A stretch of 64,000 nucleotides of DNA from Microbacterium ureisolvens. Its GTDB lineage: Bacteria; Actinomycetota; Actinomycetes; Actinomycetales; Microbacteriaceae. The stretch spans positions 372,001 to 436,000 of the forward strand of contig NZ_JADIJE010000001.1 of assembly GCF_015278315.1 (NCBI RefSeq), read 5' to 3'. Below, piece after piece: positions 1 to 64,000 of this stretch (position 1 is the first letter of the stretch; the number at the start of each line of letters is the position of its first letter). Both the position numbers and the translations under genes were made by a program. The notes beneath the pieces were generated by a model, which had not been told where the DNA came from, searched no databases, and was given only the letters and a program-made list of their open reading frames with translations.

Positions 1-1
1 C

Positions 2-1708
2 CGCCGCTCCGCCGTACGCCGCACCCGGGCTCGTCGGCTGTCCGCACTCGCCGTGACCGTCACCGCTCTGCTGGTCGCCGGTGCCGTGATTCCTGTCGTG
101 GCTTCCGCAGCTCCGGCGACCCCCGAGACGCTCTGGGGCGCCGCGCCCGACGCGACGCCGGTCGTCGACAGCGACCGTGTGCCGGTCGAGCTCGGCACCG
201 CCTTCGTGAGCGAGACCGACGGCGTGGTCCTGGGCGTGAAGTTCTGGAAGACGAAAGAGAACACAGGCACGCATGTCGGCAACCTCTGGGGGCCTGACGG
301 CAAGCTCCTGGCCACCGCGACCTTCGCCAACGAGACCCGCAGCGGCTGGCAGTCCGTGAGCTTCAGCCAGCCGGTGTCGGTCAAGGCCGACCAGCGGTAC
401 GTCGTCTCGTACCACGCTCCGAACGGCCGGTACGCATCGACCGTCGGATTCACCGCGCAGTCGGAGTCGAAGGTGCTCTCGGTTCCGGCGGGCCGCAGCG
501 GGGTCTACTCCTACGGCAAGTCGTCGACCTTCCCGACCAAGACCTGGCGCTCCAGCCAGTACTGGGTCGACACGATGTTCGTCGCCGACCCCAGTGCTCC
601 GGGTGCAACGCCCACGCCGACACCGACCGCGACGTCCACGCCGACCCCGCGGCCGACGGCGACCACTCAGCCGCGTCCGACTCCGACGGCGACCTCCACG
701 CCGACGCCGACTCCGACGCCGAAGCCCACCTCGACGCCGACGCCCACACCCACGCCCACTGCATCCCCGACTCCCACGACGCCGCCCGAACCCCCCGCCG
801 GCGGGGTCACCGCGCAGCCGTCGATCGGCAAGGGCTGGAATCTCACCTCCTCGAAGGTGGGGCTGGCACCCTTCGGACTGAAGTGCGCAGACCTGCCCGA
901 ATACAAGCAGACGGGCAACACCGTTCCCGCCGGCACGGTGATCTCGCGGATGCGCATCACCGGATGGCTCGATCTGTCGATGGGCAACATCACCATCAAA
1001 GAGAGCTGCATCCAGCCCAAGCCCGGTGCCGTCGGTATGGGAACCACCTCGCTGACCACCTGGAACAACAATCGCGGTCTGCAGGGACCCATCACCATCC
1101 AAGACAGCGAGTACGACGGCTCCCTGCTCTCCGATCGCGAGAAGGCGTTCATCGGCTTCTTCAACGGCGTCGCCAGCATGTACCGCAACTACGTCCACGA
1201 CTCGGGCAGTGGCATCGGCATCCAGGGCAGCTACGAGAAGACCGGCGCGAACGTCGTCATCCAGAACAACTACGTCGATCGGCTGATCGCTTACGGTGAC
1301 GCGAACGGGAGCGGAAATCACCAGTCCGCGTTCACGGTCCGAGACCTCGACAGCTCGACCAACGCCAACCGCCAGCTTCTCGTGAAGGACAACTACTTCG
1401 ACTGCGACGGCGCCAACGCCACCGGGGCCTTCTTCGTCCAGGCCAACGGGGACGATGTCCGCAACCTCACCGCGCAGGGTAACCTGCTGGCGGGCATGGG
1501 ATTCAACCTCATCCTCGAAGACGACCAGGGCCGATTCCCCGGCGTCACGTACTACAACATGCGAGCCATCGACAACCGCATGCTGCCGACGGAGTACGGG
1601 CCGACGAAGCTCGCGGGAAGAGGCGAAGGCTGGGCGCAGTGGACGGACAACTACCTCTACAGCCCGTCCGGCACCGATGGCAAGGGAAAGGTGGTGGCCG
1701 AGCCGTAG
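2..1708 (+). CDS. Secreted DUF4082 / right-handed beta-helix protein, 5' end outside window
   Basis: A GTG at 53 is available, but the frame stays open to the left edge and reads an Arg-rich stretch (RRSAVRRTRARR) running into a hydrophobic core and an Ala-rich cleavage region (ASAAPA). The real start with its signal-peptide n-region therefore lies off the window. After the signal comes a DUF4082 module of about 150 residues with the family pattern (VELGTAF, GVKFWK, TGTHVGNLWG, GWQSV, YVVSYHAPNGRYA). Next is a Thr/Pro linker of about 60 residues (DNA 600-795). The last ~290 residues resemble a right-handed parallel beta-helix (repeated short strands such as IVIQNNYV, LLVKDNYFDC), as in polysaccharide-binding or -cleaving proteins. 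No catalytic residue could be assigned. It converges on the glycosyltransferase at 1725. It probably acts outside the cell on, or as part of, the glycan made by the neighbouring genes; that role is inferred. Confidence 0.8.
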   Translation, partial: RRSAVRRTRARRLSALAVTVTALLVAGAVIPVVASAAPATPETLWGAAPDATPVVDSDRVPVELGTAFVSETDGVVLGVKFWKTKENTGTHVGNLWGPDGKLLATATFANETRSGWQSVSFSQPVSVKADQRYVVSYHAPNGRYASTVGFTAQSESKVLSVPAGRSGVYSYGKSSTFPTKTWRSSQYWVDTMFVADPSAPGATPTPTPTATSTPTPRPTATTQPRPTPTATSTPTPTPTPKPTSTPTPTPTPTASPTPTTPPEPPAGGVTAQPSIGKGWNLTSSKVGLAPFGLKCADLPEYKQTGNTVPAGTVISRMRITGWLDLSMGNITIKESCIQPKPGAVGMGTTSLTTWNNNRGLQGPITIQDSEYDGSLLSDREKAFIGFFNGVASMYRNYVHDSGSGIGIQGSYEKTGANVVIQNNYVDRLIAYGDANGSGNHQSAFTVRDLDSSTNANRQLLVKDNYFDCDGANATGAFFVQANGDDVRNLTAQGNLLAGMGFNLILEDDQGRFPGVTYYNMRAIDNRMLPTEYGPTKLAGRGEGWAQWTDNYLYSPSGTDGKGKVVAEP

Positions 1709-1720
1709 GCGAGGCTACGG
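1703..1720. terminator. Small hairpin between convergent genes
   Basis: CCGTAG, a 6-nt loop and CTACGG form a 6-bp stem that includes the stop codon of the DUF4082 gene. It sits in the 16-bp gap before the convergent glycosyltransferase stop. There is no T-run, so a bidirectional terminator role is only a guess. Confidence 0.3.
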
Positions 1721-1724
1721 AGCG

Positions 1725-3083
1725 TCAGCTCAGGAGGGTGCGGAGAAGGCCCGCATGCGCCGCAACGGATCGATCGGCTCGAAAGGCCTGCAGCGAAGCA
1801 TCGGCGATCTCTGCTCGTGACGACTCGATCGCGCCCGTGGCGACAGCGCAAAGGGCCCCGGTCAGGGCCTCGCGGTTGAGCTGCGGCCGGAAGCGTGCAC
1901 GCAGCATGGCGTCCCACGTGAGCCCGATAGGGTCGCCCAGTGGATTGGGCACGAGCAGTCCGTTCGGAACACCCACATCGAGCTGCTCCCTCGCGCCTCC
2001 GACATCGCTGAGCACCGAGGGAACACCCGACGCCAGCGCCTCCATCGACGCGAGCGACCATCCCTCGAAATAGGAGTCGAGGACGAACACGTCCGCCGCG
2101 CCGAGGAGGACGTCCACACGCTGCACGTTGTCGCGGAGGTGGATGCGGTCCGCAGCCGCGGATCTGTCCCGCAGACCGATGACCTGACGGGTGTACACGG
2201 CCTCATCGACACGGCCGGCAACCAGCAGGTGGGCGTTCGGAAGTGACCCCGCGACGTCCTCGAAGGCGCTCACCAGCGCGAAGGTGTTCTTCTGGAGACA
2301 GTGCCTCGCAAGGCAGACGAAGAGGATCTCGTCGCGCAGACCGAGCGCAGAGCGAGCAGCCCGTCGGTCGATACGCGAAACCTTCGCCGGATCGACGCCG
2401 TTGGGGATGGTCACCGCCAGGGTGCCGTGCACATCTCCGGCCTTGTGCAGGTACTCCTCGAGGACGAGTTCGCTGACGGCGACGACGGCGGAGAGCTTGA
2501 GCGACCGCGCAGCCACCTCGTCATCGCTCAGGTTGAAGAGATCGTGCATCCCGTGCAGCACCGCGGCCGCCGGTATGCCCAGGTCGTTCGCGACCGACAC
2601 CGGCCATTGCATCCCGCCGTGCAGATACATCACGTCCGGTCGCCAGCTCCGGACCCAGTCGGGGCCCTGCTCCGGCCCCGGATCGACCACCTCGACGCCG
2701 GCCTCGGCCAATTCCCTCCCGATGAGGCCGATGCCCTTGGTCTCCGCGTCCGAGGCCAGCAGGACGGCGACCTCGAAGTCGTGAGCGGGCAGCGAACGTG
2801 CCAGAAACGCCACCACCTCGTCGACGCCACCGGTGTCGAGGGTGTCGGTGACGAGCAGACAGCGAGCCGCGGACGCGCTCCGACGCACCGGCGGTGTCAC
2901 CGCCCGTGGCGGTGCGACCGCGGTCGGCCAGGTCGGCACCGGTCCGCCGGCAACGAGGGGCAGGCTCCACGAGTCGAGGGCTGCAGGTCGATTCCTGCGC
3001 ACCAACGGTCGGACGGCGGCGCGCATTCTCGCCGGCACGAGTCGTACGGCGAGACGTTCGAGCGCGAGAAGCACGCGCCTCAC
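1725..3083 (-). CDS. Family 4 glycosyltransferase
   Basis: 452 residues. The start is the GTG of a GTGA overlap with the flippase stop; a longer in-frame reading to 3959 is only the shadow of the flippase. After a basic, disordered N-terminus of about 75 residues the protein has a GT-B fold. The N-terminal Rossmann-like half contains LLVTDTLDTGGVDEVV. The C-terminal Glycos_transf_1 half contains LFVCLARHCLQKN, LLVAGRVDEA, the VLLGAADVFVL segment and the EGWSLASMEALASG motif with the two glutamates expected to bind the nucleotide sugar. No membrane segment was seen, so it should work on the cytoplasmic face. It is the last gene of the coupled glycan operon; donor and acceptor sugars cannot be told from sequence. 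Confidence 0.88.
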   Translation of the reverse strand: MRRVLLALERLAVRLVPARMRAAVRPLVRRNRPAALDSWSLPLVAGGPVPTWPTAVAPPRAVTPPVRRSASAARCLLVTDTLDTGGVDEVVAFLARSLPAHDFEVAVLLASDAETKGIGLIGRELAEAGVEVVDPGPEQGPDWVRSWRPDVMYLHGGMQWPVSVANDLGIPAAAVLHGMHDLFNLSDDEVAARSLKLSAVVAVSELVLEEYLHKAGDVHGTLAVTIPNGVDPAKVSRIDRRAARSALGLRDEILFVCLARHCLQKNTFALVSAFEDVAGSLPNAHLLVAGRVDEAVYTRQVIGLRDRSAAADRIHLRDNVQRVDVLLGAADVFVLDSYFEGWSLASMEALASGVPSVLSDVGGAREQLDVGVPNGLLVPNPLGDPIGLTWDAMLRARFRPQLNREALTGALCAVATGAIESSRAEIADASLQAFRADRSVAAHAGLLRTLLS

Positions 3084-4591
3084 GGCCGCTGCTCCGTCCC
3101 GGTCTGCGCCCCTGACTGCCACTTGGCACGGCGCCCCTGAGAGCGCCGCGGAAGATAGCGTCGGAGAGATCGCCACGTCAGCAGGAGATAGAGGGCCCCG
3201 CCGCAGAGGCCGCCGAGGAGGAGCTGCCAGATCGGTATCGCGACGAGATGCGATGCCACGTATGCCACCCCTCCGGCTGCGACGGCGGCGGTAAGCGGCC
3301 ACAGCCCGGCCGCCAGCATGCCGAGGACCCGCACGTTCAGTGCACGGCGCAGTGACACGAGGTAGATCGGGATGGTGATCGCCACGACGGTGAAGACGTG
3401 CACGAGGCTGATCCCGATGAGACCCGCGGTCGAGATCCCGAGCCAGAGTGCCGGGACGAGGACGATCAGCACGACGACCTGCACGCTGAACAGCACCCCG
3501 GTCCGCCCCGATGCGATGAGGATGTTCGCGACCAGCTGTCCGATGGCGTTCGCGGCCCCGTAGACCGAAAGGATGACGACGATCGGGGCAGCGTCCGCCC
3601 ACTGGTTCCCGTAGATCGTCAGTATCAACGGTGAGGCCAGACCGCTCGTCAGCGCAGCGATCGGGAACGCGATCAGTCCGACGACGCGTACGGAGGTCGC
3701 CAGCGTGCCCGGGATGTCGCCGCCCTCTTTTCGCACCGTGGAGAACGCGGGCAGCACGATGCCGTTGAGGATCGAACCGAGCACGGACGAGGCCCACGAC
3801 GAGACGTTGAACGCCAAGGTGTAGAGCCCGACGTCCCGGAGGGAGAGCATGTGCCCGACGTAGACATAGTCGACATTGGCGATGAGCTGGCTCAGGAGAT
3901 TCGCCAGCGCCAGGGGGAGCCCGAACTGGATCAGGAGGCGCGACGCGGACCGGCTCCACCCGGGACCGTACCGATGCGAGACGGCGACGATCACGAGTAT
4001 GCCTGTCACCAGCTGGCCGGCGACGCGCGACCAGGCGAACGCCTGAGCTCCGTCGCCGACGAGCGCGAGGCCTATCAGCACTACCGCGCCCACGACGGTA
4101 CCGACGAGGCTGGTCGAGAAGATCACGTTCTGACGGAACTCACGTTGAAGTTGCGCGCTGGGAACGACGAACACTCCGCTGAGGGCCACGGAGATCGCCA
4201 GGATCCTCAGCGCCGGCGCGGCCGCCTCCGAACCCAGGAGCGACGCGACGGGCTCGGCGAAGACGGCCAGCAGCCCGCCGAGCGCCGCGCTGACGCCGAC
4301 CGACATCGTGATGGCGGTCGGTGCGATCGCACGCTCGTCCAGGTCGTTCCTCGCGATCGCCGATCCGATGCCCAGCTCTGCGAAGGTGACGATCATCGCG
4401 TGCGCGACGACGGCCAGGGTGAAGATGCCGAACTCCTCGGGCGAGACGAGCCGGGCGACGACGGCCATCACCGCGATGTTCGATACGCGCATGACGATCG
4501 AGTTGCCGCCGAGCCAGAAGCTTCCGCGACGGACCTTTCGATCGAGATCGCCCGACGGCGCGTCCGTCGGCGACGGATCAGCGGCGGACAC
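3080..4591 (-). CDS. Wzx-like oligosaccharide flippase
   Basis: 503 residues starting at GTG and overlapping the upstream glycosyltransferase by 14 bp. A charged N-terminus (DLDRKVRRGSFWLGGNSI) leads into about 12-14 hydrophobic helices. The opening VARLVSPEEFGIFTLA and the later PSAQLQREFRQNVIF are typical of the Polysacc_synt/MATE-like exporters that flip undecaprenyl-linked oligosaccharides. Position between two GT4 genes fits a Wzx role in the same pathway. A polymerase (Wzy) is not visible in the window, so either a short glycan is made or the polymerase lies elsewhere. Confidence 0.88.
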   Translation of the reverse strand: MSAADPSPTDAPSGDLDRKVRRGSFWLGGNSIVMRVSNIAVMAVVARLVSPEEFGIFTLAVVAHAMIVTFAELGIGSAIARNDLDERAIAPTAITMSVGVSAALGGLLAVFAEPVASLLGSEAAAPALRILAISVALSGVFVVPSAQLQREFRQNVIFSTSLVGTVVGAVVLIGLALVGDGAQAFAWSRVAGQLVTGILVIVAVSHRYGPGWSRSASRLLIQFGLPLALANLLSQLIANVDYVYVGHMLSLRDVGLYTLAFNVSSWASSVLGSILNGIVLPAFSTVRKEGGDIPGTLATSVRVVGLIAFPIAALTSGLASPLILTIYGNQWADAAPIVVILSVYGAANAIGQLVANILIASGRTGVLFSVQVVVLIVLVPALWLGISTAGLIGISLVHVFTVVAITIPIYLVSLRRALNVRVLGMLAAGLWPLTAAVAAGGVAYVASHLVAIPIWQLLLGGLCGGALYLLLTWRSLRRYLPRRSQGRRAKWQSGAQTGTEQRP

Positions 4592-5825
4592 GACGGCCCA
4601 CCCGACCCCACCGCGCGCGGATCGACTCGAGCCGCGCCTTCACGACAAGTCGGCTGGCAACGACACGCCGAGTGGCGGGTCCGGGTGCATTCGAGAGCGC
4701 AGCACGATAGATCGTCTCCAGGGCGTCGGCGGTCGCATCGAGCCCGAACCGCTCCGTCGCCTCCTGCAAGGCGAATCCGCCGAGCGCCTCGCGGCGGCGC
4801 TCGTCCGCGTAGATCCCGACGATCTGATCGGCGAGATCCATGTCGGATCGCCGTTCCCGCTCGGTCCCGTAGAAGCCGTGGCGCCGGAAGTGCGGCAGGC
4901 TCGCCGGCTCATACGGCAGCGAGAAGCCTCCTTCCCCCACGACGACGACCGGTTTGCCGTGGGCGAGCCCCCTGATCGCCGAGCCCCCCATCCCGAGGAC
5001 GACGTCCGCGCCGGCGTAGGCCGGGCGCGGATCCTGCAGGGAGCCGGTGAGCTGAACAGCCACCCTGCCCAGTCGCGCGTTCGCGTCCTCGGCAGCGTGG
5101 GACACCAGCTCGAAGGCATCGCCGTCGCCGACGATGACGAGCCGGAGGCGCGGGTCGTCGATCCGCTCCACGGCGGAGATCGACCGCAGGATGGCCTCCG
5201 ACTTCATTGCCTTGTCGACTCGCGTGACCATCGACAGCAGGGTCTGATCGTCGCCGACACCCAGCTCATGCCGGAACTGCTCTCCCCGCACCGGATCGGG
5301 ATGGTCGGCATGCAGATCGACGGGCGGCTCCATGAGGTGGACCGCCGCGCGAAGCCGTGACTCCGCTTCCTCCTGCATCCCGCCCGTTCCGACGATGAGG
5401 GGGACGTATGGCGAACCCCAGAACGCGTTCTCCATGTTCCAGTTCGTCTCGACGGCGGCGCCCGCCGTCCAGCCCGCAGACGACACCGCGGCGACTCGCC
5501 CCAGCCAGGGAGCGAACGCGTGGACGATGTCGGCACGATGCGCGTCGACGACGCGCCGCAGAGCCGCAGCAGTGCGCGCCAGGCCCTCCCATTCGACGAA
5601 CTCGACCTCGATGCCGCTCTCTCGTGCGTACGGCAGAATCGACTGCGACACAGCGTCGTCTCTCACGGCGACCACCCACACCGCGTGCCCTCGTTCGCGA
5701 AGGGTTCGTGCGAGGTCGATCGCGTTGATCTGACAGCCTCCCAGTGCGAGCCCGGCGAGTCCGATCACCACCCGCAGCCCCTGCGGCCGCGGGAGCTGCT
5801 GCGTCCTCCGCATTCCCGTACTCAC
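4578..5825 (-). CDS. Family 4 glycosyltransferase
   Basis: 415 residues from the GTG of a GTGA overlap with the aminotransferase stop, preceded by a GAGG-type ribosome site. The N-terminal half opens with VVIGLAGLALGGCQINAIDLARTL, the glycine-rich acceptor loop of GT4 enzymes. The C-terminal half has LSMVTRVDKAMKSEA, LVIVGDGDAFELV and VVLGMGGSAIRGLAHGKPVVV. The usual E-x7-E motif is degenerate here (the segment reads GMGGSAIRGLAHG), so donor binding may differ from the neighbour at 1725. Part of the glycan operon; cytoplasmic, with no membrane helix. Sugar specificity unknown. Confidence 0.82.
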   Translation of the reverse strand: MSTGMRRTQQLPRPQGLRVVIGLAGLALGGCQINAIDLARTLRERGHAVWVVAVRDDAVSQSILPYARESGIEVEFVEWEGLARTAAALRRVVDAHRADIVHAFAPWLGRVAAVSSAGWTAGAAVETNWNMENAFWGSPYVPLIVGTGGMQEEAESRLRAAVHLMEPPVDLHADHPDPVRGEQFRHELGVGDDQTLLSMVTRVDKAMKSEAILRSISAVERIDDPRLRLVIVGDGDAFELVSHAAEDANARLGRVAVQLTGSLQDPRPAYAGADVVLGMGGSAIRGLAHGKPVVVVGEGGFSLPYEPASLPHFRRHGFYGTERERRSDMDLADQIVGIYADERRREALGGFALQEATERFGLDATADALETIYRAALSNAPGPATRRVVASRLVVKARLESIRARWGRVGRRVRR

Positions 5826-6928
5826 CAGAGGCCTCGTAGCACGTCCGCTGTACGAAGCTGCTGCTGCTCGGTCAGGTGGGGGAACATCGGCAGCGACAGG
5901 ATCTCGTCGGCGGCGGCCTCGGCGATCGGGAACTGCCCACGTCGATACCCGAGCGGCTCGTACGCTTCGGTGAGATGAACCGCGGTGGGGTAGTGGATGC
6001 CGACCCCGATGCCCGCCGCGGTGAGCTCGGCCATCACCCGGTCGCGCTCGTGCACGCGGACCACGTACAGGTGCCAGACATCCTGATTGCCCGGGCGGAC
6101 CGCGGGGAGACGGACGCCTTCGACGCCGTGGAGCATCTCGCAGTAGCGATCGGCGGCGGCGCGCCGCGCGGCGTTCCACCCGTCGAGCCGACGCAGCTTG
6201 GCGCGCAGCACTGTCGCCTGTACCGCATCCAGGCGCGCGTTCATGCCGACGTGGTCATGCACGTACTTGACCGAGCTGCCGTGCGCCGCGAGGTTGCGGA
6301 TCAGCGCGGCGACGCCCGCGTCGTCGGTCATCACCGCACCGGCGTCGCCGGCGGCGCCGAGGTTCTTGCCCGGATAGAAGCTCGTGGCCGCCACGCGGCT
6401 GAGCGCGCCCGCACGACCGGCGGGACCGGACGCGCCCTGTGACTGCGCGGCGTCCTCGACGATATCCAGGCCGTGCTTCGCGGCGATCGGTGCGATCAAC
6501 TCCATGGGAGCGGTCTGACCGAAAAGGTGCACCGGCGCGATCGCCTTTGTGCGGGAGGTGATTGCCGCCTCGATCGCGTCGGGGTCGATCAGGAGGTACT
6601 CTTCGTCGACGTCGACGAAGACCGGCACCGCGCCGATGCGCGAGGCAGCCTCGGCGGTCGCGATGAAAGTGTTCGCGGGCATGATGACCTCGTCGCCGGG
6701 ACCGACTCCGATCGCCCGATACGCCAGTTCGAGCGCATCGGTGCCGTTGGAGACCCCGACGACGTACTCGACGCCGATGTACTGCGCGTACTCCCCCTCG
6801 AAGGCGTCGACCTCCGGACCGCCGATGAAGGACGCAGCGGTGAGCTGCTGACGCCAGACCGCGGAGACCTCGTCGGCGACCTCCGCCTGCTGGGCGGCGA
6901 GATCGAGGAAGGGGACCGTGGTGCTCAC
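5822..6928 (-). CDS. DegT/DnrJ/EryC1/StrS aminotransferase (WbpE/FdtB-like)
   Basis: 368 residues from GTG in a GTGA overlap with the acetyltransferase gene. This PLP-dependent enzyme family transfers an amino group from glutamate to a keto group of a nucleotide-activated sugar. The start PFLDLAAQQ, the NGTDALELA substrate-loop motif, VEDAAQSQGA and SFYPGKNLGAAGDAG with the Schiff-base lysine near K188 are all intact. The sequence pattern is closest to enzymes aminating C3 of UDP or dTDP sugars (WbpE, FdtB), which would fit the Gfo/Idh dehydrogenase in the same operon making a 3-keto sugar. That pairing is inferred. Confidence 0.88.
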   Translation of the reverse strand: MSTTVPFLDLAAQQAEVADEVSAVWRQQLTAASFIGGPEVDAFEGEYAQYIGVEYVVGVSNGTDALELAYRAIGVGPGDEVIMPANTFIATAEAASRIGAVPVFVDVDEEYLLIDPDAIEAAITSRTKAIAPVHLFGQTAPMELIAPIAAKHGLDIVEDAAQSQGASGPAGRAGALSRVAATSFYPGKNLGAAGDAGAVMTDDAGVAALIRNLAAHGSSVKYVHDHVGMNARLDAVQATVLRAKLRRLDGWNAARRAAADRYCEMLHGVEGVRLPAVRPGNQDVWHLYVVRVHERDRVMAELTAAGIGVGIHYPTAVHLTEAYEPLGYRRGQFPIAEAAADEILSLPMFPHLTEQQQLRTADVLRGLW

Positions 6929-7551
6929 TGGTGCGCTCCGATCTCGCGAGCGGGCACCCCGGCCCACGTCGCTTCCGCAGGGATGTCGCTCAGCACGACG
7001 GCCCCCATTCCCACCGTGGACTCGGAGCCTATCGTCAGCCCCTGACGCACGCACGCGTTCATCCCGACGTACGCCGCCTCGTGCACCCGGACGGTCCCGC
7101 CCAGCGACACGCCGGCCGCCAACGTCACGAAGTCCTCGAGGACGTCGTCGTGCGTGATGGTGCAGTTCGGCATCACGACGACGTGCCGCCCGAGCGCGGC
7201 GTCCGCTGTCACGACGACGCCGTCGAGCAGGATGCTGCCGGAGCCGACGTCGCTGGAGCGGCCGATCCGCGCCGACCGGGCGACGAAGGTCGCGTAGCGC
7301 TGTTCATCGATCCCGAACTTGCGGAACCGCCGGACGACTTCGCGCCTGCTCTGGCTCGGACCGACGCAGACGAGCAAGGACTCGGCGCGCGTCACCGCGT
7401 CGACGACCGACCCCACGACCGGGATGCCCGCGATTTCGGTGTCATGAAGTTCGACGTTGTCGTCGAGAATGCCGACGACGCCCGTGATCCCCGCCGCGAG
7501 GACCTCGCGCGCCAGACCGCTCGCCCCGACGAGGAGGAGACCGTCCGCCAC
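6925..7551 (-). CDS. PglD/NeuD-type sugar O/N-acetyltransferase
   Basis: 208 residues, GTG start sharing one base with the preceding TAG. The N-terminal Rossmann-like half (LLLVGASGLAREVL, VVGILDD) binds the UDP-sugar. The C-terminal half is a left-handed beta-helix of hexapeptide repeats (IGRSSDVGSGSILLDG, MPNCTITHDDVLEDF) with the catalytic-type His in THDDVLEDF, ending in AGVPAREIG. The family acetylates amino groups of UDP-sugars with acetyl-CoA, as PglD does on UDP-4-amino sugars. Its position between two aminotransferases supports N-acetylation of an amino sugar intermediate. Confidence 0.87.
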   Translation of the reverse strand: MADGLLLVGASGLAREVLAAGITGVVGILDDNVELHDTEIAGIPVVGSVVDAVTRAESLLVCVGPSQSRREVVRRFRKFGIDEQRYATFVARSARIGRSSDVGSGSILLDGVVVTADAALGRHVVVMPNCTITHDDVLEDFVTLAAGVSLGGTVRVHEAAYVGMNACVRQGLTIGSESTVGMGAVVLSDIPAEATWAGVPAREIGAHQ

Positions 7552-8693
7552 TACGCCGCTCCGATCGGCGAGCGCAGGACGGCGATCACGCGGTCCTGGT
7601 CCTCCTCCGTCAGCTGGTGGAAGACGGGGAGGATCAGCGTGCGGTCGTTGAGCCGTTCGGTGACCGGCAGACCGTTCTCGGGCGCCAGATCCCGGTAGGG
7701 GGGCTGGCGATGCGACGCCATGATGCCGCGGCGCGCCGAGATGTCGGAGTGGGCGAGGGCTTCGAGCAGTCCGTCGCGGTCGGTGGGGTAGTCGCCTCCG
7801 ACCTCGACCCAGAAGGACTGGAAGTTGCTGGTGCCGTGGTCCGGGTCGGCCACGGCGCGCAGGCCGGGGATCTCGCCGATCGCCTGCTGGTAGCGCTCCG
7901 CGATCGCGCGGCGTCGAGCGACGATCTCGGGCAGCCGCCTCAGCTGGACGATGCCGACGGCCGCCTGCAGGTCAGTCATGCGGTAGTTGAAGCCGACCTC
8001 GGTGTACTCCTCCGCCGGCGGCAGCACCGAGGCGTGCCGATCCGCCGCCGATACGCTCATCGCGTGTTCGCGCAGATGCCGGGCGCGGTCCGCCCAGTCG
8101 GGGTTGGACGTCGTGAGCATGCCGCCCTCGCCCGTCGTGAGGAGCTTGCGCGGATGGAAGGACCACGCGGCGATCTCGGCGCCCGCGCCGACCGGTCGGC
8201 CCTTGTACGTCGAGCCCGCGCCGCACGCGGCATCCTCGATGACGACGATGTTGAGCTGGTCGGTGAAGGAGCGGATGTCGTCGATATCGACCGGGATGCC
8301 GCCCTGATCGACGGCGATGACCGCCCTCGTCTGCGGAGTCAGCGCCTCGGCGACCGTGTGGCCGGTGACGTTGCCGGTGACTGGGTCGACGTCGGCGAAG
8401 ACGGGATTCGCTCCCACGTAGCGGACGGCGTTCGTGGTCGCGATGAACGAGAACGACGGCACGACCACGTCGTCGCCAGCGCCTACCCCCGCGGCGATGA
8501 GGGCGAGATGCAACGCGGTGGTGCAGCTGCTCGTCGCGACGGCGTAGCGGGCCTGCATGGCGTCGGCGAACTCTTCCTCGAAGCGGGCCACCCGCGGCCC
8601 CTGGGCGACCCAGCCGCTGGCGATGGCCTCGGCGACGGCATCCGTCTCCTCCTGGCCGAGCCACGGCACCATCACATTTATGCGGCCGGTCAT
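7551..8693 (-). CDS. DegT/DnrJ/EryC1/StrS aminotransferase (PglE/perosamine-synthase-like)
   Basis: 380 residues from ATG in an ATGA overlap with the epimerase gene; longer upstream readings only shadow that gene. It is a PLP aminotransferase with SSCTTALHLAL, VIEDAACGAGS and SFHPRKLLTTGEGG carrying the Schiff-base lysine at about K183. The pattern SFSFIATTNAV and the HPRK site resemble enzymes that aminate C4 of 4-keto-6-deoxy sugars. A second aminotransferase beside a PglD-type acetyltransferase suggests a diamino or 4-amino sugar, but no 4,6-dehydratase lies in the window, so the substrate must come from elsewhere or the assignment is wrong. Confidence 0.87.
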   Translation of the reverse strand: MTGRINVMVPWLGQEETDAVAEAIASGWVAQGPRVARFEEEFADAMQARYAVATSSCTTALHLALIAAGVGAGDDVVVPSFSFIATTNAVRYVGANPVFADVDPVTGNVTGHTVAEALTPQTRAVIAVDQGGIPVDIDDIRSFTDQLNIVVIEDAACGAGSTYKGRPVGAGAEIAAWSFHPRKLLTTGEGGMLTTSNPDWADRARHLREHAMSVSAADRHASVLPPAEEYTEVGFNYRMTDLQAAVGIVQLRRLPEIVARRRAIAERYQQAIGEIPGLRAVADPDHGTSNFQSFWVEVGGDYPTDRDGLLEALAHSDISARRGIMASHRQPPYRDLAPENGLPVTERLNDRTLILPVFHQLTEEDQDRVIAVLRSPIGAA

Positions 8694-9685
8694 GAGACGG
8701 GCACCGCCCGCCCAGCGGCGATCTCCTCGCGCAGCGGCTGCCACCAGTCGACGAGCTGACGAAGTCCCTCGTCAATGCCGATCGTCGCCTCGAACCCGAG
8801 GTCGCGCCGGGCGGCCGACGTGTCGGCAAGGCGACGCACCACGCCGTTGACCGCGCGCTCCGGCCCGTGCTCGACGCCGAGCTCCGAACCCATCACCCTG
8901 AGCAGCGCTTCGGCGAGTTCCAGCAGGCTGGTCTCGGTGCCGCTGGCGATGTTGTAGGTCCCCTCGACGATGTCGCTGCGCGCCGCCAGCACATTCGCCC
9001 TCGCGATGTCGGGCACGCATACGAAGTCCATCGTCTGCCGGCCGTCCCCGAAGATGAGGGGCGGCTTGCCGTCGGCGATGCGCTCCATCCACCGCACGAG
9101 GACCTCCGTGTAGAGCCCGTGGACGTCCATCCGCGGACCGTAGACGTTGAAGTAGCGCAGCAGCACGTAGTCGAGCCCCTGCATCGCGCGGAAGCTGCGG
9201 ATCAATCCCTCGTTGAACGACTTCGCCGCCCCGTACAGGGTGTCGTTGTTCTCGTGGTGGTGACGCTCGGTGGTCGGGAACTCCTCGGCCATGCCGTACA
9301 CCGACGCGCTGGAGGCGGCGATCAGCTTCTTGACGCGGTGCTTCGCCGCGGACTCCACCACGTTGAACGTGCCGTCGACGAGGACCTCCAGCGCCAGTCG
9401 CGGCTCCTCCGCGCACTGGGTGATGCGGATCGCCGCCTGATGGAAGACGACATCCTTGCCTGCCGTCAGTTCGTCCACGAGCTTCGCGTCGCGAATGTCG
9501 CCGTCGACGAGCTCCACCCGGCCGGTCGCCATGGCGCCATCGAGGTTGGCGCGGCGCCCGCGCACGAGGTTGTCGAGCACGTCGACGTGGCCCACCCCGG
9601 CATCGAGCAGCTGGTCGACCAGGGTGGATCCGATCGTCCCGGCGCCGCCGGTGACGAGGACGCGGGTGCCTTCGAGCGTGGTCAT
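8690..9685 (-). CDS. NAD-dependent epimerase/dehydratase (SDR, UDP-sugar)
   Basis: 331 residues from ATG in an ATGA overlap with the Gfo/Idh gene. It is an extended short-chain dehydrogenase: GGAGTIGS nucleotide loop at 13-20, DGDIRDA, FHQAA, SSASVYG and the catalytic YGAAK with Tyr near 151 and Lys near 155. LRYFNVYGPRMD and FVCVPDIARA are typical of UDP-glucose/UDP-GlcNAc 4-epimerases and related 4,6-dehydratases. The Thr-Asp-Glu triad of dehydratases was not seen at the usual place, so 4-epimerase is preferred. Confidence 0.86.
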   Translation of the reverse strand: MTTLEGTRVLVTGGAGTIGSTLVDQLLDAGVGHVDVLDNLVRGRRANLDGAMATGRVELVDGDIRDAKLVDELTAGKDVVFHQAAIRITQCAEEPRLALEVLVDGTFNVVESAAKHRVKKLIAASSASVYGMAEEFPTTERHHHENNDTLYGAAKSFNEGLIRSFRAMQGLDYVLLRYFNVYGPRMDVHGLYTEVLVRWMERIADGKPPLIFGDGRQTMDFVCVPDIARANVLAARSDIVEGTYNIASGTETSLLELAEALLRVMGSELGVEHGPERAVNGVVRRLADTSAARRDLGFEATIGIDEGLRQLVDWWQPLREEIAAGRAVPVS

Positions 9686-10743
9686 GCTTCCTGCACTTCC
9701 TTGATGTATGACGCGACGGAGCTCGGCGCACCGTAGGCGCCGAGGCTTGCGGAGGCGGCTTCGAGGACCGAGAGCACGCGCAGACCTGATTCGCCGCTCG
9801 TGCGTGCTGGGCGCTCCTCGCGGATCGCCGCGGCGAACTCGCTCGCCACGTTCGCCAGGGCCTCGCGCTCCGGCAGCGCCGGGGCCCACGTGTCGCCGAG
9901 CCGGTACGAGATGTTGGCGGCGCGCGTGTCGGCCGTCTCCTTCGACTGCAGGGCGAGGTCCACCCCTCGGTCGTACACGCTGACGCGCTGCTGCGGGTTG
10001 AGGTCGTCCCAAACGAGCGTGCGCTTGGTGCCGCCGATGACCATCTGGCGGATCTTGGTCGGGCTGAGCCAGTTGACGTGCACGTGGGCGATGCCGCCGC
10101 TGGTCAGCGGCATCGCCAGGTAGCCGATGCACGCCTTGCCTGTACTCAGGGGATCCGAGCCGTGCGCCGACACCGAGGTGACGTCGAGGCCGCCGGGGAG
10201 GATGAAGTCCATGATCGACAGGTCGTGCGGCGCGAGGTCCCAGAAGACGTCGACGTCGGGCTGGATGAGCCCGAGGTTGATGCGCACGCTGTCGACGAAC
10301 AGGATGTCGCCGAGCGCCCCCTCCTCGATCAACTCACGGATCTTCAGCACCGCGGGGGTGTAGCAGTACGTGTGGTCGGCCATCAAGACCAGACCGTTCT
10401 CGCGCGCCCGCTCCACCATCTCGACGCCGCGCTCGCGGGTGTCCGCCAGCGGCTTCTCGACGATCACGTGCTTGCCCGCGTCGAGCGCAGCCAGCACGAT
10501 CGGGTGATGGGTGCGCGCAGGCGTCGCGATCGCGACGGCGTCGACCATCGGGTCGTGCAGCACCTCGTCGAGGCTCGCGGTGATCGGAACCCCGCCGACG
10601 CTGTCGCCCACGCGACGCGCGCGCTCGAGGTCGAGATCGCAGATCGCGGCCAGGTTCCATTCGGACGAGGCGCGGAAGTTCCTGGCCAGGTTCGGCCCCC
10701 AGTACCCCGCACCGATGACAGCGACATTCAGTCGTGAAGACAC
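9682..10743 (-). CDS. Gfo/Idh/MocA family sugar dehydrogenase (WbpB/WlbA-like)
   Basis: 353 residues starting at GTG, the first gene of the coupled glycan operon. The Rossmann loop GAGYWGPNLARNF is at residues 11-23, the conserved VEKPLA (Lys near 97) follows, and DLAPHDLSIMDF carries the active-site His. The second half is the alpha/beta substrate domain. WbpB/WlbA enzymes oxidise C3 of UDP-GlcNAc(A) to a 3-keto sugar that a WbpE-type aminotransferase then aminates and a WbpD-type enzyme acetylates. All three types occur here, which is the basis for the inferred pathway. An in-frame AGAAGGAG and a GGGGGT stretch lie upstream of the start. Confidence 0.86.
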   Translation of the reverse strand: MSSRLNVAVIGAGYWGPNLARNFRASSEWNLAAICDLDLERARRVGDSVGGVPITASLDEVLHDPMVDAVAIATPARTHHPIVLAALDAGKHVIVEKPLADTRERGVEMVERARENGLVLMADHTYCYTPAVLKIRELIEEGALGDILFVDSVRINLGLIQPDVDVFWDLAPHDLSIMDFILPGGLDVTSVSAHGSDPLSTGKACIGYLAMPLTSGGIAHVHVNWLSPTKIRQMVIGGTKRTLVWDDLNPQQRVSVYDRGVDLALQSKETADTRAANISYRLGDTWAPALPEREALANVASEFAAAIREERPARTSGESGLRVLSVLEAASASLGAYGAPSSVASYIKEVQEA

Positions 10744-10769
10744 GCCGGATTACCCCCGATACTCCTTCT

Positions 10770-10789
10770 CTCCGGTCCCCAAACCGGAG
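10770..10789 (-). terminator. Hairpin between the giant DUF4082 gene and the glycan operon
   Basis: CTCCGGT and ACCGGAG are separated by 6 nt in the 72-bp gap after the stop at 10816. There is no U-run and the Gfo/Idh ribosome site follows at once, so this could be a weak terminator or an attenuator separating expression of the surface protein from the enzymes. Confidence 0.4.
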
Positions 10790-10815
10790 TAGTCACTGCT
10801 GACGAACCCGTAGAA

Positions 10816-13800
10816 CTAGTTGTCGGGGTCGAAGACGACGTCGACCCAGAGCTTGGTGGTCGTCGTCGTGCTCGGATACCCCGTGCTGTAAGAGTAGGCG
10901 CCACCGGTCGCAATGGTCGAGATCGGACCGTTCGTTACCACGGAACTCAGTCCGCCCGACGTCGAAGCGTAGACGCGGGACGTGCTGTACATGCTCACCC
11001 GGTACTCCGCGCCGACGGTGAGACGGACCGCCGTCGACAGCGTGGCCGTCTGCCAGCCGGAGGAGCTCTCGCCGGTGAATGTGACCGTAGCCAGTCGCTG
11101 ACCCGTCGCGTCCCAGAGGTAGCCGGTATGCGTGCCGACGTTCAGCGCGCCCTTATAGAACTTGATGGCCGTCACCACCCCCGGTGCGTTCGTCTTGAAG
11201 CGCGTGCCCGCATTGATGTTCTGAACCGTCGACGTGTTCGCGCTCGTCGGCGTGCCCGTGGTGAAGAGGCTGACCTGGTCAGGCTTCGCCATCGTCGTGA
11301 AGGACCACGTCCCGCCGGAGACCGCGCCTCCGTTGGCCGTCACGGTCGCCGTGTAGGACTTCGTCCAGTCGAGCGTCGCCGTCGGAGCGAAGCTCACGAC
11401 CCGCGTCGTGGCATTGTACGTCGACGTGCCCGGCACGTTCGTCGTCCCCTGTGCCAGCGTGATCGCACCAGCCTGAGCCCCGCTCGACAGCGTGGCGGTG
11501 ATGGTGCGACCTGTCGGGTTGACATTCGTGGCGTTGGGCGTCGGCGAGCTCGAGGACCGCGTCGCCTGCGCGATCGTGGTGAACGACCACGCGCCTCCCG
11601 AGATCGCCCCGCCGTTCGCCGTCGCGGTGACCGAGTAGGTGCGCGAGAAGCCCAGCGCCGCCGCGGGTGTAAAGGTCACGACCCCGGTCGCGGCATTGAA
11701 GCTGGAGGATCCGGCCACGGCAGCTCCGCCCGTGGTGACGGTGATCGCGGCCGAGGACACGTTCGAGATCGTGGCGGAGATCGGCGCATTCACCAAGACC
11801 CCGGTCGCGGAGGATGCCGGAGTCCTCGCCGTGATCGCGGGGTTGGGCAGGGTGGTGAACGACCAGGTCCCCCCGGTCACCGCCGCGCCGTTGGCCGTCG
11901 CCGTCACCGCGTACGTCCTCGCCCGCTGCAGCGCGGCCGTAGGGGTGAACGTGACCACACCAGTCGATGCGTTGAAGCTGGACGTCCCCGCCACCGCCGC
12001 ACCACCCGAGGTGACGGTGATCGCGCCGGTAGAGGCATAGGCGAGCGTGGCCGACACCACCGCGGTCACCGGGTCCACGTTCGTGGCGTCAGAGGCGGGG
12101 GTCTTCGCGGTCAGCGACGGGTTCGGAATGGTCGTGAACGACCAGCCGCTGCCCACCGCGAAGCCGTCGGCGGTCACCGATGCGGTGTACGTGCGAGCCG
12201 GCTCCAGCGGCGTCGAGGGAGTGAACGTGACGACGCCCGTCGCCGCGACGAAGCTCGACGTGCCGGCGACCGGCGTGCCGGCGCTCGACAGCGCCAGGCT
12301 CGCCGAGGAGGCGTTCGTCAACGTGGCCGAGACGGTCGTGTCGAGCGCCACGTTCGTCTGACCGGCGGATGGCGAGGTCGAGCCGACGGTCACGGCGGCG
12401 CGCGTCGTGAAGGACCAGGCCCCATCGGCGACCGGCGCGCCGTTCGCCGTCACCGCGACACTGTAGGTGCGCCCCCGCTGCCATGGGCCCGTCGGCGTGA
12501 AGACGACCGCACCGGTGCCTTCGTCGAAGCTCGACGCACCGGGGACCGCGCCGCTCGCGTCCGAGACGGTGAGCGATGCGCTCGAGGCGTCGGCGACGTT
12601 CGCCGAGACGACCAGCGCGTTGGGATCGACACCGGTCGCGCCGGCGGACGGTGCGAAGCTCGTGAGCGTGGGCGCCGGGGGTGGAGCATCCGGTCCGTCG
12701 AAGTCGATCTCGGCATCGACGAAGTACGCCGTCGCGTTGAACGATGTCACGGGGAAACCGCCGGTCGGCGAATACAGGAACCGCCCGTTGGTCGTCGCGG
12801 GAGCGGTGATGAAGCCGACCGTCCGTTCCTGCGCGAAGTACGACGGCGTGTACGCGTAGCGACCGCTCGGAGCGAAGTACGAGACCGTGTAGACCGTGCC
12901 GGGTTCGACCGCCACCGGCTCAGCAAGCGCGGCACGCTGCCATCCGTCCGCCGTCTCGTTCACGAAGTCGACCTGCGCGAGCGGGTTGCCCGCGCCATCC
13001 CACAGTGTTCCGCGGTGTGCGCCGGTCGCGCCGGTGCCCTTGTAGAAGCGGATCGCCGTCACCTCGCCGGGCTCGGCCACCTGGAACCGGGTACCCACCT
13101 CGACCGGGTCCGTGTCGGGGACGGTGCTGCGCGGCGTGGCGGTTCCGAACAGCGTCTGGGTGCCGCCGGCTGTCGTGAACGTCCAGGTGTCCACCGCTGC
13201 ACCGTCGGAAGTGACAGTCGCCGAGTACTCGGTGGCCGACTTGAGTCGTTCGGTCGGGTCGAAGGTGATGCGCCTGCTTCCCGAATCGAACGTGGATGTT
13301 CCGGCCACCGCTCCATCGGGGCCGACCACGGTCAGCGCTACGGCGCGGGTTCCCGGGTCGCCGGTGAGCGTCGCGGCCACATCGCTGGTGATGGCCACAT
13401 CCGTGGAGTTCTTCGCCGGGGACACCGAGGCGACCGCGATGGCGGGGCCGGTGTCCTTGACGAACTCGACGTCGGCGAAATAGTTGGTGGAGTTGTACGA
13501 CGACGTCGGTATGACGCCGCCAGTGCCGTACCGGTAGCGACCGTTGTTGGGGCTGATGGCAGTGAGCGGTCCGTTCGTCACCGGGGTGCTGAAACCCCGG
13601 GAGGTGTACGCGTAGCGCCCGTTCGGCGAGTAGTAGGACACCAGGTACGTCCCGCCGGGGACGATGGCGACGGGAGTGCTGAGCACCGCCCGCTGCCACC
13701 CGGACGCTGATTCGGCAGCGAAGGTCACCTGGGCGAGCCGCTGTCCGTCGGGGCCCCACAACGAGCCGGTGTGGACACCGGTCGTCCCCGGGGTCTTGTA

Positions 13801-16800
13801 GTAGCGGAGTGCTCTGATCTGCCCTGCCTCGGAGGCGGTGAAGGCCATTCCGAGCTCCACCGCGGAGGTGTCACCGTCGACAGAGGCGGGCACGCCGGTG
13901 GCGAGGAGACTTACCGCGGGATCACCGCCGCCGACGGTGAACGACCAGGTGAAGGGACTCGCGGTCGTCCCGGAGGCGCTCTTGACGCCCGACAGCGTTA
14001 CGGCGACGCGCGCGCCGGCGAGGAACGGGGATGCCGGCGTGAACGTGAGAGTCTTCTGCGCGTTGCTCACCCCCCAGGCCCCTGCCACCTCGACGCCATC
14101 GGCCCGCACGGACCCGGTGAAACCGGTCTGGACACCCTCGTCGAACGTCGCCGTGACAGTAGTGCCCGGGGCCACGTCGACGGCCTCAGGTGCCGGTGTG
14201 CGTTCGGTGATCGTCGGCACATCGGTGGGCAGGGTAAACACGACGTCGACCCCGTAGTCCGTCGACGACGAGGAGGTCGGGAACCCGCTGGAGTAGGTGT
14301 AGACCGCACCGCCCGCCGGCACCGTGAGGGGTCCTCGCGAGTACGCCGCGGAGAAGGCGCCTGACGTCGCCGAGTACCGGCCCTGCGGAGCCACATAGGA
14401 GGCGATGTAGGTGACGCCCGGCTGCACCGTCACGGACTTGTCGAGCGTTGCGATCTGCCAGCCCTGCGTCGACTCGTCCGTGAAGGTCGCCGATGCGAGC
14501 TTCGTCCCGTCCGCCGACCAGAGCGCGCCGGTGTGAGAACCCAGGTTCGCCGACCCCTTGTAGAACTTGATCGCGCTCACGACACCGGCGGTCGTAGGGC
14601 TGAACTTGACGCCCAGCGTCACCAGCGCGCTGTCCACCGCGGAGACGACGGTGGGAACGCGGCTCTCCGAGAAGAGGGAGCACGGGCAGTCGCCCACCGG
14701 GCGGTCTTCCGCACGAGTCGTGAAGGACCACGCTGCCCCGGATTCCAGGCCGACGCCGTTGGCATCCACCGCGGCGGGTGTGACGACGTACTTCGTGCTG
14801 GGTTGAAGTGCGGCCGCCGGCGTGAACGTCGCTTTGCGAGACGCCGCATCGTACGAGACCGCACCGCTGACGGCCGCCCCTGCTGCGGTGGCGACGGTGA
14901 TCTGTACTGTCGCGGGGTCGGCCGGACGGGTGAACACCACGCTGATCGGCGTCGAGGGCGACACGCTCGAGACGCCGGCGGCGGGGACGCGTTCCTGCAC
15001 CCGCAGCGGCGATGTGTCAGACTTGGTGAAGATCGCGTCGACGAAGTAGTTGGTCTCTTTCCACGCGTTCGTGGGGAATCGTCCCGGGCTGCCGTACACG
15101 CCCGGCGCCGCTGCACCCACGGCCGAGGTCACCGTGACGGGCGAGGAGGCCCGCGCCGAATACGGCCAGTAGCGCTCGGCGACGGAGTAGCCACCACTCG
15201 GCGCGGTGTACGAGACCGTGTACGTCTGCCCCGCGATCACCGGAACCGGAGAGGTGAACTGCACCGACTGCCAGCCCGTCGCCGACTCGTTGGTGAAAGT
15301 CGCGCTGTTCAGCAGCGCGCCCGACGAGTTCCAGAGAGCACCGACGTGAGTCCCGACGTTCGTCGAGCCCTTGTAGAAGCGCACACCCGCGACGTACCCG
15401 TCGAAGTCCGGCACGAAGCGAAGGCCGAGTTCGACGGCCTGGGTGTCGTTGGCCGACGGGATCGCCGGAACGATGTCGCCGAGCGCGCTGAAGGGCCCGG
15501 TGACCGTCACGGTGCGCTTGACCCCTGCAGCCGAGAAGTTGGCGCTGTCGTCGATCGCACGGGCGATGATCGAGGCGGTTCCGCTGCCCTGCTGCACGTA
15601 CGTGTAGGTCCAGGTGTCGGTTCCGACTGCCGGGCGCCACGTGGCACCGCCATCGGTCGAGACCTCGACGCCAGCGACGCGGCCGCCGCCGCTGTCCGAG
15701 GCGGTCCCGGTCACGGTGACCGACGTCCCGTTCGCGACGGTCTGGTCAGCGGTGGGGGAGGTGATCGTCGTCGTCGGCGCCGTGACGTCGGTGCTCTTGG
15801 TGGCGGCGACGAGCCCGGTCATGAGCGATCCCGGCTGGGCTCCCATGTCGGCAAGCAGGTTGACCTGCGCCTGCTGCATTCGCGGATCGGCGGGAGCGCC
15901 GGCGCCGTCATGCTCCTGGTCCAGACCCCAGCCCCACTGGATGCTCGCAGCGGAGAAGACCAGTGCACCGCTGGGCGCCTTGTAGAGCGTGACGTTGTGC
16001 CTGGTGGTTCCCGGGACGACGGTGTTGCCGTAGTCGGTGAGGTACTGCGGTGTCGGGCCCACCGTGGTCGACAGCCGGATGAGGCCTCCGGGACTGAACC
16101 CGTTGTCGGACACCTCGTTGGACTCGTAGCCGACCGTGTGCGGGGCGAGCGCAGCCGTGGTCCCTGCGGCGAGCGAAGTCAGGTTCGTGTTGCGCCACAT
16201 CCGGTACTTGCCCTCGGCGGCAGACACCGTCACGGCGAGGTCGTCGTCGTTGACGAAGTACATCGTCCCGGTCAGGGCGTTCTCGGGCGAATGGCCACCC
16301 TTCGTCGCGTCGGCGAACCGCGGGTCACGCCATGTCCCCGTCCACTCCGGGGCGGGATCGATCTTCCCGTTGGCCCACGTCTCCTTATACGAGACGAGCG
16401 TGCGATAAGGGGTGTTCGAGCCGTCGGCGGCGGGCTCGTACCTCGTGCGCCAGTAGCCCTCGTTGCCCGTCAGGAACTGAAGGTTGACCCCCGCATCGCG
16501 CGCGGCCATGATGTTGGCGCGCTGAGCGCCGGACCAGTACTCGTCGTGACCCACGGACAGGAACACGTCGTGGTTGAGCAGCTCGCCGCCGCGCCGGTCG
16601 GTGTCGACGCCGGCGATGTAGCTCATGTCGTAGCCGTTGCGCTCCAGGAAGCGTACGGTGGCGAACTCGGAGCTGAAGTAGAAGTCGCGGGCGGTGTCGG
16701 GGCGACGGGTGTTGAACGGCCGGTTGTAGCTGAGCTTGTATCCGCGGCCGAGCGCCGCGCCCTGGTAGAAGCTGGAGCCGCCGTATGTGTTGTACGCCTG

Positions 16801-17427
16801 CCAGGTGGTGTCGGACGTCTGGAACAGCACATCGGAGGTGTTGCCGTCCTTGCGGACGATGAAGATGATGTGGCTGGAGCCGCCGTCGTCGGCGCGCGTC
16901 AGCTTGGCCACGTAGACGCCGGACACGGCATCCGCCGGGACGTTCCAGGAGGCGGAGACCCCCCACGTGCCGCAGTCGTAGAGCTCCGTCGTCACATCGG
17001 AGATGCATTCCGGCTGATTCTGCGGAAGCTGCGCGGTGACGGGAACGGAGGTGATGAAGCGGGCACCCAGACCCTGGTACCAGCCCGTCCGATAGATGTC
17101 GATGTCGTATGCGCGGGCATCCGTGTCGATCTTGAAGTCGATTCTCGACCCGGCGTTCACACTGATGTCGGTCGCGAAGCCTTGAATGCTGGAGTCGCCG
17201 GCCCCGGAGATGTCCCAGTCTTCGGGGTCGGTGCCGGGCTTCTGGTTCTCGCACACGATGGGGTTGATGCTCGCACCGCACGGGCTCGCGGCCTGGGCGA
17301 CGGGCGTCGGCTCGAAGGCCACGAACGCCGTCGCGACCAGAGCCACGATCGCGACGAACGTCCCGATACGTGCGCGGCTGGACCAGCGTCGACGAACTCC
17401 GACCGTCCCCATAGCTGTATTCGTCAT
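10816..17427 (-). CDS. Giant secreted modular protein: DMFase-beta-like domain, Ig-like modules and five DUF4082 modules
   Basis: About 2,203 residues. The ATG at 17427 is chosen because a GGGG ribosome site precedes it and a signal peptide follows (RRRWSSRARIG, hydrophobic core, PVAQA at about 46); an earlier in-frame start at 17520 adds only a non-signal leader. Order: domain resembling the C-terminal part of the N,N-dimethylformamidase large subunit (about 47-545; WYQGLGAR, LSVGHDEYWSG, FLTGNEGYWRTRYE); one Ig-like domain (to about 645); then DUF4082 modules beginning near 646, 907, 1168 and 1422, each followed by Big_5/SbsA-type Ig modules, the last by five in a row; and a fifth DUF4082 at the C-terminus. 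No LPXTG motif or transmembrane anchor at the end. Probably extracellular; substrate unknown. Confidence 0.85.
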   Translation of the reverse strand: MTNTAMGTVGVRRRWSSRARIGTFVAIVALVATAFVAFEPTPVAQAASPCGASINPIVCENQKPGTDPEDWDISGAGDSSIQGFATDISVNAGSRIDFKIDTDARAYDIDIYRTGWYQGLGARFITSVPVTAQLPQNQPECISDVTTELYDCGTWGVSASWNVPADAVSGVYVAKLTRADDGGSSHIIFIVRKDGNTSDVLFQTSDTTWQAYNTYGGSSFYQGAALGRGYKLSYNRPFNTRRPDTARDFYFSSEFATVRFLERNGYDMSYIAGVDTDRRGGELLNHDVFLSVGHDEYWSGAQRANIMAARDAGVNLQFLTGNEGYWRTRYEPAADGSNTPYRTLVSYKETWANGKIDPAPEWTGTWRDPRFADATKGGHSPENALTGTMYFVNDDDLAVTVSAAEGKYRMWRNTNLTSLAAGTTAALAPHTVGYESNEVSDNGFSPGGLIRLSTTVGPTPQYLTDYGNTVVPGTTRHNVTLYKAPSGALVFSAASIQWGWGLDQEHDGAGAPADPRMQQAQVNLLADMGAQPGSLMTGLVAATKSTDVTAPTTTITSPTADQTVANGTSVTVTGTASDSGGGRVAGVEVSTDGGATWRPAVGTDTWTYTYVQQGSGTASIIARAIDDSANFSAAGVKRTVTVTGPFSALGDIVPAIPSANDTQAVELGLRFVPDFDGYVAGVRFYKGSTNVGTHVGALWNSSGALLNSATFTNESATGWQSVQFTSPVPVIAGQTYTVSYTAPSGGYSVAERYWPYSARASSPVTVTSAVGAAAPGVYGSPGRFPTNAWKETNYFVDAIFTKSDTSPLRVQERVPAAGVSSVSPSTPISVVFTRPADPATVQITVATAAGAAVSGAVSYDAASRKATFTPAAALQPSTKYVVTPAAVDANGVGLESGAAWSFTTRAEDRPVGDCPCSLFSESRVPTVVSAVDSALVTLGVKFSPTTAGVVSAIKFYKGSANLGSHTGALWSADGTKLASATFTDESTQGWQIATLDKSVTVQPGVTYIASYVAPQGRYSATSGAFSAAYSRGPLTVPAGGAVYTYSSGFPTSSSSTDYGVDVVFTLPTDVPTITERTPAPEAVDVAPGTTVTATFDEGVQTGFTGSVRADGVEVAGAWGVSNAQKTLTFTPASPFLAGARVAVTLSGVKSASGTTASPFTWSFTVGGGDPAVSLLATGVPASVDGDTSAVELGMAFTASEAGQIRALRYYKTPGTTGVHTGSLWGPDGQRLAQVTFAAESASGWQRAVLSTPVAIVPGGTYLVSYYSPNGRYAYTSRGFSTPVTNGPLTAISPNNGRYRYGTGGVIPTSSYNSTNYFADVEFVKDTGPAIAVASVSPAKNSTDVAITSDVAATLTGDPGTRAVALTVVGPDGAVAGTSTFDSGSRRITFDPTERLKSATEYSATVTSDGAAVDTWTFTTAGGTQTLFGTATPRSTVPDTDPVEVGTRFQVAEPGEVTAIRFYKGTGATGAHRGTLWDGAGNPLAQVDFVNETADGWQRAALAEPVAVEPGTVYTVSYFAPSGRYAYTPSYFAQERTVGFITAPATTNGRFLYSPTGGFPVTSFNATAYFVDAEIDFDGPDAPPPAPTLTSFAPSAGATGVDPNALVVSANVADASSASLTVSDASGAVPGASSFDEGTGAVVFTPTGPWQRGRTYSVAVTANGAPVADGAWSFTTRAAVTVGSTSPSAGQTNVALDTTVSATLTNASSASLALSSAGTPVAGTSSFVAATGVVTFTPSTPLEPARTYTASVTADGFAVGSGWSFTTIPNPSLTAKTPASDATNVDPVTAVVSATLAYASTGAITVTSGGAAVAGTSSFNASTGVVTFTPTAALQRARTYAVTATANGAAVTGGTWSFTTLPNPAITARTPASSATGVLVNAPISATISNVSSAAITVTTGGAAVAGSSSFNAATGVVTFTPAAALGFSRTYSVTATANGGAISGGAWSFTTIAQATRSSSSPTPNATNVNPTGRTITATLSSGAQAGAITLAQGTTNVPGTSTYNATTRVVSFAPTATLDWTKSYTATVTANGGAVSGGTWSFTTMAKPDQVSLFTTGTPTSANTSTVQNINAGTRFKTNAPGVVTAIKFYKGALNVGTHTGYLWDATGQRLATVTFTGESSSGWQTATLSTAVRLTVGAEYRVSMYSTSRVYASTSGGLSSVVTNGPISTIATGGAYSYSTGYPSTTTTTKLWVDVVFDPDN
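11283..12670 (-). repeat. Five tandem ~275-bp coding repeats (Big_5 Ig-like modules)
   Basis: Each unit ends in WSFTT and contains a TSSF/STY-x-TGVVTFTP core followed by RTY-x-VTA-NG. The near-constant spacing of the WSFTT codons (around 11292, 11577, 11850, 12131 and 12405) shows tandem duplication. Such arrays usually act as a stalk that extends a terminal domain away from the surface. Confidence 0.8.
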
Positions 17428-17678
17428 GATCCCCAGTCCCCGCCGACGTCGCGGCCATCTTCCGTTGCGACCCCGGTCGCGAATGAGCCCGCATCGCACG
17501 CCGACATTCCCCAATGACACGGCGATCCGGGTATTCCCGCGGGCAGTATATCCTCATGCGATCCCTGCGCGCAGGGTGAGCTTGGCACCTTTACCCACTC
17601 TTGAGGGAGCAGCGGATGTCGCCGCTGATACTTCGCTCATGACACACCCCGCTCCGGCCGATGTGAGAAAGCAGATCG
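17428..17678. promoter_or_regulatory. Divergent spacer between the giant protein gene and the WbpD-like gene
   Basis: 251 bp that must hold promoters for both directions. On the minus strand TATACT at 17545-17550 is a good -10 box, giving a leader of about 110 nt to the giant gene. For the plus gene a weak TTGAGG/GATACT pair with an over-long spacer precedes the start by about 55 nt. A short palindrome CGGGTATTCCCG lies at 17528-17539, just downstream of the minus-strand -10. No gene seen. Confidence 0.4.
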
Positions 17679-18278
17679 ATGTCAGATGCACCCGTGATAC
17701 AGGCATCCGCCGATGTCGCCGCCGGCGCCGAACTCGGCCCGCGCACGCGCGTCTGGCACCTCGCCCAGGTGCGCGAGGGCGCCAAGCTCGGCGCCGACTG
17801 CAACGTGGGCCGAGGAGCATACGTCGGCCCCGGTGTCGTCATGGGAAGCAGCTGTAAGCTGCAGAACTACGCGCTCGTCTACGAGCCCGCACGCCTGGGC
17901 GACGGTGTCTTCGTCGGTCCCGCCGCGGTGCTCACCAACGACGAGTTTCCGCGCGCCGCCAACCCTGACCTCTCCGTCAAGAGCGCGGACGACTGGCATG
18001 CGGTCGGCGTCACGATCGGCGACGGCGCCTCGATCGGCGCGCGGGCCGTCTGCATCGCCCCGGTGACGATCGGGGAATGGGCGCTCGTCGCCGCCGGCGC
18101 GGTGGTGACCACTGATGTCGCGCCATACGCTCTGGTCGTGGGCGTGCCTGCGCGCCGCGTCGGGTGGGTCGGCCGGGTCGGCAAGCCGCTGATCGCGGAC
18201 GGTGACGCGTGGGTGTGCCCCGAGTCGGGCGAGCGGTACCTTCAAGAGGGCGAGACCCTCCGGCCGGAGCTCACTTGA
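17679..18278 (+). CDS. WbpD/WlbB-like UDP-amino-sugar N-acetyltransferase
   Basis: 199 residues, ATG with a GAGAAAG-type site upstream. Nearly the whole chain is a left-handed beta-helix of hexapeptide repeats (IQASADVAAGAELGPRTRVW, VGRGAYVGPGVVMGSSCKLQ, VTIGDGASIGARAVC). It ends with GVPARRVGWV and a CPESGERY tail typical of WbpD/WlbB, which acetylate the 3-amino group of UDP-2-acetamido-3-amino sugars. The family needs partners equal to the Gfo/Idh and aminotransferase genes at 9682 and 5822, although this gene runs in the opposite direction and needs its own promoter. Its 3' end overlaps the convergent DUF4082 gene by 8 bp. Confidence 0.87.
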   Translation: MSDAPVIQASADVAAGAELGPRTRVWHLAQVREGAKLGADCNVGRGAYVGPGVVMGSSCKLQNYALVYEPARLGDGVFVGPAAVLTNDEFPRAANPDLSVKSADDWHAVGVTIGDGASIGARAVCIAPVTIGEWALVAAGAVVTTDVAPYALVVGVPARRVGWVGRVGKPLIADGDAWVCPESGERYLQEGETLRPELT

Positions 18279-20271
18279 TCGTGGAGTTGGTGAACGACGG
18301 GTTGCCGCTGCCCAAGTAGAAGATGCCCGGGTAGTTCTCGAAGCTCTGCGGCGTCGGCTGGCCGCTGGCGGCGTACGTGTTTCCGCTGCTCGTCGTCTGG
18401 TCGATGTAGAGGCGCCCGGTGCGACTGTTGCTGACGTAGAAGATGGCGCTGCCGCCCGCCTTGGCCGAGTTCCGCTCGATGCGCGAGCCCGAGATGCGGA
18501 CATCATACGTGCCGCCGTCGGTGTAGATGGCCCCGCCACTGCCGCCGCCGGGGGTCCCGGGCTTCGGAGGGTTCGCGCAGCACCCCACGGCACTGTTGTC
18601 CGTCAGCAGGCTGTTGACGATGGTGATCGGCGTCCGCAGACCGCTGATCGCGCCGCCGTTCGAGCAGCTGTTGCCCTTCCCCGCCGCGCCGCCGAACGTG
18701 CTGTTCACGATGACGACAGGATCCTGGTTCATCGCCGCCTGCGAAGGGTCCAGGCTGTTCGGCGTCGCCGAGTGCTGGGCAAGGACCCTTACCGCACCGC
18801 CGCCGAGGTCCGGCCCGTTGGGCGCACAGGTGTTGCCGGTGAAGATCGTGTTGACGACCTTCAGTCGGCCGCCCAGCGCGAAGATCGCGCCGCCGCCGTT
18901 GGAGCCCTGGTTGACGTCACCAGGCGACACATACGACTCGTTGGTGGCGTTGCCGTCTGCGAGGGTGATGTTCTGGACGGTCACGCGCGGGTACGCAGGT
19001 GCGTACAGGCAGTTGCCGGGCACCGAGCCGAGCGACGAATCGCACGTGTCGATGTAGAGGATGCGCCGCACATCACCACCCGACAGCGTGACGAGTCCGC
19101 CCCCGTCGATCACGAGGTTCTGGGTGCTGTTGCGGATCTTGAGCGTCTGCGAAAGCGGGATCGTGACAGGACTCGACCCGCAGTTGAACGTCACGACGCC
19201 GCCGGCAGCGACCGCCGCGACGACGGCCGCAGATGTGCAGCTCGCGGCGGTGCCCGTTCCGACGACGGCGGTCGGGCGGCTGGCATCTTCGGCGCCCATG
19301 CCAGCGGGTACGGGCACGGCGCCGCTGGCGTTGCCCGGCTGGAAACCCGCAGGCGGGCTCGGAGTCGCGGGCGGCGCGGGCGTCGTCGTCGCGGAGGTCG
19401 TGAAGGTCCGATCCACCTTGGAAACGGTGACGTTTCCCGCCGCGTCGACGGAGCGCACCTGATAGTGGTAGGTGACACCGGCGGCGAGACCGGAGATCGT
19501 CTGCCGATGCGCCGTCGCCATCGTCGAGTCCAGCGTCGTGGTCTTGCCATACGCGCTCGTCGTGCCGAAGTTGATCTGAGTGCTGGCCGCCTCGTTCGTC
19601 GTCCACGAGATCGTGGCGCTGGTCTGCGTGACCCCGGATGCCGACACCGCGCTGATCACGGGTGCCACGGTGTCTGCAGGCGCCGCAGCGGGTGTGAACA
19701 GCACGTCGACGTAGTAGTTCGAAGCCCGGTAGGTCGACGAGGGGAAGCGGGACGCACCGTAGGCATAGACCCCGGCGTTCGCCGGTGCGGTCAGGTCGCC
19801 GCGGGTCACGGCGCTCGTGAATGCCGACGTCGCGGCAGCGTAATGCCCTCGGGGCGCGTGGTAGGACGCGACGTAGCTGGTGCCTTTCGTGACGGTCACC
19901 GGTGTGCTGAATCGTGCTACCTGCCAGCCCGACGCGGTCTCCTCGGTGAACGTCGTCGTCGCGAGGCGCTGCCCGGACGCGCTCCACAGGCTCCCGGTAT
20001 GGGTACCGGTGTTTCCGACTCCCTTGTAGAAGCGGATCCCCGAAACGGTGCCGCTGACGGCCGGTACGATCGTGAGACCGAGTTCGACCGCACCACTGTC
20101 GTCGAATGCGGTGATGGCCGGCTTCTCGGTCCCGAAGAATGTCGCCTCCGTCGTCGCCGCAACAGCGGGGGCGGCGAGCGTCACGCCCGTCACGGCGAGC
20201 ACCAGCGCGAGCAGCACAGCGAGTGCGCGCCGAAGCGAGCGTGGAGGGGCGGCGTTGAATCGGCTCATCAT
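18271..20271 (-). CDS. Secreted DUF4082 / FN3-like / beta-helix protein
   Basis: About 666 residues from the second of two adjacent ATGs, with GAGGA upstream. Signal peptide with an Arg-rich start (SRFNAAPPRSLRRAL) and cleavage near APAVAA. One DUF4082 module at about 40-190 (VELGLTI, GIRFYKGVGNTGTHTGSLW, GWQVARF). Then an FN3/Ig-like domain (DTVAPVISAVSASGVT, ISWTTNEAASTQI, YHYQVRSVD) at about 195-290, a Pro-rich linker, and a C-terminal beta-helix of about 340 residues with polymorphic-outer-membrane-like repeats (GGGAIFALGG, GGAISGL, GGAIYTDGG). Several cysteines occur in the helix (CDSS, NCLY, GCCANP). Probably extracellular; no catalytic motif found. Paired palindromes upstream suggest dedicated regulation. 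Confidence 0.83.
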   Translation of the reverse strand: MMSRFNAAPPRSLRRALAVLLALVLAVTGVTLAAPAVAATTEATFFGTEKPAITAFDDSGAVELGLTIVPAVSGTVSGIRFYKGVGNTGTHTGSLWSASGQRLATTTFTEETASGWQVARFSTPVTVTKGTSYVASYHAPRGHYAAATSAFTSAVTRGDLTAPANAGVYAYGASRFPSSTYRASNYYVDVLFTPAAAPADTVAPVISAVSASGVTQTSATISWTTNEAASTQINFGTTSAYGKTTTLDSTMATAHRQTISGLAAGVTYHYQVRSVDAAGNVTVSKVDRTFTTSATTTPAPPATPSPPAGFQPGNASGAVPVPAGMGAEDASRPTAVVGTGTAASCTSAAVVAAVAAGGVVTFNCGSSPVTIPLSQTLKIRNSTQNLVIDGGGLVTLSGGDVRRILYIDTCDSSLGSVPGNCLYAPAYPRVTVQNITLADGNATNESYVSPGDVNQGSNGGGAIFALGGRLKVVNTIFTGNTCAPNGPDLGGGAVRVLAQHSATPNSLDPSQAAMNQDPVVIVNSTFGGAAGKGNSCSNGGAISGLRTPITIVNSLLTDNSAVGCCANPPKPGTPGGGSGGAIYTDGGTYDVRISGSRIERNSAKAGGSAIFYVSNSRTGRLYIDQTTSSGNTYAASGQPTPQSFENYPGIFYLGSGNPSFTNSTIK

Positions 20272-20393
20272 CGTCGGGTGGATTCCTCGGGGATGTTGCG
20301 GCAGGACTCGCGAGTCATTCGGACAGCCGAACTGGATGGGGGAATCCGACGGCCCATTCAGGCTCGCACGCGGGCGAGCGAGGGCTCCGGTCT

Positions 20394-20430
20394 GTGAGAG
20401 CAATCTCACGGGGTGTGAGAGGAGTCTCAC
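20394..20430 (-). promoter_or_regulatory. Two tandem palindromic operator-like sites
   Basis: GTGAGA-GCAA-TCTCAC at 20394-20409 and GTGAGA-GGAG-TCTCAC at 20415-20430 are two perfect 6+6 palindromes with centres 21 bp apart, two turns of the helix. They lie about 120-160 bp upstream of the DUF4082/beta-helix start at 20271 and downstream of the GT2 gene stop. Matched arms with unmatched centres are the signature of two dimers of one transcription factor. The factor is unknown, and no clear -10 box was found nearby. Confidence 0.6.
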
Positions 20431-20459
20431 GCATCGATCTGCCGATTCTGATGCTTCAC

Positions 20460-20482
20460 GGATGCCGCGGGCTGCGGCATCC
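20460..20482 (-). terminator. Hairpin after the GT2-GtrA gene
   Basis: GGATGCCGC, a 5-nt loop and GCGGCATCC form a perfect 9-bp stem 6 bp past the GT2 stop codon. No T-tract follows on the minus strand. The arms are the octamer that recurs throughout this genome segment. Confidence 0.5.
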
Positions 20483-20487
20483 GTTCA

Positions 20488-21645
20488 CTACAGCTCGCCG
20501 GGCTGCATGACCTCTTCGTCGATCTCCTCGATGATGCGCCGCGCACGCGACGGCTCGACGCCGGGCTTGCGGGGCGCGTAGACCACGAGCGAGTGGAACA
20601 GGAAGCGCACGAAGAATGCCAGGACGAGGGTGATCGCGGTGGCGACGACCGCCGAGATGTGGCCCGTTGAGACCATCAGAGCCACGATCGGGATGCGCAC
20701 GAGCGCCTCTGCGTTGTTGAAGGTGAATGACTTGGCGAACCGCAGCCACACGCCCGACGCGTTCTCGCGCATGTCGTCGAAGACGAATCGCTCCTGCAGC
20801 AGGAAGTTGCCGATGATCGTCGCCTCGGCGGCGATGACGGCGGCGATGATGTAGTCCACGCCGAGCTGTGTGAGCGCCCACACGATCGCGACGTTGGCGA
20901 TCGCGCCGAGCCCGCCGATGACGGCGAAGAGAGACATCTTGCCGAAGCGCAGCGCGGTCAGCTGTGCGAGGAAGTGCAGCCCCTGACGCACCGACGCCTT
21001 GGACTCGCCCGCGTGCCGGTCGGCGAAGTCGAACGGCACCTCGGCGACCCGCATCGGCCGGCGCGCGAGGATCTCGAGCAGGATCTTGAAGCCGCGAGGC
21101 TGGAGCAGCGCCTGGTCGACACTGCGGCGGTCGATGAGGAAGTAGCCCGTCATCGGGTCGGTCACGTCGCGCAGCCGGATCGGGAACATCGCGCGGGTGA
21201 GCGCCGTCGAGGCCTTCGACACCATCACGCGGGTGCGGTCGGCGAGCCCGTGGGCGGTGCCGCCGCCGGCGTAGCGCGAGGCGATCACGACGTCGACGTC
21301 GCCGGCCGCGAACCGCTGCCACATCTCCGGGATCTTCTCGGGCGGATGCTGCAGATCGCCGTCGATGACGAGGCACGCGTCGGCCTCCGCGGCCGTGAGC
21401 CCCTCCAGCACCGCGCCGCCGAGACCGCCGGTGGGCTCGTCCCGGTGGATGATCCGGACGGGAAGAGAAGCGGATGCCGCAACCTGGCGGACGACGTCGG
21501 GCGTGGAATCCGTGCTGTCGTCGACGAACAGGATCTCGGCGTCGATGCCGCCGGGCACGGTCGCCAGCGCCGAGGTGACGCGCCGGACGAGCTCCGCGAC
21601 GTTGGGAGCCTCGTTGTACGTCGGGACGACGATAGACAGCTGCAT
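20488..21645 (-). CDS. GT2 polyprenyl-phosphate mannosyltransferase-like protein fused to GtrA domain
   Basis: 385 residues from ATG with GAGG 8-11 nt upstream. The N-terminal ~235 residues are a GT2 domain of the DPM1/Ppm1 type (LSIVVPTYNEAPNVAELVRR, FVDDSTDST, VIDGDLQHPPE, VIASRYAGGG, DPMTGYFLIDR), which loads a sugar from a nucleotide onto polyprenyl phosphate. The C-terminal ~130 residues are a GtrA/DPMS-like membrane domain with about four helices (SLFAVIGGLGAIANVAIV, NFLLQERFVFDD). It would supply a lipid-linked sugar for transfer outside the membrane, consistent with the surface-glycan neighbourhood. The sugar cannot be assigned. Confidence 0.87.
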   Translation of the reverse strand: MQLSIVVPTYNEAPNVAELVRRVTSALATVPGGIDAEILFVDDSTDSTPDVVRQVAASASLPVRIIHRDEPTGGLGGAVLEGLTAAEADACLVIDGDLQHPPEKIPEMWQRFAAGDVDVVIASRYAGGGTAHGLADRTRVMVSKASTALTRAMFPIRLRDVTDPMTGYFLIDRRSVDQALLQPRGFKILLEILARRPMRVAEVPFDFADRHAGESKASVRQGLHFLAQLTALRFGKMSLFAVIGGLGAIANVAIVWALTQLGVDYIIAAVIAAEATIIGNFLLQERFVFDDMRENASGVWLRFAKSFTFNNAEALVRIPIVALMVSTGHISAVVATAITLVLAFFVRFLFHSLVVYAPRKPGVEPSRARRIIEEIDEEVMQPGEL

Positions 21646-21807
21646 TGCCGATCATCCTCGCACGCCCACATGAACGGGGCGTGAAGCGGGCTGAGACGTA
21701 CGCCCGCGGACCGCGGCCCCGGAGATGTATCGACCCGATGCCTCGACATGAGGCGGAAAGCCGAGCATGCTGGCGTCCACAACGCTGTCAGCCCGCAGGA
21801 GGATGCC

Positions 21808-23265
21808 GTGCCCGTACGTCTGACCCGCCGTTCGCACTCGAGGACCGCACGGCCGACCGCCGTCGCCTGCGTCGTCGCCGGGGTGGTGCTGGCCTCCCTC
21901 GCGGGCCCCGGCGCCGCCACCGCCGCGCCGGACTCCCCCGGACCCCGGTACGCACCCGGTGCCGACGGCGCCGGCGACCCCTACTTCCCGTTCGCGGGCA
22001 ACGGCGGCTTCGACGTGCAGCATTACGACCTCGATCTCGACTACACGCTCCCGGCGCCGGCGCCCGCACCCCTGGAAGGGCAGCTGACCGGCGTCGCGAC
22101 GATCGACCTCGTGGCGACCGCCGACCTCGACCGCTTCAACCTCGACCTGCGCGGGCTCACCGTCTCGTCGGTGGTCGTCGAAGGCAAGAGCATGGCGTTC
22201 GCACAGCAGGGTGGCGAACTCGTCATCACGCCGCGCCCGAAGCTCAAAGCCGGCCAGGCGGCGACGGTCGTCGTGTCGTACGGCGGAACGACGACGCGCC
22301 CGGTCGACATCGAGGGCGAGCTGTACGGCTGGGTGACGACGCGCGACGGCGCGATGGTGGTGAGCGAGCCCGACGGCTCGTCGACCTGGTTCCCCGTCAG
22401 CGATCATCCGACCGACAAGGCCACGTACAGCTTCGAGATCACCGTGCCGCAGGGCAGCGTCGCCGTGGCCAACGGTCTGCTCGAGGGATCGGAGACGGCA
22501 GACGGCAATACGACGTGGCACTGGAACGCCCCCGACCTCATGGCCGCCTACCTGGCCACCGCCACGGTCGGCAACTTCCGGCTCGAACAGTACACGGCCC
22601 CGAACGGCACACCGATCGTCGATGCCGTCGACGTGACGCGCCAGCCGAACCAGTACGCGAATCTCGCGCGGACGGGTGAGATGCTGACGCTCTTCGAGGG
22701 CCTGTACGGCGACTACCCGTTCGTCTCCTACGGAGCCATCGTCGACAACGACTCGGTGGGGTACGCCCTCGAGACGCAGACCCGATCCTTCTTCTCGGGG
22801 TCGGCAGGACTCGGCACCGTCGCCCACGAGTTGGCGCACCAGTGGATGGGCAACCAGGTCAGCCCGGGCCGGTGGGCCGACATCTGGCTGAACGAGGGCT
22901 GGGCGACGTACTCGGAGTGGATCTGGACCGAGCACAACGGCGGGCTGACCGCGCAGGCGCGGTTCGACGCCGTCATGGCCTCGACCTCGCAGGCGCCCTG
23001 GAACACCGTGCTGGCCGACCCCGGGCCGACGGGACTGTTCGGCACACCCGTCTACACCCGCGGCGCCGCCCTGCTGCACGCGCTTCGGGTGAAGATCGGC
23101 GACGACGCGTTCTTCGACATCGCCAAGGAGTGGGTCGCCCGCTTCGCCGGCGGCACGGCGACCACGGCCGATTTCATCGCACTCTCCGAGGAGATCTCGG
23201 ACCAGGACCTCACCATGTTCTTCGACGTCTGGGCCTACCAGCCGCCCAAGCCGACGAGCTGGTGA
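21808..23265 (+). CDS. Exported M1-family zinc metallopeptidase
   Basis: 485 residues; the GTG at 21808 is chosen because AGGAGG ends 5 nt before it and a signal peptide begins there (VRLTRRSHSRTARP, hydrophobic core, cleavage near AATAAP). An upstream in-frame start at 21748 would add a non-signal leader. The mature protein has the M1 beta-sandwich N-domain (STWFPVSDHPTDKATYSF) and the catalytic domain with AHELAHQWMGN (HExxH) and the zinc-binding glutamate in WLNEGWATYSEW. It lacks the long C-terminal ERAP-type domain of PepN, so it is the short secreted form. The usual GAMEN motif appears altered; YALETQ may take its place. Expected to trim peptides outside the cell. Confidence 0.9.
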   Translation: MPVRLTRRSHSRTARPTAVACVVAGVVLASLAGPGAATAAPDSPGPRYAPGADGAGDPYFPFAGNGGFDVQHYDLDLDYTLPAPAPAPLEGQLTGVATIDLVATADLDRFNLDLRGLTVSSVVVEGKSMAFAQQGGELVITPRPKLKAGQAATVVVSYGGTTTRPVDIEGELYGWVTTRDGAMVVSEPDGSSTWFPVSDHPTDKATYSFEITVPQGSVAVANGLLEGSETADGNTTWHWNAPDLMAAYLATATVGNFRLEQYTAPNGTPIVDAVDVTRQPNQYANLARTGEMLTLFEGLYGDYPFVSYGAIVDNDSVGYALETQTRSFFSGSAGLGTVAHELAHQWMGNQVSPGRWADIWLNEGWATYSEWIWTEHNGGLTAQARFDAVMASTSQAPWNTVLADPGPTGLFGTPVYTRGAALLHALRVKIGDDAFFDIAKEWVARFAGGTATTADFIALSEEISDQDLTMFFDVWAYQPPKPTSW

Positions 23266-23330
23266 ACGGAGGAAACGCACAGGAGCACACGGTGCGCCGG
23301 AGACGCCGGCGAACCGTCCGGCGGCTGCTA

Positions 23331-23362
23331 CCGGGCGCCTTGCGTCGGCCCCCGGCGCCCGG
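23331..23362 (+). terminator. GC-rich hairpin after the M1 peptidase
   Basis: CCGGGCGCC and GGCGCCCGG form a perfect 9-bp stem with a 14-nt loop, 65 bp after the stop. A smaller CGCCGG/CCGGCG stem precedes it. No T-run, as is common in this group. Confidence 0.5.
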
Positions 23363-23396
23363 CCCTCACCCAGGATGCGCGGGGGAGAATAGACGG

Positions 23397-23657
23397 ATGA
23401 CTTCCTCCCCCACGGCCATCACCATGTTCGGCGCGGACTGGTGCCGCGACTGCATCCGCACGAAGAAGCAGCTCGACGAGCTCGGCATCTCGTACACCTA
23501 CGTCGACCTCGTCGCCGACCCGGCCGCCGCCGATGTCGCCCGCGACATCTCCGGTCGCACGAACATCCCGGTGGTGGTGTACCCCGACGCCTCCCACCAC
23601 GTGGAGCCGTCGAACGCGGACGTCGAGGCCAAGCTCCGCGAGCTCGCCCTCCTCTGA
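23397..23657 (+). CDS. Mycoredoxin/glutaredoxin-family protein
   Basis: 86 residues. The thioredoxin fold is shown by ITMFGADWCRDCIRTKK with a CxxC active site (CRDC), the cis-proline region TNIPVVVYP and the downstream HHVEPSNADVEAKL. Length and pattern match actinobacterial mycoredoxins, which reduce mycothiol-protein mixed disulfides in the cytoplasm. NrdH is the alternative, but the CRDC site and missing NrdH signature favour the mycoredoxin group. It stands alone between the peptidase and kynA. Confidence 0.85.
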   Translation: MTSSPTAITMFGADWCRDCIRTKKQLDELGISYTYVDLVADPAAADVARDISGRTNIPVVVYPDASHHVEPSNADVEAKLRELALL

Positions 23658-23761
23658 CCTCCCGGTCGAGGGCGCACGAACTGCACGCCCCGCCGCCGCA
23701 GACGCGCAATCGGTGCGCTCTCGGCGCGCGACAGGCCTGACGGCGCGGCATCCGTCCTCAT

Positions 23762-23767
23762 TAGGCT
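23762..23767 (+). promoter_or_regulatory. -10 box of kynA, probably leaderless transcript
   Basis: TAGGCT (TANNNT type) ends 6 nt before the GTG start, which would place the first RNA base at the start codon. The same hexamer in the same position precedes mdh and the CPA1 antiporter gene. The -35 match is weak (CTGACG region). Confidence 0.55.
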
Positions 23768-23773
23768 GAGGCC

Positions 23774-24622
23774 GTGAGCGTCGAACGCAATACCCGGGCG
23801 ATCGAGGGATCCGTCGTCACCGACTTCGAGGACCGCATGAGCTACGGCGGCTACCTCGACCTCGAGACGCTGCTGTCGGCGCAGCGACCACTCAGCGATC
23901 CGGAGCACCACGACGAGCTCCTGTTCATCGTGCAGCACCAGACCACCGAGCTGTGGCTGAAGCTCGTGCTGCACGAGCTCGGCGCCGCGTGCCGGCTGCT
24001 GCGGGAGGACCAGCTCGCACCGGCCCTCAAATGCATCGCGCGCGTCAAGCACATCCAGAAGACGCTCACCGAGCAGTGGTCGGTGCTGGCGACCCTGACC
24101 CCCGCCGAGTACGGGCAGTTCCGCGGCGTGCTGGGCAACGCGAGCGGGTTCCAGTCTGCGCAGTACCGCGCGGTCGAGTTCACGCTGGGCAACAAGAACG
24201 CCGGCATGCTGCGCGTCTTCGCGTCCGACCCGTCCGCCCACGCGCTGGTGAAGACCGCGCTCGAGGAGCCGAGCCTCTACGACGAGTTCCTGCGGTTGCT
24301 GGCGCGCTCCGGCTACCCGATCCCGGCCGACGTGCTCGAGCGCGACGTCACGACCGCGTGGACCTACTCCCCCGAGCTCGTCCCCGTGTTCACCGAGATC
24401 TACCGCGACCCTGAGGCCCACTGGGCCGCCTACGAGACCTGCGAGGAGCTCGTCGACCTGGAGGACAACTTCCAGCTCTGGCGCTTCCGCCACCTCAAGA
24501 CGGTCGAGCGCATCATCGGCCTCAAGACGGGCACGGGCGGCTCGAGCGGCGTGCCGTTCCTCCAGCGGGCACTCGACCTGACCTTCTTCCCCGAGCTGTA
24601 CGCCGTGCGGACGGAGCTGTGA
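23774..24622 (+). CDS. kynA: Tryptophan 2,3-dioxygenase
   Basis: 282 residues, GTG start. Heme enzyme that opens the indole ring of L-tryptophan to N-formylkynurenine, the first step of the kynurenine pathway. Family marks: MSYGGYLDLETLLSAQ, FIVQHQTTELWLKL with the distal His at about 55, the FQSAQYRAVEF segment, and FRHLKTVERIIGLKTGTGGS, which holds the proximal heme His at about 240 and the substrate-carboxylate loop. Those positions match the well-studied Xanthomonas enzyme. The stop overlaps the start of the amidohydrolase gene, so kynA, the amidohydrolase and kynU form one operon. Confidence 0.96.
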   Translation: MSVERNTRAIEGSVVTDFEDRMSYGGYLDLETLLSAQRPLSDPEHHDELLFIVQHQTTELWLKLVLHELGAACRLLREDQLAPALKCIARVKHIQKTLTEQWSVLATLTPAEYGQFRGVLGNASGFQSAQYRAVEFTLGNKNAGMLRVFASDPSAHALVKTALEEPSLYDEFLRLLARSGYPIPADVLERDVTTAWTYSPELVPVFTEIYRDPEAHWAAYETCEELVDLEDNFQLWRFRHLKTVERIIGLKTGTGGSSGVPFLQRALDLTFFPELYAVRTEL

Positions 24623-25602
24623 TGTCGCACGATCCCGAAGCGCTGCGGGCTCTGCTCGGCCCCGAGGCCGCCCTCTGCCGGCGGGCCATCACCGGCGAGC
24701 ACGGCGTCTCGCTGCCGCCCTTCATCGACCACCACGTGCATCTGCACCTCATCGACGAGACCGGGCTTGCCGCGGGCGGCATCGCCGGAGTCGTCGACCT
24801 CGGCGGCGACCCGGTCGCCCTCGCGCGGCGCGAGAACCACGGCATTCCGCGCGTGGCATACGCCGGCGCGTTCCTCACCGCGCCGGGCGGGTATCCGGTC
24901 GGGCGATCGTGGGCGCCGGCCGAGATCGCCCGCGAGATCAGCGATCCCTCGACCCACCCGGGCGTCCCCGGCGGCGCGGCGACAGCGGTCGACGAGCAGG
25001 CGTCGTTCGGGGCATCCGTCATCAAGGTCTCGCTCAACAGCACCGCCGGACCCGTCTTCGACGCCGCGACGCTCGCCGCCGTCGTCGAGCTCTCACGCGA
25101 GCGCGGTCTGCCCGTCGTCGCACATGCGGAGGGCGACGGAATGCCGCGGCTCGCGCTCGACGCGGGGGTCGACGGGTTCGCGCACACGCCGTTCGACGAG
25201 TTCGTCGGCCGCACGTTCACCGCCCACGCCATCTCGTCGGGACAGGTGTGGATCTCGACGCTCGCGATCCACGACGCGGACGCCGAGGCCGCCGAGTTCG
25301 CCCGTGTGAACCTCGCGGGCTTCGCCGCTGCCGGCGGCCGCGTACTGTACGGCACCGACCTGGGCAACGGCGATCAGCCGATCGGCGTCAATCCCGCCGA
25401 GGTCGCCGCGCTCGACCGCGCCGGCGTGCGCGGTGCGGCGCTCGTCGCCGCGATGGCCGACCCCTGGCCGGCGGCGGAACGGCCGTCCGGCGTGAGCACG
25501 TTCGTGCCCGGCCCGCCCCCGACCCGGCTCGACGATGTGCCCGAGTGGCTGCGGGCCGCCACCGTCGTCCCCACCGAGGAGCTGGTCCATGACGACCTCT
25601 GA
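24622..25602 (+). CDS. Amidohydrolase-superfamily protein in the kynurenine operon, candidate formylkynurenine formamidase
   Basis: 326 residues. TGATG overlap with kynA makes the ATG at 24622 the likely start; the GTG three bases earlier is also possible. A complete set of metal ligands of the amidohydrolase barrel is visible: IDHHVH (about 38 and 40), a Lys in SVIKVSLNS, His in VVAHAEGD (about 166), His in GFAHTPFDEF (about 188) and Asp in LYGTDLGNGDQP (about 246). Cytosolic, no signal peptide. It lies between the enzymes before and after N-formylkynurenine hydrolysis, and no KynB or alpha/beta-hydrolase formamidase is present in the cluster. Deformylation is therefore the natural guess, not proven. 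Confidence 0.83.
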   Translation: MSHDPEALRALLGPEAALCRRAITGEHGVSLPPFIDHHVHLHLIDETGLAAGGIAGVVDLGGDPVALARRENHGIPRVAYAGAFLTAPGGYPVGRSWAPAEIAREISDPSTHPGVPGGAATAVDEQASFGASVIKVSLNSTAGPVFDAATLAAVVELSRERGLPVVAHAEGDGMPRLALDAGVDGFAHTPFDEFVGRTFTAHAISSGQVWISTLAIHDADAEAAEFARVNLAGFAAAGGRVLYGTDLGNGDQPIGVNPAEVAALDRAGVRGAALVAAMADPWPAAERPSGVSTFVPGPPPTRLDDVPEWLRAATVVPTEELVHDDL

Positions 25603-26941
25603 CCCTGTCGCTGCAGCGCTCGGGGCGCGCGAAGACTCTTCGGGGCGCGCGGTGCACGCCCGTGACGCACCGGACGCGCCCCGAACCGCGCAAGAGCGCA
25701 CCGGCACCCGGGCGCGGCTCGCGGCGACGGCATCCGATCTCGACGCCGCCGACCCGCTGCGCACCCATCGCGACGCGTTCGTCGGTGCCGAGACGTCGCT
25801 GGTGTACTTCGACGGCAACTCGCTCGGCCGCCCGCTGCGCGCCAGCGTCGACCGCCTCGCGGCATTCGCGCGCGACGAGTGGGGCGGGCGGCTGATCCGG
25901 GGGTGGGACGAGTCGTGGATGCAGCTGCCGTTCGACATCGGCGACACGCTGGGGCGCGCCGCCATCGGGGCGGCCGCCGGGCAGACGGTCATCGGCGACT
26001 CGACCACGGTGCTCCTCTACAAGCTCGTGCGGGCCGCCTTCGATGCGGCCGTGGCGGCCGATCCCGCGCGCGTGGAGATCGTCGTCGATCGCGACAACTT
26101 CCCCACCGACCGCTACCTCGTCGAGGGCATCGCCGCCGAGCGGGGCGGGCGGGTGCGCTGGGTGGGCGTCGACCTGGCCGGCGGCGTGTCGGCCGACCTC
26201 CTGCAGGCCGCGGTCGGCCCCGCGACGGCCGTGGTGCTGCTCTCGCACGTCGCGTACCGGTCGGGATATCTGGCGGATGCCGCGAGCCTCACCCGCATCG
26301 CACACGACGCCGGCGCGCTCGTCGTGTGGGACCTCTGTCACTCCGCCGGCTCGGTGCCCGTCGAGGCCGACGCCTGGGATTTCGACCTCGCGGTGGGCTG
26401 CACCTACAAGTACCTCAACGGCGGACCGGGCTCGCCCGCGTTCGCCTATGTGGCGGCGAGACTGCAGGACCGCCTGGCTCAGCCGATCCAGGGCTGGATG
26501 GGCGCCGCGGACGTGTTCGCGATGGGGCCGGAGTACCGGCCGGCCGCGGGCATGCGGCGATTCCTGTCGGGCACGCCGCCGATCGTCGGCATGCTCGCGA
26601 TGCAGGACACGCTCGCCCTCCTCGAGGACGTCGGCATCCAGGCCGTGCGCGACAAGTCGATCGCCCTGACCGAGTTCGCCGTGCAGGTGTCCGATGAGCT
26701 GCTCACGCCGCTCGGGGTGGTCGTGGCGTCGCCGCGCGACCCGCAGACCCGCGGCGGACACGTGACGCTGTCGCACCCCGCGATGCGCGCGGTCACCGCG
26801 CGGCTGTGGACGCAGGACGTCATCCCCGACTACCGCGACCCCGGCGGGCTGCGGATCGGCCTCTCCCCGCTGTCGACCTCGTTCGCCGAGACCCTGGCAG
26901 GCCTCGAGGCGGTCGCCGAGGCGGTGCGCGCCGAGTCCTGA
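25589..26941 (+). CDS. kynU: Kynureninase
   Basis: 450 residues from the ATG at 25589, with GAGGAG upstream and a 14-bp overlap with the amidohydrolase gene. PLP enzyme that cleaves L-kynurenine to anthranilate and alanine. Visible: VYFDGNSLGRPL, STTVLLYKLVRAA, DRDNFPTDRYL, LSHVAYRSGYL, WDLCHSAGSVP, GCTYKYLNGGPGSPAF with the Schiff-base Lys near 274, and FLSGTPPIVGM. No 3-hydroxyanthranilate genes follow, so the cluster probably ends in anthranilate. The N-terminus is about 30 residues longer than usual and low-complexity; the added codons form a DNA palindrome (25639-25685). Confidence 0.95.
   Translation: MTTSDPVAAALGAREDSSGRAVHARDAPDAPRTAQERTGTRARLAATASDLDAADPLRTHRDAFVGAETSLVYFDGNSLGRPLRASVDRLAAFARDEWGGRLIRGWDESWMQLPFDIGDTLGRAAIGAAAGQTVIGDSTTVLLYKLVRAAFDAAVAADPARVEIVVDRDNFPTDRYLVEGIAAERGGRVRWVGVDLAGGVSADLLQAAVGPATAVVLLSHVAYRSGYLADAASLTRIAHDAGALVVWDLCHSAGSVPVEADAWDFDLAVGCTYKYLNGGPGSPAFAYVAARLQDRLAQPIQGWMGAADVFAMGPEYRPAAGMRRFLSGTPPIVGMLAMQDTLALLEDVGIQAVRDKSIALTEFAVQVSDELLTPLGVVVASPRDPQTRGGHVTLSHPAMRAVTARLWTQDVIPDYRDPGGLRIGLSPLSTSFAETLAGLEAVAEAVRAES
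25639..25685. repeat. Palindromic element inside the kynU 5' coding region
   Basis: TTCGGGGCGCG (25639-25649) and CGCGCCCCGAA (25675-25685) are perfect inverted arms. A CGGGGCGCGC copy also occurs 20 bp upstream. The element encodes disordered residues ahead of the enzyme fold. A related palindrome with GGTTCGGGGCG arms lies upstream of uvrA. Confidence 0.6.
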
Positions 26942-27069
26942 CCCGGTGACCGCCGTGGGTTCACCGCTGGGTCTGTGGCGCCCCGCCACGGCTCGTCCGC
27001 CGCGGGTTCACCGCTGCGTCTGCGGCGCCCCGCCTCTGCTCGTCCGCCGCGGGCTTCCGGCGCGCGTCC

Positions 27070-27180
27070 GCACAGAATCGGATCCGCATCTGCGGGCGCA
27101 CACTCCGAAACGCCGGTGGACGGATGCCTCGCCCCGGCGTGTCTCGCCGCCGCTCCGCACCCGCGGATCCGATTCTGTGC
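27070..27180. repeat. 18-bp perfect inverted repeat with 75-bp loop
   Basis: GCACAGAATCGGATCCGC at 27070-27087 is matched by its exact reverse complement at 27163-27180. The AT-richer arms stand out from the surroundings. Could be a large terminator after kynU or a mobile palindromic element. Confidence 0.65.
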
Positions 27181-27261
27181 ACCGCCCAGCGCCGCGCCGC
27201 GGCTTTTCCGGGCATTCGTCGCCCTCTCCACAGGGGGGAAGGCAGGGCCGACCAGCTGACC

Positions 27262-27267
27262 TACACT
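27262..27267 (+). promoter_or_regulatory. -10 box of the MFS gene, probably leaderless
   Basis: TACACT ends 6 nt before the ATG, with no Shine-Dalgarno sequence between. Confidence 0.5.
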
Positions 27268-27273
27268 GGCGCG

Positions 27274-28809
27274 ATGAGCAATGACGCTCCCGTCGCGCCT
27301 GGGGTCGCGGCATCCGTCTCCTCCGTGCGCCTGACGCGCGGCACCATCGCGCGCTACGCGACCGGCTCACTCGGCACGGGCGGCTTCGCCACGCTGCCGG
27401 GACTCGTGCTCACGTACTACCTGACCGACTCGCTGGGCGTCGCGGCCCTCGCCGCCGGCGCAGTCATCACCGTCGCGAAGGTCTGGGACGTCGTCATCGA
27501 CCCGGTCATCGGTGCGCTCACCGACCGAGACCTCGCCCGCCACGGCAGCCGCCGGCGCCTGATGCTGATCGGCGCGCTGGCGCTGCCGGTGCTGTTCGCG
27601 GTCGCCTTCGCGGTGCCGCCGGCGCTAGGTCCGGTGGTCGCGGGCATCTGGGTGCTCCTCGCCTTCACGATGACGGCGACGGCCTTCAGCCTGTTCCAGG
27701 TGCCCTACATCGCCCTTCCTGCCGAGCTCACGCCGCGCTACGACGAGCGCACGCGGCTGCTCACCTGGAGGGTCGTGGTGCTCACGCTCGCGATTCTGCT
27801 GTTCGGTGCCGGCGGGCCGGCGCTGCGCCGGGTCTCGGACGACCCGTTCGTGCAGTACCTCGTCATGGGCGTCGTGTGCGGACTCGTGATCGGGATCGGG
27901 ATGCTGGTGGCCACGACGGTCGCGCGGACCGCGGCATCCGCTCCCGCCTCACCTTCGGACCGTGAGAGTACAGCTGGCGGACGAGAGCGTGGGAACCACC
28001 CAGCATCTCGGCGGCCAGCTGTACTCTCGCCAGCCGAGGACCGCGACGGCGCGCCGATCGACGGCGCGGGGACCGGCGGCGCGGCGACGGCGGGGACGGG
28101 CGGCGGGGCGACGACGGGGATCCGCGAGCACTACGCCTCGGGCATCCGTGCCCTTCGCCGCAGCCGTCCGTTCCGGCTGCTGCTCGCGACGTTCGTGCTG
28201 CAGGCGCTGGCGACGGGGCTCATGCTGGCGGGTGCGCAGTACGTCGCGACGTGGGTGCTGCACTCGCAGGCGGCCGTCGAGCTGCTGTTCGTCGCGCTCA
28301 TCGCACCCGCGCTGCTGGCCGCGCCCGCGTGGGGCGTGGTCGCGCGCCGCACCGGCAAGGAGCGCACCTTCGCCATCGCGAGCGTCGTGTTCGCCGTCGC
28401 CGCGCTGTCGATCCTCGGCATGCTGTGGGCGCCCGGCGACTGGATCTACGTGCCGGTCGGCATCGCCGGCATCGCTTACGCCGGCATGCAGTCGCTGCCG
28501 ATGGCCATGCTCCCCGACGTAATCTCGCACGACGAGCGCACCCACGGGCGCGGACGCGCCGGCTCGTTCAGCGGCATCTGGACCGCCGGCGAGACCGTCG
28601 GCTTCGCCCTCGGTGCGACGACGCTGACCGTGATCCTCACGCTCACCGGGTACGTCTCGTCGGTGAGCGGGCAGCTGGTGGAGCAGCCGGATGCCGCGGT
28701 CACGGGCATCGTCGTGAGCTTCAGCCTCGTGCCGGCCGCCCTGATCGCCCTCAGCCTCGTCACGCTCGCGCGGTATCCGCTGCGCCGCGCCGACGTCGAC
28801 CACGGCTGA
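27274..28809 (+). CDS. MFS/GPH-type sugar:cation symporter
   Basis: 511 residues from the ATG after the TACACT box; an earlier in-frame start at 27124 reads repeat DNA. About 12 membrane helices. Typical MFS_2/GPH marks: YATGSLGTGGFATLPGLVL, AKVWDVVIDPVIGALTDR, HGSRRRLMLIGALALPV, PYIALPAELTPRYDERTRLL and, in the second half, MLPDVISHDERTHGRGRAGSFSG. The family usually carries glycosides, hexuronides or pentosides with Na+ or H+; substrate not assignable. The central cytoplasmic loop (about residues 225-285) is enlarged and low-complexity and contains a DNA palindrome. Confidence 0.85.
   Translation: MSNDAPVAPGVAASVSSVRLTRGTIARYATGSLGTGGFATLPGLVLTYYLTDSLGVAALAAGAVITVAKVWDVVIDPVIGALTDRDLARHGSRRRLMLIGALALPVLFAVAFAVPPALGPVVAGIWVLLAFTMTATAFSLFQVPYIALPAELTPRYDERTRLLTWRVVVLTLAILLFGAGGPALRRVSDDPFVQYLVMGVVCGLVIGIGMLVATTVARTAASAPASPSDRESTAGGRERGNHPASRRPAVLSPAEDRDGAPIDGAGTGGAATAGTGGGATTGIREHYASGIRALRRSRPFRLLLATFVLQALATGLMLAGAQYVATWVLHSQAAVELLFVALIAPALLAAPAWGVVARRTGKERTFAIASVVFAVAALSILGMLWAPGDWIYVPVGIAGIAYAGMQSLPMAMLPDVISHDERTHGRGRAGSFSGIWTAGETVGFALGATTLTVILTLTGYVSSVSGQLVEQPDAAVTGIVVSFSLVPAALIALSLVTLARYPLRRADVDHG
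27964..28028. repeat. Palindromic element inside the MFS coding region
   Basis: GAGAGTACAGCTGGC (27964-27978) and GCCAGCTGTACTCTC (28014-28028) are perfect 15-bp inverted arms around 35 bp. The frame stays open through it and the encoded residues fall in the loop between helices 6 and 7. Confidence 0.7.
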
Positions 28810-29130
28810 CCTCGACCGCGCGCGACCCCGACCTCGTCCCACGTCGACGGCGACTGACCTCGCCCGCGCCCGACCTCGCCCGCCCTGAACCCGACCGCAA
28901 CTGACGTCGCCCGCGGTCGACCTCGCGCGCGGCTGACCTCGCCTGCGGGCGCGACCTCGACCGCGCCCGACCCCGACCTCGTCCCACGTCGAGGGCGACT
29001 GACCTCGCGCGAGGCTGACCTCGCCTGCGCCCGACCCCGACGGCAGCGGACCTCGCCCCGGGCGAGACCTCGACCGCGGCCGACCCCGACCGCGGCCGAC
29101 CTCGCCCGTGGCTGACCCCGACGGGCTGAC
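28810..29130. repeat. Degenerate GACCTCG-rich tandem repeat array
   Basis: The first ~320 bp of the 515-bp spacer after the MFS gene are built from variants of (T)GACCTCGCCCGCGCCCGAC. A longer copy pair, starting GACCTCGACCGCGC and including CTCGTCCCACGTCGA-GGCGACTGACCTCGC, occurs near 28811 and again near 28953. The rest (29131-29324) holds the promoter and leader of the next gene, with a TAGGAT box at 29265-29270. No gene seen. Confidence 0.6.
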
Positions 29131-29324
29131 GGCACGGGCCGCCGGCATCCGTCCGGCACTTCTCCTACCCGGCGACGCGCATGCGCGCCGAGGCGGCTGT
29201 CGGAAGGACGAGACGGAGTCGCGAGCGGAGTGGGACCCCGTGCCACCGGCCCCGACCATTGACGTAGGATGCCCGGGACGGACTCACCGACCCGAGTTCC
29301 GGGTGCGAGTTCGAAGGAGAACAG

Positions 29325-31145
29325 ATGCCCCCCGCCTCCTCGGCAACCCCGGCTACCCCCACCACGAGCACGAAGAAGCCGCGCACCTCCGCCGCGAGGC
29401 GCACGGCGTCGCCGTCGAACCTGCCCAAGGAGGAGCGCGCGGCCCTCGACGCCGCGATCGGCGACCTGGAGCAGGGCTCGCGCGTGTGGGTCGCGCTCAC
29501 GCTCGACCAGCGCGCGCGGCTGCTCGGCCGGGTCCGCGATGCCGTCGGAGCGGTGGCGCAGGAGTGGGTCGACGTCGCCACGATGTCGAAGGGCCTGGAG
29601 CCGGGGCATCCGCTCTCCGGAGAGGAATGGCTCGGCGGACCCTGGTCCATCGTCGGCATCCTCGACGCGCTGCGCGAAACCCTCGAGGCGATCGCCGCCG
29701 GCAAGAGCCCGCTCGACGGCGTGAAGCTCGACCGCGCGCCCGGCGGCCGGCTGCGCGCGCACACCTTCCCCGTCAACGGCACCGAGAAGTTCCTGCTGTC
29801 GGGCTACACGGGCGAGGTGTGGTTCGAGCCGGGGGTGACCGCCGCCGAGGAGCGGCGCGCAGCTGGCCTCGGGCAGCTGCACCCCACCGAGGCGGGCGGC
29901 GTCGGACTGGTGCTCGGTGCCGGCAACGTCACCTCGATCCCGGTCGGCGACGTGCTCTACGAGCTGTTCGCGCACAACCGCGTCGCACTGCTCAAGGTCA
30001 ACCCGACCCAGGACGCCCTCGTGCCCGTGTTCGAGCGCGCTCTCGCCGCCCTGATCGAGCCGGGGTTCGTGCGCATCGTGCGCGGCGGTCCCGAGACGGG
30101 CGCCTATCTCACGGCGCACCCGGGGTTCTCGCACGTGCACATCACGGGATCGGCGACGACCTTCGATGCGATCGTGTGGGGGACGGGAACGGATGCCGCG
30201 GCCCGCCGCGCAGCGGACGACCCGAAGCTGACCGTGCCGATCACCGCCGAGCTCGGCGGCGTCTCGCCGATCATCGTGGTGCCGGGCCGGTGGTCAGCCG
30301 CCGATCTGAAGTACCAGGCCGCGCACGTGGCGACCATGCGGCTGGTCAACGCCGGCCACAACTGCATCGCCGGTCAGGTCGTGATCCTGAGCTCGGACTG
30401 GCCCCAGCGCGAGGAGTTCCTGAGCGAGCTGCACGCGGCGTACGCCGCCGCGCCCGAGCGCCCGGTCTGGTACCCCCGGGGCGACGAGCGGCTGAAGGAC
30501 GCGGCATCCGCCTATCCCGACGCCGTGTGGTCGGCCGACCACACCCGCGCGATCGTGCAGGTGGGCGACGGCGATCAGCCGGCCGAGGTCGAGACCACCG
30601 AGTACTTCGCGCCGATCCTCGGCATCGCGGAGGTCGCGGGCACCGGGCAGGAGTTCCTCGATGCGGCCGTCGCGCACGCCAACGAACGCCTCGCCGGCAC
30701 CCTCGGGGCCAACATCCTCATCGATCCCGCCACGGAGGAGGCGCTCGGCGACGGCTTCGAACGCGCCATCGCCGACCTGCGCTTCGGAGCCATCGCGATC
30801 AACACGTGGACGGCGTTCATCTTCACCACCGCACGCCTGACGTGGGGCGGCTTTCCGGGGGCCACCCTCGCCGACGTCTCGAGCGGCATCGGCGTGGTCC
30901 ACAACGCGCTGCTGCTCGACCGGGTCGAGCGGTCGGTCGCGCGCGGGCCCTTCCGGCCGTTCCCCCGCTCGGTCGGCGACGGCGTGCGGCGGCTTCGCCG
31001 CGCGAAGGCCACGATCCTGCCCACGCCGCCCTGGTTCGTGAACTCGCGCACCGGCGCCGAGGTGAGCGGCGGGATGACTCGGTACCTCATCGACGGCAAG
31101 CTGCCTGGACTGCTCAAGGCGCTGACCAAGGCCCTCCAGGCGTGA
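29325..31145 (+). CDS. Aldehyde dehydrogenase family protein
   Basis: 606 residues, ATG with GAAGGAGA 5 nt upstream. NAD(P)-dependent oxidation of an aldehyde to an acid is expected: LVLGAGNVTSIPVGDVLY for cofactor binding, HITGSATTFDAIVW, the general-base Glu in ITAELGGVSP (about 309) and the nucleophile in NAGHNCIAGQ (Cys about 347). It is some 100 residues longer than classical ALDHs, with a Thr/Lys-rich N-terminal leader of about 30 residues and a C-terminal stretch (FPRSVGDGVRRLRRAKATIL...PPWFVNSRTG). The GMC oxidoreductase follows with a GTGA overlap, so alcohol and aldehyde oxidation are probably coupled. Confidence 0.88.
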   Translation: MPPASSATPATPTTSTKKPRTSAARRTASPSNLPKEERAALDAAIGDLEQGSRVWVALTLDQRARLLGRVRDAVGAVAQEWVDVATMSKGLEPGHPLSGEEWLGGPWSIVGILDALRETLEAIAAGKSPLDGVKLDRAPGGRLRAHTFPVNGTEKFLLSGYTGEVWFEPGVTAAEERRAAGLGQLHPTEAGGVGLVLGAGNVTSIPVGDVLYELFAHNRVALLKVNPTQDALVPVFERALAALIEPGFVRIVRGGPETGAYLTAHPGFSHVHITGSATTFDAIVWGTGTDAAARRAADDPKLTVPITAELGGVSPIIVVPGRWSAADLKYQAAHVATMRLVNAGHNCIAGQVVILSSDWPQREEFLSELHAAYAAAPERPVWYPRGDERLKDAASAYPDAVWSADHTRAIVQVGDGDQPAEVETTEYFAPILGIAEVAGTGQEFLDAAVAHANERLAGTLGANILIDPATEEALGDGFERAIADLRFGAIAINTWTAFIFTTARLTWGGFPGATLADVSSGIGVVHNALLLDRVERSVARGPFRPFPRSVGDGVRRLRRAKATILPTPPWFVNSRTGAEVSGGMTRYLIDGKLPGLLKALTKALQA

Positions 31146-32962
31146 GCGGCCGATTCGGCCACCGCCGCGGCGGCCGCTCACGGTTGCGCGCGCGGTCGGG
31201 TGCCGGCGGCGGGTTCGGTGCCGACGGGCTCGAGGCCGACTACATCGTCGTCGGTGCCGGCTCCGCCGGTGCGGCGCTCGCGGCCCGACTGAGCGAGGAC
31301 ACCGGTGTCTCGGTCCTGCTGCTCGAAGCCGGCGGACCCGACAAGGCGCTCCAGCTGCACGTGCCGGCGGCGTTCTCGCGCCTCTTCCGCGGCGCGTACG
31401 ACTGGAACTACGACACGGTGCCGCAGCCCCACCTCGAGGGTCGCAGGGTCTACTGGCCGCGAGGCCGGACGCTCGGCGGGTCGTCATCGCTCAACGCGAT
31501 GATGTGGGTGCGGGGCTTCGCCGCCGACTACGACGAATGGGCGGATGCCGCCGGCCCAGCGTGGTCGTGGGACGCCCTGGTCCCCTACTTCCAGCGCGTC
31601 GAGCGCACGTCCGACCCGGCCCACGGCACGCAGGGCATGCACGGCGCGCAGCCGGTCGAGCACCAGCGGGATCCCAGGCCGCAGACTGCCGCGTTCCTCG
31701 AGGCTGCGCGTGAGGCGGGGCATCCGGTCACCCCCGCGAACCTGCCCGAAGGCCAGGGCTTCTCCCAGACCATGGTGTCGCAGGAGCGGGGCGCCCGGGC
31801 ATCCACTGCCGACGCGTACCTGCGACCGGCGAAGGGGCGCCGCAACCTGCGCGTGCTCACCGGCGCGCTGGTCCGGCGAGTCACGTTCGCGGAACCCGCC
31901 GACGCTGGCGAGGGGCGGTCGGCCATGACGGATGCCGGAGGCCGCACGCACGCGGAGTCGCCCGCGCCGGGCGGACTCGGCGCCGACTCGCCGCGGGCCA
32001 CGGGCGGGTCGGCCGGCGCGGCCTCGCCGCGCGCGACGGGCGTGTACGTGGACATCGACGGGATCACCCGACACGTGCGCGCGCGACGCGAGGTGATCCT
32101 GTGCGGCGGCACGATCAACACTCCGCAGCTGCTGATGCTGAGTGGCATCGGACCGGCCGACCACCTGGCAGAGCACGCGATCGACGTGGTCGTCGACGCG
32201 CCGGGAGTGGGCGCGAACCTGCAAGACCATCTCGTCGCGGGGCTCGCGCCCGCGGCCCATGCCGGCACCCTGCATGACGCCGAGAAGGCCGCCGAGCTGG
32301 TGCGATTCCTCACGGCGCGCAAGGGGATGCTCACCTCCAACGTCGCCGAGGCGTACGGGTTCGTGCGCACGCCGGAGGCCGATGCTGCGGGTGTGCCCGA
32401 GGGCCTCCCCGACATCGAGATCATCTTCGCCCCGGTGCCGTACGTCGGCGAAGGACTGATCCCCACGCCGGCGCACGGCATCACGGTCGGCGCGATCCTG
32501 CTGCGTCCGCGCAGTCGGGGCACGATCCGGCTCGCGTCGTCCGACCCGGCGACCGCGCCGCTCATCGACCCCGCCTACCTGTCCGACAACGGAGGTGTCG
32601 ATGCCGCCACGATGCTCGCGGGGCTCGCCGAGTGCGAGCGGCTGCTCGACACCGACGCGCTGCGGGCCATCACCACGGGCGGCTGGGTTCAGCCGCAGGG
32701 CGGCGAGCGCCTGACCCCCGCGGAACGCGCCGAGCTGTCGCTCCGCCGCTATTCGCACACCCTCTACCACCCCGTCGGCACGGCGCGGATGGGGACGGAT
32801 GCCGCATCCGTCGTCGACCCCGACCTCCGCGTCCGCGGGGTCGCGGGCCTGCGCGTGGCCGACGCGTCGGTCATGCCCACCGTGATCCGCGGCCACACGA
32901 ACGCCCCGGCGATCGTCATCGGCGAGGTCGCCGCCGACCTCATCCTCGGCCGCCGAATCTGA
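31142..32962 (+). CDS. GMC-family FAD oxidoreductase (choline/alcohol dehydrogenase-like)
   Basis: 606 residues starting at the GTG of a GTGA overlap with the aldehyde dehydrogenase; the much longer in-frame reading to 29108 is a shadow of that gene. FAD loop DYIVVGAGSAGAALAARLSE, GMC signature 1 around PRGRTLGGSSSLNAM, signature 2 GGTINTPQLLMLSGIGP, and C-terminal HPVGTARMG and RGHTNAPA with the active-site His residues. About 35 residues around position 260-295 (DNA 31915-32035) are a Gly/Ala/Pro-rich insertion not expected in the family. It probably oxidises a primary alcohol to the aldehyde used by its neighbour. Confidence 0.88.
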   Translation: MSGRFGHRRGGRSRLRARSGAGGGFGADGLEADYIVVGAGSAGAALAARLSEDTGVSVLLLEAGGPDKALQLHVPAAFSRLFRGAYDWNYDTVPQPHLEGRRVYWPRGRTLGGSSSLNAMMWVRGFAADYDEWADAAGPAWSWDALVPYFQRVERTSDPAHGTQGMHGAQPVEHQRDPRPQTAAFLEAAREAGHPVTPANLPEGQGFSQTMVSQERGARASTADAYLRPAKGRRNLRVLTGALVRRVTFAEPADAGEGRSAMTDAGGRTHAESPAPGGLGADSPRATGGSAGAASPRATGVYVDIDGITRHVRARREVILCGGTINTPQLLMLSGIGPADHLAEHAIDVVVDAPGVGANLQDHLVAGLAPAAHAGTLHDAEKAAELVRFLTARKGMLTSNVAEAYGFVRTPEADAAGVPEGLPDIEIIFAPVPYVGEGLIPTPAHGITVGAILLRPRSRGTIRLASSDPATAPLIDPAYLSDNGGVDAATMLAGLAECERLLDTDALRAITTGGWVQPQGGERLTPAERAELSLRRYSHTLYHPVGTARMGTDAASVVDPDLRVRGVAGLRVADASVMPTVIRGHTNAPAIVIGEVAADLILGRRI

Positions 32963-33323
32963 CTCCCGCCGCTGAGCCCGAGCCCGCCGCTGAGCCCGCG
33001 CCCGCTCCTCACCCCCCGCGAGACCGCACAACAGCACCGTCGATCCCCCGGCGACCGTGCGTTCGTGCGGTCTCGTGTCCGGAGTGGGGCGGACGCCGCC
33101 GACCCGCCCCCGCGCCTGAACCAGGCGCCGACCTGGACCCGCCGCCGCACCTGAATCGGCCGCCGACCTCATCCTCGGCCGCCGAATCTGACTCCCGCCG
33201 CTGAGCCCGAGCCCGCCGCTGAGCCCGAGCCCGCCGCTGAGCCCGCGCCCGCTCCTCACCCCCCCGCGAGACCGCACAACAGCACCGTCGATCCCCAAAG
33301 GACCGTGCGTTCGTGCGGTCTCG
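32930..33323 (+). repeat. Tandem duplication spanning the 3' end of the GMC gene and its hairpin
   Basis: The last codons of the GMC gene and its downstream hairpin (from about 32930) recur from about 33159: the stop-codon context GAATCTGAC is at 32955 and 33184, and the hairpin CGAGACCGCAC...GTGCGGTCTCG at 33019-33075 and 33267-33323. The offset grows from 229 to 248 bp because the second copy has one extra 18-bp GCTGAGCCCGAGCCCGCC-type unit and one extra C. Together with the terminator at 33347 this accounts for the 439-bp spacer 32963-33401; no gene lies there. Confidence 0.8.
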
Positions 33324-33346
33324 TCTTTAGAAGGGGCCGGAAACGC

Positions 33347-33384
33347 CGAACCCCTCCGTCCTCGGGTGAGGGCGGAGGGGTTCG
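33347..33384 (-). terminator. Terminator of the DEAD-box helicase gene
   Basis: Perfect 12-bp stem CGAACCCCTCCG/CGGAGGGGTTCG with a 14-nt loop, 18 bp past the helicase stop. GCGTTTCC follows on the minus strand. Confidence 0.7.
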
Positions 33385-33401
33385 CAGCACTGTGAACGAG
33401 G

Positions 33402-35018
33402 TCAGCGGCCGCCGCGGCGGTTGGTGCCGTTGGGGCGCACGACCGAGCCGACCATGAGCTTGCCGGTGCCCGACGACGAAGCGCGACGGCCCGGGGTGCG
33501 CGGGTTGCCGGCGGGCTGACCCGAGCGCGAGTGACCGGCGCTCTGGTCGTGACGCTGGTGCGAGGCCTTGTCGTGAGCGGATGCCGCATCCCGGCGCTGA
33601 CCGCCCTGCTGACGACCAGCACCCTGCTGGCGGCCGGCGCCCTGCGCCGAGCCGCCCTGGGCCGAACCGCCTTGACCGGAGCCGCGGCGACGACGACCGC
33701 CACCCGAGCCCGAGCCGCCGGAGCGGGCCGGGGCTGCGGCATCCGTCCCCTCGCGCGCCTCGCGCGCCGCGCGCTTGCGCTGCGCGTTCGCGCCCTGGCT
33801 GGTGCCACGCGGGGTCTCGGCGACGGGGACGGGCTTCACGTACGGCGCGACCTGGCCGACGAGCTCGACGACCTCAGGCGAGCTCGCGCTCACGGCGACG
33901 GGCTCGACCGAGATGGCGGCCTTGCGCAGCAGCTGCGACACGTCGCGCTTCTGCTCGGGGAGCACGAGCGTGACCACGGCACCCTCCGCCCCCGCGCGAG
34001 CGGTGCGGCCCGAGCGGTGCAGGTACGCCTTGTGCTCCATCGGCGGGTCGACGTGGATGACGAGCTCGACGTCGTCGACGTGCACGCCGCGGGCTGCGAC
34101 ATCCGTCGCCACGAGCACCTTGACGTCGCCCGAAGAGAACGCCGCGAGGTTGCGGTCGCGCGCCGCCTGCGAGAGGTTGCCGTGCAGGTCGACGGCGGGG
34201 ATGCCCTGACCGGTCAGCTGCTTCGCGAGCTTCTTGGCCTGGTGCTTGGTGCGCATGAAGAGGATGCGACGGCCCATGCCGGAGGCCAGCGCCTTGACGA
34301 CGTCCTTCTTGGCGTCGGCGTCGGCGAGCGTGAAGACGTGGTGCGTCATCGCGGCGACGGGCGAGTGCGCCTCGTCGACCGAGTGGAGCACCTCGTTCTG
34401 CAGGAAGCGGTTCACGAGCTTGTCGACCCCGTTGTCGAGGGTCGCGCTGAACAGCAGACGCTGGCCGCCGGCAGGCGTCGCGTTCAGGATGCGCGTGACA
34501 CCCGGCAGGAAGCCGAGGTCGGCCATGTGGTCGGCCTCGTCGATGACGGTGATCTCGACGGCGTCGAGGTGCACGAAGCCCTGCTTCATGAGGTCCTCGA
34601 GGCGGCCGGGGCACGCCACGACGATGTCGACGCCGGCGTTGAGCGCGTTGACCTGACGGTTCTGGTTCACGCCGCCGAAGATCGTGGTGGTGGTGAGGCC
34701 GTAGGCCTTGGCGAGCGGGGCGAGGGTCGCATCGATCTGCGTCGCGAGCTCGCGCGTCGGCGCGAGCACGAGGCCGAGCGGACGACCCTTGCGACGGTTT
34801 CCGCCGGCGAGCTTGCCACCGAGGCGCGCGGCCATCGGGATCGAGAAGGCGAGGGTCTTGCCCGAGCCGGTCTTGCCGCGGCCCAGCACGTCGCGGCCGG
34901 CGAGCGTGTCGGGGAGCGTGTCGACCTGGATCGGGAACGCGGTGGTCTTGCCCGACGCGGCGAGCGCGTCGACGAGGGGCTGAGGCACGCCGAGCGCGCC
35001 GAACGTGGTTTCGGTCAT
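33402..35018 (-). CDS. DEAD-box ATP-dependent RNA helicase
   Basis: 538 residues from the ATG preceded by GGAGATG. All helicase motifs are present: Q motif region (TTFGALGVPQPLVDAL, AFPIQ), GRGKTGSGKT (motif I), PTRELA, GG and PGR, IDEADH (motif II, DEAD), SAT, then VLVATDVAARGVHV and HRSGRTARAG in RecA domain 2. The last ~130 residues are basic, Gly/Gln/Ser-rich (RRRRGSGQGGSAQGG, AGRQQGAGRQQ), an RNA-binding disordered tail. It probably unwinds structured RNA during ribosome assembly or cold growth; the long upstream spacer could carry a regulated leader. Confidence 0.93.
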   Translation of the reverse strand: MTETTFGALGVPQPLVDALAASGKTTAFPIQVDTLPDTLAGRDVLGRGKTGSGKTLAFSIPMAARLGGKLAGGNRRKGRPLGLVLAPTRELATQIDATLAPLAKAYGLTTTTIFGGVNQNRQVNALNAGVDIVVACPGRLEDLMKQGFVHLDAVEITVIDEADHMADLGFLPGVTRILNATPAGGQRLLFSATLDNGVDKLVNRFLQNEVLHSVDEAHSPVAAMTHHVFTLADADAKKDVVKALASGMGRRILFMRTKHQAKKLAKQLTGQGIPAVDLHGNLSQAARDRNLAAFSSGDVKVLVATDVAARGVHVDDVELVIHVDPPMEHKAYLHRSGRTARAGAEGAVVTLVLPEQKRDVSQLLRKAAISVEPVAVSASSPEVVELVGQVAPYVKPVPVAETPRGTSQGANAQRKRAAREAREGTDAAAPARSGGSGSGGGRRRRGSGQGGSAQGGSAQGAGRQQGAGRQQGGQRRDAASAHDKASHQRHDQSAGHSRSGQPAGNPRTPGRRASSSGTGKLMVGSVVRPNGTNRRGGR

Positions 35019-35244
35019 GGGTACATCTCCGGGCACGGTGGTGCCCTGTCGGTGGCCGGGGCGGATCTCGCCCACGGGTCGCCGTACGAAAGTCATCACC
35101 GGCATCGCGCGGCGGGGGCCGGGCGGCGGCGGGAGGGGAAGCGTTCTACGACGCGAGAAGCGCATCGGAGCGCTGCAAGATCACCCACCCTACCAGTGCC
35201 CGCCTGGGCATTCGCCCGCGCCGGCGGCCGCCCTTCCCGGTGGC

Positions 35245-35342
35245 GGACCGAAAGCCTGGCGCGTCACCACGACACGCAGGAAACGGATGCCGCACCCCGG
35301 CGCGTCACGTTACCGACCAGGTTTTCGGGGCGGGGAGGTCGG
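35245..35342. repeat. Palindromic repeat, copy 1
   Basis: Ends are CCGAAAGCCTGG and CCAGGTTTTCGG, with ACACGCAGG/CCCGGCGCGT as an imperfect inner stem and GAAACGGATGCCGCAC in the middle, followed by GGCGGGGAGGTCG outside. Nearly identical to copy 2. Confidence 0.75.
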
Positions 35343-35432
35343 GAAGAAGACCGGCCAGGGGTGCGTGGCACCGCCGGACACGAGTGCGATCGAGTACTCG
35401 CCCCCCCCACCGCGCCCAGTTCGCCGCGTCAG

Positions 35433-35530
35433 GGACCGAAAACCTGGCCCGTCGCCACGACACGCCGGAAACGGATGCCGCACCCCGGCGCGTCACGTCA
35501 CCGACCAGGTTTTCGGTGCGGGGAGGTCGT
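35433..35530. repeat. Palindromic repeat, copy 2
   Basis: Perfect terminal arms CCGAAAACCTGG and CCAGGTTTTCGG with an inner ACACGCCGG/CCGGCGCGT stem. Same orientation as copy 1, 188 bp away; a third, diverged copy lies in a coding region at 45268-45328. Confidence 0.78.
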
Positions 35531-35555
35531 GGAGGAGCGGGCGTCCGACGGGACG

Positions 35556-37160
35556 CTAGCGAGTCGACGCGTCCTCGAGCGGCTCCTGATCGGCGGAGTC
35601 GTCGGCTGTGGAGTCGTCGGTGTCGGCCTCGGGAGTTTCGACCGAATCGTGCTCGTCGGGAGCTCCGGCGAACTCGGCGGTTGCGGCATCCGCTCCGCCC
35701 GTCGACTGCGACCTGTCGGCGCTCTCATCCTCGTCGCCCCATGACAGGTCGGCCTCGGCGTGCGCGGCGTCCTCGTGCTCGGCGTCCCCGTGCTCGGCGT
35801 GCTCCTGCTCGGCGTCCTCCTGCACGGCGTCCTCGTGCGCGGCGTCCTCGTGCGCGGCGCCTTCGTGCTCGGCGTCGTCGTGCTCGGTGCCGTTGCGGTC
35901 GGCACGCCCGTGCTTGCGCGCATCCGAGCGACGGCTGCGGCGAAGGGAGTGGTCTTCATGGCCGGTGTCGGGGGCAGCGTCCTCGCCCGCGTCGGCGCCC
36001 TCCCCATCCGCACCCGCGTCTGCGTCCGGATCGGTGTCTAAGCCCGGGCCCTCGACCACCGCATCCGCGGGATCACCCGTGCCCGCTTCTCCCGCATCCG
36101 GGTTCGGGTCCGCGTCCCCAGGACCGCCGGAATCACGCGCTTCCCCCGCATCCGCACCCGCGATCACATCGGCCACCGCTGCACCCTCCAGGCCGGCGAA
36201 GCGGTCCGTCGCGGCGCGCAGCGCGGACGCGATGCCCGGCTCGGACGCCGCGTGCGCGGCATCCGGAATCATCACGAAGTCGGCCTCCGGCCACGCGCGG
36301 TGCAGGTCCCACGCGGTCATGGCGGGCGTGCACACGTCGTAGCGGCCCTGCACGATGACGGCGGGGATGTCGCGGATGCGGTCGACGCCGACGATCAGCT
36401 GGTCGGGTGCGAACCAGCCGCCGTGGAGGAAGTAGTGGTTCTCGATGCGGGCGAAGGCCACCGCGGCGCGCGGCTCGGTCATCGCCTCGACGAGCTCGGG
36501 GTCGGGCAGCAGCGTGAGGTTCGCCGCCTCCCACCGCGACCACGCGACGGCCGCCGGCACATGCACGGCGGGATCGGGATCGACGAGCCGGCGGTGATAC
36601 GCCTGCATCAGCTGCGACCGCTCGAGGATGGGGATGGGGGCGATGAACTCCTCCCACAGATCCGGGACGACGGATGCCGCACCGCCCTCGTAGAACCACT
36701 CGAGCTCATGCCGGCGCAGGGTGAAGATGCCGCGCAGCACGATCTCTGTGACCGCGTCGGGGTGCGCCTGCGCGTACGCCAGCGCGAGCGCGCTCCCCCA
36801 CGATCCGCCGAACACCTGCCATCGTTCGATGCCCAGGTTCTTGCGCAGAAGTTCGATGTCGGCGACGAGATGCCACGTCGTGTTGTGGCGCAGATCGGCA
36901 TGCGGTTCGCTCGCGTGCGGCGTCGAGCGGCCGCAGCCGCGCTGGTCGAGCAGCACGATCCGGTACCGCTCGGGATCGAAGAAACGGCGGTGCCAGGGCG
37001 AGGTTCCCGCGCCCGGACCGCCGTGGAGGAACACCACCGGCTTGCCCTCGGGGTTTCCGCTCTGCTCGTACGCGATGCGGTGGCCCTCTCCGGCGATCAG
37101 GGTGCCGGTGTCATAGGGCTCGAGTGGCGGATAGAGGATGTCGTCGAGGTGTTCGTTCAT
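35556..37160 (-). CDS. pip: Proline iminopeptidase with long acidic repeat tail
   Basis: 534 residues from ATG (ATGA overlap with the metallopeptidase gene). The first ~315 residues are a complete S33 alpha/beta-hydrolase: HGGPGAGTSPWHRRFFDP, GCGRSTPHA, FGGSWGSALALAYAQ with the nucleophile Ser, VQGRYDVCTP with the Asp and DAAHAAS with the His. Such enzymes remove N-terminal proline. The remaining ~215 residues are not family-like: a Gly/Asp-rich stretch, a basic patch (HSLRRSRRSDARKHGR), then a Glu/Asp/His/Ala array (EHEDAAHEDA variants) and a Thr/Asp/Ser end. It stays in frame to one stop, so it appears to be a real extension. Cytosolic; role of the tail unknown. Confidence 0.85.
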   Translation of the reverse strand: MNEHLDDILYPPLEPYDTGTLIAGEGHRIAYEQSGNPEGKPVVFLHGGPGAGTSPWHRRFFDPERYRIVLLDQRGCGRSTPHASEPHADLRHNTTWHLVADIELLRKNLGIERWQVFGGSWGSALALAYAQAHPDAVTEIVLRGIFTLRRHELEWFYEGGAASVVPDLWEEFIAPIPILERSQLMQAYHRRLVDPDPAVHVPAAVAWSRWEAANLTLLPDPELVEAMTEPRAAVAFARIENHYFLHGGWFAPDQLIVGVDRIRDIPAVIVQGRYDVCTPAMTAWDLHRAWPEADFVMIPDAAHAASEPGIASALRAATDRFAGLEGAAVADVIAGADAGEARDSGGPGDADPNPDAGEAGTGDPADAVVEGPGLDTDPDADAGADGEGADAGEDAAPDTGHEDHSLRRSRRSDARKHGRADRNGTEHDDAEHEGAAHEDAAHEDAVQEDAEQEHAEHGDAEHEDAAHAEADLSWGDEDESADRSQSTGGADAATAEFAGAPDEHDSVETPEADTDDSTADDSADQEPLEDASTR

Positions 37161-38026
37161 AGGCTTCCCCCCGGAACGCCGAACGTGTCGCAGGCGGATG
37201 CACCGTTCTGGTAGCCCGTCTCGAACCAGCGCTGTCGCTGCTCGCTCGAGCCGTGCGTCCAGGACTCGGGGTTCACGTACCCCCCGGACTCCTGCTGGAT
37301 ATGGTCGTCGCCCACGGCCCCCGCCGCATTGATCGCGTCCGCGATCTGCTGCTGGGTGGGCTCCTTGAGATACGGTACCCCGTTCTCGTCGACCTGCTGG
37401 GTCATGTCGCCGACCCACGCGCCGGCGAAGCAGTCGGCCTGCAGCTCGGTGCGGACGCCGTTGCTGTCCGGTCCGGTGCCGTTGTTCGGGTTCTGCTCCA
37501 TGATCCCGGTGATGTGCTGCACGTGGTGGCCGTACTCGTGCGCGAGCACATAGAGCTGCGCGAGGTCGCCCGCCGACGCGTCGAACTGCTGGCGCAGAAG
37601 GCCGAAGAAGGTCGGGTCGATGTACACCGTCTCTTCGGGCGGGCAGTAGAACGGTCCGGTCTGGTTCGACGCCGTGCCGCACTGCGTGCCGGTCTGCTGG
37701 TCGACGATGATCAGCTGCGGCGCGCGATAGCCCTCGACCTGAGTCGCCCAGTACTCGTCGAGCACCACGCTTCCGGCCGCGAGCCGGCAGTCGTCGCGCG
37801 CGTTGGCATCGGCGCCGGTCTCGCACTGCTGGATCTCGGACTCCTCGCCCGCGCCGACCTGCGGGCCGCCGGGCATGATGCTCGACAGGTCCTGTCCGGT
37901 GAACAGCTGGAACAGGATCACCGCGATCGCGCCGAGACCGGCGATGCCGCCGCCCGCCACCGCGACGCCCGCGCCTCGGCGCTTCGCGGTGTTCCCCCCG
38001 ACGTTGGCGTTGTCGTTGAACGTCAT
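37157..38026 (-). CDS. YpfJ-type neutral zinc metallopeptidase
   Basis: 289 residues from the ATG at 38026; a GTG 8 bases upstream is possible. An N-terminal membrane segment (VAVAGGGIAGLGAIAVILFQLF) follows a short basic start, so the catalytic part is outside. DEYWATQVEGYRAPQLIIV, PFYCPPEETVYID, LAHEYGHHVQHITG with HExxH, and RTELQADCFAGAW with the third ligand identify the zinc_peptidase family (PF04228). Four cysteines (QQCETG, DDCRL, TQCGT, FYCPP) could form disulfides. Coupled to the iminopeptidase by an ATGA overlap. Confidence 0.9.
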   Translation of the reverse strand: MTFNDNANVGGNTAKRRGAGVAVAGGGIAGLGAIAVILFQLFTGQDLSSIMPGGPQVGAGEESEIQQCETGADANARDDCRLAAGSVVLDEYWATQVEGYRAPQLIIVDQQTGTQCGTASNQTGPFYCPPEETVYIDPTFFGLLRQQFDASAGDLAQLYVLAHEYGHHVQHITGIMEQNPNNGTGPDSNGVRTELQADCFAGAWVGDMTQQVDENGVPYLKEPTQQQIADAINAAGAVGDDHIQQESGGYVNPESWTHGSSEQRQRWFETGYQNGASACDTFGVPGGSL

Positions 38027-38107
38027 GGCAGTCACGGTACCCCGGCGCCCTGTCCGGAACGAGGAGGGGGCGCGTGATCGCGGGGATTGAGTACAATGCC
38101 GCAGGTT

Positions 38108-38113
38108 TAGGCT
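38108..38113 (+). promoter_or_regulatory. -10 box of mdh, probably leaderless
   Basis: TAGGCT ends 6 nt before the ATG and no ribosome site lies between. TTGAGT at 38087-38092 could be the -35 (15-bp spacer). A TACAAT at 38091-38096 is an alternative -10 for a short-leader RNA. Confidence 0.5.
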
Positions 38114-38119
38114 CGTGCC

Positions 38120-39142
38120 ATGGCGAGCGAACCCACGACCGTGACCATCACCGGCGGCGGAGGCCAGATCGGCTACGCCCTGATGTTCCGCATCGCAGCG
38201 GGCGACATGCTCGGCCCCGACCGCCCGGTGCGGCTGCGGCTGCTCGAGATCCCTCAGGGCATGCGGGCGGCCGAGGGCGCGGCACTCGAGCTGCAGGACT
38301 GCGCGTTCCCCTTGCTGCGCGAGGTCGACGTGACCGACGACCCGCTCACGGCGTTCAACGGCACACGCATCGCCATGCTGGTGGGCGCCCGTCCCCGTGC
38401 GGCGGGCATGGAGCGCGGGGACCTGCTCGCCGCGAACGCCGGGATCTTCGGGCCGCAGGGCAAGGCCATCGGCGCCGTCGCCGACGGGGACGTCCGCGTC
38501 GTGGTGGTGGGAAACCCCGCGAACACCAACGCGCTCGTCGCCGCGGCATCCGCTGCCCCCGACATCCCGGCCGACCGCTTCAGCGCTCTCACGCGCCTCG
38601 ATCACAATCGCGCCGTCGGGCAGCTCGCCGAAGTCCTCGACGTCACGCCCGACGAGATCGCCGATGTCGTGATCTGGGGCAACCACTCCGCGACCCAGTT
38701 CCCCGACGTCTCGCACGCGATCCTGCCCGACGCGAGCTCGATCCTCGACGCCCTGGCCGAGCGTCTCGGTGGCGAGGCGGCAGCGGCGGCATGGCTCGAC
38801 GACGTCTTCATCCCGCGGGTCGCAGGGCGCGGCGCCGAGATCATCGAGGTGCGCGGCTCGTCGTCGGTGGCGTCCGCCGCCAACGCCGCGATCGACCACG
38901 TTCGGGACGAACAGCTCGGCAGCCACCGCGGCATGACCTCGGCGGCGGTCGTCTCACGCGGCGAGTACGGGGTGCCCGAAGGGCTCGTGTGCTCGTTCCC
39001 CGTCACGTCGCGGGGCGACGGCCACGGGTATCGCGTCATCGAGGGCCTGCGATTCGACGACCGCGCGCGAGCCAGGTTCTCAGCATCGGTCGACGAGCTC
39101 GTCGCCGAGCGCGACGCCGTGCGGGCTCTCGGCGTGCTCTAG
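38120..39142 (+). CDS. mdh: Malate dehydrogenase
   Basis: 340 residues. NAD-dependent interconversion of malate and oxaloacetate in the TCA cycle, cytosolic. [18 protein letters not shown] is the cofactor loop; [26 protein letters not shown] (substrate arginines), [24 protein letters not shown] (Asp of the catalytic pair) and [13 protein letters not shown] (catalytic His) match the MDH type used by actinobacteria. Single gene between divergent and co-directed neighbours. About 10 residues longer than typical; otherwise ordinary. Confidence 0.95.
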
Positions 39143-39155
39143 CCGCTGCCCCGTC

Positions 39156-39213
39156 TCGAATCGCGCACATCGCCGCCGCGCACCCCAGGTCGGCGGCCGC
39201 GTGAGCGATTCGA
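39156..39213 (+). terminator. Large hairpin after mdh
   Basis: TCGAATCGC (39156-39164) pairs with GCGATTCGA (39205-39213), with an inner GCCGCCG/CGGCGGC stem, 14 bp after the mdh stop. Confidence 0.5.
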
Positions 39214-39234
39214 AACCCGGAAGCCGCCCCGCAA

Positions 39235-39240
39235 TAGGCT
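39235..39240 (+). promoter_or_regulatory. -10 box of the CPA1 antiporter gene, probably leaderless
   Basis: TAGGCT ends 7 nt before the GTG start at 39248; same arrangement as kynA and mdh. Confidence 0.5.
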
Positions 39241-39247
39241 CTGAGGC

Positions 39248-41107
39248 GTGGAAGCGCTGATCATCGTCATCGTGGCGATCGTGGTGATCGCGCTGGCGAC
39301 GGCGGTGGCGCCGAAGCTCGGCATCGCGGGACCGCTGATCCTGGTGCTCGTCGGCGGCGGCGTGAGCCTTCTGCCCTTCGTCGAGATCCCCGAGATCAAT
39401 CCCGAATTCATCCTCGTCGGGGTCCTCCCGCCGCTCCTCTACTCGGCAGCGGTCGCGCTCCCCGCGATCGAGTTCCGGCGCGACTTCGGGCCGATCGCCG
39501 GGCTGTCGTTCCTGCTCGTCATCGTCAGCTCGATCGTGCTCGGCCTCTTCTTCATGGCCGTGATCCCCGGCATCCAGCCCGCCATCGCCGTCGCGCTCGG
39601 CGCGATCCTGAGCCCCACGGATGCCGTGGCCACCTCCATCGTCAAGCGCCTGGGCGTCTCGCGACGGGTCGTGACGATGCTCGAGGGCGAGAGCCTGCTC
39701 AACGACGCGACGGCGCTCGTGCTGCTGCGCACGATGATCGCCGCGGTCGCCGTGGCGACGAGCGTCGGCGCCGACACGAGCATCGGCGTCGGCTTCCTCC
39801 CTGCCTTCGCGTGGGGCGTCGTCGTCGCGGTCGCGGTCGGCGCGGTCGTCGGGCTGCTCAACCTGCGGCTGCGGGCCCTCATCCGCAACTCGGCGGCGAA
39901 CACGGCGATCGGCTTCGTCGTGCCCTTCGTCGCCTACATCCCCACCGAGGAGCTCGGCGGATCGGGGCTCGTGGCCGCCGTGGTCGCCGGCATCGTGACC
40001 GGCCAAGGCGCTGCGCGGTGGTTCACGCCGGAGCAGCGGCGATCGGACGAACACAACTGGCGCACGATCGAGCTCGTGCTCGAGGGCGCCGTGTTCCTCG
40101 TCATGGGCCTCGAGCTGAGCGACATCGTCACGCAGAACGTCGAGAACCACAACGGACTCGGCACCGGTATCGCGATCGCGGCGGGCGCGCTGGCGATCGT
40201 CATCGCCGTACGCGCTGTCTACGTGTCGCTGCTGGTGTGGCTGCAGAGCCGCCGCGCGCGCGGACGCCAGCGCAGCCGTCTCGAGGCGATGTCGGCGCGC
40301 ATCGACCAGCTGGCCGCCGGTGACGTCGGCGGCGTTCCGGCCCCCGGTCGGGGAGCGGAGACGGATGCCGCCACCACCGCCCGCGCGAGCGCCCCTGGCG
40401 GTCACGGTCCTCGGGGTGCGGCATCCGCTCGCCGTCGCCGGAGCCGGCACGACGCGCCCGACGTCGACAGCCCGCGGGCGCAGCGCCGTCTCGCGTCGAT
40501 GCGGGCGCAGGTGTCGCGCGCGCTCAGCGACCTCGACTACTACCAGGCGTCGCCGCTGGGCTGGAAGCACGGCGCGATCATCGTGTGGGCGGGAATGCGC
40601 GGCGTGGTGACGCTCGCGGCGGCGCAGACGCTCCCGCGTGAGGGCACCGATCGCGCACTGCTGGTGTTCATCGCGTTCGCCGTGGCCGTCGGCAGCCTCA
40701 TGCTGCAGGGATTCACCCTCCCCTGGCTCGTACGGCTGCTGCGACTCGAGACCCCGTCTGGCGAGAGCGTCGACAAGGCCGAGCAGTCGGCCCTCGACGA
40801 CGAGCTGCGCGACGCGGCGGTATCGGCGCTGTCGGCCCCGACGCTGCGTCGTCGCGATGGAAGCACGTTCCCGCAGGAGCTGGTCGCGGTGATCGGCAGC
40901 CGGATGGTGGATCCGCCCGACGATACCGACGGGCTGCCCACGCGAGACCTGCTCGAGCTGCGGCTGGCCATGATCGAGGCGATGCGCACGCGGCTCAACC
41001 AGCTGTCGTCGGGCGGCGGCTACAGCACCCCGGCCCTGCGCCATGCGCTGGCCGAGCTCGACGCCGATCAGCTCAGCCTCGAACTGCGGCTCGACGACGA
41101 GGACTGA
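39248..41107 (+). CDS. CPA1-family Na+/H+ antiporter
   Basis: 619 residues, GTG start. About 12 helices. LVLVGGGVSLLPFVEIP, VLPPLLYSAAVALP, ILSPTDAVATSIVKRLGV (ion-binding Asp in the PTDxVA motif) and MLEGESLLNDATALVLL with the second conserved acidic site mark NhaP-type exchangers. IVWAGMRGVVTLAAAQTLP is the GMRG motif of late helices. A hydrophilic insert between about 350 and 420 (basic, with DAATTARASAPGGHG) carries GGATGCCGC/GCGGCATCC inverted octamers in the DNA. A ~120-residue cytoplasmic tail follows. Function: Na+ and pH homeostasis. Confidence 0.9.
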   Translation: MEALIIVIVAIVVIALATAVAPKLGIAGPLILVLVGGGVSLLPFVEIPEINPEFILVGVLPPLLYSAAVALPAIEFRRDFGPIAGLSFLLVIVSSIVLGLFFMAVIPGIQPAIAVALGAILSPTDAVATSIVKRLGVSRRVVTMLEGESLLNDATALVLLRTMIAAVAVATSVGADTSIGVGFLPAFAWGVVVAVAVGAVVGLLNLRLRALIRNSAANTAIGFVVPFVAYIPTEELGGSGLVAAVVAGIVTGQGAARWFTPEQRRSDEHNWRTIELVLEGAVFLVMGLELSDIVTQNVENHNGLGTGIAIAAGALAIVIAVRAVYVSLLVWLQSRRARGRQRSRLEAMSARIDQLAAGDVGGVPAPGRGAETDAATTARASAPGGHGPRGAASARRRRSRHDAPDVDSPRAQRRLASMRAQVSRALSDLDYYQASPLGWKHGAIIVWAGMRGVVTLAAAQTLPREGTDRALLVFIAFAVAVGSLMLQGFTLPWLVRLLRLETPSGESVDKAEQSALDDELRDAAVSALSAPTLRRRDGSTFPQELVAVIGSRMVDPPDDTDGLPTRDLLELRLAMIEAMRTRLNQLSSGGGYSTPALRHALAELDADQLSLELRLDDED

Positions 41108-41108
41108 G

Positions 41109-41124
41109 CGGGCCGTGCGGCCCG
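41109..41124 (+). terminator. Short hairpin after the antiporter gene
   Basis: CGGGCC, a 4-nt loop and GGCCCG directly after the stop codon. No T-run. Confidence 0.45.
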
Positions 41125-41281
41125 TCGGGAGCAGCGACTGCGGCAGTGTCCGGCGAGCGCTGCGTCGATTTCCGCAGCGGTCGCCGGAAGCTGCCGCGGT
41201 CGGCAGGCGGGTGCGCAGCCCACGGGGTGCGTCGGCCTCTTCCACGGGTGAGACAATGGCTGGCAAGCAAGGGGGCCTCGA

Positions 41282-41773
41282 ATGACCGAGACGACGAAGA
41301 CGACGGATGCCGCGCACACGCACGCGTCGCCTGCTCCGGGCTCGACGGGCACCGACACCGCACCGCTGCACCTGCCGCACCCGGCGGCCGAGTGCCCCAA
41401 GTGCTTCACCGAGCTGCAGCAGAACCGCAACTGGTGGCTCGCCCAGCCCGCGGGCTCACGCCTGGTCGGACTCGTCATCGCGCGTGATGACATGCCGTCC
41501 GTCGTCGAGCAGCGCAACGACCTGACCCGGTTCGGCGTGCCCATCGAAGGCTTCCGCCACCCCGCCCCCGAGACGCTGGAGTCGTGGGAGGACCGCCTGG
41601 TGCGGCTGTTCGGCACCCTCCGCCGCGGCGACGTGCTGGTGGTGGCGAACGTGCACGCGCTCGGACGCGACATCGACGAGGAGACGCGGACCGTCGCTGA
41701 GCTGCACCGTCGCGGCGTCGTGGTCAAGGTCGTCAGCCACGGCGGCCGCCACCTCTACGACGCCGGCCGCTGA
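41282..41773 (+). CDS. Small protein resembling a catalytically dead serine-recombinase N-terminal domain
   Basis: 163 residues, ATG with AAGGGGGCC upstream. The first 50 residues are Thr/Ala/Pro-rich and end in ECPKCFTELQ. From about 60 the pattern LVGLVIARDDMPSVVEQRNDLTRFGV, then LFGTLRRGDVLVV, HALGRDIDEETRTVAELHRR and GVVVKVV follows the resolvase/invertase fold in order and spacing. The catalytic residues are gone: the YxRVS serine position reads IARDD, and the LDRLGR motif reads VHALGR (Asp and first Arg lost, last Arg kept). There is no C-terminal DNA-binding domain. It is therefore not an active recombinase; a domesticated regulatory role is possible. The fold assignment is by eye. Confidence 0.6.
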   Translation: MTETTKTTDAAHTHASPAPGSTGTDTAPLHLPHPAAECPKCFTELQQNRNWWLAQPAGSRLVGLVIARDDMPSVVEQRNDLTRFGVPIEGFRHPAPETLESWEDRLVRLFGTLRRGDVLVVANVHALGRDIDEETRTVAELHRRGVVVKVVSHGGRHLYDAGR

Positions 41774-41884
41774 ATCACACCGCGTGACCGGGACGCGGCA
41801 TCCGTCCGCTCTTCGCTGTTCGTGCGGCAGGCGTGCGCCGGCCCGCAGGGCGTGACCTCAGCCGGGACAAAGCGCGCGTGGGTG

Positions 41885-42634
41885 TCACGCGTCGTCTTCG
41901 CCGTTCTCGTTCACCCCGCTGAGCGAGTTCTCGCGCTCGACGTCGAGGAGGGGGAGGTCGTCGCGCGTGACCAGGCGAGCGGCGATCGCGTGCTCGACCA
42001 GCCGCACGCGCCGGTTGGTGGCGTAGGAGCGCACGCCGCCGCGCATGCCCGGCACGCCGACGCGGTCGAGCTTGTCGCACACGTTGTCGAGCTTGCGGTT
42101 GAACCGGGTGAGCGTCCAGCCCAGCCGCTCGGCGGCCTGCGCCGAGGTCGGAAGCTCGCTCATGCCGGTGCCGTCGCGGCGCAGCACCGGCTCGGCGAGC
42201 GCCAGGATCATCACGCGCTGGCTGTGGGTCAGCGGCACCTCGCCGATGGTGCTGAGGCCGTCGTCGTCGGGCGCCGGCTGCGTGTCGCGAAACGTCGGCT
42301 CGGCAGCGTGGATGGTGAGCTCATACGTCGTCGGGCCCGCGCTGAAGATCACCGAGGTCGACGCGAAGACCAGGGGCAGGCGCGCGCCGGGAGCGAGCCA
42401 GGCCTGCACCCGGCCGCCCGAGTCCGTCACCGTCGCCGACAGGCGGGATCCCACGTTGGACAGCAGCCAGAGCCCCTCGAGATTCTGGATCGTGAGGAAG
42501 TTCCGGTGCAGGAACAGGTTGTCGTCGATCGCGAGGTCGCCCTCGCGGCCGACCGTGAACACGGCGCCGGGCGGCACCGAGAACTCCTCCCCGGCGAACT
42601 CGACGACGAGCGCGTCGGCCTGCGCGGCGGTCAC
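41885..42634 (-). CDS. FHA-domain protein with possible winged-helix C-terminus
   Basis: 249 residues; GTG of a GTGA overlap with the kinase gene, the last gene of the signalling operon. The N-terminal ~110 residues are FHA-like (FTVGREGDLAIDDNLFLHRNFLTIQNLEGLWLLSNVGS), binding phospho-threonine peptides. The C-terminal half (PLTHSQRVMILALAEPVL, SAQAAERLGWTLTRFNRKLDNVCDKL, YATNRRVRLVEHA) looks like a helix-turn-helix or winged-helix unit by the spacing AAERLGWTLTRFNRKL. If correct, it could carry the kinase signal to DNA, as EmbR does in mycobacteria; this is inference. Confidence 0.75.
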   Translation of the reverse strand: MTAAQADALVVEFAGEEFSVPPGAVFTVGREGDLAIDDNLFLHRNFLTIQNLEGLWLLSNVGSRLSATVTDSGGRVQAWLAPGARLPLVFASTSVIFSAGPTTYELTIHAAEPTFRDTQPAPDDDGLSTIGEVPLTHSQRVMILALAEPVLRRDGTGMSELPTSAQAAERLGWTLTRFNRKLDNVCDKLDRVGVPGMRGGVRSYATNRRVRLVEHAIAARLVTRDDLPLLDVERENSLSGVNENGEDDA

Positions 42635-44328
42635 GGCGTGCACCCCCGGGTGGGATCGTTCTGCTGCGTTCCGTTCGATCGCACCAGCGTGACGTCGATG
42701 CAGGTCTGACCCGATGCGGCCGCCGGCACGACGATCTCGGTCGCCTCGACCGGCTGGGACTCCCCGGTGGTGTCGCTCAGCGTCACGACCTCGACGATGT
42801 AGAAGTCGCCCGCCTGCGGGTCGGCGTTGGTCCACGTGAACCTCACGCCGCCCTCGGCCGGTTCTCCCGTGACGTCCTCGACGGGCGGCACGACGAGCGC
42901 GACGGGGTCCTGCGGCTTCGACGTCGGCGTCTGCCCGGTCGACGGGGGCTGTGTCGTCCCCGAGAGGATGCCGGGCAGCGAGACGCCGACGATGACCGCC
43001 ACGATCACGAGAGCGGCAGCGCCGAGCCCGATCCACAAGCCGGTGCGGCGGCGCGCGGGCGCGCCCGCCCCCGCGGTCTCGGAGTCCTGACGCGACGGGT
43101 CGGCGATGAGCGGGGAGAACACGGGCGCCGTGCCCCCGGGCATCGGCGGCGCGGTCTGCGGGGTCCGCACGATCGTCTCGTCGAGCGACGCCGGTACGCC
43201 GGTCTGCCCGCGCCGCACCGTCTGCCCGCGCCGCACCGTCTGCTCCGACGCCGACGGCCAGGCAGCCGGCTGCCTGATGACCGTCTCGGTCTCGGCGGCG
43301 TCGGTGTCGAAACGCGGGATGTGGCCCGTGGTGGGCGCGGTCTTCGCCGACGGGCGGGTCATGCCCGCGGCCGGCGTCGTGTCGGGATTGATGCTGACGA
43401 CGCCGCGGACACGGGTGAGGCCGTCGTCCTCGTCCTCCTCGATGTCGTCCGGAATGTGGTCGTCGAGGATGTCGATCGGCGTCACCGAATGCGACAGCTC
43501 GATCTGCACCGTCTGCAGCGCGCGCGCGAAGGCGAGCGCGCTCTCGTAGCGGTCGGCGGGCGACTTCGCCATCGCCCGCTCGAGCACCCGCTGCAGCGAA
43601 GGGGGCACGTCCGCGCGTCCGAGCACCGGCAGCGGCAGTGTCTCGATGCGGTGGATGAGCTCGGCGGCGCCGTTTCGCTGCCCGGCGAGCTCGAACGGCG
43701 AGCGGCCCGCGAGGAGCGTGTAGACCGTCGCGCCGAGCGCGTAGACATCGGAACGCGGGTCGCTGCGTGGAACGTCGGCGAACGACTCCGGCGGCGACCA
43801 CGGGATCGACAGGCCCGCCGACTCGGCGGCCGCGCTCGTGGTGGACGCGATGCCGAAGTCGGTGAGCGCCGGACGGTTGTACTCGGTGACGAGGATGTTG
43901 GCCGGCTTGATGTCGCGGTGCAGCACGCCGGCGCGATGGGCGGTCTCGACGGCGGCGGCGACCTGCACGCCGACCCGCAGCGACTCCGCGATCGAGAACG
44001 GCTCGCGCCGGTACCGCACCTGCAGGTTCGGCCGCGGGCAGTACTCCATCACGAGGTACGGCCGGCCGTCGGTCGCGACGCCCGCCTGGTAGATCGTGAC
44101 GATCGCCGGATGTGTCGAGAGCATCGCCATGACGTTGGCCTCGGCGGTGAACTCCTCGACGGAGCCGCTGGACATGCGGTCGGTGAGCAGCACCTTGACC
44201 GCGACGCGGCGCTTGGGCAGCTGCTGCTCGTACAGGAACACGTCGGCGAACCCGCCGGAGCCGAGCAGGTCGACGTAGGTGAAGCCCGGGAGGTCGGGCG
44301 GCGCCATGGGCGCGCGCTTCGCACTCAC
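42631..44328 (-). CDS. Membrane Ser/Thr protein kinase (PknB-like) with extracytoplasmic domain
   Basis: 565 residues from GTG (GTGA overlap with the FHA gene). Kinase domain about 10-275: LLGSGGFADVFLYEQ, VAVKVL (ATP Lys), HRDIKPANIL (catalytic Asp), DFGIAST (Mg2+), WSPPESF and RSDVYALGATVY. A juxtamembrane linker of about 160 residues has many Thr-x-x-Val/Ile sites, including the exact tandem QTVRRGQTVRRGQT. One transmembrane helix near 435-460 (LWIGLGAAALVIVAVIVGV), then a ~105-residue outer domain with an FN3-like start (GVRFTWTNAD) and two cysteines. It lies in one operon with its likely phosphatase (PP2C) and three FHA readers. Confidence 0.92.
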   Translation of the reverse strand: MSAKRAPMAPPDLPGFTYVDLLGSGGFADVFLYEQQLPKRRVAVKVLLTDRMSSGSVEEFTAEANVMAMLSTHPAIVTIYQAGVATDGRPYLVMEYCPRPNLQVRYRREPFSIAESLRVGVQVAAAVETAHRAGVLHRDIKPANILVTEYNRPALTDFGIASTTSAAAESAGLSIPWSPPESFADVPRSDPRSDVYALGATVYTLLAGRSPFELAGQRNGAAELIHRIETLPLPVLGRADVPPSLQRVLERAMAKSPADRYESALAFARALQTVQIELSHSVTPIDILDDHIPDDIEEDEDDGLTRVRGVVSINPDTTPAAGMTRPSAKTAPTTGHIPRFDTDAAETETVIRQPAAWPSASEQTVRRGQTVRRGQTGVPASLDETIVRTPQTAPPMPGGTAPVFSPLIADPSRQDSETAGAGAPARRRTGLWIGLGAAALVIVAVIVGVSLPGILSGTTQPPSTGQTPTSKPQDPVALVVPPVEDVTGEPAEGGVRFTWTNADPQAGDFYIVEVVTLSDTTGESQPVEATEIVVPAAASGQTCIDVTLVRSNGTQQNDPTRGCTP

Positions 44329-45869
44329 GAGAGCCCCTCGATCGCGACCGTGATGCCGTCGCCGAGATCCAGCACGTCGCCGGGGACGACGACCGTTCCC
44401 TCGCCGGGGTGCAGTCGCACCGGGTCGGCGCCGGCGCGCAGCAGCGTGGTCCCGTTGGTCGTGCGCAGGTCGGTCGCGACGATGCTCTCCCCCTCGACGC
44501 GCAGCTCGACATGGCTGCGCGAGATGTCCTGCTGGGGGCTGTCGACGGCCACCAGGTGCGGCAGGTCGGTGCCGCTCACGCGGGTGGAACGCGGGCGACG
44601 GCCGATCACGATCGTGCGGTCCAGCGGCAGCACCTGACCCGTCGACACCCGGATGCGTCCCGGGGCCGGCGGGCGCGGCGGCGCGAGCGGCGAGGCGGCC
44701 GCGTCGTCGGCGACGGGAACGGATGCCGCGCCCCCGGCGGCGGCCGCGGCAGCGGCCTCGCGCAGGGCACGGGCCTGGGCCAGCGAGATCGTGGCGCCGT
44801 CGTGGTCGCCGGCGGTTGCGGGGGCGGCCGCAGCCGCGTCGTCGGGTGGCTCGGGGAGTCCGCCCGCACCCTCGGGGGACTTGATCACCGTCACGCCCCA
44901 GAGGTCGTCGAATCCGGTCGTCGAGGCCATGTCGTCAGGCCCCGGTCCCGTCGAGCCCGTGAAGGCCGCGGCGTGCACGGAACGTGCGGAGTCCAAAGGC
45001 AGGAGCGTCTCGGCGTCGGCGACCGACTGCACGGTGCTCGAGTCGATGAGCCCGGGCGTCGCCGCCCCGGTAGGTGCGGGAGGAGTCTGGGGCGGAGCGG
45101 GTGCGGCCGAGGCCGACGGGACGGACGAACCGGGAACCCCGCTGATCGGCGCGACCGTGTGCCAGCGAAGATCGGGCGCCACGGGGGCGGGATCCGAGGC
45201 GGCGGCCGGACCGGGCTCCGCGGACGGCGTCTCCTCCTCCGCAGTGCTCGGAAGCATGGCCGGAGAACCGACACGCCGCACACCAGGCGCCGAACCCGGC
45301 GCGTCGCCGCGATCGCCCAGGTTTTCGGCACCGGCACCGAGGGCCGAGGCGGCAGAGGCGGGACCGGGGTCCGAGGCGCCGGCGCCGGCACCGGGCTGTG
45401 CGGACGGCGGCGGTGACGACGCGCCGGCGGGCGCGGCATCCCACACGACCGCCGCCGCGTGCACGATCCCGTCGGAGATCTCGAACTCGGCGGGTGCCGA
45501 CACCTCGTCGTCGGTCGTCGTGAGCGTCACGCGCAGCGCCGCCGGGATCACGCGCTCCGTCCACGTCGTGACGCCCGCACCCGACACGCTCTCCGACGTG
45601 GCCGCGTCGACGTCGAAGGCGAAGCCGCCGCGCACCGCGATGCGCACCGCGTCGCCCTCGGCGAGCGCGACGGCGAAGGCGGGGATGGCGCTGATGGATG
45701 CGCCGTAGGCGCCGGTGAGCGCCTCGATGACCCCGCCGAGTCCGCGACCGTCGGCGAGGAGGGAGCGGATGCGGGCCAGCAGCGCCGCCGAGGCACCCGG
45801 CTCGAGCACGGCGAATCCGCGGGGCGTGACGGCGACCGGCGTCCTTCCGGGGGCGTACAGCGTCGGCAT
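44325..45869 (-). CDS. FHA-domain protein with long disordered linker
   Basis: 514 residues, ATG in a TGATG overlap with the PP2C gene. The N-terminal ~140 residues form a beta-rich unit (YAPGRTPVAVTPRGFAVLEP, WTERVIPAALRVTL) of unknown family. Then comes an Ala/Pro/Ser linker of some 270 residues. The C-terminal ~105 residues are an FHA domain (LDRTIVIGRRPRSTRVSG, QDISRSHVELRVEGESIVATD, TTNGTTLL). The linker contains FHA-ligand-like sites (TVQSVADAET, GVTVIKSP) and encodes a copy of a palindromic repeat at 45268-45328. Cytoplasmic; presumably binds the phosphorylated kinase or partners. Confidence 0.83.
   Translation of the reverse strand: MPTLYAPGRTPVAVTPRGFAVLEPGASAALLARIRSLLADGRGLGGVIEALTGAYGASISAIPAFAVALAEGDAVRIAVRGGFAFDVDAATSESVSGAGVTTWTERVIPAALRVTLTTTDDEVSAPAEFEISDGIVHAAAVVWDAAPAGASSPPPSAQPGAGAGASDPGPASAASALGAGAENLGDRGDAPGSAPGVRRVGSPAMLPSTAEEETPSAEPGPAAASDPAPVAPDLRWHTVAPISGVPGSSVPSASAAPAPPQTPPAPTGAATPGLIDSSTVQSVADAETLLPLDSARSVHAAAFTGSTGPGPDDMASTTGFDDLWGVTVIKSPEGAGGLPEPPDDAAAAAPATAGDHDGATISLAQARALREAAAAAAAGGAASVPVADDAAASPLAPPRPPAPGRIRVSTGQVLPLDRTIVIGRRPRSTRVSGTDLPHLVAVDSPQQDISRSHVELRVEGESIVATDLRTTNGTTLLRAGADPVRLHPGEGTVVVPGDVLDLGDGITVAIEGLS
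45268..45328. repeat. Diverged copy of the CCAGGTTTTCGG palindromic repeat inside an FHA gene
   Basis: Shares CGACACGCCG, CCCGGCGCGTC and CCAGGTTTTCGG with the copies at 35245 and 35433 in the same order and spacing, but lacks the left CCGAAAACCTGG arm. It is read in frame as part of the disordered linker. Confidence 0.6.
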
Positions 45870-46723
45870 CAGAATCCTCCCCTGGCCACCGCGCGCGGAA
45901 GCGTGTCGCCGTCGATGTCGGCGTCTTCGGTGGGGGCACTCACCGGCACCGTATCGCGTTCGCACGCGCGATTCGTCCGGGTGCGCACCGCGAGGGCGTC
46001 CACGACGAGCGCGGTGATGTTGTCTCGGCCGCCTCTGACCATCGCCTCGTGCACCAGGCGCGTGGCGGCCGCCTGCGGGTCGGCCTCGACCAGCAGAATG
46101 CCGTGGATCGCGTCCTTCTCGAGCTCGCCAGACAACCCGTCGGAGCAGACGAGGATGCGGTCGCCGTCCTCGGCGGGGATGAGCCAGTAGTCCGGCTCGG
46201 CGTCGCTGCCGGCGCCGATCGCCCGGGTGATGACGTTGCGCCGCGAGTCGCGCTGCGCCGCCTCGGCGGCGAGCTGGCCGCTGTCGATGAGCTCCTGCAC
46301 GACGGAGTGGTCGACGCTCACCTGCTCGAAGTGCCCCTCGCTCAGGCGGTACGTGCGCGAATCGCCCAGATTGATGGCCAGCCAGTAGCCCTCGCCGTCG
46401 ATGTCGGCGATGACGACGCCCGCCAGCGTGGTGCCCGCGCCGGCCCCGCCGCCCGGCGGCAGTGCCTCGACGCGGCGGCGAGAGGATGCCACGGCGGCGT
46501 GGACCTCATCGATCGTCAGGCTCTCGCGCCCGGCGAGCGCGGCGAACTCGGAGATCACTGCGGCGCTGGCGATCTCGCCCGCGTTGTGGCCGCCCATGCC
46601 GTCGGCGACCAGGAACACCGGCGCCGCGGCGATGTGCGAGTCCTCGTTGATGCGGCGGCGCAGGCCGGGGTCCGTCGCCGCTCCGAAGGCGACGGTGATC
46701 GGGGCGGAGCTTGCGGTCGTCAT
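45869..46723 (-). CDS. PP2C-family Ser/Thr phosphatase
   Basis: 284 residues from ATG, ATGA overlap with the RDD-FHA gene. All metal-binding motifs of PPM/PP2C phosphatases are present: GLRRRINEDSHIA, VADGMGGHNAGE, NLGDSRTYRL, VITRAIGAG, LVCSDGLSGEL and GRDNITALVVDA. No membrane segment is seen, unlike PstP, so it is a cytosolic enzyme. It should reverse phosphorylation by the kinase two genes downstream. Confidence 0.93.
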   Translation of the reverse strand: MTTASSAPITVAFGAATDPGLRRRINEDSHIAAAPVFLVADGMGGHNAGEIASAAVISEFAALAGRESLTIDEVHAAVASSRRRVEALPPGGGAGAGTTLAGVVIADIDGEGYWLAINLGDSRTYRLSEGHFEQVSVDHSVVQELIDSGQLAAEAAQRDSRRNVITRAIGAGSDAEPDYWLIPAEDGDRILVCSDGLSGELEKDAIHGILLVEADPQAAATRLVHEAMVRGGRDNITALVVDALAVRTRTNRACERDTVPVSAPTEDADIDGDTLPRAVARGGF

Positions 46724-48234
46724 GCCGAGCCCACCTTCGCACGGCGATCGCCGAACTCGAGCGTGTCGCCCGCGCGCAGGTGGGTGCGGGTGCCGGCGAC
46801 GAGCGGGATGCGTCCGCCGTCGCGCACCAGCGTCGTGCCATTGGTCGAGTACCGGTCGACGATCCACGCGCCGGCGGCGTCTCCGCCGATCTCGAAGTGC
46901 GTCTTCGACAGCGACAGGGTCTCGTCGCGCACCGGGATCGCGACGGCGCCCGCTTCGCTCGCCGGGTTGCGGCCGTAGAGGGTGCGGCCGTAGACGGCCA
47001 TGCGCGAGCCGTCGTCCCAGGTCAGGACCGCGATCACCGGAGCCTCGACGTACAGCGCCGCCCGCTGGGCAGGCGGCGGAACGACGATGCGCGTCGCGTC
47101 GACGTCGTCCTCCACCTGAGCGGGGAGGAGTGCCGCGGCCGGGACTGCCGTCGCCGTGGCGGCCGCGACGGGGGCCACGGCGGACGATGCCGCGGGCGCG
47201 AAGGCGCCGCCGAGCGGCTCGGTGGTGGTGGCCGCGGGGAACGGCATGGTCACGCCGGGGAACACCTCCGGTTCCGCGGCGCGCGTGAGCGACGATGCGA
47301 TCGGCTCGCGGGTGATCCACGCCCCCGCGACAGGACTCGTGCCGACGGGAGGCGCCGACCGGGCCGGAGCCGCGGCCGGAGCGTGCGCAGCGGCCACCGG
47401 GTCGCGAGGTGCTGAGGCCGGTGCGTATCCCGGGGCGCCGGCCGCCGGGTATCCGGGTGCGGGAGCCGGCGCGTATCCGGGCACGGAAGCGGGGGCGTAT
47501 CCCGACGCAACCGCTGGCGCGTACCCGGGCGCGGCGGTCGGCGCGTACCCGGGCGCAGGGGTCGCTGCGTACCCCGACGCAGCTGCCGGCGCGTACCCGG
47601 GCGCAGCCGTCGGTGCGTACGCGGGCGCGGCCGTCGGTGCGTACCCGGGTGAGTGCACCGGCGCGGGCCGGTGCGCGGGGGCTACCGGCGCGGTCGGTGC
47701 CGCCGCAGCCGGCGGCAGGTACGGGTTCGCGATCGCCGCGGTCGGGGCGGCGACGCGGGACGCGGCATCCGCCTTCCGGACGCCGACGACGACCGCCTTC
47801 GCGGCCAGGTCGTGCCAGCCTTGGTGTCGGCCGCTCGAGTCGAACAGCGGGGTGAAGTAGCCGATGAAGACCGAGCCCGCGAGGCCGAAGACGGCGTTGC
47901 GCCACACGGCGCGCCAGAACCCGATGGGTGCGTCCGACGAGCCGTCGCGCAGGCGCAGCCCCAGGAGGCGCTGGCCGATCGAGCCGCGACCGCCCTGCAT
48001 CGCGGAGTACACGAGCCACCACGCGAAGAGGAGGACACCGATGCCCGCGTACGCCGGCAGAATCGTCAGGGCGAGCCGGTCGGTGTTCCCGGCGGGGACG
48101 ACGGCGAAGACGACGCCGAGTGCGATGCCGATGAGCACCGCCCCGATCACCCACACGACGGCGATGTCGATAGCGAACGCGCCCGCGCGTCGTCCGATGC
48201 TCGCCGCGGGGGCGGCGGGCGGGCTCATGGTCAT
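46720..48234 (-). CDS. RDD membrane domain - GYAP repeat - FHA domain protein
   Basis: 504 residues, ATG in an ATGA overlap with the TgpA-like gene. The first ~150 residues are an RDD domain with about three helices (GRRAGAFAIDIAVVWVIGAV, WWLVYSAMQGGRGSIGQRLLG). Residues about 195-275 are ten 8-residue GYAPTAAP-type repeats. After more Ala/Pro linker, a C-terminal FHA domain: MAVYGRTLYGRNPASEAG, LSLSKTHFEIGG, YSTNGTTLVRDGG. The linker site DATRIVVPP resembles an FHA ligand. The RDD part places the phosphopeptide reader at the membrane beside the kinase; transport activity is doubtful. Confidence 0.85.
   Translation of the reverse strand: MTMSPPAAPAASIGRRAGAFAIDIAVVWVIGAVLIGIALGVVFAVVPAGNTDRLALTILPAYAGIGVLLFAWWLVYSAMQGGRGSIGQRLLGLRLRDGSSDAPIGFWRAVWRNAVFGLAGSVFIGYFTPLFDSSGRHQGWHDLAAKAVVVGVRKADAASRVAAPTAAIANPYLPPAAAAPTAPVAPAHRPAPVHSPGYAPTAAPAYAPTAAPGYAPAAASGYAATPAPGYAPTAAPGYAPAVASGYAPASVPGYAPAPAPGYPAAGAPGYAPASAPRDPVAAAHAPAAAPARSAPPVGTSPVAGAWITREPIASSLTRAAEPEVFPGVTMPFPAATTTEPLGGAFAPAASSAVAPVAAATATAVPAAALLPAQVEDDVDATRIVVPPPAQRAALYVEAPVIAVLTWDDGSRMAVYGRTLYGRNPASEAGAVAIPVRDETLSLSKTHFEIGGDAAGAWIVDRYSTNGTTLVRDGGRIPLVAGTRTHLRAGDTLEFGDRRAKVGSA
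47415..47655 (-). repeat. Ten 24-bp coding repeats (GYAP-type)
   Basis: In-frame 24-bp units, each encoding GYAP plus four Ala/Pro/Thr/Val/Ser residues, with one AYAP, one GYAA and one GYPA variant. Such arrays change length by slippage and give an elastin-like flexible tether. Confidence 0.8.
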
Positions 48235-50837
48235 TCGGTCTCCTGGGCGGGGCGGGAGGGCTCGGGTGCACTCCGGGTCTTGTCTCGTTCGCGGCGCGAC
48301 GCCCGCCGCGTGGCGTGCGCCGGGGGCGCGTCGTTCGCCGCCGCGGGGGGCGCTGCCGGCGCTGACGCCGCGGCCGGCTCGGCCTTCGCCGTGCGCTTGG
48401 CCGATCGCGGCGCCGTCGCCCGCGTCCGCGGCGGAAGCGCGAAGCGCGTGCCCTCGAGGAGGCTGCGGATGCTGAGCCGGGCGCCGAGGCGCTGCCACAC
48501 CGAGCGCCCCTTGCCCATGCCGCCGACGATCTCGTCGACCTGGGTCCAGAACGCGTCGATGTCGGCGGGCGTCGGCTCGGTCGGGCCGAAGACCTCGCGG
48601 TCGGCGCGTGAGGCCAGCGTGGCCACGCGCGGCTCGGCGAAGGCGGCCGTAAGCACGCCGGCGTCCTCCTGGCGCGTGGCGCCGGGTCGCACCGGGGCGC
48701 CGTAGTCGGAGGCGCGGTCGACCAGCTCGTCCCAGCCGCCGCTGATCCGGTCGGAGGCGCGCTCGGCCTGCCGGCGCTTGGTGCGGCGCGCCGCCTTGAG
48801 CGCGCCGACCACGATGAACGGTGCGAGCAGCACCGCCAGGAGCCCGAGAAGGCCGACGCCGATCGAGATGATCGTCCACAGGAGCGCCGCGTCGAACGCG
48901 TTCTCGTCTTCGGAGCCGCGGTCGTCCGCCACGGTGGGCGGGAGATCCACCGGCTCCTGCGGCGGGGGCGGCGGCTGCAGCACCTGCGGCTTGGGGTCGG
49001 CCTTCGGCTTGGTGGTCTGGTCGCTGGGGACCTGGTCTTCGGGCGGCGTCGGGTCGAACGGCACCCATCCGGCATCGGTGAACGCCACTTCGACCCAGGC
49101 GTGGAGCGTGTCGCCGGTCGCGGCGAAGACGCCCTGCCCGGCCTGGTCTTCGTCGGGGTAGAAGCCCATCACGACGCGAGCCGGGATGCCGACCTCGCGG
49201 GACAGGAGCGCCATCGCCGTCGCGTACTGCTCGTCGTCGCCGACCATCTGCTCCGACCCGAGCAGCGTCGAGATGCGCTCGGCTCCGTGACCGGCCCGCG
49301 AGAGCGGCTGGCCGGCGAGACCGTGGCTGAAGTAGCCGCCCTCAGACAGCATCTGCTGAAGGGCGCGCACCTGCTCGATCGGGGTCGTCGCCTCGGCGAC
49401 CGTCTTCGATGCGAGGTCGGCGAGATCCTCCGGCACGCCCTGCTGCTCGGGAAGGGTCAGCGGGGCGAAGGACTGGTCCGCGAGGGCCTCGTCGCTGGGC
49501 ACCTCCGGGATGACGGCCTCGAGGGTGTACTCGTCGCCCTCAGCCAGCCCCGCGGTCACCACTCCGGTCGACGTGGACTCATTGTAGTGGGCGGTCCGGC
49601 GCAGATCGTCGGCCCGGCCGCCGTCGAAGGTGACGCTGCGGACGGCGCCGGCATCCGGCATCCACACGCCCTCGAAGGCGCCGATCTCGACATGAAGGGT
49701 CGCGGGTGTGCCCTCGGCGTCGGCGGACATGTTCGTCCGGGCGGGGGCGAACGCGCTGGAGGAGCCGGCGCCCGAGTCGGAGACGTTGTAGACGGTGCCG
49801 TTGTAGGCGTCCATCGCCGCGAGGCGCACGCGCGCGCCCTCGGGGAGGCCGCTCACCTTGAAGAGGGGCTCGTCGGGGAAATCGCGGACGTAGGCACGGT
49901 ACGACTGCAGCGGGCTCGGGAACTCACGGATGTCGAACGGCGGGATCACGACGTCGCGCAGCACGTAGCGGGGCGAGGACGGCGCGGCCATTCCGCTCGT
50001 CGCGATCCCGATCACCGCTGCCACCACGACGACGGCACCGCCCGTCAGCAGGCGGCGAAGACCCGCGGAGCGGTTCGCCGAGCCTTCGCCCACCGAGATG
50101 GCCGCGGCCTGCGGCTGCCACGCCTGGCGCACCGCGAGCCACACCACGGCGACGAGCCCGAAGACAACGCCCTGGATCACCGGCACCGCGGGCTGCGACG
50201 TGCCCAGCGCGATCTCGACGGCGAGGAAGACCGCGGCGGGGATCAGCGCCCACCCCGCGCTGCGCAGCCGCAGGGCCAGCGACGTGGTGAGCACCGCGGC
50301 GACCAGGGCGAGGAGGAAGGGCACGATGAGGTGGCCGTCGTCGGTCGCGACCGGCGCGATGGTCGTGAGCAGCTGCTTCCACGACGTGACGACACCCAGC
50401 GCCAGGAGGCGGAGCGACTCGAGCGTCGGGATGACACCGGCGACTGTGGTGTTCGGCAGCGCGAGCGCGGCGCCGAAGAGGAAGTACACGACGATCGTCG
50501 CGGCGCTGAGGACCAGCACGCCCCAGCGCAGGAGCCGGCCGACGACGCCGAGCGCCATGCCCAGGAAGACGCCGCCGAGGGCCGCCACGAGATAGCGGGC
50601 GCCGTCGAAGGTGGGCCAGAAGCCCACGACCGGGATCAGCAGGAGCATGAAGACGGCGCTGAGATCCAGGATCCAGCGGCGGGTCGACAGCGGCTCCGGC
50701 GCGGGGCGCGACGGTGCGGGGCGGGATGCCGGGGGCCGCGGTGCGCCGGCGCGCGAGGCATCGGCGCCGCTGGAGCGGGAAGCGTCTGGGCGCGAGGCGT
50801 CGGCGCGCGAAGTGAGAGGCGTGACGGGCGCGCTCAT
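48231..50837 (-). CDS. TgpA-like transglutaminase-fold membrane protein, catalytic Cys apparently replaced
   Basis: 868 residues, ATG in an ATGA overlap with the DUF58 gene. After a ~50-residue Ala/Ser/Pro leader come about 6-7 helices (N-terminal TgpA membrane domain), then a periplasm-side region, the transglutaminase-like core at about 530-610 (QMVGDDEQYATAMALLSREV, GIPARVVMGFYPDED, DTLHAWVEVAFTDAGWVPFDPTPP), one more helix (ALLWTIISIGVGLLGLLAVLL) and a cytoplasmic tail of about 220 residues. The His (LHAWVE) and Asp (FDPT) are kept, but the usual G-D-C-E reads G-D-D-E, so the thiol nucleophile seems absent. MoxR, DUF58 and TgpA-like genes commonly travel together. Probably structural or a binding protein. 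Confidence 0.85.
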   Translation of the reverse strand: MSAPVTPLTSRADASRPDASRSSGADASRAGAPRPPASRPAPSRPAPEPLSTRRWILDLSAVFMLLLIPVVGFWPTFDGARYLVAALGGVFLGMALGVVGRLLRWGVLVLSAATIVVYFLFGAALALPNTTVAGVIPTLESLRLLALGVVTSWKQLLTTIAPVATDDGHLIVPFLLALVAAVLTTSLALRLRSAGWALIPAAVFLAVEIALGTSQPAVPVIQGVVFGLVAVVWLAVRQAWQPQAAAISVGEGSANRSAGLRRLLTGGAVVVVAAVIGIATSGMAAPSSPRYVLRDVVIPPFDIREFPSPLQSYRAYVRDFPDEPLFKVSGLPEGARVRLAAMDAYNGTVYNVSDSGAGSSSAFAPARTNMSADAEGTPATLHVEIGAFEGVWMPDAGAVRSVTFDGGRADDLRRTAHYNESTSTGVVTAGLAEGDEYTLEAVIPEVPSDEALADQSFAPLTLPEQQGVPEDLADLASKTVAEATTPIEQVRALQQMLSEGGYFSHGLAGQPLSRAGHGAERISTLLGSEQMVGDDEQYATAMALLSREVGIPARVVMGFYPDEDQAGQGVFAATGDTLHAWVEVAFTDAGWVPFDPTPPEDQVPSDQTTKPKADPKPQVLQPPPPPQEPVDLPPTVADDRGSEDENAFDAALLWTIISIGVGLLGLLAVLLAPFIVVGALKAARRTKRRQAERASDRISGGWDELVDRASDYGAPVRPGATRQEDAGVLTAAFAEPRVATLASRADREVFGPTEPTPADIDAFWTQVDEIVGGMGKGRSVWQRLGARLSIRSLLEGTRFALPPRTRATAPRSAKRTAKAEPAAASAPAAPPAAANDAPPAHATRRASRRERDKTRSAPEPSRPAQETE

Positions 50838-52096
50838 GCGAGCACCTTCCGCAGCGCGTTCGGGAGCTGCTCGAGCGCGCCGAGGGTGACGACATCCGCC
50901 TCGCCGATGCGTCGCAGCGAAGGTGTCGTTCCCAGCGGCCCGGTGACGACGGCGAGCACGCGCGCCCCGAAGGGGAGGCGGCTGCACGCGGTGCGGAGGT
51001 CGCCCGCGTCGACCTTGCTGCCGCACACCAGCACGACGACGCTCGCCAGGGGCAGCGTCGCTGCGACCGATCCGGCGAGCTCGACGATCGAGCCCGCGCG
51101 GGGCTTGGAGTGGCCGAGCGCCGACAGCGAGTCGAGGAACTGCTTGCCGGTGCCCGACGGCAGCGCCCGCTCCTGCACGCGCACCTCGACGCGGTGCGAG
51201 TCGCGCAGGGCGCGCAGGCCGAGGGACCCCGCCGCCGAGATGGCAAGCTCGAACTCTTCCTCGTCGCGGTAGTCTGCGGGGCTCGTCGACAGGCCGATGA
51301 CGAAGTGCGACCGGCGGGTCTCCTCGAACTGACGCACCATCATGTGGCCGGTGCGCGCGGTCGACTTCCAGTGCACGTGGCGAAGGTCGTCACCCGGCTG
51401 ATACTCGCGCAGCGCGTGGAACGACACGTCGTCCGGCGAGAGATCGGTGGCCGGCAGTCCCTCGAGGTCGCGGAGGAAGCCCAGCGATTGGCCGTCGAAG
51501 AGCACCGTGCGGGGATGCACGAACAGGTCGACGGGCTCGTCGCGGCGGTGGACGCGCTCGAACAGGCCGAGCGGATCGCCCCGCACGACGCTCACGGGAC
51601 CCACCTTCACCACCGCGCGGCGCGTGGTCGGGATCGCGAACAGCTCCTCCGCGGACTCGCCCGCCGCGAGGCGATGCACGTCGAAGACGCCGCGCCCGTT
51701 CCCGACCGGCAGCAGCACGCGCGAGGGGAGGATGGCTCGGGAGCCCGTGTTGGCAAGGGTGAGCGCGCCGACCGCACGCTCCCCCACCACCACGCGCGTG
51801 CGGTTGAGGTCGAGCGACACCTCGTAGGCCGTCCGGCCGATGAGGAACAGCAGGCACAGCGCGAGCACGGCGGTGACGACCACCGCGGCGACGGTGAGCT
51901 CCCACCAGCCGAGCGACTGGCCCGCGATCCACAGGGCGACGGCGCCGACGATGAGCACCCAGGCGATCGGCCGGACCACGCCGAACACGCGCGCGAGCAC
52001 GGCGCCGGCGCGGCGCAGCGCGCCGAGCAGCAGCTGACCGTACCCGGCGCGAAGTCCGTCGGCGGCCGCGGCCTGCCCGAGTGCCTCCGTGGTCAT
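50834..52096 (-). CDS. DUF58 domain protein
   Basis: 420 residues from ATG in a TGATG overlap with the MoxR gene. Two helices near 35-90 (IAWVLIVGAVALWIAG, LTVAAVVVTAVLALCLLFLIG), an Ig-like beta domain (YEVSLDLNRTRVVVGERAVG), then DUF58 proper: REYQPGDDLRHVHWKSTARTGHMMVRQFE followed by a von Willebrand A-like fold (HFVIGLSTSPADYRDEEEFE). A true MIDAS DxSxS is not evident. DUF58 proteins are standard partners of MoxR ATPases in envelope-stress or protein-assembly modules. Confidence 0.9.
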   Translation of the reverse strand: MTTEALGQAAAADGLRAGYGQLLLGALRRAGAVLARVFGVVRPIAWVLIVGAVALWIAGQSLGWWELTVAAVVVTAVLALCLLFLIGRTAYEVSLDLNRTRVVVGERAVGALTLANTGSRAILPSRVLLPVGNGRGVFDVHRLAAGESAEELFAIPTTRRAVVKVGPVSVVRGDPLGLFERVHRRDEPVDLFVHPRTVLFDGQSLGFLRDLEGLPATDLSPDDVSFHALREYQPGDDLRHVHWKSTARTGHMMVRQFEETRRSHFVIGLSTSPADYRDEEEFELAISAAGSLGLRALRDSHRVEVRVQERALPSGTGKQFLDSLSALGHSKPRAGSIVELAGSVAATLPLASVVVLVCGSKVDAGDLRTACSRLPFGARVLAVVTGPLGTTPSLRRIGEADVVTLGALEQLPNALRKVLA

Positions 52097-53067
52097 CAGG
52101 CGGCGGACCTCGCCTGCGGAGCGGCGACCGACTCGAGCACGCGCGCGACGATGGTCTCGGCGGTGGTGCCGGCGAACTCGGCCTCCGGGTCGAGCACGAT
52201 GCGGTGCGTCCATACCGGCGCGACGAGCGACTTGACGTCGTCGGGCAGCACGAAGTGGCGCCCCTGGGCGGCCGCGTAGACCTTGGCGACGCGGATCATC
52301 GCGAGCGAGCCGCGCACCGAGACGCCCAGGCGCGTGGCCGGGTCGTTGCGGGTCGCCTCGGCGAGCTGCGCCGTGTAGCGCAGCACCGCGGGGTCCACGT
52401 GCACGGTGGCGGCGAGGTCGGCCATGTCGGCGACGGCCCCCGTCGTGATGATGGCGGAAAGGTGCGCCGACGGGTTGCGGTCGGCGGCGCCCGCGAGGAT
52501 GCGCTCGGCCACCGCGAGGTCGGGGTAGCCGATCGACGTCTTCACCAGGAAGCGGTCGAGCTGCGCCTCGGGCAGCTTGTACGTGCCCGCCTGCTCGATG
52601 GGGTTCTGCGTCGCGATGACGAGGAACGGGCGGCCCACCTCGTGGGCGACGCCATCCACCGTGACGCGCGACTCCTCCATGACCTCCAGCAGGGCCGACT
52701 GGGTCTTGGGCGAGGCGCGGTTGATCTCGTCCGCGAGGACGATCGAGGCGAACACCGGACCGCGGTGGAACTCGAAGCGGTGCGAGGTCTGGTCGTAGAT
52801 CGTGACGCCGGTCACGTCCGACGGCAGCAGGTCGGGGGTGAACTGGATGCGGCTGCTCGTTCCCTGCACGGTGGCGGCGAGCGCCTTGGCGAGGCTCGTC
52901 TTGCCCGTGCCCGGGGCATCCTCCAGCAGCACGTGGCCTTCGGCGAGCATCGCCGACAGCACCAGCCCGACGACCTCGCGCTTGCCCATCAGCGCCTGGT
53001 CGACGTTGTCGACAAGGCGCGCGAAGGTCCCCTGGAACCAGGCCGCCTGTTCGGGGGTCATCGTCAT
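52096..53067 (-). CDS. MoxR-family AAA+ ATPase
   Basis: 323 residues, ATG. Walker A EDAPGTGKTSLAKAL (GKT near 55-57), Walker B IVLADEINRASPKTQSALLE, sensor 1 VIATQNPIEQAGTYKLPEAQLDRF, and a C-terminal lid (VSVRGSLAMIRVAKVYAA). MoxR ATPases act as chaperones that load or activate partner proteins with VWA-like folds, here most likely the DUF58 protein in the next gene. It is 43 bp downstream of the giant Ig/FN3 gene, so the two are probably co-transcribed. Confidence 0.94.
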   Translation of the reverse strand: MTMTPEQAAWFQGTFARLVDNVDQALMGKREVVGLVLSAMLAEGHVLLEDAPGTGKTSLAKALAATVQGTSSRIQFTPDLLPSDVTGVTIYDQTSHRFEFHRGPVFASIVLADEINRASPKTQSALLEVMEESRVTVDGVAHEVGRPFLVIATQNPIEQAGTYKLPEAQLDRFLVKTSIGYPDLAVAERILAGAADRNPSAHLSAIITTGAVADMADLAATVHVDPAVLRYTAQLAEATRNDPATRLGVSVRGSLAMIRVAKVYAAAQGRHFVLPDDVKSLVAPVWTHRIVLDPEAEFAGTTAETIVARVLESVAAPQARSAA

Positions 53068-53110
53068 GTTGGTCTCGTTCTCTCGTTCTTCTCGTGCGGA
53101 GGCGGGGTCG

Positions 53111-56100
53111 CTACCACACGCGTTTCTCGCTGTCGCCGTAGCCGACGATCCTCACCCAGACCTGCTCGCCGTAGTAGCCGTAGTAGCAGCCGAGCTGCAC
53201 CGAGCCGTTCGCCGGCAGATTCCACGAGGCGCCGCCCGCGAACTCGCCCTGGCCGGAGGAGTAGCAGTAGACCTGGTACCGGCCGGCGGGGAAGTCCTGG
53301 GTGTTGACCTGGAAGTAGTGGCAGTTGCCCGAGCCGCAGCCCGCGACCGAACCGGTCCCGGCGCCTCGGCTGACCCAGGCCTTCGGCTGCGGTTGAGGCG
53401 CCGTGGTCGCCGACGCCGACACGACACGCGACACCTGGTCCGCTGCGTCGTAGGCCCGCACCTCGATCGTGTGGCGCTGGTCGTAGCCGTTGCCGACGAG
53501 CCGGTTGCCGTTGTTCGAGACGTTCTCCCAGCCGCCGCCGTTGATGCGGATCTGCACCTGGGTGATGCTGCGGCCGTTCGCGGCGGGCGCGCTCCAGCTC
53601 ACCCGGACGCTGGTTCCTTCGCGCTGCGCGTTCACACCGGGATCGCGGACGGGTCCGTACGGGATCGCGCCGTTGGACGGCGCGGACTCCGGGCCCGTGT
53701 AACGGACGCCGTCCATCGAGGTGTAGGCGCGCACGCGGATCGTGTAGGTCGTGCCGTTGGACAGGCCGCCGATCGTCTTGTTGCCCGGCATGGCGGTCCA
53801 GCCGCCGCCGCTCAGCGAGTACTCGTAGTTCACTTCGCCGGCCGTCGCGCCGTTGCCCGCCGCGTTGCCGTAGGCCACGACCACCGCACTGTTGCCGGTC
53901 GGGGTCGACAGCGAGACACCGGTCGGCGCGCCCGGCACGCCGAACGCCCGCCGCGGTGCAGAGGGGGCACCCCAGCTGCTCCAGCCCGCCTTGTTGGAGG
54001 CGCGCACGCGGAACGTGTAGTCGACCTCGGACGTCTGGACGTTGACCGCCTGGCGGGGCTGCGAGCCCGGGATGCCGGTGATCGTCTGCACGACCGACGA
54101 GCCCTGCATCACCTGCAGCTCGTAGCCCGAGACGGCGTCGCCGTTGTCGGCGGGCGGAGACCACACGACCTCGAGCTGCGCCTGGTTGCCCACCGGGTCG
54201 AGGCGGTTGACCGAGGGCGATGCCGGGGGCTCGGGAGCCCGCGCGGGGATCTCGCTGACCGACCACGGGCTGAAGCTCGACGGGTCGGGCGCCAGGTTGT
54301 GGGCCTGCACGCGCACCTGGTAGGCGACGCCGTTCTGCAGGCCGTCCCACACGGTCGAGTTGCCGACGACGTCGGTCTTCTGCGAGATGCCCGACGGCGG
54401 CGCCGGCGAGATCTCGAGCGTGTACTTCTCCACCGGCGAGCCCGGGGTCGACGGCGTCACCCACGAGACGTTGAGGCTGCGGTCGCCGAAGACGAGCGAG
54501 GGCGCGGCCGGGGTGTCGGGACGCGCGTCGGGGCGTGCCTCTTCGGACGGCGGCGACGCGTCGGACGGGCCGACGCGATTCACGGCCACGACCGTGAAGT
54601 TGTACTTCACGTTGTTCGTCAGCCCGTCCAGCGTGCACGTGGTGGCCAGGCACTCCTTCTCGTAGCCGCCCACCACCGACGACACGAGGTAGCGCTCGAT
54701 CTCGGCGCCGTTGTTGGCCGGCGGCGTCCACGAGAGCACCACGGTGCGGTCCTGCACGCTCGAGACGGCGGGCGTGCCCGGCGCGTCCGGCTTGCCCTGG
54801 ACAGTGAGCCGAATCCGGCCCTCGACCTCGCGGTCGGGGTCGCCGGTCGCGTCCTGCACGCGGTAGCGCACGACCATCGTGCCGAAGAACTTCGCGTCCG
54901 GAGTGACCTTCACCTGGTCGCCGTCGATCACCGGCGGCGCGCCGTCGCCGGTCTCGACGACCGCGGCGGTCACCTTGAGCGGCTTGTCGGGGAAGGGGTT
55001 CACGTCGTTGGCGAGCACCGGCACCGTGATCGTCTTGCCCTGGTGGGCCTCGGGCACGACGTCGTCGTTCGCCGTCGGCAGCTCCCGCGTCGATGCGATG
55101 ACGCGCACATTGACGACGCCTTCGATCGGCTCGGTCGTGCCGTCGCTGATGCGGAGGCGGATGGTGGCCGCCGTGCCCTTCTTCGTGTCGGCGGCCGCGC
55201 CGACGCGCAGTTCGTCGCCGTCGATCTCGGCGGTCATGCCGCTGGGCGACCCGCCGACGATCTCGTACTCGATCCGGCCGGCGTCCTCGGGGTCGGGGTC
55301 GGTGGTCAGCCCGCCGAGGTCGAGAGCGGACGGGTCCTCGCCGGGTGCGACATCCATCTGTCCGTTGACGAACGTGGGCTGCTGGTTCTCGGGCGGGAGC
55401 ACGGTGATGGGCAGCGTCAGCGTCGCCTTGCGCCCCTCGGGGTCGTCGGGACCGGTGCCGTCGGTCACCTCGAAGGTGATGGCGTCGGGGCCGAAGTAGC
55501 CCGCGGCCGACGTGTAGACGAGCGTCGTCTGGTCCTTCACGAGGGACGAGCCGTCGTTGTGGGCGGCGGTGACCTTCGCGGCCTCGGTGATGATGACCTT
55601 GTCACCGCCGGCGGAGCGCACGTGGTCGGCGAGAGCGAGTTCGACGGTCTCGCCGCTCTTCACCTCGATCGGCTCCGTCGACAGCAGGGTCGGCGGAAGC
55701 GACGACAGCGAGGGGACGTGGATGAAGGCGGATGCCGCATTCCCGTCGCGGTCGGTGATCGTGTAGGTCACGAGGCGGCCGGCGTCGCCCAGGGTGACGC
55801 GCACCTTGCCGTCGGCCAGCACGCGGGAGTTCGCGTCGGCGACGTCCAGCTCCAGGTCGTCGACGGTGCCGTCGGGGTCCTCGTCGTTCGCGAGCACCTC
55901 GATGTCGACGACGCCGTCCTCCACGTCGGCGGCGCGGACGTAGTCGTCGCGGGCGATGGGCTTCTGCAGCGGCACGTCCTCGGCGACGGTGATCTGCAGC
56001 ACGGCCTTCGCCTCGGCGCCCCGCGCGTCGCGGATCGTGTACTGCAGCGAGGTCTCGACCGGCTCGGACGGCGACGTGACGACGACGCGGTTGCCGTCGA

Positions 56101-59100
56101 CCTTCGCCTCGAGCCCCGCCACGTCGGGGAGGATCAGCCCGTTCTTGACGATGCCGAACTCATCGCCGTCGGGGTCGGAGTCGTTCGCGAGCACCGGCAC
56201 GGCGACCGAGCGATCGGGCCGCATGATCACGGAGTCCTTCACCGCGTACGGCGCCTGGTTCATGCCCTCGGGCGGCGCGACACCCACGCGGATGCTCGCG
56301 GTGGCCTCGGCGCCCAGCCGGTCGCGGACTCGGTAGGTGAAGGCGTCGACCCCGGCGGTGTCGTCGAAGGCCTCGTAGACGAGGTAGTCCGAGCCGGTCT
56401 CGACGACGCGGCCCTTGCCCGGCGACGACGCCAGGCCGAGCAGCTCGACGGAGTCGCCATCGGAGTCGATGCCATCGAGCGGCACCGCGATGCGCACGCG
56501 GCTGCCGCTGAGGACGCGCGCGGTCAGGTCGCGCGGCCGCGGCGCGGCGTTGGTGTCGGCGTTGACTGGGAGCACCTGGATCGTGATGTAGCCGGCGTCC
56601 TTCTGCCCGGTGCTGTCGACGGCTTCGTAGGTCGCGTAGACGGTGCCCGGTTCGTCGGACGCGCGGAAGCGCACGGTGTCCTGCGAGACGAAGGCCTCGC
56701 CGTCCTCGGGCTCGATGAGCGGAGGAACGAGGTCGGGTGCGACGTGGATGGTGTCGCCGTTGGGGTGGTAGTCGTTGTCGAGCACGGGGATCGTCACGAC
56801 GTCGCCGGCGCGGACGACCACCTGGTCGTCGTTGGCGACCGGCGGCCGCAGCTGGGCGGGAGCCGGGATGGGGATGACGATGACATCACCCTCGGCGGAC
56901 TGCGACCCGTTGGAGATGCGGTAGGTGATGCGCACCTGTTCCGAGAGCGCGGCCTGGTCGCTGATGCGCAGCGTCTCGTGGTTGAGCACGGCGACCGCGA
57001 TGCCGGAGCCGGGCTCGACGGTCACGGACTGGACCACCAGGATGCCGCCCGACGGGTCGGAGTCGTTGGTGAGCACGTTGACCAGGACTTCGCCGCCGCT
57101 GGGCAGGAGCGCGACATCGCGCACCGCGACCGGGGGCAGGTCGGTCTCGCCCTCCGGCAGGACGTCTACGCGCACGATGCCGGGGATGCCGGCGGCGCCT
57201 GCGGCCACCAGGTACTGCACGTAGTAGGTGCCCGGAGTCGCCGAGCGGAAGGTGAACGTCTTGTTGCCGTAGTCGGGCACGATGTCGGCGCCGGTCACCG
57301 GGTCGACACGGGCGAGACGCAGCGGCTCGCGGCCCGCTCCGACGTCGTTCGCGAGCGGCGACACCGTGGCGGTCTGGCCCGTGCGGACGGCGACGTAGTC
57401 GGCGTTGGTCACCGGATCGATCGACCCGACCGGACGCACGTCGAAGCGGACGATGCCGACGGCCGCGTCCGACCCGTCCGAGACCGTGATCTCGACGTCT
57501 TTGCGCCCCTGGGTGTTGCCCACGGCCCGGTAGGTGATCCGGCCGTCGGAGGTGTAGTCGGCCTCATCGCCGTCGGCGGTGACCACCGAGCCGAGGAACA
57601 CGTCGTCGCCGTCGGGGTCGACCCAGTCCGGCAGGACGTTGTAGGTGATGGTGCCGCCTGCCTCCACGGCGACGGTCGTCACGCGGTTCTGCTTCGGCGG
57701 GGCGTTGACGTCCCACCCGTGCACGGCCAGATCCACGCGGGCGGTGTCGGTGCCGCCGCGGCCGTCGGCGACTTCGTAGGTGAAGGATGCCGAACCCGAG
57801 GCATCCGCCGGCACGGCGATCTGCAGCGCGCGGCCGTTGTCGATGGACTGGACCTCGCCGATCGAGGGACCGCCGTCGAGCACCCGCGTGGTGAGCACGT
57901 CGCCGTCGGGGTCGCTGTCGTTGTCGAGGATCGGGAGGATCGTCGTGCGGCCCGGCCGCACGCCCAGGTCGTCGTCGTTGGCGTCGGGTGGGGTGTTGAC
58001 CTCGGAGCGCTCCGGGAGCACCGTCTCGGTGGTCTCCTCGGTGGTCTGCTCCTCGTTCTCGGTCTCGCCCTCGGGCGGGGTGATCTCGTCCCAGTTGTCG
58101 ACGCGCTGCAGGTCTTCTGCGGCCATCCAGGTGGCGCCGCCGATGATGTCGTTGAGCACCACGACGTCGCGGTTCACGCGGAACCGCAGCAGCGACGTCG
58201 GCTCGATGCCGTCGATGTCGGCCTCGAGATCGTCGCCGTCACCGGCGCAGTCGCGCACGAAGCGGCCCGAGCCGCTCCACGCGGCGTAGCCGCAGCCGTC
58301 GAGCCACACCGGCTCCGCGGGCGACCCCTCGCCGCCGGCTTCGATGGCGGTGGACTCGGAGCCGTCGAACGGCACGCGGACCAGGGCCGATGCCGTCGAG
58401 ACCGACACCGCATCGGCGGCTGCCGACGGCTGCTGCAGGACGGCGCTGCGCCCGCCGTCGACGACCGTCGCGCGACCATCCGCGATCACGGTGCCGGTGG
58501 CGGTGTCGAGCACGACGGGCTTGTCGCCGACGGCGGTGATCGACAACTCCGGCTTCTCGTCCAGGTCGGGCAGGCCGGTGCGCACCGGCTCGGCGGCGGT
58601 GTCGTCGTCGCCGATGCGGACCGTGACGAGCTCCGACGTCTCGGCCGAGACGCCGTGCACGACGCCGTCGAGGCCCACGGCGACGTCGGCGCCCTTGCCG
58701 AGGTTCGCGTTCGGGTCGATCCCCTCGATCTGGAACGACCCGACCCCGGCCGCGGAGACCACCCAGAGGTCACCGGACGCGCGGTCGAGGATAGCCACCG
58801 TGTCGCCGCCGAGCGCCACCTTCGCGTCGCCGGGAAGGCTCGCCGCTCCCGAGAGGGCGACCATGCCGGGGTCCACGACGCTCACCGAGGAGTTGGTGTC
58901 GTCGACCACCAGCACCGTGCCGCCCGACTGGAGGATGTCGTAGTCGTCGCTCGTGGTGCGCAGGCCGCCGTCGAGCACCTGCGACTCATGGTTGAAGTGG
59001 CCGACGAGGAGGCTCGACTGCTTGGTGACCCACACTCCGCCGTCGTGGAGGTCCACCTCGGTCGTGGGAAGCCCCTGGTAGACGAAGGCGAGCGTCGTGA

Positions 59101-59179
59101 CCGTGACCGCGGCAGCCGTGACGGCGCCCGCCGATGCGAGCGTGCGCGGACGCGCGCGAAGCCATGCGAAAGACCTCAT
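53111..59179 (-). CDS. Giant membrane-anchored Ig-like/FN3 surface protein
   Basis: 2,022 residues, ATG with AGGAGG upstream. A basic start (MRSFAWLRARPRT) and one helix (about 15-35) anchor it with the rest outside. Residues ~40-370 look like a beta-propeller (repeated VVDD, AILDR, VAVGLDG, VVLDTATG strands). An acidic linker (GETENEEQTTEETTET) precedes about nine to eleven Ig/cadherin-like modules to ~1490, several with the NDSDPDGD calcium-type loop. About five FN3 domains (VVLSWTPPANNGAEIERY, LEVVWSPPADNGDAVSGYEL) follow to ~1930, then a Cys-containing C-terminal domain (GCGSGNCHYFQV, VYCYSS, QLGCYYGYYG). No LPXTG signal. It is the first gene of the MoxR/kinase operon and may be a cell-wall adhesin or a sensor for it. 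Confidence 0.88.
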   Translation of the reverse strand: MRSFAWLRARPRTLASAGAVTAAAVTVTTLAFVYQGLPTTEVDLHDGGVWVTKQSSLLVGHFNHESQVLDGGLRTTSDDYDILQSGGTVLVVDDTNSSVSVVDPGMVALSGAASLPGDAKVALGGDTVAILDRASGDLWVVSAAGVGSFQIEGIDPNANLGKGADVAVGLDGVVHGVSAETSELVTVRIGDDDTAAEPVRTGLPDLDEKPELSITAVGDKPVVLDTATGTVIADGRATVVDGGRSAVLQQPSAAADAVSVSTASALVRVPFDGSESTAIEAGGEGSPAEPVWLDGCGYAAWSGSGRFVRDCAGDGDDLEADIDGIEPTSLLRFRVNRDVVVLNDIIGGATWMAAEDLQRVDNWDEITPPEGETENEEQTTEETTETVLPERSEVNTPPDANDDDLGVRPGRTTILPILDNDSDPDGDVLTTRVLDGGPSIGEVQSIDNGRALQIAVPADASGSASFTYEVADGRGGTDTARVDLAVHGWDVNAPPKQNRVTTVAVEAGGTITYNVLPDWVDPDGDDVFLGSVVTADGDEADYTSDGRITYRAVGNTQGRKDVEITVSDGSDAAVGIVRFDVRPVGSIDPVTNADYVAVRTGQTATVSPLANDVGAGREPLRLARVDPVTGADIVPDYGNKTFTFRSATPGTYYVQYLVAAGAAGIPGIVRVDVLPEGETDLPPVAVRDVALLPSGGEVLVNVLTNDSDPSGGILVVQSVTVEPGSGIAVAVLNHETLRISDQAALSEQVRITYRISNGSQSAEGDVIVIPIPAPAQLRPPVANDDQVVVRAGDVVTIPVLDNDYHPNGDTIHVAPDLVPPLIEPEDGEAFVSQDTVRFRASDEPGTVYATYEAVDSTGQKDAGYITIQVLPVNADTNAAPRPRDLTARVLSGSRVRIAVPLDGIDSDGDSVELLGLASSPGKGRVVETGSDYLVYEAFDDTAGVDAFTYRVRDRLGAEATASIRVGVAPPEGMNQAPYAVKDSVIMRPDRSVAVPVLANDSDPDGDEFGIVKNGLILPDVAGLEAKVDGNRVVVTSPSEPVETSLQYTIRDARGAEAKAVLQITVAEDVPLQKPIARDDYVRAADVEDGVVDIEVLANDEDPDGTVDDLELDVADANSRVLADGKVRVTLGDAGRLVTYTITDRDGNAASAFIHVPSLSSLPPTLLSTEPIEVKSGETVELALADHVRSAGGDKVIITEAAKVTAAHNDGSSLVKDQTTLVYTSAAGYFGPDAITFEVTDGTGPDDPEGRKATLTLPITVLPPENQQPTFVNGQMDVAPGEDPSALDLGGLTTDPDPEDAGRIEYEIVGGSPSGMTAEIDGDELRVGAAADTKKGTAATIRLRISDGTTEPIEGVVNVRVIASTRELPTANDDVVPEAHQGKTITVPVLANDVNPFPDKPLKVTAAVVETGDGAPPVIDGDQVKVTPDAKFFGTMVVRYRVQDATGDPDREVEGRIRLTVQGKPDAPGTPAVSSVQDRTVVLSWTPPANNGAEIERYLVSSVVGGYEKECLATTCTLDGLTNNVKYNFTVVAVNRVGPSDASPPSEEARPDARPDTPAAPSLVFGDRSLNVSWVTPSTPGSPVEKYTLEISPAPPSGISQKTDVVGNSTVWDGLQNGVAYQVRVQAHNLAPDPSSFSPWSVSEIPARAPEPPASPSVNRLDPVGNQAQLEVVWSPPADNGDAVSGYELQVMQGSSVVQTITGIPGSQPRQAVNVQTSEVDYTFRVRASNKAGWSSWGAPSAPRRAFGVPGAPTGVSLSTPTGNSAVVVAYGNAAGNGATAGEVNYEYSLSGGGWTAMPGNKTIGGLSNGTTYTIRVRAYTSMDGVRYTGPESAPSNGAIPYGPVRDPGVNAQREGTSVRVSWSAPAANGRSITQVQIRINGGGWENVSNNGNRLVGNGYDQRHTIEVRAYDAADQVSRVVSASATTAPQPQPKAWVSRGAGTGSVAGCGSGNCHYFQVNTQDFPAGRYQVYCYSSGQGEFAGGASWNLPANGSVQLGCYYGYYGEQVWVRIVGYGDSEKRVW

Positions 59180-59277
59180 GGAAACCTCGGCCTCCTCCGG
59201 GGCATCGTGCGTCTTTACGTGGCCTATGACCCGGCGTGGGGCGCCGGGAGCTCACAGAAGACCTGGGGGAACAACTC

Positions 59278-59306
59278 AGCCTAACCCGTCGCACACGATG
59301 CATCAG
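59278..59306 (-). promoter_or_regulatory. Candidate promoter of the Ig/MoxR/kinase operon
   Basis: On the minus strand a TAGGCT -10 (59278-59283) lies 17 bp after CTGATG (59301-59306), a partial -35. It would give a leader of about 90 nt before the ATG at 59179. The rest of the 267-bp gap shows no gene. Confidence 0.5.
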
Positions 59307-59446
59307 GACGGGAAGTGCCAACCGAAGCGATCGTAATCCGCCTGATCAGAGCCGATCGATGGGGACAAACACCCATCCTCCGTCGAGCCCCGACGGCCCG
59401 GTCGCCAAGGCCGCCCAGAGGGCCCGAGGTCCGACGCGCCGCCCGC

Positions 59447-61828
<2,382 letters not shown>

Positions 61829-61900
61829 GGGCACGAGTATGCCGCTCAACCCGGACACCGCGCTTCCTGAATCCTGCTCGATCCCCGCGTCATCCTCGGG

Positions 61901-61971
61901 GGTTCGGGGCGGACCGCGAACGATCGGGGCGCATGGCACACGCCCCGACCGCACGGATCGCGCCCCGAACC
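61901..61971. repeat. Nested palindrome upstream of the UvrA-like gene
   Basis: Outer arms GGTTCGGGGCG (61901-61911) and CGCCCCGAACC (61961-61971), inner arms TCGGGGCG (61924-61931) and CGCCCCGA (61941-61948). The arms resemble the palindrome inside kynU. It lies between the LLM-oxidase stop and the uvrA-like start. Confidence 0.65.
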
Positions 61972-62005
61972 GGAAGGACGACGGACGGACGACGGATGCC
62001 GCGGC

Positions 62006-64000
62006 TCAGGCCGCGTCGGCCTCCGCAGGTTCGATCGCGAAATTGTCGCGGAAGACGCACGTCGGGTCGTAGGCCGCCTTCACCGCGCGCAGCCGCTCGA
62101 GCGTCGCGGGCGGGAACGCCTCGGCGACCCGCTCCGGGCGCAGCGACGAGTCGAAGCTCAGGTACATCCCGTCGATGTGCGCCGCCAGCGTCCGCCACTG
62201 CGCGTCGAGCCGATCGGGGTTGGATCCGAGCGCCGCAACCGCGAACTTCGCGGACCGGTTGCCGTAGGCCGTCGCACTTTCGGCGACGTCGGCCACGGCA
62301 CCGCCGACCGCGCGCAGCTGGAAGAACGGCACCGCGCCGGATTCCAGCATCCGTGCCGCCGCTTCGGCGAAGGCGGGGGTGACGTGCTCGATGAGCCCCG
62401 AGCGCGAGTGCGGCTCGCCCGCACCGTGCTGCGGGCCGAGGTCGGCGTTGGCCATCACCTGCGGGTAGGTCGTGAGCTGCACCGACTGCTGCACGAGCGG
62501 CGCGAGCTCGGCGAACGGCTGCAGGCGGGCGATGATCGTGTCGGGGTCGTCGGAGTCGACGATTCCGTAGAGCCGGACCACCTGCGGCTGGCCGGGGCGA
62601 GGCCCGCCCGTGAGGAGGAACAGCGTGACGTCGCGCGGCGCGGACTCGATGGCGCGGCCGTAGCCCTCGAGGAACTCGGCGACGTCGTCGACCTGGAACG
62701 CCAGCTGGGCGTAGCCGACCTGGCCGACCTCGTCGACCTCGAACTCGAAGGCGGTCACGACGCCGACGTTGGCGCCGGCCCCGCGGATCGCCCAGAAGAG
62801 GTCGGGGTGGGTCGCGGCATCCGTCCGCACGATGGAGCCGTCCGCCAGCACCACCTCGGCGGCGCGCAGATGGTCGATGGTCAGCCCGTGCTCGCGGGCG
62901 AGCAGGCCGATGCCGCCAGCGGTCGCGAGCCCGCCGACACCCACGCCGCCGTAGTCGCCCGAGGTCAGCGCCCAGCCGTGCTCGCCGAGCACCGCGGCCA
63001 CCTGCGCCCAGCGGGCGCCCGGTCCGATCCGCACCAGGCGGCGGTCGGCGTCGATCACCGCGATCTCGTTCAGGCGGCGCAGGTCGATCACGATCCCGCC
63101 GTCGTTCGTACTGCGCCCGCTGATGCCGTGGCCGCCGCTGCGGACCGCGAGCGGAAGCTCGGGGTGCCGCCGCGCGAACGCGAGCGCGTCTGCGACCTGC
63201 TGCGGCGAGTCGGGCTGCAGCACGAGGCCCGGCGCACCCCCGCGCATGTAGGTCGCGCGCACGTCGCCGTAGTCGAAGTCGCCGGGCTCGATCGCGCGGA
63301 TGCCCGCCGGGACGTCGTCGTAGGCGATGCCGTCGCGGCGTGCGGCAAGCGCGGCCGCGGACCGGACCGGCGCCGCCGACACCCCGCGCGCGCCGCGCTC
63401 GGCGCCGACCAGCTCGCGCACCGCGGGGGCCACATCCTCGCCGAAGCGCTGCAGCAGGTTCGGGTCGTCGGCCGCGAGGATGAAGGTGCCGATGCCGTCC
63501 TCGAGCGCGAGGCGCGCGAGGCGCTCGGCGAACTCGCCGGGGTCGGCCGCCAGCTGCCCGATGTTGAGCAGGCGCCGGATCTCGCGCGGGTCGCGCCCGA
63601 CGGACTGTGCGGCCTCGTCGATCGCGGCGTTGCCCTTGGCCAGGTCGCCCGGCTGCAGATAGGCGAGCGAGGGGAGCCAGCCGTCGCCCTTGCGCCCGGT
63701 GAGCGCGAGCATGCGCGGCTTGTACGCGCCGATGTGGAGCGGGATGTCGTGAGCCGGTCGCGGTCCGCGCTTCGCGCCGTGCACGCGGTGATACCGGCCG
63801 TCGGCGAAGACGCCGCGGCGCTCATCAGTGCGCCACAGCTCGCGGATGAGGTCGATCGCCTCCTCCAGCGCGGTGACGGCCTGCCCGGGCGTCAGCCGCG
63901 TGCCGCCCATGGCCTCGATCGCGTCCCAGAACCCGCCGGCGCCCAGACCGAGGTCGAAGCGGCCTTCCGAGAGCAGGTCGATGCTGGCGGCGGCGCGCGC
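62006..64000 (-). CDS. LLM flavin-dependent oxidoreductase fused to FAD-linked oxidase (5' end outside window)
   Basis: 665 codons are visible and the frame is open to the right edge. An ATG at 63910 exists, but the codons before it (SIDLLSEGRFDLGLGAGGFW) are classical luciferase-like sequence, so the gene begins beyond 64000. The first ~200 visible residues are the C-terminal part of an F420/FMN-type LLM oxidoreductase (PLHIGAYKPRMLALTGRKGDGWLP). The rest is a PCMH/BBE-type FAD oxidase: AVRSGGHGISGRSTNDGG with the His expected to hold FAD covalently, GDYGGVGVGGLATAGGIGLLAREHG, and the C-terminal YDPTCVFRDNFAI. The second covalent Cys of bicovalent oxidases is not seen. Both halves are intact, so this may be a two-flavin enzyme. 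Substrate unknown. Confidence 0.85.
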   Translation of the reverse strand, partial: ARAAASIDLLSEGRFDLGLGAGGFWDAIEAMGGTRLTPGQAVTALEEAIDLIRELWRTDERRGVFADGRYHRVHGAKRGPRPAHDIPLHIGAYKPRMLALTGRKGDGWLPSLAYLQPGDLAKGNAAIDEAAQSVGRDPREIRRLLNIGQLAADPGEFAERLARLALEDGIGTFILAADDPNLLQRFGEDVAPAVRELVGAERGARGVSAAPVRSAAALAARRDGIAYDDVPAGIRAIEPGDFDYGDVRATYMRGGAPGLVLQPDSPQQVADALAFARRHPELPLAVRSGGHGISGRSTNDGGIVIDLRRLNEIAVIDADRRLVRIGPGARWAQVAAVLGEHGWALTSGDYGGVGVGGLATAGGIGLLAREHGLTIDHLRAAEVVLADGSIVRTDAATHPDLFWAIRGAGANVGVVTAFEFEVDEVGQVGYAQLAFQVDDVAEFLEGYGRAIESAPRDVTLFLLTGGPRPGQPQVVRLYGIVDSDDPDTIIARLQPFAELAPLVQQSVQLTTYPQVMANADLGPQHGAGEPHSRSGLIEHVTPAFAEAAARMLESGAVPFFQLRAVGGAVADVAESATAYGNRSAKFAVAALGSNPDRLDAQWRTLAAHIDGMYLSFDSSLRPERVAEAFPPATLERLRAVKAAYDPTCVFRDNFAIEPAEADAA

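Follow-up and report, generated by a model that had tools for sequence, protein, structure and literature searches.

Do the two palindromes that lie in front of a surface-protein gene in an exopolysaccharide locus of Microbacterium ureisolvens control that gene, and in which way? The comparison presented here indicates that the element is real and conserved, and that it most likely serves to control the surface-protein gene. Within the window (the whole stretch of 64,000 nucleotides that was analysed), GTGAGA-N4-TCTCAC occurs twice, exactly and with centres 21 bp apart, as an earlier note on this DNA had described. The promoter-proximal copy (GTGAGAGCAATCTCAC, positions 20394 to 20409, minus strand; minus-strand letters GTGAGATTGCTCTCAC) contains the core TGAG-N6-CTCA at 20395 to 20408, and the promoter-distal copy (GTGAGAGGAGTCTCAC, positions 20415 to 20430, minus strand; minus-strand letters GTGAGACTCCTCTCAC) is the sole exact match of the genome to the pattern TGAGNNTYCTCTCA. 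The two 16-mers are 5 nt apart, and both are kept in a sister genome, G365.

The tandem palindromes and their surroundings

The gene downstream of the palindromes (18271 to 20271, minus strand) encodes a secreted protein with an N-terminal DUF4082 domain, according to Pfam and to a signal peptide recognized by eye. Its start would be the ATG at 20271 or the one at 20268; only the latter is a start codon in common with G365, where the codon corresponding to 20271 is ATC. A long open reading frame with a mechanical start at 20430, overlapping the sites, was considered and set aside, being probably not the gene start since the signal-peptide-like sequence begins at 20271 or 20268. The earlier designation as a DUF4082/beta-helix gene holds for DUF4082 (Pfam, 1.4e-51); for the beta-helix, no family was recovered at a Pfam E value of 0.001. 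Upstream lies a gene for a family-2 glycosyltransferase with a GtrA domain (GT2-GtrA by Pfam; 20488 to 21645, minus strand), and the palindromes sit in the spacer between its stop (20488) and the start of the DUF4082 gene. After this stop, a perfect G+C-rich hairpin (20460 to 20482, minus strand) is observed, apart from the operators, a probable terminator without a T-run that is mostly kept in the alignment with G365; the terminator caller needs a T-run and therefore did not call it. No sigma-70 consensus promoter was found before the DUF4082 gene of M. ureisolvens. The candidate -10 region is GTGCGAGC (20362 to 20369, minus strand), a weak -10 match located about 25 nt past the proximal site, also in G365, and about where relatives have ATACT; for both genomes this assignment comes from the alignment, GTGCGAGC being poor as a -10.

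The pair of palindromes is unusual. In the 4,493,068 bases of the genome there are no exact copies of the 16-mer other than these two, so that the scan proposed in the earlier note did not yield the expected regulon, nor was an autoregulated factor found by it. Copies with one mismatch number five, four of them inside open frames; the fifth (L004) stands before another gene and was rejected, having no further support. Allowing up to two mismatches, 85 sites are found against 29 for a reversed control, and the one-mismatch sites of TGAGNNTYCTCTCA in this genome include no further convincing promoter. Of 150 Markov copies of the window, 15 contain two non-overlapping perfect palindromes with 6-bp arms, of the same arm and loop and within 60 bp; none does when the arm must hold at least three A/T as in the real sites, a restriction that was picked after the sites had been seen. 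A looser count that includes overlapping palindromes gives a mean of 1.45 per Markov copy (60 copies). Since such copies also yield pairs, the palindrome pair by itself is not decisive, and the case rests on conservation.

That the palindromes are a chance or functionless local repeat would agree with how common repeated 6-bp-arm palindromes are in the Markov copies by the loosest of these counts. Also, the non-genic location of the motif across the genus hardly exceeds that of the control pattern: among the matches listed, 121 of 138 motif sites and 22 of 28 control sites are not deep in a predicted gene, with genes assigned by a codon-position GC heuristic instead of a gene finder. This location was dropped as evidence for a wide regulon. 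Conservation and spacing, described below, nonetheless make chance the least credible of the explanations considered, and a very remote one.

Protein matches to the DUF4082 gene product at an E value of 1e-30 or better are present in 50 of 366 Microbacterium genomes, that of M. ureisolvens included, and G365 alone among the 366 holds a close homologue (85% identical). Its promoter reads GTGAGA-GTCC-TCTCAC, 6 nt, and GTGAGA-TTCC-TCTCAG, with a spacing of 22 bp. When the spacers of both genomes are aligned, agreement extends over both sites, GTGCGAGC and most of the hairpin, and much else has diverged. No other promoter examined has the tandem pair, whose spacing is 21 in M. ureisolvens and 22 in the sister. 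A search for the fixed tandem with a 5-nt spacer and up to three mismatches found it in one of 198 genomes, that of M. ureisolvens itself, in a sample that excluded G365, whose 6-nt spacer would escape that pattern. We propose that the tandem would have developed locally from a one-site operator present in part of the genus.

The genome contains three DUF4082 genes, all at this locus. One of the other two (window positions 2 to 1708, plus strand) starts shortly ahead of the window and is preceded by a TGAG-N7-CTCA palindrome; a degenerate copy lies 18 bp upstream of this palindrome, and GATGAA stands 27 nt downstream of it. The remaining one is a giant gene (10816 to 17520, minus strand) in which DUF4082 occurs in five stretches, together with a DMFA2_C domain and Big_5 repeats, and no operator was found before it. 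Over the window extended by 22 kb on its left, only three sites of the form TGAG-N6/7-CTCA occur, all before DUF4082 genes. Elsewhere in the window, three adjacent genes (23774 to 26941, plus strand) resemble by eye a tryptophan-kynurenine degradation operon.

The site in DUF4082 promoters of the genus

Conservation was assessed in 20 promoters, those of G365 and of 19 further loci, in which the open frame has 512 to 681 aa and matches in its N-terminal part. These loci were picked non-randomly and are related, not independent, and the gene starts in relatives are estimates from the alignment. Sixteen of the 20 promoters have TGAG-N6-CTCA in the 300 bp upstream of the gene, and no other arm spacing in the range 0 to 15 is found in more than one; for TGAG-N6-CTCA, the mean over 300 shuffles was 0.09, and the highest value 2. 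An inverted repeat of constant arm spacing before homologous genes, as an operator would present, is thus observed. The sequence is absent within 300 bp in four promoters (L079, L080, L082 and L094), one of which, L080, has it farther upstream. In four of the 16 site-bearing loci (L077, L081, L084 and L095) the core differs from TyCTCTCA. The earlier note had named lack of conservation before orthologues as grounds for abandoning its idea, and the matching site in 16 of 20 loci instead supports it.

Moreover, the distance from the site to a downstream element is nearly constant. In 11 of the 19 non-sister loci, TGAGNNTTCTCTCA is followed by ATACT after a gap of 29 nt (five loci) or 30 nt (six loci); two of the 11, in G270 and G271, have an identical promoter sequence. 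ATACT also lies 29 or 30 nt past the site in two other loci, L196 and L200. This near-constant position relative to promoter elements in the relatives is again a property of operators. ATACT resembles a -10 box, which would place the centre of the site near -48, directly upstream of the -35 region.

What these promoters share is not the perfect palindrome with 6-bp arms that the earlier note had taken as the unit. In relatives it is TGAG-N6-CTCA, whose arms are shorter and whose core is asymmetric, one half usually reading TyCTCTCA, and among the loci examined the longer symmetric arm belongs only to M. ureisolvens and G365. Seventeen sites (13 from single-site promoters, two from M. ureisolvens and two from G365) give a consensus of approximately rTGAGnnTyCTCTCAy, one 14-bp site, in which TGAG, T and CTCTCA were set by the search pattern for the 13 single-site promoters, only the free positions being informative. 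One of these, directly following TGAG, holds G or T in 13 of the 13, opposite a T.

The gene on the far side of the site is not constant. In the five relatives checked (L186, L188, L191, L196 and L200) it is in every case a divergent VanZ gene. In M. ureisolvens the VanZ gene stands elsewhere in the locus, in an operator-free stretch, and GT2-GtrA is the neighbour. As the neighbour varies in this way, the gene that the operator accompanies is DUF4082. All of this supports the proposal that the sites are regulatory and tied to the surface-protein gene, as they are conserved, lie off the hairpin at 20460 to 20482 and stay when the neighbour changes.

The layout is also specific. A search of the 366 genomes for TGAGNNTYCTCTCA followed by 26 to 32 nt and ATAC returned 13 matches in 13 genomes, all before DUF4082 genes, against two matches for the reversed-pattern control. 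Eleven of the 13 are loci that shaped the pattern, the new ones being L196 and L200. In the 366 genomes, this exact layout of operator and ATAC is thus confined to DUF4082 genes. Across GTDB species, operator plus ATACT was found in 34 stretches, seven of them in contigs assigned, or apparently belonging, to Microbacterium; the remaining 27, apart from L233 and L213, are presumed chance matches. The one-site promoter is present in M. trichothecenolyticum DSM 8608 (L216). TGAGNNTYCTCTCA alone occurs in 161 of 366 genomes, and the reversed pattern in 53 of 159. The exact 16-mer is present in 64 of the 366 genomes, including those of M. ureisolvens and G365 at the DUF4082 gene. Of the other 16-mer loci, 30 (L047 to L076) were compared with the DUF4082 protein, and none encodes a match. 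As a separate observation, contig JACEFY010000009.1 (L211), titled Stenotrophomonas maltophilia P13, matches a contig of Microbacterium G305 in length (19044) and carries the DUF4082 promoter of that genome, and its label is probably wrong.

A predicted activator and its alternatives

The reading that we favour, with a probability of roughly 0.6, is one of activation: a dimeric transcription factor would occupy the tandem sites and turn on the surface-protein (DUF4082) gene in the exopolysaccharide locus. The predicted dimer would bind at about -48, just upstream of -35, and at the weak promoter the bound factor would contact and recruit RNA polymerase. In M. ureisolvens, a second dimer could bind at about -69, on the same helix face and two turns further out, and could add affinity. 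We infer both the dimeric binding and the activation, and consider cooperativity between dimers possible. An activator would fit the near-constant spacing and the location just upstream of -35 better than a repressor or a terminator. Against this reading, most copies of the motif lack the promoter layout, with 82 of 106 distinct sites, among the matches listed, having no ATA 20 to 44 nt downstream. No regulator gene is evident by eye among the predicted genes of the locus (L357, L183, the window, L096 and the relatives' loci).

The main rival would be a repressor, a dimer at each palindrome blocking RNA polymerase and the tandem giving tighter repression. Repressors often have palindromic operators of this size, and two sites on one face would suit cooperative repression. 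However, 29 or 30 nt separate the end of the site from the -10-like box, which puts the site upstream of -35 and off the core promoter, and near-constant spacing with weak -35 elements (here the -35 regions were judged by eye) is typical of activators. Repression is then an unlikely explanation, though one to be kept in mind.

A third possibility concerns RNA, the palindromes forming a terminator or a leader hairpin. Both strands fold better than shuffles (z of -3.16 and -4.13), and in M. ureisolvens the sites do lie downstream of another gene of the same orientation. Nonetheless, GT2-GtrA has a hairpin of its own, there is no Rfam match and no T-run terminator, and neither a stem with a T-run nor paired changes were observed. 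Also, with G or T opposite T inside the arm, the 13 single-site promoters do not preserve the longer stem, and the site would lie upstream of the presumed -10, beside the divergent VanZ gene in the five relatives checked. An RNA element is for these reasons very improbable.

The predicted activator sites belong to a familiar general kind, the palindromic operators of dimeric bacterial activators upstream of -35. They share with these the inverted half-sites, the near-constant phase to -10 and tandem copies about two turns apart, and differ in the half-site, TGAG with N6, and in the asymmetric TyCTCTCA core. CRP/FNR-type sites, TGTGA-N6-TCACA centred at -41.5 or -61.5, likewise have 5-bp arms around N6 and 16 bp in total, but the arm here is RTGAG instead of TGTGA and the centre would be near -48, so the sites fall outside that class. 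The MacR box of Streptomyces coelicolor is TGAGTAC-N2-GTACTCA. This box also begins with TGAG and ends with CTCA, and MacR controls membrane-protein genes, whereas the box has N8 between TGAG and CTCA against N6 here, and no GTAC is present in our sites, which therefore do not count as MacR boxes. As far as a review summarizes it, the MacR consensus is established. MprA of Corynebacterium glutamicum is, like the predicted factor, an actinobacterial regulator of envelope genes, but the motif given for it, TKTTAAGAAM, is unrelated in sequence (PMC12113857). The operator sequence appears to be new and the kind of operator familiar; no report of the sequence was found in the literature searched, a scope that most subscription journals lie outside, and searches of the Microbacterium literature returned nothing relevant.

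DUF4082 proteins seem nearly unstudied, the domain being named in one paper of the literature searched. A control element that stays with the gene in part of the genus offers a defined DNA bait for the factor that would govern the surface protein, and the same bait possibly leads to the control of the surrounding exopolysaccharide locus.

Other sites in the genus and a possible wider regulon

The operator is also found before S8 subtilase genes in 11 other Microbacterium genomes (L113, L130, L136, L167, L250, L271, L275, L295, L300, L303 and L305), the family being confirmed in 11 of 11. In these promoters, the distances from the operator to CATAGCCT are 27, 27, 28, 37, 37, 37, 37, 38, 38, 39 and 39 nt, that is, two classes about one helical turn apart. 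Among the matches listed, 24 of 106 distinct sites have ATA 20 to 44 nt downstream, 11 DUF4082 and five subtilase promoters among them, and many other matches are near secreted- or surface-looking genes. These data are suggestive of a wider regulon that would include the S8 subtilases. A broader version is more tentative, and we hold it to be rather doubtful: one activator would govern much of the Microbacterium surface and secretome (DUF4082 of the exopolysaccharide locus, S8 subtilases and others) through rTGAGnnTyCTCTCAy, from two positions one turn apart relative to -10.

As for the identity of the regulator, a candidate would be an OmpR-type response regulator related to a two-component system linked to DUF347. 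TGAG-N6-CTCA sites occur before an operon of DUF347, response regulator and kinase, and its neighbours, in G365 (where the families were checked) and G110, and a DUF347-like gene was seen by eye next to a site in G205 as well (L121). Yet the sites there are mostly CTGAG..CTCAG, not rTGAG..CTCAy, and the M. ureisolvens genome has no close orthologue of the system, the best match being of 44% identity. This identification is improbable, if slightly less so than an RNA element. Operons of DUF347, an OmpR-type response regulator and a kinase, with intergenic TGAG-N6-CTCA sites, span 7052 to 12871 in L156 and 5123 to 9760 in L157, with mannosyltransferase or PAP2 genes nearby.

Several other settings of the motif were also noted. 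Perfect TGAG...CTCA palindromes lie, by eye, near the starts of DUF222/13E12 HNH-like genes in six loci (L158, L159, L163, L241, L242 and L283), and pilin-like genes are also seen near the motif. In four loci (L118, L244, L276 and L282) the motif stands, again by eye, with a TetR-like gene on one side and a gene for a secreted protein on the other, and in these same four a TTGAC..GTCAA palindrome overlapping the presumed -35 adjoins it.
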